From a virus, in the IMG/VR virus record IMGVR_UViG_3300048538_000024, positions 1 to 36,964 of that record: a stretch of DNA of 36,964 nucleotides. The stretch is one strand, 5' to 3'. Below the pieces are notes generated by a model, which searched no databases, was not told the DNA's origin, and saw only the letters and a list, made by a program, of their open reading frames with translations. This document shows, in pieces, positions 1 through 36,964 of the stretch. The position numbers were made by a program, and so were the translations under genes. Numbering within the stretch: position 1 is the stretch's first letter; every line of letters starts with the position of its first letter.

Positions 1-292
1 ATTGAAGATGTTGACGCAACGCAAATACACGCGCTTGCTTCTGCGAATATTTCGTCGGGCATTCCTGCAGTCAGCGCTGCCAGCATCAGCCAAGCCCATG
101 CGCTGCTTTCCACTGATATTTCGGCTGGCGCTCCGACTATTCAAGATGTCACTTTAGTCGCAATCAATGAACTTGAAGCAGATGACATTGTAACCGGCGC
201 TCCGACTGTTGCAGATGTCACTGCATCTATTTCATACGGCTTTGTAGCTGATGACATTGTTTCTGGCGCATTAATTGTTGGCCAACCGGCAA
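1..292. repeat. Left copy of 292-bp terminal redundancy
   Basis: This stretch matches 36673-36964 at 290 of 292 positions. The differences are base 127 (G here, A at 36799; Gly versus Ser in the protein) and base 165 (C here, A at 36837; silent Ile). The repeat is what an overlapping circular assembly or a terminally redundant phage genome would give. The two mismatches suggest a mixed population or sequencing error. Confidence 0.9.
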
Positions 293-480
293 TTGGTCAG
301 AATTACAACTTTACGTCTGTCGAAATCACGGCTGGCGCTCCGATTGTCGGCCCAGCGCGGTTTAAGTGGCAAGTCGAGCCGGTAGGGCCAGAAACGTGGA
401 CGGAGCAAGCGGTAGGCGCGGAGACATGGACTGAGCAGGGGTCAACAGATCCAACTTGGACAGAGCAGGAAGCAGCATAG
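1..480 (+). CDS. C-terminal part of 23-residue-repeat tail protein (continues from 35671)
   Basis: This open frame is already coding at base 1 and ends at the TAG at 478-480. It has no start of its own. It continues in the same phase the gene that begins at 35671 and runs off the right end, because base 1 corresponds to base 36673. Joined across the circle the protein is about 493 residues. This part holds the last five repeat units (motif DI-TG-PTV--SQ-HA), then a C-terminal tail with three short WTEQ repeats around codons 130-157. The repeats are probably beta-structured and the neighbours are tail-fibre genes, so I infer a tail or adhesin role. The function is not known. Confidence 0.85.
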   Translation: MEDVDATQIHALASANISSGIPAVSAASISQAHALLSTDISAGAPTIQDVTLVAINELEADDIVTGAPTVADVTASISYGFVADDIVSGALIVGQPAIGQNYNFTSVEITAGAPIVGPARFKWQVEPVGPETWTEQAVGAETWTEQGSTDPTWTEQEAA

Positions 481-529
481 TGTTTGCTGGCAAAATGATA
501 TATAGTGCAAAAAAGCGCGAGGCGATTAA

Positions 530-967
530 ATGACGATCAGCATAACCAAACCTACCGTTGGCGGCAGCGAAAATACATGGGGAACTACGACTAACCAAGC
601 CCTTGATGACATCGTTGACGTTCTCAACGGTAATACCGCAAGCACCCCAGACTTGACTGCTGGATCATGGAAGGTCGGTGGCACGGCTATTACGGCCACA
701 GCGGCAGAGCTAAACCATACAGACGGTGTTACGAGCAATATTCAAACGCAGCTAGACAGTAAGCTAGGAGGTTCTAATACTTCAGCTACAATCACGACAT
801 TAAACTCTACGACGGTCAACGCCACAACTGTTGATCTTGGCAATTGGACGATTTCGCAATCTGGATCAAGCTTAAAATTTTCGTACAACGGCACGGCGCG
901 GTTTGCGCTGTCTAGCTCTGGTGCGTTGACTGTAGAAAACGATGTAACTGCATTTGGTAGTGCGTAA
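530..967 (+). CDS. Tail fibre protein, N-terminal PTVGGS--TWGTT type
   Basis: This is a 145-residue protein starting with the KPTVGGSENTWGTTTNQALDD motif. Together with the following segment (LTAGSWKVGGTAITATAAELNHTDGV) this is typical of fibre or baseplate-attached proteins of marine phages. The C-terminal half is Ser/Thr-rich and predicted beta-structured. The ATG follows a GAGG at a workable distance. The TAA overlaps the next ATG (TAATG at 965-969), so it is coupled to the glycine-rich adhesin downstream. The role in receptor contact is inferred. Confidence 0.75.
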   Translation: MTISITKPTVGGSENTWGTTTNQALDDIVDVLNGNTASTPDLTAGSWKVGGTAITATAAELNHTDGVTSNIQTQLDSKLGGSNTSATITTLNSTTVNATTVDLGNWTISQSGSSLKFSYNGTARFALSSSGALTVENDVTAFGSA

Positions 968-1998
968 TGACTATAACCTCTATAGATAATTTTGGTCACG
1001 GAAGCGGCGCAATATCTATGAGCGAGTTGCGATCATATTATGGCCGGTCGGGCGCAGTGTCATTGAGCGGCAGTTTGAGCGGCAGCACTGGCCCAGTTCC
1101 AAGCAGCTTACCCTCTTCTGGTAGCGCTATATCAGTATCTAATTTTCGCAGCAAAAATAGAATATTAAGAAAAAAAGGTTCAACGCAAACGATTACTAGC
1201 GGGTCTTCTTGGTCGCCAGCGCAATCAGGCTGTGTGCAGTACAATGTATATGCTGTTGGCGGTGGTGGTTCTGGCGGCGGTCATTCAACTGATAGTGGGC
1301 GCGAAAAGGTTGCCTCGGGCGGTGGTGCGGGTGGTGCAGCATTTCGCCGATATTCAGTTCAAGATCATGGGGTCACCTCTGCTAGCATTGGAATTGGCGG
1401 CGGCGCTGCGGGTGTTTCTTATCCTGCTAGTAGTGGTTACGCGATCTCAGGCCGAAATGGGGGTACTACAACGTTTAACCCAAATGGATCTGGTGCTACG
1501 ATTTACGCGTATGGCGGTTCAAGAGGATTTGGTGGAAGGCAGACATCATCTATTGGAGAAGCATCCACTACCACTAACATTAGTTCTTGGGGAACTTGCT
1601 CTGGGTCATCAGGCGGCGGGGCTGCTGGTGGCGAAAACAATTACTCAGGTGGTGCTGGGCCAGCGCTTTCTGTTGGCGGTGACCAGTCAAGCGCTAGTGG
1701 CGGGGGAAGCCCAAACTTAGGATCTGGTGGTAAAAACGGATATGTAATTAATCAATCTGGCTATGCCACCAGTCTTCGCACAAACGCTCCGACAAAGCCT
1801 TCCGAATGGGGCAGCAATGTATCAAATACATTCCAAGGTGGTTGGGCTGTGCAACACTCTAGCGGTTCGGCTGGTGGCGCTGGGAACGGTTATTTTGGGG
1901 CAGGGGGCGGTGGATCTGCCTCTGAAAGTGGGGCTGGGAATAGTGGTAATGGCGGCAATGGTGCTATATTTGTAACTTATTATGAGATAAACACATGA
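967..1998 (+). CDS. Glycine-rich tail adhesin
   Basis: A 343-residue protein. The N-terminal part carries the MSELRSYYGRSGAVSLS and AISVSNFRSK segments seen in phage adhesin or fibre-tip proteins. From about residue 95 to the end it is extremely Gly/Ser-rich, with many GGGGSGGG-like runs, ending in NGGNGAIFVTYYEI. That ending is the usual C-terminus of glycine-rich tip domains that form polyglycine-II-like bundles. It probably sits at the fibre tip and contacts the receptor. The ATG overlaps the stop of the upstream fibre gene, and its stop overlaps the ATG of the tail stabilisation gene. Open frames in its +1 phase are composition shadows. Confidence 0.7.
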   Translation: MTITSIDNFGHGSGAISMSELRSYYGRSGAVSLSGSLSGSTGPVPSSLPSSGSAISVSNFRSKNRILRKKGSTQTITSGSSWSPAQSGCVQYNVYAVGGGGSGGGHSTDSGREKVASGGGAGGAAFRRYSVQDHGVTSASIGIGGGAAGVSYPASSGYAISGRNGGTTTFNPNGSGATIYAYGGSRGFGGRQTSSIGEASTTTNISSWGTCSGSSGGGAAGGENNYSGGAGPALSVGGDQSSASGGGSPNLGSGGKNGYVINQSGYATSLRTNAPTKPSEWGSNVSNTFQGGWAVQHSSGSAGGAGNGYFGAGGGGSASESGAGNSGNGGNGAIFVTYYEINT

Positions 1999-3812
1999 CC
2001 CTCGTACCCCTCGACATACCCGCCGGTTTTTATCGAAACGGAACTGACCTTGAGCAGTCTGGCCGCTGGCGCGATGGCAGCTTGGTGAGATGGCGGGATA
2101 ACAGCTTGCGTCCAATCGGCGGCTGGCAGGAGCGCAAGGCATCGTTCTGCACGAATGTAGTGCGCGGGATGCACACATGGGAAGCGAACAACGGCACGGC
2201 ATATGTAGCTGGCGGTTCATATAACGAACTAAAAGCCATGACGGGAAATGGCACTGTGTATGACATTGCCCCAACAGACCTAACAGCAGGCCGTGAGAAT
2301 GCAGAAGTAGAAACAGGTTACGGATACGGGTTTTATGGTGACGGGTTTTATGGCACTCCGATCCAGCAAAACGCCAATGCTGTTCCAGAAGAGGCTACCC
2401 AGTGGAACATACAGAATTGGGGTGAATACCTTGTCGCTATAAATAAGGATGACGGGCGCTTGCTGGAATGGCAGTTAAACCCAGCAGTTAAAGCGGCTCC
2501 GATTGCAAATGCCCCTACGGGCAATCTTGGCTTAGTTGTAACGGAAGAGCGTTTTATCTTTGCCTTGGGTAGTGGCAACAACCCGCGTAAGATTTCGTGG
2601 TGTGATCGTGAAAACAACACAGTATGGACGCCAGCAGCTACAAACGAGGCTGGCGATATTGAGCTTGCCGACAGCGGGCAGATCATGCAGGGCGTTAGAA
2701 CGCGAGGCCAGACGCTTATCCTGACGGATACATCAGCCCACACAGCGCGATACCTTGGCCCGCCTTATGTGTATGGCTTTGAGCGCGTTGGTACATCGTG
2801 TGGGGCAATATCCCGCAAGGCTGCGTCTGACGTTGATATGGGCGTATTCTGGATGGGCCAGCGTGGTTTCTTTAGGTTTGACGGTAACAGCGTTCAAGAA
2901 ATACCCTGCGATGTCTTCGACTATGTGTTTAACGACTTTAACCCAGCGCAGCAATCAAAGGTTTGGTCGTTTGCCAACGGCCAGTACGGCGAGGTGTGGT
3001 GGTTCTATTGCTCTGAAGGCGCTACTGAAGTAGACCGCTACGTTGCCTATGATTACAAAGAGGGCCATTGGTTGATTGGCAACCTATCACGCACGGCTGG
3101 CGTTCAGCGCGGCGTCTTTCGTTATCCGTTCATGGCAGGAGAAAATCCCGAAACGGTAAATTATACAGTCACAGTGGTTAATGACGGTGGCAATAAATAT
3201 GCAATCGGAGGCATTTCTGGATCTGCGCCAGCTTTGACCTTTGTGCGGGGCAACACATATGTGTTTGACCTCTCAGACGCGTCAAACTCTGGGCATCCTT
3301 TTGCATTTAGGACAAGCGCAGATGCGTCATACACTACCGGCGTAACGACAACAGGAACGGCTGGGCAAGCTGGAGCCAAGGTTACTATAGTGGTGGCGAG
3401 CGATGCGCCAGATAGTTTAAAATATTACTGCACCGTTCACGGCAATTCTATGGGCAACACAATTTCTGTTGGCGGGCCGGTCAGTATTTATGAACATGAA
3501 GTAGGCCTTAACGTAGATAGCTCATCAATATTTGCCGAAAGCGGGCCAATATCTATTGGCGCGGGGGATCAAGTTGCGCGTGTTACTGAGCTTATCCCTG
3601 ACGAAAAAACGCAGGGAGATGTCAACGTCACGTTTAAGACACGGCTTTATCCAAATGGCGCTGAGACAAGTCATGGACCATTCACAACTGCAAACCCAAC
3701 TTCAGTAAGATTTACTGGTCGACAGGTTCGTATGCGGGTTGATGGAGCGATCTTGTCTGACTTTAGGGTTGGCAACATGCGAATTGACATGAAGGCTGGG
3801 GGCCGTAGGTAA
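1995..3812 (+). CDS. Tail stabilisation protein, P22 gp10-like, with cupredoxin-like insertion
   Basis: A 605-residue protein. The N-terminal segment (DIPAGFYRNGTDLEQSGRW, then LVRWR and IGGWQ) is diagnostic of the phage stabilisation family typified by P22 gp10, which closes the portal channel and binds the tail needle. Residues 1-385 and about 495-605 form the family core. Between them (about 390-490) lies a beta-rich domain with NKYAIGG, RGNTYVFDLSD, GHPFAF and YYCTVHGNSMG. Its His (about 433) and C-x2-H-x3-M resemble type-1 copper ligands of cupredoxins. The start overlaps the preceding stop by ATGA. The TAATG at its end couples it to the next gene. Confidence 0.8.
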   Translation: MTLVPLDIPAGFYRNGTDLEQSGRWRDGSLVRWRDNSLRPIGGWQERKASFCTNVVRGMHTWEANNGTAYVAGGSYNELKAMTGNGTVYDIAPTDLTAGRENAEVETGYGYGFYGDGFYGTPIQQNANAVPEEATQWNIQNWGEYLVAINKDDGRLLEWQLNPAVKAAPIANAPTGNLGLVVTEERFIFALGSGNNPRKISWCDRENNTVWTPAATNEAGDIELADSGQIMQGVRTRGQTLILTDTSAHTARYLGPPYVYGFERVGTSCGAISRKAASDVDMGVFWMGQRGFFRFDGNSVQEIPCDVFDYVFNDFNPAQQSKVWSFANGQYGEVWWFYCSEGATEVDRYVAYDYKEGHWLIGNLSRTAGVQRGVFRYPFMAGENPETVNYTVTVVNDGGNKYAIGGISGSAPALTFVRGNTYVFDLSDASNSGHPFAFRTSADASYTTGVTTTGTAGQAGAKVTIVVASDAPDSLKYYCTVHGNSMGNTISVGGPVSIYEHEVGLNVDSSSIFAESGPISIGAGDQVARVTELIPDEKTQGDVNVTFKTRLYPNGAETSHGPFTTANPTSVRFTGRQVRMRVDGAILSDFRVGNMRIDMKAGGRR

Positions 3813-4168
3813 TGCCGGTTCCAGTATTACCCCCTATTGGCCCAGATTTGCGCCAGTGGGGGCGTCAGCTAACAATATACTTGCAGCAAAACCTAGCAAA
3901 GCTTGGGTTTAAAACAGCAACAGACAACCCGTCTGAGAACGGCGTTATTTTATGGGACAACGCAAACGCATATCCAGTTGTAAGCAGAAACAACATTTTT
4001 GTTGAAATGGTTGTAAAAGTTGGTGTTCCCCCAACTAGCGTGGGTTCGGTGGGCGATAAAGCTGGTCTTATAAGCTGGGATACCAATTATATTTACGTCT
4101 GCAATGGATCTTATGATGGGTCAACAGACATATGGACTAGAACCTCTCATTTAGGGGGTTCTTGGTAA
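3812..4168 (+). CDS. Small virion-associated protein, unknown function
   Basis: 118 residues, predicted beta-rich, with no signal peptide or membrane segment. It begins MPVPVLPPIGPDLRQWGRQL and ends with repeated Trp/Tyr strands (GLISWDTNYIYVCNG, WTRTSHLGGSW), a layout seen in short fibre or tail-tip proteins. It starts in a TAATG overlap with the tail stabilisation gene and is followed within a base or two by the next gene, so it belongs to the tail/ejection operon. No family is securely recognised. Confidence 0.6.
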   Translation: MPVPVLPPIGPDLRQWGRQLTIYLQQNLAKLGFKTATDNPSENGVILWDNANAYPVVSRNNIFVEMVVKVGVPPTSVGSVGDKAGLISWDTNYIYVCNGSYDGSTDIWTRTSHLGGSW

Positions 4169-4169
4169 A

Positions 4170-4541
4170 ATGAAAGACATTTATGTAAACCAATTAGAGC
4201 GTTGCAAACCTTGGATAGAGGACGCCCTAGAGTATTGTGGTGGCACACATGAATGGGAAGATATAGCTAGTGGCATTGCAGATGGCCGTATGCAGCTATG
4301 GCCCGCGCCCAAGGGGTGTATTGTTACTGAAATTGTGGTATATCCTAAGAAGCGAGTTTTAAACATATTCTTAGCTGGTGGCGAATTGGATCAGATTTTA
4401 GACATGGACAATGATGTTAAGGCATGGGCAAAAGAACAAGATTGCGAAGCTGCGATCATGGCGGGCCGTTTAGGGTGGAAAAAACCGTTAGCGCCGTTAA
4501 ATTGGAAAATGCTACACGCAAACTTTATTAAGGAGTTTTAA
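4170..4541 (+). CDS. GNAT-fold-like phage protein (T7 gp13-type position)
   Basis: 123 residues. The pattern QLWPAPKGCIVTEIVVYPKKRVLNIFLAGGELDQI followed by a helix and EAAIMAGRLGWKKPL matches the acyltransferase-like fold of small podoviral proteins, including the T7 gp13 internal virion protein A group. It may act in virion assembly rather than acetylation. It lies between the tail stabilisation gene and the internal virion proteins, where such a factor is expected. The family assignment is from recall of sequence patterns only. Confidence 0.55.
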   Translation: MKDIYVNQLERCKPWIEDALEYCGGTHEWEDIASGIADGRMQLWPAPKGCIVTEIVVYPKKRVLNIFLAGGELDQILDMDNDVKAWAKEQDCEAAIMAGRLGWKKPLAPLNWKMLHANFIKEF

Positions 4542-4543
4542 AA

Positions 4544-4990
4544 ATGTCTGGTGGCGGTGGATCATCTACAACAAAACCAACAGTTCCTAAGTTTTTAGAA
4601 ACTGGTTATCAGCAAGGTATAGGTATGGGCAGCGATTTATCGGCAATGCCTTACACGCCTTTTTATGGGCCAGATGTTGCGGCTATGTCGCCTTTAGAGC
4701 AAGCTTCTTTTCAAGGCACTGATGTTATGGCAAGCGCATTTGGTATGCCTACAACTGGCGGGCAGCAGTATCTTCCTGCGCCTACTCAATTTGAGGGTGG
4801 TGCTATGGGATATTCTTCAGCGCCAATCTTTGAGCAAGCGGTCAGTGAATTGGAAACAAGACGCCCAGCGCAAGCCGATTATTATAATAGTTTTTTCATT
4901 GATCCTATGACGGGTGAAATGGGAAGTCGGACAATAGAAAATCAGCCTGTTGCATTAGAGATGCAAGGCGGCGGCAGAAGAGGAAAGTAA
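4544..4990 (+). CDS. Putative internal virion protein, small
   Basis: 148 residues, rich in Gly, Ser, Met and Pro, with low-complexity N-terminus MSGGGGSSTTKPTVPKF. It contains the segment EQASFQGTDVMASAFGMP and a later ADYYNSFFIDPMTGEMGSR segment. It sits directly upstream of the Ala/Gln-rich protein at 4992 and the two carry halves of what is often a single internal virion protein in related phages, so a split gene is possible. The ATG follows a clear AGGAG. The likely role is in the virion core or in DNA ejection. Confidence 0.6.
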   Translation: MSGGGGSSTTKPTVPKFLETGYQQGIGMGSDLSAMPYTPFYGPDVAAMSPLEQASFQGTDVMASAFGMPTTGGQQYLPAPTQFEGGAMGYSSAPIFEQAVSELETRRPAQADYYNSFFIDPMTGEMGSRTIENQPVALEMQGGGRRGK

Positions 4991-4991
4991 T

Positions 4992-5660
4992 ATGGCGGGC
5001 GGTGCAAATCCACAAATGGCTCAACCGGCTATGAACCCTTACACGGCTGCGGCTGGTGCGCAGGGTGCGGCAATGGGCAGAGTTGGTCAGGGTCTTACGC
5101 AAACTGCGGCTGGCGGCATGGGCGCTTATCAAAACCCTTACGAAACCCAAGTGGTTCAGCAATCACTGCGCGATGTGGGAACGCAAGCACAAATGGGCTT
5201 GAACCAATTAGATGCTCAAGCGCAGCAAGCCAGAGCTTTTGGTGGTTCGCGGCACGGTATAGCAACAGGAGAGGCGCTAAAGGGCTATAATCAGCAAATG
5301 GCTGACACAGCCGCAAGAATGCGCCAACAGGGCTTCCAAACGGCTCTAGGAGCTTCTCAAGCAGATTTAAATCGCCAACTAGGTGCAGCGGGCCAATTGG
5401 CTGGTATGGGTCAGCAATCTTTTGGCTACGGTCAGGCAATACAGCAACAGCAAATGCAGCAGGGCCAGCAGCAGCGTCAAATGATGCAGGATCTTATAAA
5501 CGCTGGAAAGCAACAATATGCGGGATATACCGGCGCTCCACAGCAGGGATTGGCTACGTTCTTGGGCGCTATGTCTGGTGTGCCTAACTTGCAGGGTCAG
5601 CAGCAAGGTTATAACGCAGGATTTCTTGACTATCTTATGGCGGCTGGTCAATTCGCTTAG
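4992..5660 (+). CDS. Putative ejection/internal virion protein, Ala/Gln-rich
   Basis: 222 residues dominated by Ala, Gly and Gln. The middle (AYQNPYETQVVQQSLRDV through LNQLDAQAQQARAFGGSRHG) is characteristic of phage internal proteins. It is followed by long amphipathic helices (QQGFQTALGASQADLNRQL) and a GYTGAPQQGL C-terminal segment. The composition suits a helical protein that is unfolded and ejected with the DNA. The ATG at 4992 has an AGAGGAAAG ribosome site that overlaps the end of the upstream gene. Confidence 0.65.
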   Translation: MAGGANPQMAQPAMNPYTAAAGAQGAAMGRVGQGLTQTAAGGMGAYQNPYETQVVQQSLRDVGTQAQMGLNQLDAQAQQARAFGGSRHGIATGEALKGYNQQMADTAARMRQQGFQTALGASQADLNRQLGAAGQLAGMGQQSFGYGQAIQQQQMQQGQQQRQMMQDLINAGKQQYAGYTGAPQQGLATFLGAMSGVPNLQGQQQGYNAGFLDYLMAAGQFA

Positions 5661-5671
5661 AGGATTTTTAG

Positions 5672-6703
5672 ATGAGTATGAACCCAAACCAAGCACCTAG
5701 AAGCGGCCTATTAGGTTTACTTGATCGTGTAAGGCGTCCAGATGAGGAAACCGGCCTAAACTTTGCAAACCGCTTGGGAATGGCTGCATCTGTTTTAAAC
5801 CCTATGAACCCGCAATCCGCTAATTACCGGCAGCAAATGATGCAGTCTGGTCAGGCTAGAATGAAAGGTCAGGCTCGCAACCGCACCATAGCGGAGCTAC
5901 AGAAACGGGCTGATGCGGGTGATACGATAGCAGCTAGATATTTAGCCGCAGTTCAAGCTGGGGCGGTAGACGGTTCACAAGCTTTCGGCGGGTATTTGTC
6001 TGATTTACAAGCTAGGGATTTAAATAACGCAAGGTTGTCGCAAAATAGGTATGTTGTTGTAGGTAAAAATCTAGTTGACCGTACAACTGGACAAGTAATT
6101 CATGAAGGCAAAGACACAGCAACGATCCGCAGATTTAATCCCGAAACGGGTCAATACGAAATTATATCTGGAATAGATCCAAGCTCAATTAATGTTAAAG
6201 AAAGCGAAGCATCGTCTATGATTTACGGTGGTCGTATGGAGATGGCTGAAGCAACTTTGTCTGCGACTGAAGGTGTGGGAACCGATCTTTTCCAAAGTTT
6301 AGCAGCACAAGTGCCAATATTTGGAAACGCAATAATAAGTCCAGAATTTCAACAGTATGACCAAGCTAGAAGAAATTTTGTTAATGCTATTTTAAGGCGT
6401 GAAAGTGGCGCTGCAATCGCTGAAAGTGAATTTGAAAATGCTAATAAACAGTATTTCCCACAACCTTTTGATGATCCTGCGACAATTAACCAAAAGCGTT
6501 TAAATAGACAATTGGCAACAAGGTTGATGATGGCATCTGCCGGTGAAGGTCAAAACTATGCGTCAGCAGAAGCTCAAAGAATTGCTCAACAATTAAACCC
6601 GATTTTTGGAACCGATGATTATATAGAGCAAAGAAAAAGGCTAGAAAAACAACAGGCTCAAAGCCCTACAACATCTCCTAGTGGAAATACGATTGAGGAT
6701 TAA
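5672..6703 (+). CDS. Putative internal virion (DNA ejection) protein
   Basis: 343 residues. Residues about 228-265 read RRNFVNAILRRESGAAI followed by ESEFENANKQYFPQPFDDPA, a block that recurs in many podo- and siphoviral internal proteins. The N-terminus is a loose Gly/Met/Gln-rich segment and the C-terminus is charged and Gln-rich. It follows the 4992 gene after an AGGATTTTTAG leader and precedes the larger 757-residue protein. The trio resembles the three ejection proteins of P22-like phages (gp7, gp20, gp16), but this equivalence is by position and composition. Confidence 0.65.
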   Translation: MSMNPNQAPRSGLLGLLDRVRRPDEETGLNFANRLGMAASVLNPMNPQSANYRQQMMQSGQARMKGQARNRTIAELQKRADAGDTIAARYLAAVQAGAVDGSQAFGGYLSDLQARDLNNARLSQNRYVVVGKNLVDRTTGQVIHEGKDTATIRRFNPETGQYEIISGIDPSSINVKESEASSMIYGGRMEMAEATLSATEGVGTDLFQSLAAQVPIFGNAIISPEFQQYDQARRNFVNAILRRESGAAIAESEFENANKQYFPQPFDDPATINQKRLNRQLATRLMMASAGEGQNYASAEAQRIAQQLNPIFGTDDYIEQRKRLEKQQAQSPTTSPSGNTIED

Positions 6704-6705
6704 TA

Positions 6706-8979
6706 ATGGCTAAAAAACCTTACTTCATTCGTATGAAGGAAACCAACAGTTTAGTGCGAATTGTTGCTAACTCTCCAGAGCAAGCTTTGTCTATGTCTGA
6801 TAGAATTGACATGAGGACACAACCTATTGTTTCTGCTAGGAACAAAGATGGCAGTGCTATTTTGCAATATCCAAGTGGCAAAGAAGTTTTTGTTGGGTCT
6901 GGGTTTTCATCATCAGATCCAGATAAAATAGCCGAATTTAAATCTAAAAATATGGGTGAAAAGGAAGCCACAACACAATTTGCAAACCAAATGGTTTTAA
7001 GTGCGGCTGAAGAACAATCGCCGTTAGGCAGAATGACAGGGCCGGTAATGGCAGCAAGTCAGTCTATGGGATTTGGCGCGGGTTCTTATTTAGATGAAGT
7101 AGCGGGAAAATTTTTTGGCAATGACGCGCAAGCTGCTATGCGGGCAATATCTGCTGCACAACGTGCAGAGCGCCCAATGGAAACATTTGCAGCGCAAGCG
7201 GGAGTAGGTGTTGCTGAAGCTGCTGCCTTAGCTATGAGGTTTCCTCAACTTGCTAAATTTTTAGCAGGAGATCCATCAAAGGGTATGCTTACAAATGTTG
7301 CGCGAGGTTCACTTGCTGCTGCTGGTTCTGGTGCGGTGACAGGAGCCATCCAAGCTTCTGGTGAAGCTGAACAGGGTCAAAGGCTCACAGAAGGCTTAAA
7401 GGGTGGAGCAATCGGTGCGGCAACTGGCGGTGCGGTAGGAGCAGGGTTGCCGGTTGTTGGTGCTACTGGAAGAAATATTTTAGACGTTTTGCGTAAATCC
7501 GATGTGCCAATGATTGCATCTGCTTTGGGGATTTCCCGTGGCGCTGCAATGGTTATAAAAAATGCTTTTAACCAAGGTGGCAATTTACAATCTGCTTCTG
7601 ACGCCATTAAAAAAGCTGGTGAGCAAGGTATGCTCGTTGATGCGGGCGTTGCGGCTAGGGCGCTGGCTGATGCGGCTGGGCAATCTGGCCCACAACCATC
7701 ACAGACGATTGGTGATGCCCTAGAGGCACGGGCTGGTGCAGTTAAGGGTGATCTTGAAAAAACTTTAACAGATACTTTAGGTGATGCACCCCTTGGGCCA
7801 AGAGAAGCGGTAAACAAAATTTATGATGCGACAAGGGATCAAAGACAAACTGCGTATGATGCAGCTTATAAGTTTCCGATAAATTACGCAGACAGAACAG
7901 GTTTGGCAATTGAGGACGTTATATCAAGAATTGATAGTAAAACTTTAAAAGAAGCGTTTGAAGAAGCAAATGCTGATATGTTGTCTGCGGGCATAAAAAA
8001 CCAACAGCTTAAAATAAATGTTGACGCTGCTGGTAATATTAGAAGCATAACTGAACAGCCAAATGTGCAGCAATTGGATTATCTTAAAAGAGCATTGCAA
8101 TCCTTAGCTGAACAAAACAGAGATCCTAGCACTTACAGATTAACAAGTAGAGGTGATCGGTATGCTAGACTTGCAAGGCAGCTTAGATCAGCATTAGGTG
8201 AAGCGGTTATTGATCCTCAAACAAATAGACGTTTGTATGATGAGGCAGTAAAATTAGGTGGCGATACAATTTCGGAACAAACTGCTTTTAAATTGGGCCG
8301 TGATGCATTGAAACCCCAAACAGAAATTGAAGATGTTTTTGATGTTGTTGGCTCAAATCCTTCTGATGCTCAAACACAAGCTTTAAGAATGGGGTTAAGC
8401 CAGTACATCAAGAAAGTATTGAAAGATGTTAAAAGCGTTCCTAGTGACCCAGATTTAGAGGCCAGACAGCTTGATGCATTTTACCGCTTAACATCTTCTG
8501 ATGCAGCGCGTGAAAAAATTACTATGATTTTAGGCAACCAAGCACCCGATATGCTTAAACAAATTGATGAGGTGGCGCAGTCTGCTTTAGTAAGAAGTCA
8601 GTTTAGACAGGGATCTCAAACAGCTATACGGCAATCAACACAAAAAAGCATTGAAGATCAAACACAATTTGGGCCAGCAAGTTCTTTGCTGCAAGGCAAA
8701 CCCTTTGAGGCAGCGCAAAAGATTGTTTCTGATTTGACGGGCTTCACTGATGAGATGGTGGATAGCAGACGAACAGCTATTTACAACGACATTGCTAGAG
8801 CCTTAACTGATCGGGGAACAGATAAAGCTCTAAAGGCTGTTGAAATTATGCAAGATGCACTGCGAGGAAAAGTTAGAACGCAAGAAGAAAATCAAATGCT
8901 TGCTAATGAAATTGCTGTAATCTTAGGCAGTGCCGGTCAAAAAGAAACAGAACGCCGTGCTGGTGGATTGTTAGATTAA
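6706..8979 (+). CDS. Large ejection/internal virion protein
   Basis: 757 residues. It starts with a small alpha/beta segment (YFIRMKETNSLVRIV, SPEQALSMSDRI). Residues about 95-265 are Ala/Gly-rich with hydrophobic stretches (GAIGAATGGAVGAGLPVVGA), typical of ejection proteins that insert into or cross the cell envelope. The remaining 490 residues are charged and predicted helical. No lysozyme or transglycosylase motif is visible. It is the last gene before the portal. The ATG follows the upstream stop almost directly. Confidence 0.7.
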   Translation: MAKKPYFIRMKETNSLVRIVANSPEQALSMSDRIDMRTQPIVSARNKDGSAILQYPSGKEVFVGSGFSSSDPDKIAEFKSKNMGEKEATTQFANQMVLSAAEEQSPLGRMTGPVMAASQSMGFGAGSYLDEVAGKFFGNDAQAAMRAISAAQRAERPMETFAAQAGVGVAEAAALAMRFPQLAKFLAGDPSKGMLTNVARGSLAAAGSGAVTGAIQASGEAEQGQRLTEGLKGGAIGAATGGAVGAGLPVVGATGRNILDVLRKSDVPMIASALGISRGAAMVIKNAFNQGGNLQSASDAIKKAGEQGMLVDAGVAARALADAAGQSGPQPSQTIGDALEARAGAVKGDLEKTLTDTLGDAPLGPREAVNKIYDATRDQRQTAYDAAYKFPINYADRTGLAIEDVISRIDSKTLKEAFEEANADMLSAGIKNQQLKINVDAAGNIRSITEQPNVQQLDYLKRALQSLAEQNRDPSTYRLTSRGDRYARLARQLRSALGEAVIDPQTNRRLYDEAVKLGGDTISEQTAFKLGRDALKPQTEIEDVFDVVGSNPSDAQTQALRMGLSQYIKKVLKDVKSVPSDPDLEARQLDAFYRLTSSDAAREKITMILGNQAPDMLKQIDEVAQSALVRSQFRQGSQTAIRQSTQKSIEDQTQFGPASSLLQGKPFEAAQKIVSDLTGFTDEMVDSRRTAIYNDIARALTDRGTDKALKAVEIMQDALRGKVRTQEENQMLANEIAVILGSAGQKETERRAGGLLD

Positions 8980-8989
8980 AGGAAGCAAC

Positions 8990-11092
8990 ATGCGTTTAGA
9001 ACCATTAGACGAAGTACAGATTGAAAGCATTGTTTCCAAAGCAATAGAGGATGCTCAAGATTTCATTGACAGCGAAGTAGCGCCCCAGAGGATTAAAGCC
9101 CAGCGTTACTTTGATGGGGAAGTTGACATTGGCTATGAAGAGGGCCGGTCACGGGTTGTAGCAACGAAGTGCCGTGAAGTTGTGCGTGGCATGAAACCTT
9201 CTATTCAGCGCATCTTTTTGTCTAATGAAAAGCCTGTTGAGTTTGTACCGCGTGGCCCAGAAGATGTTGCAATGGCAGAACAGGCTACCCAATTTGTTAG
9301 CTATAAGTTTCAGCAGCACAACGGATACCGTATTCTTAGCGATGTATTCCAAGATGCTATGGTTAAAAAGGCGGGTATTGCTTACGTTTACCATAAAGAA
9401 GACATGGAAACGGAGATCCACACTTTTACAAACCTAACGGAAGAAGCGTTTGCTTTGCTTGTAGAAGATGATGACGTTGAGGTTATTGAGCATGAAGCTC
9501 GCATGACGATCAGCATGGACGAAATGGGCATGGAAATAGAGATGCCAGAGCATGATGTTAAAATTGCCCGCTCTATTCCTCATGGCGATGTTTGCATAGA
9601 AAGCATTCCCCCAGAAGATTTCTTTGTAGATCGTAATGCGAGATCGTTAGACAGCTATTATATAGTCGGACACAGCACTGAAATGACTGTCGGTGAGTTG
9701 CTTTCTATGGGCTTTAGTCTTGATGATTTAGCCGGTTTGGATGGATCTGAATACAGCACAACGCAGGATGAGGCTGAGTTTGAGCGCAGAGGTTACACTA
9801 TAGATGAAGCAGATGATGAAAACATCTCTGGCGCTTCTAAGAAAATCACAGTGACCAGCGCTTATATGGAGCTTGATATTGAGGGAACGGGTCAGACTAA
9901 GCTCTATCAGTTTCTTTGCGCCGGTACATCTTACAAGCTACTGAACTTCTATGAGGCTGACTACGCTCCATATGCCATATTTGAGTGCGATCCAGAGCCA
10001 CACGCTTTCTTTGGCACATCACTTGTGGATTTGGTTATGGACGATCAGGACGCCGCTACAGCGATGCTCAGGGGGGTTTTGGACAACGTGGCGCTAACAA
10101 ACAACCCAGCGCTGCAAGTTGTAGAAGGACAGGCGGCGATTGACGATCTTTTGAATAATGAGATTGGCCGCATTGTTAGAGTGAAGTCGCCTTCAGCGGT
10201 TACTGAAATGACAGTTCCTTTTACGGCGGGTCAAACTTTACCGGCTATGCAGTATTTTGACCAATTGGTTGATAATAAAACCGGCGTAAGCAAAATGGCG
10301 CAAGGGCTTGACCCCGATGTCTTGAAATCAACAACTGCAACAGCAATTGCTGCATCTCAAGAAGGTCAAACAGGTCAGGCTGAAGTAATAGCTAGAAACT
10401 TTGCTGAAGGCGGTATGCGCCAGATGTTTAGGCTCATGCTTGATCTAATGGTCAAACACGCTGACGAAGAAGAAATGATGCGCCTCAACGGAAGCTTTGT
10501 GCCTGTCGATCCAAGATCGTGGGAAACGGAGATGGATCTTACCGTCAACGTAGGAATAGGCACAGGGCGCGAGAATGAGCGGGCAGCAGCGCTGCAACAG
10601 GCATTTGCTATACAGCAGCAAGTATATCAGACTTACGGGCCTCAGAACGGCATTGTGACGCTTACACAGCTACGCAACACAATGGCTGATATGCTGGCTC
10701 TGGGCGGCATTAGAAATGCTGACAGATACTTTATGCCAATGACGATGGAAATTGAGCAGCAAATGATGGCAATGGCTCAGCAGCAGCAAGCTATGATGGC
10801 GCAGCAGCAGCAAGATCCGAATGCTGCATTCTTGCAAACAGAGCAAATGAAAGCCCAGACAAGAGCGCAAGTTGACATGGCAAAAGCTCAAATGGATCAG
10901 CAATATAAAATGCACAAGCTTGGCATGGATGACGATCTTCAGCGTGATGAGATGGTGCAGGATCTTGCGATTAAGGTTGCTGAGATCCTTGGCAAGTATG
11001 GCGCAGCAGTTGACGTAGAGGGCGTGAAGCAAGAGCAAAACGCTATTCGTGAGCATAATGCGCAAATGATGGGAATGGCCGGTGGATATTGA
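8990..11092 (+). CDS. Portal protein (P22-like, head-to-tail connector)
   Basis: 700 residues, close to the roughly 725 of P22 gp1. Family features in order are: an N-terminal helix with FIDSEVAPQRIKAQRYFDGE; the clip/wing portion GRSRVVATKCREVVRGMKPSI and VEFVPRGPEDVAMAEQAT; the segment PPEDFFVDRNARSLD; the MLRGVLDNVALTNNPALQVV region; and the tunnel-loop vicinity KMAQGLDPDVLKSTTATAI. The last 130 residues are Gln/Met-rich coiled coil, consistent with a P22-type barrel. The dodecameric ring sits at the capsid vertex and binds terminase, scaffold and tail proteins. An AGGAAG precedes the ATG. Confidence 0.93.
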   Translation: MRLEPLDEVQIESIVSKAIEDAQDFIDSEVAPQRIKAQRYFDGEVDIGYEEGRSRVVATKCREVVRGMKPSIQRIFLSNEKPVEFVPRGPEDVAMAEQATQFVSYKFQQHNGYRILSDVFQDAMVKKAGIAYVYHKEDMETEIHTFTNLTEEAFALLVEDDDVEVIEHEARMTISMDEMGMEIEMPEHDVKIARSIPHGDVCIESIPPEDFFVDRNARSLDSYYIVGHSTEMTVGELLSMGFSLDDLAGLDGSEYSTTQDEAEFERRGYTIDEADDENISGASKKITVTSAYMELDIEGTGQTKLYQFLCAGTSYKLLNFYEADYAPYAIFECDPEPHAFFGTSLVDLVMDDQDAATAMLRGVLDNVALTNNPALQVVEGQAAIDDLLNNEIGRIVRVKSPSAVTEMTVPFTAGQTLPAMQYFDQLVDNKTGVSKMAQGLDPDVLKSTTATAIAASQEGQTGQAEVIARNFAEGGMRQMFRLMLDLMVKHADEEEMMRLNGSFVPVDPRSWETEMDLTVNVGIGTGRENERAAALQQAFAIQQQVYQTYGPQNGIVTLTQLRNTMADMLALGGIRNADRYFMPMTMEIEQQMMAMAQQQQAMMAQQQQDPNAAFLQTEQMKAQTRAQVDMAKAQMDQQYKMHKLGMDDDLQRDEMVQDLAIKVAEILGKYGAAVDVEGVKQEQNAIREHNAQMMGMAGGY

Positions 11093-11330
11093 AACAAGGG
11101 GCAAACGCTCACAATCTCTACTGCAAAATGATTGGTTTAGAGAAACCATAGAGGATTTGCGAGAACATCAAAAAAGTGTTTTCGCAAGTAGCGGGAAAGA
11201 TGACGTATCTGACCGCGAAGAGGCACACGCAATCCTGCGGGCCTTAAATGCAATTGAGCATATACTGCAAGCCGATGTGGATGCAGTTAAGCTCCTTCAA
11301 AAGAAGGGAAAGCACCGTGGAAACGACTAA
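11082..11330 (+). CDS. Small conserved protein between portal and scaffold
   Basis: 82 residues with a GTG start (11082-11084) inside the last codons of the portal gene and an end overlapping the scaffold start. It is mostly helical and charged, with QNDWFRETIEDLREHQ and DREEAHAILRALNAIEHILQADV. No domain is recognised. Overlap on both sides suggests translational coupling, so an assembly-related role is plausible but unproven. Confidence 0.65.
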   Translation: MDIETRGKRSQSLLQNDWFRETIEDLREHQKSVFASSGKDDVSDREEAHAILRALNAIEHILQADVDAVKLLQKKGKHRGND

Positions 11331-12297
11331 CCCCATCAACGGCAATGACATAGGGGCTGTTGCCGAAAGCTTGATTATGGAAGCCCCAAATCCGCAAGAA
11401 GCTATAGAAGATGCTGTAGAGGTAACTGATGACGGTCAGCCCGAAACGGTGGAAGCTGAAGCTGAAGTTGTGGATGACACTGAGATCAACGCCAGTGAAG
11501 AAAGCGTAGATGAGGAATACGAAGAGGCTGAAGAAAGCGCAGTTCAAGAGGAACCTGTTTATCGCGTCAGAGTAGATGGCGAAGAAAAAGAGGTAAACCT
11601 AGATGAACTCAAACGCGGGTACTCAGGGCAAAAGTATATCCAAAAGGGCATGGCTGAAGCTGCTGAAGCTAAAAAGCAAGTTGAGGAAGTAACTCAGAAA
11701 GTGACCCAAGAGCGTCAAATGCTTGCGCAGATGATGCAACAAATCCAGAATGGCGAAGTACCGCCTGTGCCACAATATCCATCAGAGGAACTACGAGCTA
11801 GTGACCCTCTAGGCTATTTGGAAGCAGAGGCAGAATATCGCCGTGCCGTTGATAAGCGTAATGATTTTGACCGTAAGGCTCAATATGTTGCGCAGCAGCA
11901 GCGTCAACAAGAGGAACAGCAGCACAATCAGTATCTTGAACAACAGGCTATGCGCCTTGCGGAATGGATGCCTGAGTTCTCTGATCCAGAAAAGCGCTCT
12001 GTGTTTATCAAAGATATGTCAGTCAAGGCAAAGAAGCACTACGATCTTTCTAACGAACAGATTTCTAGTGTGAAAACTGCTGAAGAAGTCATTATCTTAA
12101 ACGATGCGTTGAAATGGCGTGAGTTACAGCAAACCAAAGCCAATGCCACTAAAAAGGCAGAGGGTGCGCGTCCTGTGGTCAAGCCAGCAGCAAAACGTGC
12201 GGCTAGTGCTGGGAAAGCATCAAAAGCTAAACAAGCTCAAGCGCAAATGCAGAAAAGAGGCACGATAGATGATGTTGCCAATTTTCTTCTTTCTTAA
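11317..12297 (+). CDS. Capsid scaffolding protein
   Basis: 326 residues using GTG at 11317, which has AAGAAGGGA at the right distance. The longer ATG frame from 11248 would overlap the previous gene by 80 bases. Residues 1-85 are very acidic, followed by coiled coil (VEEVTQKVTQERQMLAQMMQQI, QQQRQQEEQQHNQYLEQQ). The last 40 residues are Lys/Ala-rich and basic (PAAKRAASAGKASKAKQAQ), ending in a short helix, DDVANFLLS. Acidic front, helical middle and basic C-terminus is the usual plan of a scaffolding protein that binds coat through its C-terminus. Its position between portal and coat agrees. Confidence 0.8.
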   Translation: METTNPINGNDIGAVAESLIMEAPNPQEAIEDAVEVTDDGQPETVEAEAEVVDDTEINASEESVDEEYEEAEESAVQEEPVYRVRVDGEEKEVNLDELKRGYSGQKYIQKGMAEAAEAKKQVEEVTQKVTQERQMLAQMMQQIQNGEVPPVPQYPSEELRASDPLGYLEAEAEYRRAVDKRNDFDRKAQYVAQQQRQQEEQQHNQYLEQQAMRLAEWMPEFSDPEKRSVFIKDMSVKAKKHYDLSNEQISSVKTAEEVIILNDALKWRELQQTKANATKKAEGARPVVKPAAKRAASAGKASKAKQAQAQMQKRGTIDDVANFLLS

Positions 12298-12322
12298 ACT
12301 TTTGCAATGAAAGGACACAGCA

Positions 12323-13315
12323 ATGGCTGTTACTGCAAACACCAACGAGACATATGATGTCACAACAATCCGTGAGGATTTAGCATCAGCAATGGCCTCG
12401 ATTAGCCCAACAGAAACTATTTTTATGTCTTCTATTGGAACTCGTAATGCTGAAAACACTTACTTCGAGTGGAGTGAAGTTGATTTGGCGGCTACTGGTG
12501 CAAACCGGCAAATTGAAGGCGACAGTGGGCTGTCTAACTCAGCGCCTACTAATGCTGTTCGCAAAGGCAATTATACTCAAATTTCTGCCAAGGTTAGTGA
12601 GGTATCCTCAACTAATAACGCGGTGAATGGTGTTGCCAATGCGCAGACTGTAGCGAAGCAAGTAGCTTACAAATTGTCTGAACTGAAACGTGATATGGAA
12701 GCAATGCTTCTGGACAATGTTGCGGCTTCTGCTGGGGCATCTGGAACGGCGCGTCAAACTGCTGGTCTTCCTGCATTCTTAACCACAAACACTTCTCGCG
12801 GATCTGGCGGTGCAAACCCAACCACTTCTGGAACTGGTGAAAGTGGTTCTCCGAATGCTGCGGCAACAGACGGTACGTTACGCCCATTAACGGAGACACT
12901 CCTCAAGAGTGTGATAGCTGACTGCTGGAACAGCGGTGCAGAGCCATCAATCGTATTGTGTGGATCTGCGCAAAAGCAGAAAATCTCAACCTTCTCAGGG
13001 AACTCAACACGTTTCAAAGAAGCAGAAGATAGCAAGCTTAACGCTGCGATTGACGTTTACCAGAGTGATTTTGGTGAGCTACAAATCGTGCCAGCCAGAC
13101 ATATGCGCGTTCGCACAGTGTCAAGCGTAGCCTATACACCAGATGTATTTGTTCTTGATCCAAACTATGCAGAGGTTGCTTATTTGCAAACGGCAAAGCA
13201 AGAAACCTTGGCGAAAACTGGTTTGGCAGAGCGCCGGTTGATTTCCTGCGAATATGGCTTACAAATTACTTCGCAAAAAGCACATGGTGTTATTGCTGAT
13301 GTAAACGCCAGCTAA
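12323..13315 (+). CDS. Major capsid protein, SU10/DUF5309 type
   Basis: 330 residues. The opening (TYDVTTIREDLASAMASISPTETIFMSSIG), the next block (NTYFEWSEVDLA, then NYTQISAKVSEVSSTNNAV) and the core (QVAYKLSELKRDMEAMLLDNV) match the SU10-like major capsid family with an HK97 fold. The C-terminal part includes PARHMRVRTVSSVAYTPDVFVLDPNYAEVAYL and LAERRLISCEYGLQI. Insertions around residues 150-185 (GSGGANPTTSGTGESGS) would form a surface loop. AAAGGA precedes the ATG, and a GC-rich hairpin follows the stop. Confidence 0.92.
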   Translation: MAVTANTNETYDVTTIREDLASAMASISPTETIFMSSIGTRNAENTYFEWSEVDLAATGANRQIEGDSGLSNSAPTNAVRKGNYTQISAKVSEVSSTNNAVNGVANAQTVAKQVAYKLSELKRDMEAMLLDNVAASAGASGTARQTAGLPAFLTTNTSRGSGGANPTTSGTGESGSPNAAATDGTLRPLTETLLKSVIADCWNSGAEPSIVLCGSAQKQKISTFSGNSTRFKEAEDSKLNAAIDVYQSDFGELQIVPARHMRVRTVSSVAYTPDVFVLDPNYAEVAYLQTAKQETLAKTGLAERRLISCEYGLQITSQKAHGVIADVNAS

Positions 13316-13326
13316 ATCTAAGTGTG

Positions 13327-13345
13327 GGGGGCTGTAATGGCCCCC
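13327..13345 (+). terminator. GC-rich hairpin after the capsid gene
   Basis: GGGGGCT, a GTAAT loop and GGCCCCC form a stem of five G-C pairs plus one C-G and a wobble pair. It lies 12 bases after the capsid stop. There is no T-run behind it, so it may stabilise the capsid mRNA 3' end or attenuate rather than stop transcription. Confidence 0.45.
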
Positions 13346-13380
13346 TGCATAAATAAAGAAAAAATCTAAGGCAAAAAAGA

Positions 13381-13665
13381 ATGCACAATAATATTCTGAA
13401 TACCAAAATTTCTGCTGAAGATGACAAGGTTATTATAAGCAGATCACAAGATGTAAGCGCAATTTTAGACTATAACAAAGAAAAGCAGATAGAAGGTTAC
13501 AACCGTAAATCTGACTTGCGTCACGTTACCTCAATTCCTTTTGTTGTTGTTGAAATATGGCTAAAAGAAAGTGGCTTAAAAATCGGCTCGCGTGAGTTTG
13601 CTGAATATGTTAAAAAGAAATTGCTTTCTGGAGATTATAGCAAGCTGATGATACATGGTTATTAG
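13381..13665 (+). CDS. Conserved phage protein, DVSAILDYNKE type
   Basis: 94 residues. The block SQDVSAILDYNKEKQ, then RKSDLRHVTSIPFVVVEIWLKE, and a C-terminal REFAEYVKKKLLSGDYSKL recur in phages close to capsid or neck genes. It is alpha-helical with no membrane segment. No biochemical role is known to me. It is the first gene after the capsid hairpin and has only a weak AAGGCAAAAAAGA ribosome site. Confidence 0.65.
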   Translation: MHNNILNTKISAEDDKVIISRSQDVSAILDYNKEKQIEGYNRKSDLRHVTSIPFVVVEIWLKESGLKIGSREFAEYVKKKLLSGDYSKLMIHGY

Positions 13666-13675
13666 GGCTAGAATA

Positions 13676-13888
13676 ATGAAGTTTATAGAAGATTATATGG
13701 GCTTTCTCATAGCTCTAGCCGGTGCTATAGCTGCGTCAGGTTGGTGGATCGTTAATAATCTTCTTACTAGTAAGTCTCAAATCAAGCTTCTTGAGCAAAA
13801 AACAGACATGATGCATGAACTGTTAAAAGAAATGCGTGACGATCAAAAAGAGATGCGGCGCGATATTCAGAATTTAGCTGTCAAGTAA
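13676..13888 (+). CDS. Small membrane protein with C-terminal coiled coil
   Basis: 70 residues from ATG 13676. An in-frame ATG at 13655 overlaps the previous gene and lacks a better ribosome site. One transmembrane segment lies at residues 8-27 (MGFLIALAGAIAASGWWIV). It is followed by a heptad-rich helix (IKLLEQKTDMMHELLKEMRDDQKEMRRDIQNLAVK). This layout is common among membrane-anchored phage proteins near lysis cassettes, such as pinholin- or spanin-like proteins, but I cannot assign one. Confidence 0.6.
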   Translation: MKFIEDYMGFLIALAGAIAASGWWIVNNLLTSKSQIKLLEQKTDMMHELLKEMRDDQKEMRRDIQNLAVK

Positions 13889-13901
13889 AATGTGATATAA
13901 T
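13873..13901 (+). promoter_or_regulatory. Extended -10 promoter, probably giving a leaderless transcript
   Basis: A perfect TATAAT at 13896-13901 is preceded by TGA, giving the extended TG-N-TATAAT element. The -35 match near 13874 (TTAGCT) is weak. Six bases separate the -10 from the ATG at 13908, so the expected transcription start is at or next to that ATG. It would drive the lysis cassette separately from the capsid operon. Confidence 0.55.
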
Positions 13902-13907
13902 TGGGCC

Positions 13908-14081
13908 ATGATTTGCGCCCTCACATCTATTGCCTTTGGAATGTTTCCGCACGGGATCATGTATAAGGCTTGCCGGTATCGCTGCCCGCGCCCGTCATTT
14001 TATTATCATTACCCAAAAATATACAGAATACATCCTGATGTTAAATGCTTGGGATATATCATTGTGGGGCGAGATGCATGA
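13908..14081 (+). CDS. Small cysteine-containing protein, 57 residues
   Basis: An ATG directly downstream of an extended -10 promoter opens a 57-codon frame ending in TGA at 14079-14081. That stop overlaps the next gene's ATG (ATGA at 14078), the coupling used throughout this genome, and this supports the frame. The protein is basic and aromatic, with four cysteines and the segment FYYHYPKIYRIHPDVKCLGY. There is no ribosome site, so translation would be leaderless. The family is not recognised. Confidence 0.5.
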   Translation: MICALTSIAFGMFPHGIMYKACRYRCPRPSFYYHYPKIYRIHPDVKCLGYIIVGRDA

Positions 14082-14521
14082 TTGATCCATTTACGGCTCT
14101 AGCTGCCGTGAAATCTGCGGTATCTGCGGGCAAGGAAATTGTGAACGTCACCAAACAAATTGGTGAGTTTTTTGATGGTGTGGATGATTTACGGGCAGCA
14201 CATGAGAAGAAGAAAAACAGCCTTTTCTCTGGATCGGATGAAAATGCTATGGAGACTTTTGTTAATCTGCAAAGGGCAAAGGACGCAGAAGAAGAATTGC
14301 GTCAGATCGTTATTGCCACCAGAGGCTTTTCCGCTTGGGGTGAATTGCAAGCCATAAGAGTGCAAGCAAGAAAAGATAGAAAGGCCAAGGCAGAAGCAGA
14401 AAGAAAGCGCAAATCTAAGATGGTCGAGAAGATAATAATTTATGGTGGCGCGGTAATTATTGTTACGATCATGCTTGGAATAACGGTTGTTATTATCTTA
14501 GCGAAGCAGGGTCGCATTTAA
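14078..14521 (+). CDS. Membrane-anchored coiled-coil protein near lysis genes
   Basis: 147 residues from ATG 14078, chosen because it overlaps the upstream stop and begins the family-like MIDPFTALAAVKSAVSAGKEI segment. An upstream in-frame ATG at 14045 is not needed. A helical region (TKQIGEFFDGVDDLRAAHEKK, KDAEEELRQIVIATRG) and a highly basic stretch (ARKDRKAKAEAERKRKSKM) precede a C-terminal transmembrane helix (IIIYGGAVIIVTIMLGITVV). This type occurs upstream of holin genes in several marine podoviruses. Function is unknown, and a spanin-like role is possible. Confidence 0.65.
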   Translation: MIDPFTALAAVKSAVSAGKEIVNVTKQIGEFFDGVDDLRAAHEKKKNSLFSGSDENAMETFVNLQRAKDAEEELRQIVIATRGFSAWGELQAIRVQARKDRKAKAEAERKRKSKMVEKIIIYGGAVIIVTIMLGITVVIILAKQGRI

Positions 14522-14775
14522 TGGCTGACGGTGTAAGCGGCGTAGGATCTGCGCCATTTAACGTAGGATCTGACATACACCAGCAAACGCAGACGCGTGA
14601 GCGCATAGAAACGCATCTGGTAGAGCAAAGGGTGGCAAAGGAGCATAGGGCTAACCACACGCACCTAGAGGCGCTCAGAGAACAAAAGTTGGACTTAGGC
14701 AAAGCTTATGATAGGTTTGGGGCCAAGACTACAGCGGATCGGCCTACGGGTACGAAAATCAACATAGAGGTCTAA
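14521..14775 (+). CDS. Small hydrophilic protein of the lysis region
   Basis: 84 residues starting in a TAATG overlap with the membrane protein upstream. It is charged and soluble. A Gly/Ser-rich N-terminus is followed by a helix (TRERIETHLVEQRVAKEHRANHTHLEALREQKLDL) and a basic tail (FGAKTTADRPTGTKINIEV). No known domain was recognised. It lies one base upstream of the next membrane protein. Confidence 0.6.
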   Translation: MADGVSGVGSAPFNVGSDIHQQTQTRERIETHLVEQRVAKEHRANHTHLEALREQKLDLGKAYDRFGAKTTADRPTGTKINIEV

Positions 14776-14776
14776 C

Positions 14777-14971
14777 ATGGAAAAGCTTTTAGAATATAAA
14801 ATCATGCCACGTTTGATGATGCTAGTAATGACTGTGATGTATATACGGGTCATAGAGTGGTTTATGTCTCTTCCGCAGGGTGAGGTCAGCACACAGGCTA
14901 CCGCGCTCACAGCAACCGTTACAGGAGCTATGACAGGTGCTTTTGCGGTATGGCTTGGATCTGAGAAATGA
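14777..14971 (+). CDS. Small two-TM membrane protein, holin-like
   Basis: 64 residues. Two hydrophobic segments (RLMMLVMTVMYIRVIEWFM and TALTATVTGAMTGAFAVWLG) are joined by a short polar turn. The N-terminus has charged residues (MEKLLEYKIMPR). Its last codons overlap the ATG of the 3TM holin (ATGA at 14968). It may be an auxiliary holin or antiholin. Related small membrane proteins are common beside endolysin genes in marine phages. Confidence 0.65.
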   Translation: MEKLLEYKIMPRLMMLVMTVMYIRVIEWFMSLPQGEVSTQATALTATVTGAMTGAFAVWLGSEK

Positions 14972-15363
14972 TTGATAAACTAATAGCACCCGTAACTGGT
15001 CTTTTAGACAAGTTCATTCCAGATGCCGACGAGAAAGCAAAACTCGCGCACGAGATTGCCACAATGTCGGATCGACACGCGCAAGAGTTGGCCCTTGCTC
15101 AAATATCGGTCAACCAAGCAGAGGCAGCAAGTGGAAGCACTTTTAAAGGTGGCTGGCGTCCTTTCATTGGTTGGGTCTGTGGGCTTGCTTTTGGTTGGCA
15201 TTTTATTGGTCAGCCTGTTGCCCTTTTTGTTGTAGCTATGACGGGCACAGAAATTCCACCATTGCCAGAGTTTGACATGGGAACATTGCTAACTGTTCTT
15301 GGCGGTATGCTAGGCATTGGTAGTCTTAGGACATATGAAAAGCAGAAAGGCTTAACCAAATGA
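14968..15363 (+). CDS. Holin of the 3TM gene-transfer-agent type
   Basis: 131 residues. An N-terminal amphipathic part (LLDKFIPDADEKAKLAHEI) is followed by GGWRPFIGWVCGLAFGWHFI, then a second and third hydrophobic segment (PVALFVVAMTG, LLTVLGGMLGIGSLRTYEK). The WRPF-GW block and length fit the GTA_holin_3TM family, first known from alphaproteobacterial gene-transfer agents. It would open the inner membrane for the amidase encoded in the next, ATGA-overlapping gene. Confidence 0.85.
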   Translation: MIDKLIAPVTGLLDKFIPDADEKAKLAHEIATMSDRHAQELALAQISVNQAEAASGSTFKGGWRPFIGWVCGLAFGWHFIGQPVALFVVAMTGTEIPPLPEFDMGTLLTVLGGMLGIGSLRTYEKQKGLTK

Positions 15364-15788
15364 GAAAGATAAACGAGATTATAATTCATTGCACGGCAAC
15401 AAATCCAAACTGGTATGCTGATCGATCTGTTGAAGATGTGGTGAAAGAAATCAGACGGTGGCACGTCGAAGAGCGTAACTGGTCTGATATTGGCTACCAT
15501 GCAATCATTCACCGTGACGGATCTGTGGGTTATGGTAGGCCCGTAGAGCGCTCTGGGGCGCACTGTAGGGGCCGAAACAAGTCATCCATAGGGGTAAGCC
15601 TAGTGGGTGGCCGTGGTGGCTGCGCTGATGATGCTTTTCTGGACAACTTTACACCAGAGCAGGAGACAGCTTTGCGTGAGTTAATTGTGGAATACAGCGC
15701 CAAGTTTTCTAGCATCAAGGAAATATCTGGACATAATTCATATGCAAGAAAAGCTTGCCCTTGCTTCGCTGTTAAGGATTGGTCATAA
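15360..15788 (+). CDS. Endolysin: T7-lysozyme-like N-acetylmuramoyl-L-alanine amidase
   Basis: 142 residues, against 151 for T7 lysozyme. It hydrolyses the amide bond between muramic acid and L-Ala. Zinc ligands and catalytic residues align with T7: His10 in IIIHCTAT, Tyr46 in WSDIGYH, His125 in SGHNSYARK, Lys131 and Cys133 in KACPCF. The spacing His-x5-Lys-x-Cys is the same as in T7. There is no signal peptide, so export depends on the holin encoded immediately upstream (ATGA overlap). There is no phage RNA polymerase here for it to inhibit. Confidence 0.92.
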   Translation: MRKINEIIIHCTATNPNWYADRSVEDVVKEIRRWHVEERNWSDIGYHAIIHRDGSVGYGRPVERSGAHCRGRNKSSIGVSLVGGRGGCADDAFLDNFTPEQETALRELIVEYSAKFSSIKEISGHNSYARKACPCFAVKDWS

Positions 15789-15857
15789 GCAAAAGTCGGG
15801 GCTGGCTCATAGGAAACTGTGACAGGGTTGTGATGAACTTGCTGGCCCCACGAAAAA

Positions 15858-15892
15858 CCCCGCCACTACACAAGGAGAAGATAGTGACGGGG
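15858..15892. terminator. Hairpin in the convergent junction, possible bidirectional terminator
   Basis: CCCCGCCACTA (15858-15868) and TAGTGACGGGG (15882-15892) pair over 11 positions with one mismatch around a 13-base loop. It lies between the end of the + late operon (15788) and the end of the - early operon (15913). A short A-run precedes the stem, giving T's for transcripts on the - strand. Nothing else coding was seen in 15789-15912. Confidence 0.5.
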
Positions 15893-15912
15893 GAGAAGGT
15901 TTGACCCTTCAT

Positions 15913-16221
15913 CTATGCAGCGTGGGAGGACGCAGCATTCTGAGCTAATCGCCGTTTTCGCCGGTACTGATTGACAATGTTACGGCTGCAATTCAATTCT
16001 GCCACAATTTCGTCTGTGGTCATACCTTTTTCTAAACGCTCATTGATCTTGGTCTTAAAACCATTTGGCCTTCCCAAGCGCCCGCCTTGCTTTTGTTTTT
16101 TCTCATATTCCTCAACCTTGCCCCAGCTTGGGTTGTTTCCCCAGCTTTCTTTGCTTCTAACGTAATTCATATCTGCTTTTGCCATCTCTATCATTCTGGC
16201 GGCTAACACGGTTTCATCCAT
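15913..16221 (-). CDS. Helix-turn-helix protein, probable DNA-binding regulator
   Basis: 102 residues. Residues about 52-92 contain FKTKINERLEKGMTTDEIVAELNCSRNIVNQYRRKRR, a good helix-turn-helix of the homeodomain-like or resolvase-tail type, with a basic recognition end. The N-terminus (AARMIEMAKADMNYVRSK) is helical. It is the last gene of the leftward early operon, before the convergent hairpin. Its start overlaps the previous gene by 8 bases. Target unknown. Confidence 0.6.
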   Translation of the reverse strand: MDETVLAARMIEMAKADMNYVRSKESWGNNPSWGKVEEYEKKQKQGGRLGRPNGFKTKINERLEKGMTTDEIVAELNCSRNIVNQYRRKRRLAQNAASSHAA

Positions 16222-16402
16222 GAATGTTTTTCCCTTCTTTTTGTAGTGATAAGATAAATGATTTTAATTCGGATCTGGCGCGTTCCAAGTCTTGTTTAAC
16301 GTTGGGGTGCGGATCTAGCCTAAAGCTTTCATCTTGCAAACGATCTACTTGCCCCCGCAGAAACCGCAAATGTGCGTGATCGGCTGATGTAAGGCTCTGC
16401 AT
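16214..16402 (-). CDS. Small helical protein, unknown
   Basis: 62 residues if started at ATG 16402, which has AAAGGGGG eight bases upstream. A longer in-frame ATG at 16477 has no comparable ribosome site and would overlap the upstream gene by about 150 bases. The protein is a helical, charged coiled coil (HLRFLRGQVDRLQDESFRL, VKQDLERARSELKSFILSLQ). It resembles no family I know. It overlaps its neighbours on both sides. Confidence 0.5.
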   Translation of the reverse strand: MQSLTSADHAHLRFLRGQVDRLQDESFRLDPHPNVKQDLERARSELKSFILSLQKEGKNIHG

Positions 16403-16589
16403 TAATGTAACCCCCTTTTTGGCTGCGTTTAAAATTGATCTGCCAATAGTGGCAAAATCTAACAAGGCTCTTAGCATCCCATTTCAGAATGCTTGCGGCC
16501 TCTGCATAAGTGTAATCATCAGCAAGTGATTTGACCAAAGCAATCTTTTCTTGCTGGTGACGGTTGCGGATTTCTGCCCAAGTTTCCAA
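16329..16589 (-). CDS. Small protein with probable helix-turn-helix
   Basis: 86 residues using TTG at 16589, which has AGGAG upstream and begins one base after the previous stop (TGAATTG). The in-frame ATG at 16658 would overlap that gene by 68 bases. The segment QEKIALVKSLADDYTYAEAASILKWDAKSLVRFCHYWQI reads as a helix-turn-helix. The C-terminal 35 residues are Ser/Arg-rich and overlap the next gene. It is probably an early transcription regulator. Confidence 0.5.
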   Translation of the reverse strand: METWAEIRNRHQQEKIALVKSLADDYTYAEAASILKWDAKSLVRFCHYWQINFKRSQKGGYINAEPYISRSRTFAVSAGASRSFAR

Positions 16590-16590
16590 T

Positions 16591-16782
16591 TCACTGCTCC
16601 TGTTCTGGCCGTGGCCGTGGTTTAATGTTTGGAATAGTGCGGCGGTAATCTGCTTCACCGCCCATTTCTACGCACTGAGGCAGAAAGATCCGCTCAAGAT
16701 CATAATACTCAGAAAACGCTTTGCATTCATCTGGCGATGAAAAGATGACAAACGCCATAAAAACTGGTTCAGCAATATTCAT
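16591..16782 (-). CDS. Small unknown protein of the early operon
   Basis: 63 residues from ATG 16782, which overlaps the stop of the 30-residue gene upstream (TGATG) and has GGGGTGG in front. A GTG at 16791 is also open. The pattern is FMAFVIFSSPDECKAFSEYYDLERIF, a ferredoxin-like strand-helix start, followed by a Pro/Arg-rich tail. No family is recognised. Confidence 0.5.
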   Translation of the reverse strand: MNIAEPVFMAFVIFSSPDECKAFSEYYDLERIFLPQCVEMGGEADYRRTIPNIKPRPRPEQEQ

Positions 16783-16874
16783 CACATCCACCCCATGCTA
16801 ACGCCAAAGATCCAGCCCAACACCACCGCAGCAATCGCCGCAGTGATGATGATGTCTTGTACCCAATTAGTCAT
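16782..16874 (-). CDS. 30-residue single-pass membrane microprotein
   Basis: ATG 16874 to TGA 16782-16784. A short polar start, MTNWVQD, is followed by a hydrophobic helix of about 20 residues (IIITAAIAAVVLGWIFGVSM) and a GWM end. The start lies inside the end of the upstream gene (8-base overlap) and the stop shares TGATG with the next ATG. Both junctions match the packing of the neighbouring genes, which is the main evidence that it is real. It probably inserts in the inner membrane. Function unknown. Confidence 0.55.
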   Translation of the reverse strand: MTNWVQDIIITAAIAAVVLGWIFGVSMGWM

Positions 16875-17133
16875 TGATAACTCCATAGCTACGACATAGC
16901 TGGTTGCGCGTTGGAGCGTGTTTGATGCTTTTAACGATTTCTACGATCTCATCATATGTGCCATACAGATAGGCAGATTTAAGCCGTGCGTTATGCATAC
17001 TAACGTCATAATCGGTTGGGCCTGTGTTGCAGTCACAAGCCTCTGTTATGGTCACACTGTCATCAAACGAGTTGTGCTGGTGTGAGTAGCTGATAAGGCC
17101 CGTGCCTTTACATTGTTTGCAATTGTAGCTCAT
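16867..17133 (-). CDS. Small zinc-ribbon-like protein
   Basis: 88 residues from ATG 17133, with AAGGAG nine bases upstream. Upstream in-frame ATGs to 17166 are less well placed. Cys5-x2-Cys8 in YNCKQCKGTG and Cys33-x-Cys35 in EACDCNTG form a plausible zinc-binding module of the DnaJ zinc-finger kind. A helix (YDEIVEIVKSIKHAPTRNQLC) follows. It is the first gene of the unit read from the promoter at 17162-17189. Confidence 0.55.
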   Translation of the reverse strand: MSYNCKQCKGTGLISYSHQHNSFDDSVTITEACDCNTGPTDYDVSMHNARLKSAYLYGTYDEIVEIVKSIKHAPTRNQLCRSYGVIND

Positions 17134-17161
17134 GGTGTTCTCCTTGTTGACCATGTTTGAC

Positions 17162-17189
17162 ATCATACACGTTACAGCCTACGCATCAA
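17162..17189 (-). promoter_or_regulatory. Leftward early promoter A
   Basis: On the - strand, TTGATG (17184-17189), 16 bases, then TATGAT (17162-17167): four and five of six consensus matches. The predicted start leaves about a 22-base leader with AAGGAG before ATG 17133. The core shares TTGA-N3-GTAGGC-N2-TAA with promoter B at 18068-18096. Confidence 0.6.
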
Positions 17190-17190
17190 G

Positions 17191-17231
17191 AAAAAAAGTT
17201 TGCTAAAAACCATTTTAGGTAAATAGCAAAC
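17191..17231 (-). terminator. Intrinsic terminator of the leftward 17271-18039 unit
   Basis: On the - strand, GTTTGCTA (17224-17231) pairs with TAGCAAAC (17198-17205). Inside are a second ACC/GGT pairing and a TAAAAT loop, and seven T's follow (17191-17197). It lies 40 bases after the end of the 17271-17699 gene and just upstream of promoter A, so it separates two leftward transcription units. Confidence 0.75.
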
Positions 17232-17270
17232 TCTTGGGTATAAACTGCTGTCAGTTATTGCCTTGACAGA

Positions 17271-17699
17271 TTATGAGACTTGATCGGCCACCTCATCCAG
17301 CCGGTTCATTAACACTGCCAGAGCAACGCCTAGATCCTTGAAGGATGCTTTCTCAGCACATTCGCGGATAGTATCCCAGCGGTGCGGGTGGCTGTCTGGG
17401 TTCTGCCGTGACAAGCGCACATCGCCATCAGGGCCGTGGCTCATCTTAAATTTTAAAGGGGCATCTGGAAAGCTGTCTAGGGGATTGCCGCCCATCATAT
17501 CGGAAAGCTGGTTATCGTCTGGCTTACGGCCAAGAGCATTAAATGAGCCAACTTGATTTTCATTGAGGAATGCCAGCAAGCTTGGCTTGTCGGTTGGAAC
17601 CTCTCGCTGAAAATAACTGCCGGTTCTTATGCCAAATTTTTTATTTGCATCAGCTTGTGTACCGGCCCATTCGCCTTTTTTGTTTGTATAAAGTTTCAT
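17271..17699 (-). CDS. Early protein of unknown function
   Basis: 142 residues with AGGAGAACG before the ATG. The N-terminus MKLYTNKKGEWAGTQADANKKFG looks like a small beta-hairpin domain. The middle is loop-rich (KMSHGPDGDVRLSRQNPDSHPHRW) and the C-terminus is a helical segment (KDLGVALAVLMNRLDEVADQV). No domain is recognised. It is the second gene of a two-gene leftward unit (17743-18039 first), with a GGGGC-CGTA-GCCCC hairpin at 17723-17736 between them. Confidence 0.6.
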   Translation of the reverse strand: MKLYTNKKGEWAGTQADANKKFGIRTGSYFQREVPTDKPSLLAFLNENQVGSFNALGRKPDDNQLSDMMGGNPLDSFPDAPLKFKMSHGPDGDVRLSRQNPDSHPHRWDTIRECAEKASFKDLGVALAVLMNRLDEVADQVS

Positions 17700-17742
17700 A
17701 GCGTTCTCCTGTCGCTGTAGTGGGGGCCGTAGCCCCTGTTGA

Positions 17743-18039
17743 TTAAAGCGTCATAGACGCGACTTGCGCCGCTACGATAAATGGGTTTTCGCCTTGGCGC
17801 TCAATGCCGTTGTTCTCGCACCAAAACCCGCCTTCGCAGTCATTTTTGACAGTAAACAATGGGCAATCCCAATCGTCTGCATGTACAACGTAATCTGTGA
17901 TTTTTTCGCCATCAAAATCATATTCGCGGGCTTCAAGCTCAAAGTTGTAACCGTGAAATTCAAAGCAATTGTTTTTAACAAAAATAGTTGCTTCTTCGCC
18001 TGACCAGTTTTCTTTGTTGAAAGTGTACATGCCGTTCAT
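17743..18039 (-). CDS. Small acidic early protein, unknown
   Basis: 98 residues, acidic and beta-rich (EEATIFVKNNCFEFHGYNFELEAREYDFDG), with four cysteines. The ATG has AAGGAGAAC in front and lies about 30 bases downstream of promoter B. It is the first gene of its unit, a position often occupied by host-takeover proteins, but no family is recognised. Confidence 0.6.
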   Translation of the reverse strand: MNGMYTFNKENWSGEEATIFVKNNCFEFHGYNFELEAREYDFDGEKITDYVVHADDWDCPLFTVKNDCEGGFWCENNGIERQGENPFIVAAQVASMTL

Positions 18040-18067
18040 TTGGGTTCTCCTTGTTGTCTATACATGA

Positions 18068-18096
18068 TAGATAGTAGCTTATGGCCTACAGTTCAA
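18068..18096 (-). promoter_or_regulatory. Leftward early promoter B with shared operator-like core
   Basis: On the - strand, TTGAAC (18091-18096), 17 bases, then TATCTA (18068-18073). The spacer contains GTAGGC and CATAAGCTAC. The latter ten bases are identical to a block in the regulator intergenic region (21046-21055), suggesting a common regulator. It faces away from the rightward promoter at 18104. Confidence 0.5.
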
Positions 18097-18103
18097 GGGG
18101 GGG

Positions 18104-18131
18104 TAGACAAATAAATTAAAAAAAATATTAT
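18104..18131 (+). promoter_or_regulatory. Rightward promoter of the RusA gene, leaderless geometry
   Basis: TAGACA (18104-18109), a 16-base A-rich spacer and TATTAT (18126-18131): five of six matches in each box. Only six bases separate the -10 from the ATG at 18138 and no Shine-Dalgarno is present, so the transcript probably begins at the start codon. Confidence 0.6.
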
Positions 18132-18137
18132 CCAGCT

Positions 18138-18563
18138 ATGAATAAAGTTGAGATCCAAGTGTCAGGACAGCCCCAAGGAAAGGGTAGGCCACGCTTTACG
18201 CGCACTGGTCATACTTACACCCCGCCCAAGACAAAAGAATATGAGGCTCGCATTCAAGCAGCAGCATGGTCAGCTATGAAGCAGCATGGCCTAGAGCCGA
18301 CAGACAGGCCGGTACACGTTGATCTAGTGGCTTTTATGGACATACCCAAGTCATGGCCCAAGATGAAACGCCTAGAGGCTGAATATGGAGCCATACGGCA
18401 TATGAGCAAGCCTGATCTGGATAACATTGTTAAGGCTGCTCTGGACGGGATTGTTGGGAAGGTAGTGCTGGATGACAAACAGGTTCACAGCATCAGAGCC
18501 AGAAAAGTGTATTGTCATCCTGAACGGGGGCCAGTTCTCTATATTTCGGTTGAATGGGAATAA
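18138..18563 (+). CDS. rusA: RusA family Holliday junction resolvase
   Basis: 141 residues, against about 120 for E. coli RusA. It cuts four-way junctions as a dimer using Mg2+. The N-terminal VSGQPQGKGRPRFTRTGHTYT is the usual basic RusA entry. The KPDLDNIVKAALDGIVG segment carries Asp93 and Asp95, and LDDKQV supplies the third acid (Asp112 or 113). It is the only + strand gene within the leftward early module, with its own promoter. Its last 25 bases overlap the end of the opposing gene at 18539. It would resolve junctions made by the annealing protein or during concatemer formation. Confidence 0.93.
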   Translation: MNKVEIQVSGQPQGKGRPRFTRTGHTYTPPKTKEYEARIQAAAWSAMKQHGLEPTDRPVHVDLVAFMDIPKSWPKMKRLEAEYGAIRHMSKPDLDNIVKAALDGIVGKVVLDDKQVHSIRARKVYCHPERGPVLYISVEWE

Positions 18564-18865
18564 CTGTAATCTGGCCCATAAGTTTCGCGCCAAAGTTTCG
18601 GTTCACGATGGAGCGCGATTTTGGATGTGTCAAAAAGACCCTGATGGTGGCCTTCGCATAGCGGGATACAACTTGTATCTGGGCGCTTCTCAGTGCCGTG
18701 ACGATCATGGATCGGGTGATGGGCTTGAGTAGCGCTTTGCTGCGCCTCTCCAAACCGCTCACAGACGCAGCACGGCTGCTCCCTAACCCAGCGCAGAAAC
18801 TTCACGCTTTTTTTGTCTTTGGGTTCTTTAAGGCCAAGCGGTGGTTTGTTTGCTAAGTTTGTCAC
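18539..18865 (-). CDS. HNH-like nuclease (DUF968/Ref-like)
   Basis: 108 residues using GTG 18865, which has GAGGA eight bases upstream. A TTG at 18880 would directly follow the previous stop without a ribosome site. Cys32/Cys33/Cys35 in PCCVC, His49-His50 in QAHHPIHDR, and Cys66-x3-Cys70-x2-His73-His74 in CIPLCEGHH form an HNH or zinc-finger core as in DUF968 and Ref-type phage nucleases. It probably acts in recombination or replication together with SSB and the annealing protein upstream. It converges on the RusA gene with a 25-base overlap. Confidence 0.75.
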   Translation of the reverse strand: MTNLANKPPLGLKEPKDKKSVKFLRWVREQPCCVCERFGEAQQSATQAHHPIHDRHGTEKRPDTSCIPLCEGHHQGLFDTSKIALHREPKLWRETYGPDYSYSHSTEI

Positions 18866-18882
18866 CTCAATTTTCCTCAAAC

Positions 18883-19092
18883 TTATTCAAATGACATCCA
18901 ATATTCTTTAATGCGTTTGCCATTTTCAAGCTTTATAAACTGGCTATCAATAACCACGCCTTGCTCTTTCAAATCTAAAATACGGCGCGGCAATGACCAG
19001 CAACCAAACTTATCTAAAGCCACCATACCTGTGATTGAATTGCCAGCCTCTAAGTAGCCTTTGATCGCCTTTGTTTGACTTTCCATATCCAT
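18883..19092 (-). CDS. Winged helix-turn-helix protein (HTH_39-like)
   Basis: 69 residues. The pattern TKAIKGYLEAGNSITGMVALDKFGCWSLPRRILDLKEQGVVI is the short helix-turn-helix domain found in many phage replication regions, followed by a wing (FIKLENGKRIKEYWMS). The ATG overlaps the preceding stop (TAATG) and has AGGAG upstream. It probably binds DNA. Target unknown. Confidence 0.75.
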   Translation of the reverse strand: MDMESQTKAIKGYLEAGNSITGMVALDKFGCWSLPRRILDLKEQGVVIDSQFIKLENGKRIKEYWMSFE

Positions 19093-19493
19093 TATAAACT
19101 CTCCTTTAAGAGTGGGTCATATCCGATTGCATCTGACAGCTTTTCCATAGCTGCCTCAAAGTATTTCATAAAATCTTGCTGGCTCATCTGGTCAAACGAA
19201 ATGCTGTTTGGAATACGCATAAATTCTTCAGCCATTTCATTGTATTTCATTGAGTAATAACCACACGCAAATTTTAGTTCATCGTGCAGATGTTTTTCCG
19301 TGGGCCATTTGCCAGTGTCTTTGCATACGTTGCGCAGCGCCGCCCAATAGAGATTGTGATGCGGGTTGGATCTCTTTCCGGTAGATGTCAGGTTAAAAAC
19401 TTGACCATCAGCAAAATCTTCCATGCGCTGGGCATCGTATTGGGAAACGGGCAATAGCTGACTGTTTTTCAATTGCATTTGCAGCTTTGTCAT
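19092..19493 (-). CDS. DUF1367-like or NinB-like recombination-region protein
   Basis: 133 residues. The middle (GKRSNPHHNLYWAALRNVCKDTGKWPTEKHLHDELKFACGYY) resembles the DUF1367 layout, in which a G-x-RS(N)-H--YWA-L segment leads to a helical C-terminus. The family sits in recombination cassettes of many phages and its function is not settled. It lies between the annealing/SSB genes and the HTH and HNH genes. The start shares ATGA with a 21-codon frame upstream. Confidence 0.6.
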   Translation of the reverse strand: MTKLQMQLKNSQLLPVSQYDAQRMEDFADGQVFNLTSTGKRSNPHHNLYWAALRNVCKDTGKWPTEKHLHDELKFACGYYSMKYNEMAEEFMRIPNSISFDQMSQQDFMKYFEAAMEKLSDAIGYDPLLKESL

Positions 19494-19555
19494 TTTTGCC
19501 TCTTTTGTTGTGTGGGGGATTTACAGAACCCTTCCCCCTGAGGGCACTCCGACAT
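19490..19555 (-). CDS. Possible 21-residue minigene
   Basis: An ATG at 19555 opens 21 codons (MSECPQGEGFCKSPTQQKRQK) that end in TGA overlapping the next ATG (ATGA at 19490-19493). A GTG at 19576 would add seven residues. Coupling of this kind is typical here, but the ribosome site is weak. It could be a leader peptide. The rest of 19556-19599 holds nothing I recognise. Confidence 0.3.
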   Translation of the reverse strand: MSECPQGEGFCKSPTQQKRQK

Positions 19556-19599
19556 GGGCAGCTTGTAACCACCCACCAAGTCTGTTCCATTAAACCTAA

Positions 19600-19815
19600 T
19601 TAAGCACTTGCCCGCCAAACTCTGATTTTGTCACCTTCTGATTTGCTGACTAATTTTACATCTAAGAGTTTTGCAGCGTGCCATATAGAACTTCTTTCAC
19701 GCTCATCATTTACTAAAATGCTGTGACCTTTTTTCATTTTGACCAATACACTGCGCCACAGTCCTTTAGTTCTCTCATTTGGCATTGGAATTTTCTTATC
19801 GATAGTAATTTCCAT
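19600..19815 (-). CDS. Small basic early protein, unknown
   Basis: 71 residues from ATG 19815, which has AGGAG seven bases upstream. The in-frame ATG at 19884 lies inside the SSB gene. Residues 10-50 (MPNERTKGLWRSVLVKMKKGHSILVNDERERSSIWHAAKLL) suggest a strand-turn-helix DNA-binding fold like the phage proteins that modify host transcription. The C-terminus (VSKSEGDKIRVWRAS) is a beta-hairpin. Function is not known. Confidence 0.6.
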   Translation of the reverse strand: MEITIDKKIPMPNERTKGLWRSVLVKMKKGHSILVNDERERSSIWHAAKLLDVKLVSKSEGDKIRVWRASA

Positions 19816-19864
19816 AGTTTTCTCCTGACACATGGTTTCGGGGCAAGCCCCAGCTTGATCCGCT

Positions 19865-20221
19865 TTAAAACGGAATTTGATCATCGTGAATATTATTAGA
19901 TTGCGGCGCTTGATGTTCAGTGTGCCTTACCGGCTCCACAGATCGCCCACCAAACAGCTTAACCTCTGATGGCCTGACACCTAAGAAGGTCTTGCCGTTG
20001 TACTCACGGGTCTTTAAATCGCCTGTCACAGCCACTTGCGTACCTTTGGTTAAATACTGCGCTACCTGTGTGCGGTTGTAAGATACATCAAAAAACATCA
20101 CGCCTTTGTTTTCTCCCCATCCATCATCAACTGCGACAGAAAAGGTGACAAATCCCCCTTTGTCGTTCTGACGAACCTCACTGTCTTTGGTGAGACGCCC
20201 AACGATAGTAATTGCTTTCAT
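19865..20221 (-). CDS. ssb: Single-stranded DNA-binding protein
   Basis: 118 residues. An OB-fold runs from residue 1 to about 90: MKAITIVGRLTKDSEVRQ, FVTFSVAVDDGW, MFFDVSYNRTQVAQYLTKGTQVAVTGDL and NGKTFLGVRPSEVKL. A short disordered linker leads to the acidic tip DDQIPF, which in bacterial SSBs recruits replication and repair partners. The ATG overlaps the stop of the annealing protein gene (ATGA), so the two are probably made in step. It coats ssDNA during replication and annealing. Confidence 0.92.
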   Translation of the reverse strand: MKAITIVGRLTKDSEVRQNDKGGFVTFSVAVDDGWGENKGVMFFDVSYNRTQVAQYLTKGTQVAVTGDLKTREYNGKTFLGVRPSEVKLFGGRSVEPVRHTEHQAPQSNNIHDDQIPF

Positions 20222-20826
20222 ATTCCTAGCTCCAATTTTCGGTTGTTGTTTGCAACAAAAAGCAAGTCATATTGATTTGACGTTAGCCCTGTGCTGTTAA
20301 TGAGCTTTTTAAACTTTGGCTCAAACTTCTCAAAAGCTGACGCGGTGCAGTTTTTGTAAAATTCTATAGATGCATCTACTCTAGCATCAATGCCCAATTC
20401 CATTGCTGGATTAGACTGTTCAGCGTGTGCTGCTTCCTTGCGAGAGATGCCATCCATCTCATTAGATGATGCATATTGCCCGCCATGCATACCCATACTG
20501 GCAAGCGCCCGCCCGATAGCAGAAGTCTCGCAAACCTCTACAGCAGACGTTTTGGTAATATGTGATGATCCGCGTATTTCTTCAGCAAGACCTGATCCAA
20601 CCACAAAACCATCCTTGTCAGCAATCAAAGCCCGCACAATAACCGTCTTGCCATCGTTATGCACAATCTCAGTCGTGATACCGTAGTCACCGCCAAATGA
20701 CATGCGGAATGCCTCTACACGCTTGGCAACCTCTGTGTATTGCTTGCCGCCGCGCTGTTTTACACCGTGCGACTTATTAAGCTCAGCAACAAGATCCATT
20801 GCTTGGTGAAATTTATTAGCTTGCAT
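20218..20826 (-). CDS. Single-strand annealing recombinase (Sak3/ERF/Rad52-like)
   Basis: 202 residues. The conserved block at about 91-120, TKTSAVEVCETSAIGRALAS followed by GMHGGQYASSNE, and the upstream KQYTEVAKRVEAFRMSFGGDYGI with GKTVIVRALIADKDG, fit phage single-strand annealing proteins. These pair complementary ssDNA ends, usually with SSB, during recombination and concatemer formation. The C-terminal 60 residues form a helical tail. AAGGAG precedes the ATG. The exact superfamily (Sak3, ERF or Rad52) cannot be decided by eye. Confidence 0.8.
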   Translation of the reverse strand: MQANKFHQAMDLVAELNKSHGVKQRGGKQYTEVAKRVEAFRMSFGGDYGITTEIVHNDGKTVIVRALIADKDGFVVGSGLAEEIRGSSHITKTSAVEVCETSAIGRALASMGMHGGQYASSNEMDGISRKEAAHAEQSNPAMELGIDARVDASIEFYKNCTASAFEKFEPKFKKLINSTGLTSNQYDLLFVANNNRKLELGI

Positions 20827-21001
20827 AGCCAGCGATCTCCTTAGTCAAATCATGGTGAAAGTTTGCAGCTTTAACGCCTGTCTCTACAGCCTTAATCATG
20901 CGGCTTACAGTATGCGTTGAGATGTTTTCTTTTACAGCCATCTCAATCATAGCTTTTACGATAGCAGCTTGTATTTCTGCTGGTGTTGGATGTTTATGCA
21001 T
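20816..21001 (-). CDS. Small helical early protein, unknown
   Basis: 61 residues, first gene of the leftward recombination unit. It is all-helical (AEIQAAIVKAMIEMAVKENI, HTVSRMIKAVETGVKAANFHHDLTKEI). Part of it (ENISTHTVSRMIKAVETG) could be a helix-turn-helix. Its start lies 24 bases from the dyad of the regulator intergenic region. Its end overlaps the annealing protein gene by 11 bases. Confidence 0.55.
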   Translation of the reverse strand: MHKHPTPAEIQAAIVKAMIEMAVKENISTHTVSRMIKAVETGVKAANFHHDLTKEIAGYAS

Positions 21002-21025
21002 TTTGTACCCCTACTTGCATTTTGT

Positions 21026-21063
21026 GGGTTGTGTCTATCAGCGATGTAGCTTATGCACAACCC
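21026..21063. promoter_or_regulatory. Dyad operator candidate in the divergent regulator region
   Basis: GGGTTGTG (21026-21033) and CACAACCC (21056-21063) form a perfect inverted repeat with 22 bases between them, half-site starts being 30 bases apart (three helical turns). The spacer contains GTAGCTTATG (21046-21055), present identically at promoter B (18074-18083). The dyad sits between the leftward recombination unit and the rightward Cro/CI-like gene, as expected for an autoregulated operator. Confidence 0.55.
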
Positions 21064-21088
21064 CATAATTGTTTATGGAGTGAAAAAA

Positions 21089-21274
21089 ATGGAAGTTAGT
21101 ACAATGTACCGCCTTGATAAGATCCAGCAGATGCTTGGTGATCGTCAGGTGCAAGCCATAGCCGATGCTACTGGATTATCGCGCTGGACTATATACAATG
21201 TGCGTAAGGGCGTTGGCAAAATACGCTACGAAACCGTAGAGCGTTTGTCAGATTATTTTGAGCGCCAGAAATAA
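21089..21274 (+). CDS. Cro/CI-like helix-turn-helix regulator
   Basis: 61 residues from ATG 21089, with GGAG eight bases upstream. An in-frame ATG at 21053 falls in the dyad operator. Residues 19-41 (RQVQAIADATGLSRWTIYNVRKG) are a clear helix-turn-helix and the C-terminus (RYETVERLSDYFERQK) is the typical following helix. The size fits a Cro-like dimer. It faces the leftward recombination unit across the dyad and lies just upstream of the replication gene, so it probably regulates early transcription both ways. There is no integrase, so lysogeny is not implied. Confidence 0.8.
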   Translation: MEVSTMYRLDKIQQMLGDRQVQAIADATGLSRWTIYNVRKGVGKIRYETVERLSDYFERQK

Positions 21275-21276
21275 TA

Positions 21277-21306
21277 GAACCGCCAGCTTGGTCATGCTGA
21301 CGGTTC
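21277..21306 (+). terminator. Hairpin after the regulator gene
   Basis: GAACCGCCAGC (21277-21287) pairs with GCTGACGGTTC (21296-21306) with one mismatch and an 8-base loop, three bases after the regulator stop. There is no T-run. It could attenuate transcription into the replication gene. The remainder to 21381 holds two direct TTGGA repeats (from 21323 and 21335), a weak TACACT -10 near 21348 and the AAAGGGG ribosome site of the next gene. Confidence 0.4.
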
Positions 21307-21381
21307 GTAGGGGTAAACAGTGTTGGAGAACACATTGGAACTCCTGATACACTATAGGAACAAAAAAATAAAGGGGTTACG

Positions 21382-22062
21382 ATGTCAAATCACACTTTCA
21401 ATCCAGCAATTGCTTGCGCTGTAGGCGTCAACGCTGCTGTCATTTATCAGAACATTTTATTCTGGACAGAGAAGAATGCAGCAAACAATCGTCATAAGCA
21501 TGAGGGCGCTTACTGGACATATAACAGCATCTCAGCGTTTGAGCAGTTGTTCCCATATCTATCGGCAAAGCAGATTAGAACAGCACTGGCTGCGCTTGAG
21601 AATGCCGGTCTTATTATCTCTGGTTCGTTCAATAAATCAGGTTACGATAGGACTAAGTGGTACTGCCCCACAGGGCAAGTCGACTTGCCCCACAGGGCAA
21701 ATGGATTGGCCCCAGAGGGCGAACCTATACCAGATAATAAACCAGTTAATAAACAAAGTAATAATATTAGAGATATTTTATCTACTTGGTTGATGGATGA
21801 AGAAGCTGCTGACAGTTTCATTGCATATCGCAAATCTATCAAGAAACCGCTCACAGCAACGGCTGCTAAAAGATTGTCTGAGAAATTAAGGTGGATCTTC
21901 GTCGGTGGTGGTGAGCCATCTGATGCCTTGGCTATGTGCGAAGAGAAAGGGTGGCAGAGCATAGAGGTTGAATGGTTCTTCAAATCACTTCATGGTGAGA
22001 AATCTGATAGCTACAAAAAAGCTATGACAAATATTGAGCAAGCAAGACGGGAGACAGTATAA
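21382..22062 (+). CDS. Replication initiator / replisome organiser (lambda O-like role)
   Basis: 226 residues. The N-terminal domain (1-93) is FNPAIACAVGVNAAVIYQNI, then EGAYWTYNSISAFEQLFPYL and SAKQIRTALAALENAGLIIS. It is the winged helix typical of phage replication proteins that bind origin iterons. A low-complexity linker (95-127) is encoded by the iterons and AT-rich tract. The C-terminal domain (SFIAYRKSIKKPLTATAAKRL, DALAMCEEKGWQSIEVEWFF) resembles DnaD/replisome-organiser tails that bind the host helicase loader or helicase. It is likely to start replication on host machinery. The next gene overlaps by one base. Confidence 0.8.
   Translation: MSNHTFNPAIACAVGVNAAVIYQNILFWTEKNAANNRHKHEGAYWTYNSISAFEQLFPYLSAKQIRTALAALENAGLIISGSFNKSGYDRTKWYCPTGQVDLPHRANGLAPEGEPIPDNKPVNKQSNNIRDILSTWLMDEEAADSFIAYRKSIKKPLTATAAKRLSEKLRWIFVGGGEPSDALAMCEEKGWQSIEVEWFFKSLHGEKSDSYKKAMTNIEQARRETV
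21664..21723. repeat. Three iterons, 22-bp period, inside the replication gene
   Basis: Copies start at 21665, 21687 and 21709. The first two read TGCCCCACAGGGCAA with no mismatch, and copy 2 is the palindrome TTGCCC-CACA-GGGCAA. The third is GCCCCAGAGGGCGA. The 22-bp period is two helical turns. Since 22 is not a multiple of three, each copy is read in a different frame, so conservation acts on DNA rather than on protein. Confidence 0.85.
21664..21780. other. Candidate origin of replication (iterons plus AT-rich tract)
   Basis: The iterons are followed by 50 bases (21731-21780) with only nine G or C. This is the iteron-then-unwinding-element order of the lambda origin, also inside the initiator gene. 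The strong GC-to-AT change is local and lies in the interdomain linker. Function is inferred from layout. Confidence 0.7.
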
Positions 22063-22550
22063 TGGATTATGGTCAAAGAGTAGAAATGATTAAGCGGCAT
22101 CTCGCAGCAATGTTAAGCAGCTATGCCATCCCTAGCCATTTACGCAGTAGCGAGACAGCGCAGCAGGATGAGATTGATGTAACGGCTAAAGCTCTAAACC
22201 AGCTTTTCCCAAACGAGACTACGCCAGATCACCTATCAGGTACGTTTGAACGCGCAGCGCTAAAGATTAAGGCTGCTCACACTTCCCGCTCATGGCCTAA
22301 AGCTTCTGACATAGCGGCGGCCATTAAGAGTTGCTTTGATAAAGCCAGTGGCCGTGACGTTGCCTCTGGGCCTTGGAAGCCCGACACTTACAAGATCAAT
22401 GCTGATAGAATTAAACGCGGCGAGCCTGTCGGTGATAATTGGGTCAATGGTAAGATGGGCGAAGCACTGGTAGAGCGAGGGCTTGTGACCGATCAGGATC
22501 TACTGCCGTACCGCGAGGCAATAGGTTTTGCAAAACGCTTTGAGGCGTGA
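22062..22550 (+). CDS. Replication-associated protein, unknown
   Basis: 162 residues, starting in a one-base overlap with the initiator. It is helical (RVEMIKRHLAAMLSSYAIPSHL, ETAQQDEIDVTAKALNQLF) with a later WPKASDIAAAIKSCFDKASG and NWVNGKMGEALVERGLVTDQDL. Genes in this position often encode helicase-loading partners, but no P-loop or known motif is visible, so the role is open. It is the last gene before the terminator at 22592. Confidence 0.55.
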   Translation: MDYGQRVEMIKRHLAAMLSSYAIPSHLRSSETAQQDEIDVTAKALNQLFPNETTPDHLSGTFERAALKIKAAHTSRSWPKASDIAAAIKSCFDKASGRDVASGPWKPDTYKINADRIKRGEPVGDNWVNGKMGEALVERGLVTDQDLLPYREAIGFAKRFEA

Positions 22551-22591
22551 TAGACTTTTAATTGGGCGTCTTACCCTCAATCTGCTCAACT

Positions 22592-22640
22592 CCCCCCTCT
22601 GGCTAGGTTACGCACTGCAACGAGGGGGGTCTTTTCTTTT
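22592..22640 (+). terminator. Intrinsic terminator between replication and packaging genes
   Basis: CCCCCCTC (22592-22599) pairs with GAGGGGGG (22622-22629), followed by TCTTTTCTTTT. It ends the replication unit. The 56 bases from here to 22696 contain AT-rich TACTATACAC and CATATAG that could hold the promoter of the late operon, plus the ribosome site AAGGACGG. No precise -35 is convincing. Confidence 0.8.
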
Positions 22641-22696
22641 AGTGGTTCTTAGCATACTATACACAACATATAGACGCACCCTCTAAGGACGGACTT

Positions 22697-22987
22697 ATGC
22701 AACCAGAAGTTGAAGCCGACACTAACATAGTGAAAAGTAAACCGCCCGCTGCTGGTAAGGGCAGACCCAAAGGCGCTAAGAATAAAAACAGTAAGCTTTT
22801 AAAAGATGCAATCTTAGAGGCTGCTGAGTTAGCCGGTGGTAAACGTGGCATGGTTGCCTATCTGGAACTGCAAGCAGAAGCAAACCCAACTGCCTTCATG
22901 GCTCTTATGGGAAAGGTTCTGCCATTACAGGTTACGGGATCTGGCGCACAAGGCGAGCATGAGTTTGTCATCAAATGGAAGTCATAG
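22697..22987 (+). CDS. terS: Terminase small subunit (candidate)
   Basis: 96 residues. A basic N-terminus KGRPKGAKNKNSKLLKDAILE is followed by an Ala-rich helix pair (AAELAGGKRGMVAYLELQAEANPTAFMALMGKVLPLQVTG). The KGRPKGAKNK-plus-helix design and FM-LLGKVLP-like segment are typical of small-terminase-like proteins that bind packaging sites. Its position, overlapping the large terminase gene by 13 bases, supports this. It is shorter than most characterised small terminases. Confidence 0.75.
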   Translation: MQPEVEADTNIVKSKPPAAGKGRPKGAKNKNSKLLKDAILEAAELAGGKRGMVAYLELQAEANPTAFMALMGKVLPLQVTGSGAQGEHEFVIKWKS

Positions 22988-24234
22988 AAATTGACTACAC
23001 GCCAAGGCTACAAGCGCGAGAGTTTCACGATAGAACAGAGCGTTTCGCAGTATTGGTTGCTCACAGGCGATTTGGCAAGACTGTAGCTGCGGTTAATGAT
23101 CTTATCAGAGATGCGCTAACCATTGACCTACCTAACGTCAGGGTGGCTTATATCGCCCCGTATCTTAGCCAATCAAAAGCAGTCGCTTGGGATTACGCGT
23201 TAGAATATACCCGCGACATCCCACAAATTAAAGTTAATCACAGCGAGCTAAGGATAGACTTTCCCAATGGTGCAAGATTTCGGTTATTTGGCGCTGATAA
23301 TTACAACGCTATGCGTGGTTTGTATTTTGATGCGGTAGTGCTTGATGAAATGGCAGACTTTCCTGCATCAGCATGGCCCACAGTCATCAGGCCAGCTATT
23401 GTAGATAGAAAGGGCCGCGCCACAATAATTGGGACGCCTAAAGGCAAGAACGAATTTTGGGAGATGTACGATTATGCGAAGAGCCATCCTGAGTGGTGGT
23501 GCAGGATGTTCAAAGCGTCTGAGACAAATATTCTTGATGCGGATGAACTTGAAGAAGCTAAACGCACAATGGGCGAAGATCGGTATGAACAGGAATTTGA
23601 GTGCAGCTTTGAAGCAGCAATTCAAGGCGCATACTACGCACAAGAAATGAAGACAGCTACAACTACTGGCAGGGTGACAAACGTGCCTTACGATCCAGCC
23701 GTGGGCGTTACAACGGCATGGGATCTTGGCATAGGTGACAGTACAGCCATATTCTTTGCTCAATATGTAGGGCAAGAGATCCGCATCATAGATTATTATG
23801 AAAGCAGCGGGGTCGGCTTAGATCACTACGCAAAGGTTCTCAGTGAAAAAGGATATCACTACGTTGAGCATATTTTGCCGCACGATGTGCAAGTTAAAGA
23901 GCTAGGGACAGGAAAGAGCCGCATAGAAACTTTAGATGCGCTGGGCATATCTGACATCACGATAGCGCCAAAGCTGGCTGTAGATGACGGAATACAAGCG
24001 GCACGGTCTATGATTGCACGGTGCTGGTTTGACGAAGAAGATTGCGCCAGAGGCATTGAGGCGTTGCGGCAATATCGCAGAGAATTTGATGAACGATTAA
24101 AGACTTGGCGGGGTAGGCCGTTGCACGATTGGACATCTCACGGCGCAGATGCATTCCGATATTTAGCCGTTGGAAAGCAGACCCGACAAGATTGGGGTGA
24201 GCCAATTAGAAGGAATTTGCGCGGGATAGCCTAA
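22975..24234 (+). CDS. terL: Terminase large subunit
   Basis: 419 residues. The ATPase domain has Walker A AHRRFGKT (29-36, Lys35), Walker B VVLDE (Asp124, Glu125) and the coupling motif GTPKG (153-157). The nuclease domain has an RNase H-like site with Asp250 in AWDLGIGDST, Asp255 and Asp392 in HDWTSHGADAF. It packages DNA through the portal and cuts concatemers. Length and motif spacing are normal for the group. It begins inside the small subunit gene. Confidence 0.95.
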   Translation: MEVIEIDYTPRLQAREFHDRTERFAVLVAHRRFGKTVAAVNDLIRDALTIDLPNVRVAYIAPYLSQSKAVAWDYALEYTRDIPQIKVNHSELRIDFPNGARFRLFGADNYNAMRGLYFDAVVLDEMADFPASAWPTVIRPAIVDRKGRATIIGTPKGKNEFWEMYDYAKSHPEWWCRMFKASETNILDADELEEAKRTMGEDRYEQEFECSFEAAIQGAYYAQEMKTATTTGRVTNVPYDPAVGVTTAWDLGIGDSTAIFFAQYVGQEIRIIDYYESSGVGLDHYAKVLSEKGYHYVEHILPHDVQVKELGTGKSRIETLDALGISDITIAPKLAVDDGIQAARSMIARCWFDEEDCARGIEALRQYRREFDERLKTWRGRPLHDWTSHGADAFRYLAVGKQTRQDWGEPIRRNLRGIA

Positions 24235-24272
24235 TGTGGTAGGGTGCAAAAAAACCCTGCGGAGAAACCTTC

Positions 24273-24608
24273 ATGCTACCATATACCCAGCCCCAAGACG
24301 CATCTGGTCATCTTATTGATGATGTCTATCCTTTATCAGATTATGCAAATTGCCGTGTACTTGCTTCTGGCACTGCGGAAGATTTGTTGGTTCCTGCTGG
24401 CGCTAAGTTTTGCACACTCACCGCCGATGGCACGTTTTACTTCAATATGAACGGCACTGCTGCAAAGCCAACCTCTGATATTACCAACGGGTCATCTTCA
24501 CGGATAGGCAATGCGTCCGGTACAAGCTTGGTTGTAGAAGCAGGTGAAAACATCAGTGTTGTGGCTGATGCAACAAGGATTGTTACTGCTACATTTTGGA
24601 GTGAGTAA
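24273..24608 (+). CDS. Small beta-rich structural protein, unknown
   Basis: 111 residues, rich in Ser/Thr/Gly/Ala strands (NCRVLASGTAEDLLVPAGAKF, GTFYFNMNG). It is likely a beta-sandwich, such as a capsid decoration or small tail protein, by composition and position right after the terminase. The ATG follows GGAG. The TAATG at its end couples it to the basic microprotein. Confidence 0.55.
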   Translation: MLPYTQPQDASGHLIDDVYPLSDYANCRVLASGTAEDLLVPAGAKFCTLTADGTFYFNMNGTAAKPTSDITNGSSSRIGNASGTSLVVEAGENISVVADATRIVTATFWSE

Positions 24609-24787
24609 TGGCTGCTAAAAAGAAAAAGCCAAAGGGTCTTTACGCAAATATTCACGCTAAAGCAGATCGCATTAAGGCTGGATCTGGTGAAAGAATGCGT
24701 AAGAAGGGTGCAAAGGGTGCGCCTACTGATAAAGCTTTTAAGGCTGCTGCGAAGACTGCAAACCCTCGTAAAAACAGGAGAGCGTAA
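24608..24787 (+). CDS. Small Lys/Arg-rich protein, 59 residues
   Basis: The ATG at 24608 shares TAATG with the preceding stop. The stop at 24785-24787 shares TAATG with the next ATG. The sequence starts MAAKKKKPKGLYANIHAKAD and continues with KK/RK patches, about one third basic. Similar short basic proteins beginning KKPKGLYANI are widespread in phages near packaging genes and may bind DNA in the capsid. Function unproven. Confidence 0.7.
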   Translation: MAAKKKKPKGLYANIHAKADRIKAGSGERMRKKGAKGAPTDKAFKAAAKTANPRKNRRA

Positions 24788-24837
24788 TGCGTTGTGGATA
24801 CAAGAAAAAGGGCCGCAAGGGCGGTAAGAAAAAATAA
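24787..24837 (+). CDS. 16-residue basic microprotein
   Basis: MRCGYKKKGRKGGKKK, between TAATG junctions on both sides (24785-24789 and 24835-24839). Nine of sixteen residues are Lys or Arg. Coupling and composition agree with the neighbouring basic protein. Without both TAATG overlaps I would not have called it. Confidence 0.5.
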   Translation: MRCGYKKKGRKGGKKK

Positions 24838-25745
24838 TGGCTAGACAGTATTCCCCAGAAGAGTTGGGCATGACCCGCGCAAAGCCTGTTGGTGGTAATA
24901 GCCCTAAAGCCAGCGATAGAACAAAGTCTGGTTCTGGCGGCAAGGGTGGTCGTAAAGATGTAAACCCTGAAACAAAAACTGGTAAATCGGCCATCACGCG
25001 CAGTCGTGGCGGTGGGTTTGGTTATTATGACGATAGAGGCAAGTATGTTTCTGCGTTTACTGATGCGATTGATGGTGGCGGTAAAAACCAATCTGGAACG
25101 TATTTTGCTGGCGGGCCTTTATCAAATATTCTGAACGTGATGAAGGTTGCGCCTAAAGGTTCTGGTGATGTGCCGCGTGAAAGAATTGGCTACCGCGATA
25201 TGGCTGATATGTTCGATCAGGGTGGCCCACAGGCAAGCGGTGGTGGCTTTAGGGGCGCGGGTGGATTTAGCGGTATAGGCAATATAGCCAATATGCTTAC
25301 TGGCAATCAAAGCGAGCGCGTTGGTTATTACGATGAGGGTGGCCGGTTTTATGAGCCGCCAGCAGCACCGGCTCCATCTGGTGTTTTAGGTTCTGGTCAA
25401 AACACGCAAAGAGATCCTGTCAACGATATGGTAGCTGGCGAAAATCAGTTTAGCTATCCAGTTATGGGGCCAGAAGATTTTGCGCCTTATCCTAAACAAC
25501 CAGCAGCACCAAGTTATTTAATGCCTTCCTCAATGCAAATGCCGGTGCAGCAGGAAAACTTAGGATCTCTAACGGAGCAACCAGTTGGTCAAATGCGGCA
25601 AGCGGCAACTGGCTTAACCTACGCGCCGCCTACATCATCTGCTGAAGTAGATTTTATGCGCTCAGAACTTTTGAAGAAAGGTTATCCAATTGAGAGTTAT
25701 GGCGATAGCGATATAAAAGAATTATATAAATTGTTTACGCAGTAG
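24837..25745 (+). CDS. Gly/Pro-rich protein with GYYD repeats, unknown
   Basis: 302 residues. A basic N-terminal segment (ASDRTKSGSGGKGGRKD) is followed by short recurring units: GGGFGYYDDRGKYVS, RIGYRDMADMFDQGG and RVGYYDEGGRFYE. The middle is disordered Pro/Gln-rich, and the C-terminus is a folded helix-like region (AEVDFMRSELLKKGYPIESYGDSDIKELYKLF). It lies in the possible virion-cargo cluster. No family is assigned. Confidence 0.6.
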   Translation: MARQYSPEELGMTRAKPVGGNSPKASDRTKSGSGGKGGRKDVNPETKTGKSAITRSRGGGFGYYDDRGKYVSAFTDAIDGGGKNQSGTYFAGGPLSNILNVMKVAPKGSGDVPRERIGYRDMADMFDQGGPQASGGGFRGAGGFSGIGNIANMLTGNQSERVGYYDEGGRFYEPPAAPAPSGVLGSGQNTQRDPVNDMVAGENQFSYPVMGPEDFAPYPKQPAAPSYLMPSSMQMPVQQENLGSLTEQPVGQMRQAATGLTYAPPTSSAEVDFMRSELLKKGYPIESYGDSDIKELYKLFTQ

Positions 25746-25753
25746 GTTAATTT

Positions 25754-26017
25754 ATGGCTAAAGCAAAACCTAAAAGCCGAAAGTCTGGCCCAAGCTTATC
25801 CGTAGGGCGCGGAGAAAAGCTGTCTGTGAAGCGTGGCGGTGGTTTAACGGCTAAGGGTAGGGCAAAGTATAATAAGGCCACGGGAAGCAATCTCAAGGCT
25901 CCTGCGCCTAGCCCAAAGACGAAGAAAGAGAAGGCCCGTAAAAAGTCATTCTGCGCCAGATCACAGGGCTGGACGGGTGAACGGGGCAAGGCTGCGCGTA
26001 AAAGGTGGAAGTGTTAG
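25754..26017 (+). CDS. Basic DUF6321-like phage protein
   Basis: 87 residues. The central GGGLTAKGRAKYNKATGSNLKAP, then SPKTKKEKARKKSFCARSQG and a C-terminal KAARKRWKC, match a DUF6321-type protein common in marine phages. Two cysteines flank the basic helix. Function is not known. It is followed directly by the ADP-ribosyltransferase-like gene. Confidence 0.75.
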   Translation: MAKAKPKSRKSGPSLSVGRGEKLSVKRGGGLTAKGRAKYNKATGSNLKAPAPSPKTKKEKARKKSFCARSQGWTGERGKAARKRWKC

Positions 26018-27085
26018 ATGTCTGGCCGTGGATTAAGAGCAGTTAGCGATCTTGGGCAAACCTTGCTTGGTTATTTGTTAAAAGCTGATGATATTGTAGC
26101 GAATACGCCTCAAAAGCAAATGGCAAAGCGGATCTTGCAAATGCGAGAGCAAGGTAATGCTTCAGCGGTTACAGATGAAATGATGAACCAAGCAGATCCG
26201 CAAACAATGTTCAATTATACTCCGATGACTATGGACACGGCCTCAAGAATGGATCGCGCCAGAGCGCTTGGTTTCATCCCAGAGGAAAGACAATTTCATG
26301 GTTCATCTTCCCACGGGGATATAGATAGATTTGCCTTTGATGATCCAGAGCGTCCAATCTACACATCAAGCAACCCAGCAGTTTCTAATACATACACCGA
26401 CAGAACAGACAGCGGTATGTATGATTTGTTGGTAAAGCGCGGTGATCCTTTTGATTTCTCAGCAGACGCCAGTGGCGCACATTACAGAGGTTTAAACCCA
26501 TATCTTAGGGCCGATGATGGAAACCAATTGTTCAATCATTTTCAAAAATCTGGAGTTGACATAGATACTGACAGCGAAGCGCCTTTGCAGTTTCCATTAT
26601 CTGATGTTTTGACAGGGAAAGATGATGATCCTGACATTTTAAAAAGAATTGATTTTTTGCAGGGCGTAACAAGTTCAACGCCTAATGAGATACCATTATC
26701 TCCTATGTCTACTGATACAATTGCAAACGCAATGCTTGACACTATGGAGATTCCTTCATCTCAAGATGGTGGAAGAATTACATATGGCCGATTAGAAAAC
26801 ATTATTGATCGTGGCCCATATTCCCCGCGTCCTGATGAGGTTCCAGACATTTACAAGGATTATAAAGATTTTCAAGCAGCGGCAAGAAGCCCATCCACTG
26901 ACCAAATTATAACTGATGCAACTAGAGTTAGGTCAAGGTTTGCGAGGTTTGATCCTGCGTTTTCTCATTTAAAAAATCTTACTGCTGCCGGTTTGCCGGT
27001 AAGTGTTGGCCTTTCATATTTGTTGAATGACCCCGACACTACAGAAAAAGAAATAGAGCAATATCTTGCAGAGGTTAAGGGCTAA
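26018..27085 (+). CDS. ADP-ribosyltransferase-like protein (polyvalent ART type), probable virion cargo
   Basis: 355 residues. A hydrophobic leader, MSGRGLRAVSDLGQTLLGYL, is followed by RALGFIPEERQFHGSSSHGD (His in the HGS strand), then PIYTSSNPAVSNTYTD (Tyr) and YDLLVKRGDPFDFSADA. This H...Y pattern and the C-terminal VRSRFARFDPAFSHLKNL are typical of ART-like domains in phage polyvalent proteins. The H-Y-[EDQ] triad would need Glu or Asp later. It could modify host targets after injection. Family from recall only. Confidence 0.55.
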   Translation: MSGRGLRAVSDLGQTLLGYLLKADDIVANTPQKQMAKRILQMREQGNASAVTDEMMNQADPQTMFNYTPMTMDTASRMDRARALGFIPEERQFHGSSSHGDIDRFAFDDPERPIYTSSNPAVSNTYTDRTDSGMYDLLVKRGDPFDFSADASGAHYRGLNPYLRADDGNQLFNHFQKSGVDIDTDSEAPLQFPLSDVLTGKDDDPDILKRIDFLQGVTSSTPNEIPLSPMSTDTIANAMLDTMEIPSSQDGGRITYGRLENIIDRGPYSPRPDEVPDIYKDYKDFQAAARSPSTDQIITDATRVRSRFARFDPAFSHLKNLTAAGLPVSVGLSYLLNDPDTTEKEIEQYLAEVKG

Positions 27086-28359
27086 TGTCTGGATTTATAG
27101 ATTGGCTAATGTCTAACAGAGGCGCTTTACAGCCAGAATACCGTGACCCGCGTGAAAGTGTCGGTAGGCAGACAACGCAACGCGCTTTAGCTGAATTGGA
27201 TGAGATTGGAGAGATTGGGCAAGGTTCATTTAATCCTTTATATGGTCTGTTGCGAGCCGTAAGCGCGATTGAGCCAGCTTACAGAGCCGCAACAGGTGTT
27301 ACTACAGGTGCAATTCAATCTGCTGCTGAAGGTTTCCCATTTAATCTCAGCGAAAGTTCAAGCGACAGATTAGGTCGTGATTTATTGGCAATGCAGAATG
27401 AAGCGCCATTAGAAATGGTTGCCGCACCTTTTGCGGGATTAATAGATAAAGCTGGTGAGTTTGGGTCTATGGTCAAGAGATCACGGCCATACCTTCTTGG
27501 CGATACATTAGAGGGAAACCCTGATGTTATGAATTTGCCAGAAAAGGGCAGACCGGCAGCAGTAGGTATTCCAGATGAAGGCAGATTTTCTTCTAGGCCA
27601 ATTGCTGAAGTGCAGAGCGCATCTCGCAATTATATGAATGAAGCTGGCATAGATATTCCAGAATATATTGAATACCCAGAATTAGATCAGCAGCGGGCCA
27701 AATATATCGCAGCAGCGTATGAGCGCATGAAGCACGATCCAGACAACCCAGATGTAAAAGCAGCATATGAGGCTCTTAAAAACGAAACTATGGCGCAGTA
27801 TGAAGCGCTAAGAAATACGGGAATAGATTTCAAGTTTTTGCGCGAAGGCCAGACAGATCCATATGCAAAAAGTCCCGCGATGGGTTATCAGGATGTTGTG
27901 GAAAACAAGGAATTGACTGTATTTCCTACTGACTTTGGCTACGGATCTGGCGAATTTGATGCATCAGACAACCCATTATTAGGTTTTGTTGGTCGAGTTG
28001 GCGATAAGGAAGATGCTGTTGCTAATGACGCTTTCCGCGTTGTGCATGATATGTTTGGGCATTTAGGCGCAGGAAACCCGCAGTTTAGAGCAAAAGGTGA
28101 AGAACGCGCATGGTTAGAGCATAGCAGGATGTTTAGCCCAGAAGCTCGCAAGGCCATGACAACTGAGACACGCGGCCAAAATAGCTGGTTAAACAGCGGG
28201 CCATTCGCAGATCAGAATGCTACCGCTTTGGGCGCTGATACAGTGTTTGCCGATCAGAAAGCCGGTTTGTTGCCAGATTGGGCTGTAGATCCAGAGGGTA
28301 TGCCAAAAGGTATTGAGCGTGATGAGCTAGACGAAATCATCAAGAAGTGGGGCAAATAA
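27085..28359 (+). CDS. Conserved protein with ND-FRVVHD-FGH motif, unknown enzyme-like
   Basis: 424 residues. The N-terminal half is helical and loosely conserved. Residues about 313-380 carry NDAFRVVHDMFGHLGAGNPQ, RAKGEERAWLEHSRMFSP and AMTTETRGQNSW. The repeated His, Asp and Glu in fixed spacing look like a metal-binding or hydrolase site, and this block recurs in large phage polyvalent proteins. No named family is certain. It overlaps the neighbouring gene starts by one or two bases and probably belongs to the same cargo operon. Confidence 0.6.
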   Translation: MSGFIDWLMSNRGALQPEYRDPRESVGRQTTQRALAELDEIGEIGQGSFNPLYGLLRAVSAIEPAYRAATGVTTGAIQSAAEGFPFNLSESSSDRLGRDLLAMQNEAPLEMVAAPFAGLIDKAGEFGSMVKRSRPYLLGDTLEGNPDVMNLPEKGRPAAVGIPDEGRFSSRPIAEVQSASRNYMNEAGIDIPEYIEYPELDQQRAKYIAAAYERMKHDPDNPDVKAAYEALKNETMAQYEALRNTGIDFKFLREGQTDPYAKSPAMGYQDVVENKELTVFPTDFGYGSGEFDASDNPLLGFVGRVGDKEDAVANDAFRVVHDMFGHLGAGNPQFRAKGEERAWLEHSRMFSPEARKAMTTETRGQNSWLNSGPFADQNATALGADTVFADQKAGLLPDWAVDPEGMPKGIERDELDEIIKKWGK

Positions 28360-28937
28360 TGGCTAAAGGTTTAAAAGCTGTTTCAGAGTTAGCAAAAGGC
28401 TTGCTTGATTTGTTTCATTACTCTGACGAAGTGCGGCCAGTTATTGATCCATTGCAGCATTTAACCAATCCTAACATTCGCGGCATGGAACGTGATCTGG
28501 CTTACGGAACGCGCTTGTCTAAATATGGTGAAGTGCCAGAGGTTATATATGATCCTTACCCGCCACAATCCTATTTTGGAACATCAGGATATATACCAGA
28601 AAGCGGGTTAGGTGGCGTAATTCATAGAGCGCCAGCGGAAGCAGAAGGGTTTTATGATGTATCAGAAGATTTTAAAAAGTTTATGCCCTTAGCGCGTGAA
28701 GAGGTAATGGACAGACTGGCAACATTTGATAAGAAATTTTCACCGCCAGAAGTAAACGCAATGGTGCAAGGTAGGGCTATGAGCCTTGCAAAAGAGGCCA
28801 AATATTTAGGTTTAAGCAATAGAAAATATAGGCCAAATGTATATACTCAATTTAACGAAGTGATCCCGCAAGAGGTTCAACCGTTGGGGCAAGAAATGAT
28901 GTCACTGGTGGAATACCTAGAGAGCATAAAAAAATGA
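28359..28937 (+). CDS. Possible cargo protein with HYSDE segment
   Basis: 192 residues from ATG 28359, in TAATG overlap with the upstream gene. A longer ATG at 28347 is unlikely. It starts MAKGLKAVSELAKGLLDLFH, a leader closely similar to that of the 26018 gene, then YSDEVRPVIDPLQHLTNPNI and later GLGGVIHRAP and FYDVSEDFKKF. The HYSD--IDP layout occurs in polyvalent ART-like phage proteins, but no catalytic triad is clear. Confidence 0.5.
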   Translation: MAKGLKAVSELAKGLLDLFHYSDEVRPVIDPLQHLTNPNIRGMERDLAYGTRLSKYGEVPEVIYDPYPPQSYFGTSGYIPESGLGGVIHRAPAEAEGFYDVSEDFKKFMPLAREEVMDRLATFDKKFSPPEVNAMVQGRAMSLAKEAKYLGLSNRKYRPNVYTQFNEVIPQEVQPLGQEMMSLVEYLESIKK

Positions 28938-29104
28938 CAGAATATGAAATAGAAGTTGATGATATGGGTCTGGGTTTAATGCGCAGTGATCCATTTTACA
29001 AAAGCATTGATGTTATCAAGGAAGAGGCTACTGGCACAATGCAGAAGCGTTATTTGGTAAAAGTAATAGAAAGTGAAGAAAATGCCTATTACAAATTACA
29101 GTGA
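28934..29104 (+). CDS. Small acidic protein, 56 residues
   Basis: The ATG at 28934 overlaps the upstream TGA (ATGA) and the frame ends at 29102-29104, inside the start of the adaptor gene. The protein is acidic and mixed alpha/beta (TEYEIEVDDMGLGLM, RYLVKVIESEENAYYKLQ). Its overlaps match its neighbours. No family is recognised. Confidence 0.55.
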   Translation: MTEYEIEVDDMGLGLMRSDPFYKSIDVIKEEATGTMQKRYLVKVIESEENAYYKLQ

Positions 29105-29702
29105 ACTAAAATCCAGCATAGCTGATTTTCTTAACAGGGATGATCTAACGTCAACAATCCCTAGTTTCATTGCTTTGGCTGAAGCTAACTTTAACCGCAA
29201 AATCAGACATTGGCGGCAAGAGAAAAGGTCAACCGCCATTGTAAGCGCACAATACACTGCTTTTCCTTCTGACTTTATGGAGCCAATCAGGTTCAGCCTT
29301 ACAAGCGACAACACGCGGCGGCTTGAAATGGTGGGTCAAGGAACCATGATGGAGATGCGCGAAAACAATAAAGACACATCTGGCATACCTCAGTTCTTTG
29401 CTATTACTGATGGATCGTTAGAGTTGTTTCCTACCCCAGCTTCAGATCATACCATTGAGATGGTTTATTATGGTAAGCCAGCAGCACTAAGCGATAGTAA
29501 CGCGACGAATTGGTTGCTGACTTACTACCCTGACGCGTACCTTTACGGATCTCTTATGCATAGTGCGCCTTACTTGGCAGACGATGGCCGCACTCAGATA
29601 TGGGCGGCATTGCTGCAAAGCGCAATTGATGGTATAAACCAAGACAGCGAAGAGGCAAAGTTTAACAGCGCGGGGCAGCGCATTAAAATCAGGAGTTACT
29701 AA
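29082..29702 (+). CDS. Head-tail adaptor protein (SU10 adaptor-like)
   Basis: 206 residues from ATG 29082. A GTG at 29073 would add three residues. NYSELKSSIADFLNRDDL, then PSFIALAEANFNRKIRHW and FPSDFMEPIRF, with C-terminal WLLTYYPDAYLYGSLMHSAPYL, is the usual pattern of phage adaptor proteins that form a ring under the portal. It fits the SU10-type coat and P22-type portal, although it lies far from both. Confidence 0.75.
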   Translation: MPITNYSELKSSIADFLNRDDLTSTIPSFIALAEANFNRKIRHWRQEKRSTAIVSAQYTAFPSDFMEPIRFSLTSDNTRRLEMVGQGTMMEMRENNKDTSGIPQFFAITDGSLELFPTPASDHTIEMVYYGKPAALSDSNATNWLLTYYPDAYLYGSLMHSAPYLADDGRTQIWAALLQSAIDGINQDSEEAKFNSAGQRIKIRSY

Positions 29703-30074
29703 ATGGCAACGTTGAATGATAGGGTACTAGATAACGGTTTGACCGTTTTGGATACGGAAGCAAATAGAGTTGATATATGCTCATCGGAGCCAACTTCATA
29801 TTCGGCAGCGACAAGCTCTACTACGCTTGGCAACACAACCAGCATAAGCATTTCGGCTCCAGCCAATGCTTCGCCAAACGGGCGTAAGGTTACTTTGTCA
29901 GCTATCACTGGCGCATCTGTTACCGGCACCGGCACTGCAACGCATTTTGCGATTAGCGATACGACAAATAGTCGGCTGCTTGCCACGGGCGCTTTGTCAG
30001 CCTCTCAGGCTGTAACATCTGGCAACACATTTTCGCTGACTGCATCTGATATCCGTATTCCAGATCCGTCATAA
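29703..30074 (+). CDS. Tail module protein, unknown
   Basis: 123 residues. MATLNDRVLDNGLTVLDTEA is followed by VDICSSEPTSYSAA and a Ser/Thr-rich beta region with NGRKVTLSAITGASVTGTGTATHFAI. This type recurs in phage tail-fibre clusters. It directly follows the adaptor gene. Role inferred only from position and composition. Confidence 0.6.
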   Translation: MATLNDRVLDNGLTVLDTEANRVDICSSEPTSYSAATSSTTLGNTTSISISAPANASPNGRKVTLSAITGASVTGTGTATHFAISDTTNSRLLATGALSASQAVTSGNTFSLTASDIRIPDPS

Positions 30075-30083
30075 GATTTAGAA

Positions 30084-30413
30084 ATGGTTGTGCTAAAGAA
30101 CAGAGCAAAGGTGGCAACCAGCACGACTGGCACCGGCACTATTACGCTTGGCGCTGCGGAAGATGGTTATCAAACTTTCGCGGCGTCTGGCGTGTCTGAC
30201 GGCAATTCTGTGCGCTATATTTTGGAAGAAGATGATGCTTTTGAAATTGGCGTTGGGGTGGTCGGCTCAAGCGGCACAAGCCTCACTCGCAGCGTGATCG
30301 AAAGCAGCAACAGCAACAATCCTATCAATCTTGGCGGCTCTGCCACGGTATTCATTGGTTTTACGGCTGAAGACGCTGACAACCTTTTTGATCTCAATAT
30401 TGCGCTAGGATAG
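30084..30413 (+). CDS. Tail-fibre-associated small protein
   Basis: 109 residues. The pattern KNRAKVATSTTGTGTITLGAAEDGYQTFA, then VRYILEEDDAFEIGVGVV and a Ser/Asn-rich end, is common in marine phage fibre clusters, as is the -AGT-VF-like end SATVFIGF. Probable beta-sandwich. Confidence 0.6.
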   Translation: MVVLKNRAKVATSTTGTGTITLGAAEDGYQTFAASGVSDGNSVRYILEEDDAFEIGVGVVGSSGTSLTRSVIESSNSNNPINLGGSATVFIGFTAEDADNLFDLNIALG

Positions 30414-30416
30414 AAA

Positions 30417-30725
30417 ATGGCAAACACGTTTAAAAATTACACCTCTGCTTCAGTCGGAACGGGGGCTACAACCGTATATACAGTTCCCGCCTCAACCACA
30501 TCAATTATGATGGGGTGCAACCTAGCAAACCGCACAGGAAGCCAGATCGCCGTGGATGTGCAGGTAGCTGGCGTCTACTTGGTTAAGGGCGCTCCGATCC
30601 CCGCAAACTCAGCGCTGTCTGTCTTGGATGGTAAGATCATTCTGGAGGCGGCTGACACAGTGGTTGTCACCAGCGATACAGCCAGTTCAACGGATGTGAT
30701 TGTAAGCGTTCTGGAGCAAACCTAA
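30417..30725 (+). CDS. Tail-fibre-associated small protein
   Basis: 102 residues. TVYTVPASTTSIMMGCNLANRTGSQIAVDVQV and PANSALSVLDGKIILEAADTVVVTSDT form a two-part beta domain typical of phage tail-tip proteins. The stop overlaps the next start (TAATG). Confidence 0.65.
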   Translation: MANTFKNYTSASVGTGATTVYTVPASTTSIMMGCNLANRTGSQIAVDVQVAGVYLVKGAPIPANSALSVLDGKIILEAADTVVVTSDTASSTDVIVSVLEQT

Positions 30726-32077
30726 TGGCGGGTTATGTTGGAACCAAGGCGGTTTTATTAAGCACCACGGCTGCGACTGTTGGCGGCGATGCTGACATTG
30801 GCGGGGATCTGACGGTAGACACCAGCACCCTGCACGTTGACAGCGCGAATAATCGGGTTGGGGTAGGGACGATTTCGCCTTCTACTAAACTTGATGTAGA
30901 GTATGGCTCTGGAAACAGTTACCCCGCAGCGACTGTAGTTGGACCTATATTCTCTGACAAAACTGCAAGTGAAAACTTTGGATTAAACATCTTTAGCGAT
31001 AACGCATCTAATGCGTCGATTAACTTTGGTGATGAACAGTTGGCGAACGCAGGGCGTATTGTTTACGACCATAATGGCAATGCTAACACTATGGCGTTTT
31101 ATACAAGCGCAGCAGAACGTATGCGCATCGACAGCTCAGGTAATGTTGGGATTAATGGAACTCCAAGCGCATCAGATGGGGTATTTAAACTTATACAGAT
31201 TGGCGGCGCAAACAAGTATGCAACCTTTGGCGCACAAGCTAATGGCGGTTTTGCTGCTTTAATGGGTTCTAACTTTTATTACAATGGGGGTTGGAAAAGG
31301 ACAGATGCTGGTCGTGTAACTAAAATAGAAACTGGGCCAGATAGTAGCTCTGAGGAGTTGTTTAGTTTTCAGTATGCTGGAGATGGAGCAGCAGACAGTG
31401 CAATTTCTTGGTCAGAAGCCATGCGCATCGACAGCAGCGGTAACTTGCTGGTGGGGACTACTGACAGCACTCTCGTAGGACGCCCAGATACTGCGAGATT
31501 ATGTGTTGACAATGAAAATGGGGAAGATTGCATCCAGATTAGAGGTTCTGGCTCTGACCACCTTAATATAGCTAGTTGGGTACCTGTCACTGGCAATGCT
31601 TATCACATTGGCTTCGGTTCAGGTACAAGCTCATATACTGAGCATGGTGTTATAAGCACCAACGGCTCCACTACTACATATAGCACAACCTCTGATCATC
31701 GCTTAAAGGAAAATGTTGTTGATCTTGAAGGGGCGACTGAGCGTTTAAAGCAGCTAAGACCTAAGAGGTTTAATTTCATTGTTAATCCTAACACTATATT
31801 GGACGGTTTTTTAGCACATGAGGCACAGGTTGTTGTTCCAGAGGCTGTCACAGGTACTAAGGACGCAATGCGTGATGAGAGATATGAGGTTACTCCAGCC
31901 GTCACAGATGATGATGGCAATGTTACAACTGAAGCTGTCATGGGGACACGCTCTGTGCCAGCCTATCAAGGCATTGACCAAAGCAAGCTGGTTCCACTGC
32001 TAACGGCTGCACTGCAAGAGGCACTTGATGAAATCACCGACTTGAAAGCACGGGTTGCTACACTGGAGGCTAACTAA
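30725..32077 (+). CDS. Tail fibre with C-terminal S74 intramolecular chaperone
   Basis: 450 residues. MAGYVGTKAVLLSTTAATVGG is a fibre N-terminus and the body is repetitive (DSSGNVGING, MRIDSSGNLLVGTT). From about 323, SDHRLKENVVDLEGATERLKQLRPKRFNF is a Peptidase_S74 domain with the catalytic dyad Ser323/Lys328. It folds the trimer and then cuts itself off just before the Ser, removing about 127 residues. The C-terminus ends in a coiled coil (LVPLLTAALQEALDEITDLKARVATLE). Confidence 0.88.
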   Translation: MAGYVGTKAVLLSTTAATVGGDADIGGDLTVDTSTLHVDSANNRVGVGTISPSTKLDVEYGSGNSYPAATVVGPIFSDKTASENFGLNIFSDNASNASINFGDEQLANAGRIVYDHNGNANTMAFYTSAAERMRIDSSGNVGINGTPSASDGVFKLIQIGGANKYATFGAQANGGFAALMGSNFYYNGGWKRTDAGRVTKIETGPDSSSEELFSFQYAGDGAADSAISWSEAMRIDSSGNLLVGTTDSTLVGRPDTARLCVDNENGEDCIQIRGSGSDHLNIASWVPVTGNAYHIGFGSGTSSYTEHGVISTNGSTTTYSTTSDHRLKENVVDLEGATERLKQLRPKRFNFIVNPNTILDGFLAHEAQVVVPEAVTGTKDAMRDERYEVTPAVTDDDGNVTTEAVMGTRSVPAYQGIDQSKLVPLLTAALQEALDEITDLKARVATLEAN

Positions 32078-32541
32078 TGTCAGGCTATATCGGCAACGCT
32101 CCAGTCCCACAGGCGACGCAGACTAGGCAGACTTTTGTGGCTACCTCTGGGCAGACCAGCTTTGCCACGGCGGGTTATACGGCGGGCTTTGTGGATGTCT
32201 ATATGAACGGCGTGAGGCTGGTCGATGGCACCGATTTTGCGGCTATAAACGGATCTGACGTTGTGCTGACATCGGGTGCTGCCACTGGCGACATCATCGA
32301 TGTGCTGATGTTTACGGCGGTTGACCTTGCGACTGCGGTTGGCGGGGGCAGATACAAAGGCGAGCGCGGTACGCTTGGCCCTGCGGCTGCGGCTGGTGAC
32401 ATCTTTCGTGTGAACGAGCAAACCTTGAATACAAACGTAACAATAGACGCGACTGAGAATGCCTCTGCTACTGGCCCCTTGGCCGTGGCATCTGGCGTTA
32501 CTATCACCGTCACATCAGGGGGGAACTTGAGCATTGTCTGA
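32077..32541 (+). CDS. Tail fibre protein, GY-IG/NPVPQATQ type
   Basis: 154 residues. MSGYIGNAPVPQATQTRQTF, then GQTSFATAGYTAGFVDVYMNGVRL and TDFAAINGSDVVLTSGA, is a recurring fibre domain of cyanophages and marine phages. The first six residues resemble those of the S74 fibre upstream. It starts in TAATG overlap and its last 8 bases overlap a TTG-started gene. Confidence 0.75.
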   Translation: MSGYIGNAPVPQATQTRQTFVATSGQTSFATAGYTAGFVDVYMNGVRLVDGTDFAAINGSDVVLTSGAATGDIIDVLMFTAVDLATAVGGGRYKGERGTLGPAAAAGDIFRVNEQTLNTNVTIDATENASATGPLAVASGVTITVTSGGNLSIV

Positions 32542-32908
32542 AATTAGAGCAACAACAATAAGTGATGCGGCTGGTACTGGGCCGATTGCGCTGACGAAGC
32601 AGAGTGCTGCGAAGGCTTGGGTTAACCTTGATGGGAATGCAACTCCAATATCAATTAGAGGAAGTGTTAATATAAGCAGCGCAACGGATCTTGGTGCTGG
32701 ATATTATGAATTTGCCTACTCCAGCAATATGTCAGATGCAAATTATTCCTCGACTACATCTAGTCAGGCAGGTGCTTGTGGTGGGGTTGTAGAAGGTTCA
32801 ACTTATACTTCAAGCACAGTGCGTTACCTTGGTGTCTCAAGACTGGATGCATACACACAACAAGAACATGACCTTGCTTGTATCACAGCCAACGGAGACC
32901 TAGCATGA
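32534..32908 (+). CDS. Small fibre protein 1 of 3, ends GDLA
   Basis: 124 residues from TTG 32534, inside the end of the previous gene, with GGGGGAAC upstream. EIRATTISDAAGTGPIALTKQSAAKAWVNLDG, SVNISSATDLGAGYYEFAYS and NGDLA match the AKAWV--NG type fibre modules. It is paralogous to the next two genes. The codons for its final GDLA contain the next gene's ribosome site. Confidence 0.65.
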   Translation: MSEIRATTISDAAGTGPIALTKQSAAKAWVNLDGNATPISIRGSVNISSATDLGAGYYEFAYSSNMSDANYSSTTSSQAGACGGVVEGSTYTSSTVRYLGVSRLDAYTQQEHDLACITANGDLA

Positions 32909-33267
32909 GTACTCTAACGGTCACAAACATCAAAGCCACGGGTGAAACAGCTAGTCGTGCGGTGTCAGGGGTTGCGGCTGCTTTTTGCGTATATGACGCA
33001 TCTAGTGGGACACCTACCTCTTTACAAAGTTCAAATGTAAGTAGTCTTACTGATGTAAGTACAGGAAAATGTGGTGTAAATTTTACTAACAACATGTCAG
33101 CAACCGACAACATAATATCTGGTGCAGTTGGTCAAGGTGGAAATAAGAATTTTATGTATGATAACAACTCAGCATCATCTGTAGAAGTTCAGACACAAGC
33201 TGCAAATACAGCCACTTACAACGACTATAACAATGTTTCTGCAGCAATCCACGGAGACTTAGCATGA
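32905..33267 (+). CDS. Small fibre protein 2 of 3, ends GDLA
   Basis: 120 residues from ATG 32905, overlapping the previous stop (ATGA). An in-frame ATG at 32878 is disfavoured because GGAG lies just before 32905. MSTLTVTNIKATGETASRAV, then FCVYDASSGTPTSLQSSNVSSLTDVSTGKCGVNFTNNMSATD, and HGDLA. The serial TGxYxVxF strands and the AKAW-like slot (here AAFCVYD) mark a diverged paralogue. Confidence 0.65.
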   Translation: MSTLTVTNIKATGETASRAVSGVAAAFCVYDASSGTPTSLQSSNVSSLTDVSTGKCGVNFTNNMSATDNIISGAVGQGGNKNFMYDNNSASSVEVQTQAANTATYNDYNNVSAAIHGDLA

Positions 33268-33626
33268 GTACACTAAACGTTTCCAACATCACCGATGGCA
33301 CAACAGCAGTCGGCACCAGCTATGTGGTTAATGGGTCTGCGAAGGCTTGGGTATTGGGGTCATCAACGCCAAGCATTACTGATAGTTTAAACATATCGTC
33401 TGTAACAGACAATGCTACAGGGCGTTATACTTATAGTATTACTAACAGTTTTAATTCTGCAAGCTATGGAGTTTCAGGCTCTGTTGATCTGGTTGGTCGT
33501 ATATTTTCGGGTAATGGGTCCAACTACACAAAAAGTTCTAGTTCGTCACCTATAGCAATTTTGACTTGGAATGATCTCTATGAAGACAGAGAACATACAA
33601 TGAAAGCCATAGGAGACCTAGCATGA
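33264..33626 (+). CDS. Small fibre protein 3 of 3, ends GDLA
   Basis: 120 residues. MSTLNVSNITDGTTAVGTSYVVNGSAKAWVLG, then DSLNISSVTDNATGRYTYSITNSFNSASYGVSG and IGDLA. It starts in ATGA overlap with GGAG inside the previous gene's GDLA codons. The three neighbours look like repeated duplication of one module, a common way to diversify receptor-contact proteins. Confidence 0.7.
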   Translation: MSTLNVSNITDGTTAVGTSYVVNGSAKAWVLGSSTPSITDSLNISSVTDNATGRYTYSITNSFNSASYGVSGSVDLVGRIFSGNGSNYTKSSSSSPIAILTWNDLYEDREHTMKAIGDLA

Positions 33627-34036
33627 CCCACGGCCATCTCTGGGATCGTCTAGCAGAAGCTAAGTCACGCCTTGCACCCGTGCAGTCTAAATATCGTGTG
33701 CTGTTCGAAGACCCCGCCACACCAGATGAACCAGCCAAGGTGCTTGTGCCTGACCCTAACTTCATGGCTGCGGCACTGGCTGGCAACGTATTGCCGCCCA
33801 TTGACACCTATCAGCGTGATCGCTTGGTGCCAGATGGACAGCCTAAAGAGCATCCATATGCGGAGCCTATCGGCGCTATGAGCGAAGAAGAAGCCGTAGA
33901 ATATCTGGTGCAGAAAGACATCGATCCAGCCGTGTGGCGGGATTACCAAGGCAACCGCACGATCATGAAGATTGTGCCAGTTGAAATGATCCCAGCGGAT
34001 CGCTCATTTAGAAATGCATGGAGAATTGTTCAATGA
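33623..34036 (+). CDS. Tail-fibre-region protein with DRSFRNAWRI end
   Basis: 137 residues. The ATGA start overlaps the upstream gene, which supplies GGAG. Soluble alpha/beta: VLFEDPATPDEPAKVLVPDP, then EEEAVEYLVQKDIDPAVWRDYQGNRTIMKIVPVEMIPADRSFRNAWRI. The ADRSFRNAW end resembles TDRTFRGAW at the start of the next gene, so the two may have arisen by domain splitting. Function unknown. Confidence 0.6.
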   Translation: MTHGHLWDRLAEAKSRLAPVQSKYRVLFEDPATPDEPAKVLVPDPNFMAAALAGNVLPPIDTYQRDRLVPDGQPKEHPYAEPIGAMSEEEAVEYLVQKDIDPAVWRDYQGNRTIMKIVPVEMIPADRSFRNAWRIVQ

Positions 34037-34380
34037 CAACTTACATCAATATAAACGGAGATGTTCGTGAAGCAGCATCTCTTGCAGTTCCAACGGATCG
34101 CACCTTTCGTGGCGCTTGGCAATTCAACGGCGATGCTGTCGAAGTAGACATGACAGCGGCTAAGGTCATCCATAAGGACAACCTACGGGCAGAACGTGCG
34201 CCACGCTTGGCTGACTTGGATGTGGCCTATATGAAGGCTTTGGAGGCGGGATCTGGCGCTGATGCTATTGCTGCACAAAAGGCAACGCTGCGTGACATCA
34301 CAGACGATGCTCGCATTGATGCTGCGGCAAACCCTGATGCGTTGAAGGCATTGGACTTGGCTACCCTGTTGGGAGAATAA
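34033..34380 (+). CDS. Tail fibre region protein, DRTFRGAW/VDM type
   Basis: 115 residues from ATG 34033, overlapping the previous stop (ATGA). An in-frame ATG at 34018 is less likely. TDRTFRGAWQFNGDAVEVDMTAAKVIHKDNLRAER, then LADLDVAYMKALEAGSGADA and KATLRDITDDARI, is typical of small phage tail proteins often located beside fibres. They may be fibre-assembly chaperones. Confidence 0.65.
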   Translation: MTTYININGDVREAASLAVPTDRTFRGAWQFNGDAVEVDMTAAKVIHKDNLRAERAPRLADLDVAYMKALEAGSGADAIAAQKATLRDITDDARIDAAANPDALKALDLATLLGE

Positions 34381-34381
34381 A

Positions 34382-35485
34382 ATGAGCAAGGCAAGGCAAC
34401 TAGCCGACTTAGGTAATCAGATAGATGATGGGGCTATAACTGGCTCCAACATGGTGATTAACGGGGCGATGACCGTGGCACAGCGCTCGTCCAGTGTAAC
34501 TGGTGTTACTTCTATTGGGTATTATACATGCGATAGGTGGAATACACCTATGAGTGGTGCAGGTACTTGGACAATTACTCAAAGCACAGATGCGCCAGAC
34601 GGCTTTGCGAATAGTTTAAAGTTAGCCTGTACAACTGCAAACGCTTCTCTTTCAGCAGGGTCATATCTTTACCCTAGATATCTATTTGAAGGGCAAGACA
34701 TTCAGCAGTTAAAAAAAGGTACATCTTCTGCTGAAAGTATAACAGTTAGTTTCTGGGTAAAGTCAAATAAAACAGGCACTTATCACGTTGGCTATCAGGA
34801 TCAAGATAACAATAGATTGCGTGGAGAGGCATACACAATTAACTCATCAAGCACATGGGAATATAAAGTAGTAACTGTGGATGGCGATACTACGGGTACG
34901 CTGGATAATGACAACGCTTCTTCTTTGCAACTGCATTTCTGGCTTGTTGCTGGTTCAACTTACACTAATGGTGGTGGGTCAGGTTCATGGGCGCCAACGG
35001 CAAATGGAAACTACGGAGATACTCTTGATGTAAATTTAGCAGATACGGTTAATAACTACTGGCAAATCACAGGCGTCTGCCTGAACGTGGGAGACAGCGC
35101 TATCGACTTCCCGCACGAAAGCTACGGGGATACATTGGCGAAGTGCCAGAGGTATTATTGGCAAGCCGTTAAAGTTGCGTCAGGAGACAACAACCGTTAC
35201 CCCGTAGTAAATGCTGCCGTATACAACACAGGGACAGCTACTTACGGAACCCTTCGGTTTCCAGTAGCAATGCGGGCAGCACCTACATTTTCGACTTCAA
35301 TTATATCACGTTTTAGGGCGCGTTATGGCTCTGATGCGCCCTGCGTCTCTGGCGCATTTCACGGAGTTATAACAAGTCAGGCTGCTGTAGTTCAATTTAG
35401 CTCTAGCTCTTCTATTACTGCGGGTCGGGGCGGCTGGATAGAAGCGACCGATAGTGCAGAAGCCTCTTTTGATGCGGAGTTATAA
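34382..35485 (+). CDS. Tail fibre with carbohydrate-binding-like domain
   Basis: 367 residues. The fibre-type entry MSKARQLADLGNQIDDGAITGSNMVINGAMTVAQRS is followed by a beta-sandwich (YYTCDRWNTPMSGAGTWTITQ, ITVSFWVKSNKTGTYHVGYQD) and QITGVCLNVGDSAIDFPHESYGDTLAKCQRYYWQ. The last block is shared by many phage fibres of this CRYYWQ type. It probably contacts receptor glycans. Confidence 0.75.
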   Translation: MSKARQLADLGNQIDDGAITGSNMVINGAMTVAQRSSSVTGVTSIGYYTCDRWNTPMSGAGTWTITQSTDAPDGFANSLKLACTTANASLSAGSYLYPRYLFEGQDIQQLKKGTSSAESITVSFWVKSNKTGTYHVGYQDQDNNRLRGEAYTINSSSTWEYKVVTVDGDTTGTLDNDNASSLQLHFWLVAGSTYTNGGGSGSWAPTANGNYGDTLDVNLADTVNNYWQITGVCLNVGDSAIDFPHESYGDTLAKCQRYYWQAVKVASGDNNRYPVVNAAVYNTGTATYGTLRFPVAMRAAPTFSTSIISRFRARYGSDAPCVSGAFHGVITSQAAVVQFSSSSSITAGRGGWIEATDSAEASFDAEL

Positions 35486-35488
35486 GGC

Positions 35489-35671
35489 ATGGATAATATG
35501 AACATAACAACGGCTCAGTATAGTTCTGACTTAGATGGCAGCACTAACTCCATCCAAGCCACCATCGACGGCACTGAAATGTCAGTACCCCTTGACCCAG
35601 CCAACCGCCATTACGCCGAAATCATGCGGCAGGTTGAGGCTGGCACGCTAACGATTGAAGAGGCTGACTAA
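35489..35671 (+). CDS. Small conserved tail-cluster protein, 60 residues
   Basis: Sequence TTAQYSSDLDGSTNSIQATIDGTEMSVPLDPANRHYAEIMRQVEAGTLTIEEAD. The MSVPLDPANRHYAEI segment is well conserved in marine and roseophage tail clusters. It starts four bases after the previous stop and its TAATG overlaps the repeat protein start. Role unknown. Confidence 0.7.
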   Translation: MDNMNITTAQYSSDLDGSTNSIQATIDGTEMSVPLDPANRHYAEIMRQVEAGTLTIEEAD

Positions 35672-36964
35672 TGTTAGGCTTTAGCCCACTCGCATCTGCG
35701 CCACTGGCAGACAGTGGGCTTGCGATTGAAAACTTTGCGCTTACCGCCGACAATATCACGGCTGGCGCACCAACCGTTGCGGCGTCAAGCGTTACGCAAG
35801 TTCATTCGCTTACATCTACGGACATAGCCACCGGCGCTCCAACCGTTGAGACGTCAAGCGTTGGCCAAGTTCATGCGCTCACATCAGACAGTATTTCAAC
35901 CGCCGCGCCAACCGTTGCGGCGTCATCTGCTTCGCAAGTTCACGCTTTAACATCAACCGACGTTACAACTGGCGCTCCAACTGTTTCAGCGGCGACTGCC
36001 TCTCAGGTCAACGCTTTAACTTCAACCGATATTGCGACTGGTGTGCCAACTGTTGCGGCGTCAAGCATCTCTCAAGCCCATGCGCTGACGCTTGCTGATA
36101 TTATCGCTGGAACCCCGACAGTTTCAGCGTCAACGGCATCTCAGGCCCACGCGCTTTCATCGACAAGCATCACATCTGGTGCGCCAGTAATTAGCGCCGC
36201 CACTGCCTCGCAGAACAATGCGCTTGGATCGTCTGACATTACAACCGGCACACCAATTGTTACGCCGCCAACAATTTCGCAGTCAGGCCAGATTGAAACA
36301 GATGATATTGACGCTGGCATTCCAACGATTGGCAATTCTAACATAAGCCAAGTTCATAGCATCCAGTCGTCAGATATATCGACTGGCGCGCCCACCGTTG
36401 AAAGCCCATCAATAACATCAAGCCAAAGCTTGATCCCGCAAGATATTACAGCGGGAACGCCAACTATTAGCTCGCCAGATTTAGAGCATAACCACGTTTT
36501 AAGTGGCAACGACATCGTAACCGGCGCACCGACTGTTGCAAATGTTTCGATTAGTCAAATCCATAGTGTCAATGCAGAAGATATAACTACCGGCGCTCCA
36601 ACTGTTGAGGCTGTTACGGTTATTCAGGATGAGGTTATTGAAACACAACCCATCGTTTCTGGCGCTCCGATTATTGAAGATGTTGACGCAACGCAAATAC
36701 ACGCGCTTGCTTCTGCGAATATTTCGTCGGGCATTCCTGCAGTCAGCGCTGCCAGCATCAGCCAAGCCCATGCGCTGCTTTCCACTGATATTTCGGCTAG
36801 CGCTCCGACTATTCAAGATGTCACTTTAGTCGCAATAAATGAACTTGAAGCAGATGACATTGTAACCGGCGCTCCGACTGTTGCAGATGTCACTGCATCT
36901 ATTTCATACGGCTTTGTAGCTGATGACATTGTTTCTGGCGCATTAATTGTTGGCCAACCGGCAA
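35671..36964 (+). CDS. Tail protein of 23-residue repeats (N-terminal part, runs off the right end)
   Basis: ATG at 35671 in TAATG overlap. A lead-in of 23 residues is followed by units of 23 residues (69 bp), consensus L-STDITTGAPTV--S-ISQ-HA. The frame is open to the last base and continues at base 1 (base 1 equals 36673), ending at 480. The joined product is about 493 residues with about 19 units. Repeats diverge strongly along the protein, more alike at the N-terminal end. No Cys and little charge suggest an extended beta rod or fibre shaft. I infer a tail or adhesin function from the neighbours. Confidence 0.85.
   Translation, partial: MLGFSPLASAPLADSGLAIENFALTADNITAGAPTVAASSVTQVHSLTSTDIATGAPTVETSSVGQVHALTSDSISTAAPTVAASSASQVHALTSTDVTTGAPTVSAATASQVNALTSTDIATGVPTVAASSISQAHALTLADIIAGTPTVSASTASQAHALSSTSITSGAPVISAATASQNNALGSSDITTGTPIVTPPTISQSGQIETDDIDAGIPTIGNSNISQVHSIQSSDISTGAPTVESPSITSSQSLIPQDITAGTPTISSPDLEHNHVLSGNDIVTGAPTVANVSISQIHSVNAEDITTGAPTVEAVTVIQDEVIETQPIVSGAPIIEDVDATQIHALASANISSGIPAVSAASISQAHALLSTDISASAPTIQDVTLVAINELEADDIVTGAPTVADVTASISYGFVADDIVSGALIVGQPA
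35740..36964. repeat. 69-bp tandem coding repeats of the tail protein
   Basis: Unit boundaries fall every 69 bases from 35740 (35809, and so on; unit 17 starts at 36844). The best conserved positions encode D-I-TG-P-V and SQ-HA. About 17.8 units lie here and they continue at 1-350. The DNA units are clearly diverged, except for the circular overlap copy at the ends. Confidence 0.85.
36673..36964. repeat. Right copy of 292-bp terminal redundancy
   Basis: Identical to 1-292 except at 36799 (A versus G) and 36837 (A versus C). The copies include units 14-18 of the tail repeats. Divergence among ordinary units is far greater than between these two stretches, so the match reflects genome redundancy or circular assembly rather than unit similarity. 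Confidence 0.9.

Follow-up and report, generated by a model that had tools for sequence, protein, structure and literature searches.

The replication initiator gene of a marine phage very likely contains the replication origin of that phage within its own coding sequence, in the form of three palindromic iterons that would be bound by the winged-helix domain of the encoded protein, leading to melting of the adjacent duplex and recruitment of a helicase loader. We analyzed a virus record of 36,964 bases (referred to below, at its full length, as the window), in which the iterons lie in the part of the gene that encodes the linker of the initiator, with a start-to-start spacing of 22 and 22 bp. 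We infer melting, helicase recruitment, and origin function at the array from this layout and from characterized relatives, and binding from covariation. To our knowledge, most tailed phages have no mapped origin.

An iteron array lies in the linker of a two-domain initiator

The gene (21,382–22,062, plus strand) encodes a protein of 226 amino acids with an N-terminal winged helix, a linker, and a helical C-terminal domain. In a profile search, this protein matched PHROG 11233, replication initiation protein (E = 3.8e-34), as well as PHROG 678 (O-like) and PHROG 6493 (DnaD-like), and PHROGs 428, 11233, and 6493 were matched by 68 of 68 homologs. AlphaFold2 modeling gave a mean pLDDT of 90.4 for the 226-amino acid initiator and a pLDDT of 93.1 with a pTM of 0.82 for residues 1–96. 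Based on the model and on fold matches, residues 1–94 (21,382–21,663, plus strand) constitute the winged-helix domain, which is the putative iteron-binding domain. The helix spanning residues 62–74 (21,565–21,603, plus strand) is its recognition helix and has at its start both K63 (21,568–21,570, plus strand) and R66 (21,577–21,579, plus strand), the two positions whose variation goes with that of the half-sites (see below). The model helices from residue 129 form the C-terminal domain (residues ~129–226; 21,766–22,059, plus strand), which would recruit the replisome. As the sequence-only reading of this DNA had proposed, the tract falls between the two domains: the array encodes linker residues ~94–114, where AlphaFold2 confidence drops.

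The array begins after the codons for W93 and Y94, and each unit of 18 bp consists of a 7-bp arm, a 4-bp center, and a 7-bp arm. Iteron 1 (21,662–21,679) has the half-sites ACTGCCC and CTTGCCC around the center CACA, iteron 2 (21,684–21,701) has CTTGCCC and TTTGCCC around CACA, and iteron 3 (21,706–21,723) has TTGGCCC and TTCGCCC around CAGA; the cores read GCCC-CACA-GGGC twice and GCCC-CAGA-GGGC once, in agreement with the earlier description of three near-identical GCCC-CA-GGGC copies 22 bp apart. Two adjacent copies together also give an 18-nt near-palindrome. With these arms and centers at a 22-bp period, there is one half-site per 11 bp in alternating orientation, which would bring all half-sites to roughly the same face of the helix. 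The motif GCCC-N4-GGGC was found 4 times in the window, compared with 0.33 expected, and 0 of 100 shuffles reached four; no second such array is present elsewhere in the window. The peptides encoded by copies 1–3 (CPTGQ, LPHRA, and APEGE) differ, as had been claimed, i.e. the reading frame rotates from copy to copy, and the three-iteron score of the window stood out from synonymous-codon shuffles in which the protein was kept (p = 0.001).

The boundary between the array and the following AT-rich stretch is marked by the conserved junction CCTATACC (21,724–21,731, plus strand), which was the basis of a scan for its extended form. The AT-rich stretch (21,726–21,785) contains 12-bp repeats at 21,726 and 21,738 and is a probable DNA unwinding element: among all 60-bp stretches of the record, the one that starts at 21,726 is lowest in stability (rank 1 of 36,904). 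The 50-base AT-rich tract described in the sequence-only reading is present at 21,726–21,775, but its GC content is 20% and not 18%.

The next gene (22,062–22,550, plus strand; 162 amino acids) has a start codon that overlaps the rep stop codon (TAATG) and is, by its position, a candidate replication partner; it had no Pfam or PHROG match that would identify it as a P-type helicase loader or a member of another family. Genes for SSB (19,865–20,221) and for a NinB/Orf-type recombination mediator (19,092–19,493), both on the minus strand, lie next to the rep region. A minimum of cumulative GC skew near 21.7 kb had been suggested as a check. The cumulative skew has a local minimum near 21 kb, at the place where gene orientation changes from minus to plus (~21.0 kb). 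This minimum is hence not independent evidence for an origin, and we rejected cumulative GC skew for this purpose because it is confounded with gene orientation.

Selection on the array at the DNA level is supported by homologs from several phyla

We compared 132 distinct homologs (<85% identity, with the junction in its common codon phase) from phages and prophages of hosts in several bacterial phyla. The array exceeded synonymous shuffles in its three-iteron chain score at p ≤ 0.05 in 118 of the 132 homologs and at p ≤ 0.01 in 101 of them, and about one-tenth had no significant array in this test. This score was adopted because an earlier palindrome-pair score, with p ≤ 0.05 at 16 of 58 loci, was too coarse per locus. 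When the linkers of 58 homologs with <80% identity in the N-terminal domain were examined for repeats at different lags, the mean best repeat score had its maxima at lags of 22 and 44 (z = 22.9 and 12.1, respectively), and no comparable lag-22/44 peak was seen in the N- and C-terminal coding regions that flank the linker in the same homologs. Iterons therefore persist in the linker across phyla while the protein there varies, the outcome that the sequence-only reading had anticipated. Together, the shuffle controls and the comparison of homologs support selection on the DNA of the array beyond the needs of the encoded peptide and, with it, the core claim of that reading, namely that the linker-coding part of the initiator gene holds an origin with iterons that is under selection as DNA.

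The association of array and initiator family was also seen in DNA searches. When 2.9 million viral contigs were searched, using DNA only, for the iteron pair GCCC-N4-GGGC-N10-GCCC-N4-GGGC, 102 stretches were returned, of which 57 are located in the linker of the initiator family, 1–170 bp (median 45) past the N-terminal domain, and most of the remaining matches resemble GC-rich chance hits. The scan for the extended junction CCWATACCAGATATAAACMCAGAT returned 76 stretches, all 76 in the same frame of rep-like open frames, with a detectable N-terminal domain in 74. Homologs L212 and L247, and also Staphylococcus phage P954, retain the junction in another codon phase. The stretch that follows the junction in homologs has a mean AT fraction of 0.73 and a best period of 12 bp in 107 of 124; because these AT-rich 12-mers are in frame, this part alone cannot separate selection on DNA from selection on protein. 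Across the family, the frequency of A at the four center positions is 0.64, 0.79, 0.79, and 0.60, and AAAA is the commonest center, from which the window differs (CACA, CACA, and CAGA). For the homolog collection, the scan used a closer alignment of 10 sequences, as an alignment of 21 sequences was without enough conserved stretches. Genome searches added few further homologs, and a blastn search found no similar DNA in annotated phages. In the linkers of close relatives of the window (L007–L017), the adjoining half-sites 1R and 2L are both shifted toward TGACC, and most other half-sites are still GCCC, which represents an intermediate state. The linker of a distant homolog on Nostoc sphaeroides plasmid p1 contains several direct copies of GTGCCAAAAATGGAT, an array of another type.

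Two residues of the recognition helix covary with the half-sites

Covariation was analyzed in 124 homologs, with the junction as the fixed reference for the half-site register, across 94 alignment columns and with overall identity regressed out. Residue identity correlated with half-site similarity at K63 (r = 0.578) and R66 (r = 0.555), compared with 0.177 for the next column, Q64, and a maximum of 0.273 in 300 permutations. Residue 66 tracks bases 3 and 4 (0.435 and 0.694), and residue 63 tracks bases 5, 6, and 7 (0.564, 0.457, and 0.367). Specifically, R or K at position 66 is found with G4 in 88 of 89 cases, G, Y, or A with T4 in 10 of 11, and D or E with A or C in 10 of 10; at position 63, K is found with C5 in 55 of 62 and with C6 in 62 of 62, D, H, or N with G5 in 17 of 17, R with A5 in 12 of 17, and S with A7 in 17 of 17. 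Columns 63 and 66 still ranked highest without the loci selected through GCCC (0.49 and 0.47; next, 0.12) and did so again when the last iteron was analyzed alone.

To account for shared ancestry, path-disjoint pairs were counted on a tree built without the recognition helix (~85 columns, few well-supported branches). Supported branches gave only 2–5 pairs among the tests listed, hardly any of them contrary, which is too few for significance, and we therefore used all branches of the best tree, a weaker procedure. Pairs in the expected versus the opposite direction then numbered 13:0 for R/K66 with G4, 21:2 for K63 with C5, 28:1 for K63 with C7, and 11:0 for D/H/N63 with G5; among the control pairings on the same tree, R/K66 with C5 was not significant, and K63 with G4 gave p = 0.02. 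The closest natural contrast is provided by L019 and L021, which are 89% identical outside the helix and carry SQIR with TTTGCGA and KQIR with TTTGCCC, respectively.

We also considered held-out loci, which lie outside the residue table and whose arrays were located without the junction. In the group with Q, K, or R at position 64, mostly of the KQIR type, base 4 was correct in 29 of 32 and base 5 in 29 of 33, and at the loci of this group without K63, base 5 was correct in 6 of 9; some held-out loci (e.g. L110, L455, and L456) were placed in the wrong register by junction-free array finding. By eye, the residues at 63 and 66 fit the half-sites in L472 (D and R, TTTGGGA), L473 (D and R, TTTGGCG), L454 (R and R, TTTGACA), L479 from a cyanobacterial plasmid (N and R, TTTGGCA), and L469 and L470 (D and G, TTTTGCA), and L456 is a misfit (H and R, TTGGCCA, wrong at base 5). 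A subfamily with T64 from Bacilli (L055, L475, L476, L477, and L482) keeps linker repeats, but their geometry differs, so the two-residue table is not directly transferable to it.

Because the letters of the sites covary with residues of the encoded N-terminal domain, this domain is indicated as the binder, and we conclude that it very probably binds the iterons of its own gene. The sequence comparisons further suggest that two initiator residues largely predict the letters of the site, which is new relative to known systems: no prior account of the in-gene arrays of this family or of such a residue code was found in the openly accessible literature.

Layout and fold appear closer to RepA_N initiators than to lambda O

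The best long fold matches of the N-terminal domain in a Foldseek search were the RepA_N structures 4pql (probability 1.00), 4pta, 4pt7, and 5kbj; RepA_N matches had probabilities of 0.89–1.00 and TM scores by query of 0.56–0.61, but E values of 0.03–0.5, and other winged helices also match. The Pfam RepA_N profile (PF06970) had no match in the window protein or in 68 homologs, and searches of solved structures by sequence, using the protein and three alignments, returned nothing meaningful, including among the solved RepA_N chains. RepA_N plasmid initiators (pSK41 and pTZ2162) and the RepA of Vibrio PLE likewise have a winged-helix N terminus and a variable C terminus. In pSK41, four Rep boxes are central in the rep gene, and the protein can dispense with the linker encoded by them (PMC5703833); RepA_N iterons have been described as semi-palindromes that converge on a poly-A tract (PMC7145576). 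In-gene semi-palindromic iterons are thus shared, and the A-rich center is seen in most homologs, although the window has CACA and CAGA. The strict 22-bp spacing and the CCWATACC junction are marks of the phage family itself.

Modular exchange of specificity has been described in related settings. In the pPR9 type, a phage-like N-terminal domain (pfam13730 HTH) sits on a pSK41 C terminus, by which specificity is swapped and a compatible replicon obtained (PMC5703833). This concerns one staphylococcal plasmid, and specificity is not described at the level of residues in that report; the corresponding profile, HTH_36 (PF13730), gave a weak match in only 2 of 21 homologs. In the ICP1 Odn/PLE system, the N-terminal initiator domain and the iterons covary and swap as a module, with an origin-directed nuclease as the selective force (PMC8263062). 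It differs from the family described here in that the iterons of PLE RepA are in a noncoding region outside the gene and whole domains covary rather than two residues.

The sequence-only reading had called the origin lambda-like. In ori-lambda, four palindromic iterons with A-rich centers lie inside O, between the DNA-binding N terminus and the C terminus, and are followed by an AT-rich stretch; the lambda iterons break the reading frame too. The layout of in-gene iterons and then an AT-rich stretch is therefore common to the window and the lambda O type, and this part of the comparison holds. In contrast, lambda has spacings of 20, 24, and 23 bp rather than 22 bp and half-sites of the form ATCCCTC, no homology to lambda O was detected for the window protein by blastp or for the N-terminal profile, and the closest solved fold match is the RepA_N domain. 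Layout and fold appear to resemble the RepA_N plasmid initiators more than lambda O; the putative origin would work like those of both groups, and we assign it to neither.

Alternative roles of the repeats

The iterons could be real binding sites of the winged helix and nevertheless act as an operator, for autoregulation or copy control of rep and the downstream genes, rather than as an origin. The N-terminal domain does resemble winged-helix transcription regulators (weak PadR-type matches and many regulators among the structural matches), and a protein bound within a transcribed gene could block transcription. We consider this role improbable, given that the array is ~280 bp inside the gene, not at a promoter, and is the sole one of its kind in the window, that it lies next to the 60 bp with the lowest stability in the record and homologs retain the neighboring AT-rich 12-mers, and that pSK41 Rep, the best-studied relative by fold, has an origin made of Rep boxes inside the rep gene (PMC5703833). 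Less probable still is that a hairpin acts as RNA or single-stranded DNA, e.g. in translation control or primosome assembly, instead of the duplex sites. Each copy is an inverted repeat, neighboring copies form the 18-nt near-palindrome, and some homologs preserve the arms through G-U-type changes (L038). Many homologs, however, have poorly matching arms, yet each half-site fits the consensus of that phage, and the pairing of half-site letters with residues of the recognition helix has the chemistry of duplex readout, i.e. R/K with G and D/E with A or C.

That the repeat arose as a side effect of protein evolution, from a linker peptide with internal repeats and without function as DNA, has next to no probability in our assessment. 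The adjoining AT-rich 12-mers are in frame (PDNKPVNK; PDINTDINTD in homologs) and are possibly kept as peptide repeats, but the 22-bp period breaks the frame so that every copy encodes a different peptide. For the 22-bp array, this explanation is refuted by the lag-22 periodicity, the covariation with the two recognition-helix residues, and the result with synonymous shuffles (118 of 132 homologs); the refutation does not cover the 12-mer stretch.

A candidate initiator and origin cassette

Taking the array as an origin, we propose that the N-terminal winged-helix domain would bind the three iterons, probably as one dimer per 18-bp palindrome, with R66 setting bases 3 and 4 of the half-site and K63 setting bases 5–7 to give half-sites of the TTTGCCC type around a short, usually A-rich center. 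Binding of the array beside the AT-rich 12-mers would open that duplex, and the C-terminal domain would recruit the helicase loader. The array-encoded linker would be flexible and tolerant of many peptides, which is what allows selection on DNA to act there.

The C termini found behind the same N terminus and array vary and include DnaD-type, TIGR02220, DnaT-like, and lambda O-type domains; in Vibrio phage 1.247.A, the N terminus of the family and its linker array are fused to a lambda O C terminus (49% identity over 83 amino acids). Another isolated phage with a member of the family is Pseudoalteromonas phage vB_PspP-H6/1. We give about even chances to the broader view that initiator and origin form a portable cassette, present in several phyla and with many C termini, whose specificity comes mainly from residues 63 and 66 and whose origin has repeatedly been retargeted, perhaps in escape from co-infecting phages, satellites, or origin-directed nucleases. 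In phages of several phyla, sequence allows the origin to be predicted, and two residues give most of its specificity. The natural variants make origin choice, incompatibility in co-infection, hijacking by satellites, and origin-directed defense (cf. ICP1 Odn; PMC8263062) testable, and they are a natural data set on how winged helices read DNA.

N-terminal domains also occur alone, without a C-terminal domain (L052, 1183–1473; L057, 1474–1815; L056, 1501–1920; and L481, 974–1303). Such copies are present in Lactobacillus phages phiLdb and Ld25A, phage C75C1, and Butyrivibrio virus Ceridwen, mostly with no array following, and are possibly regulators or split initiators. In phiLdb, a stand-alone copy lies ahead of the full gene and has another recognition helix.
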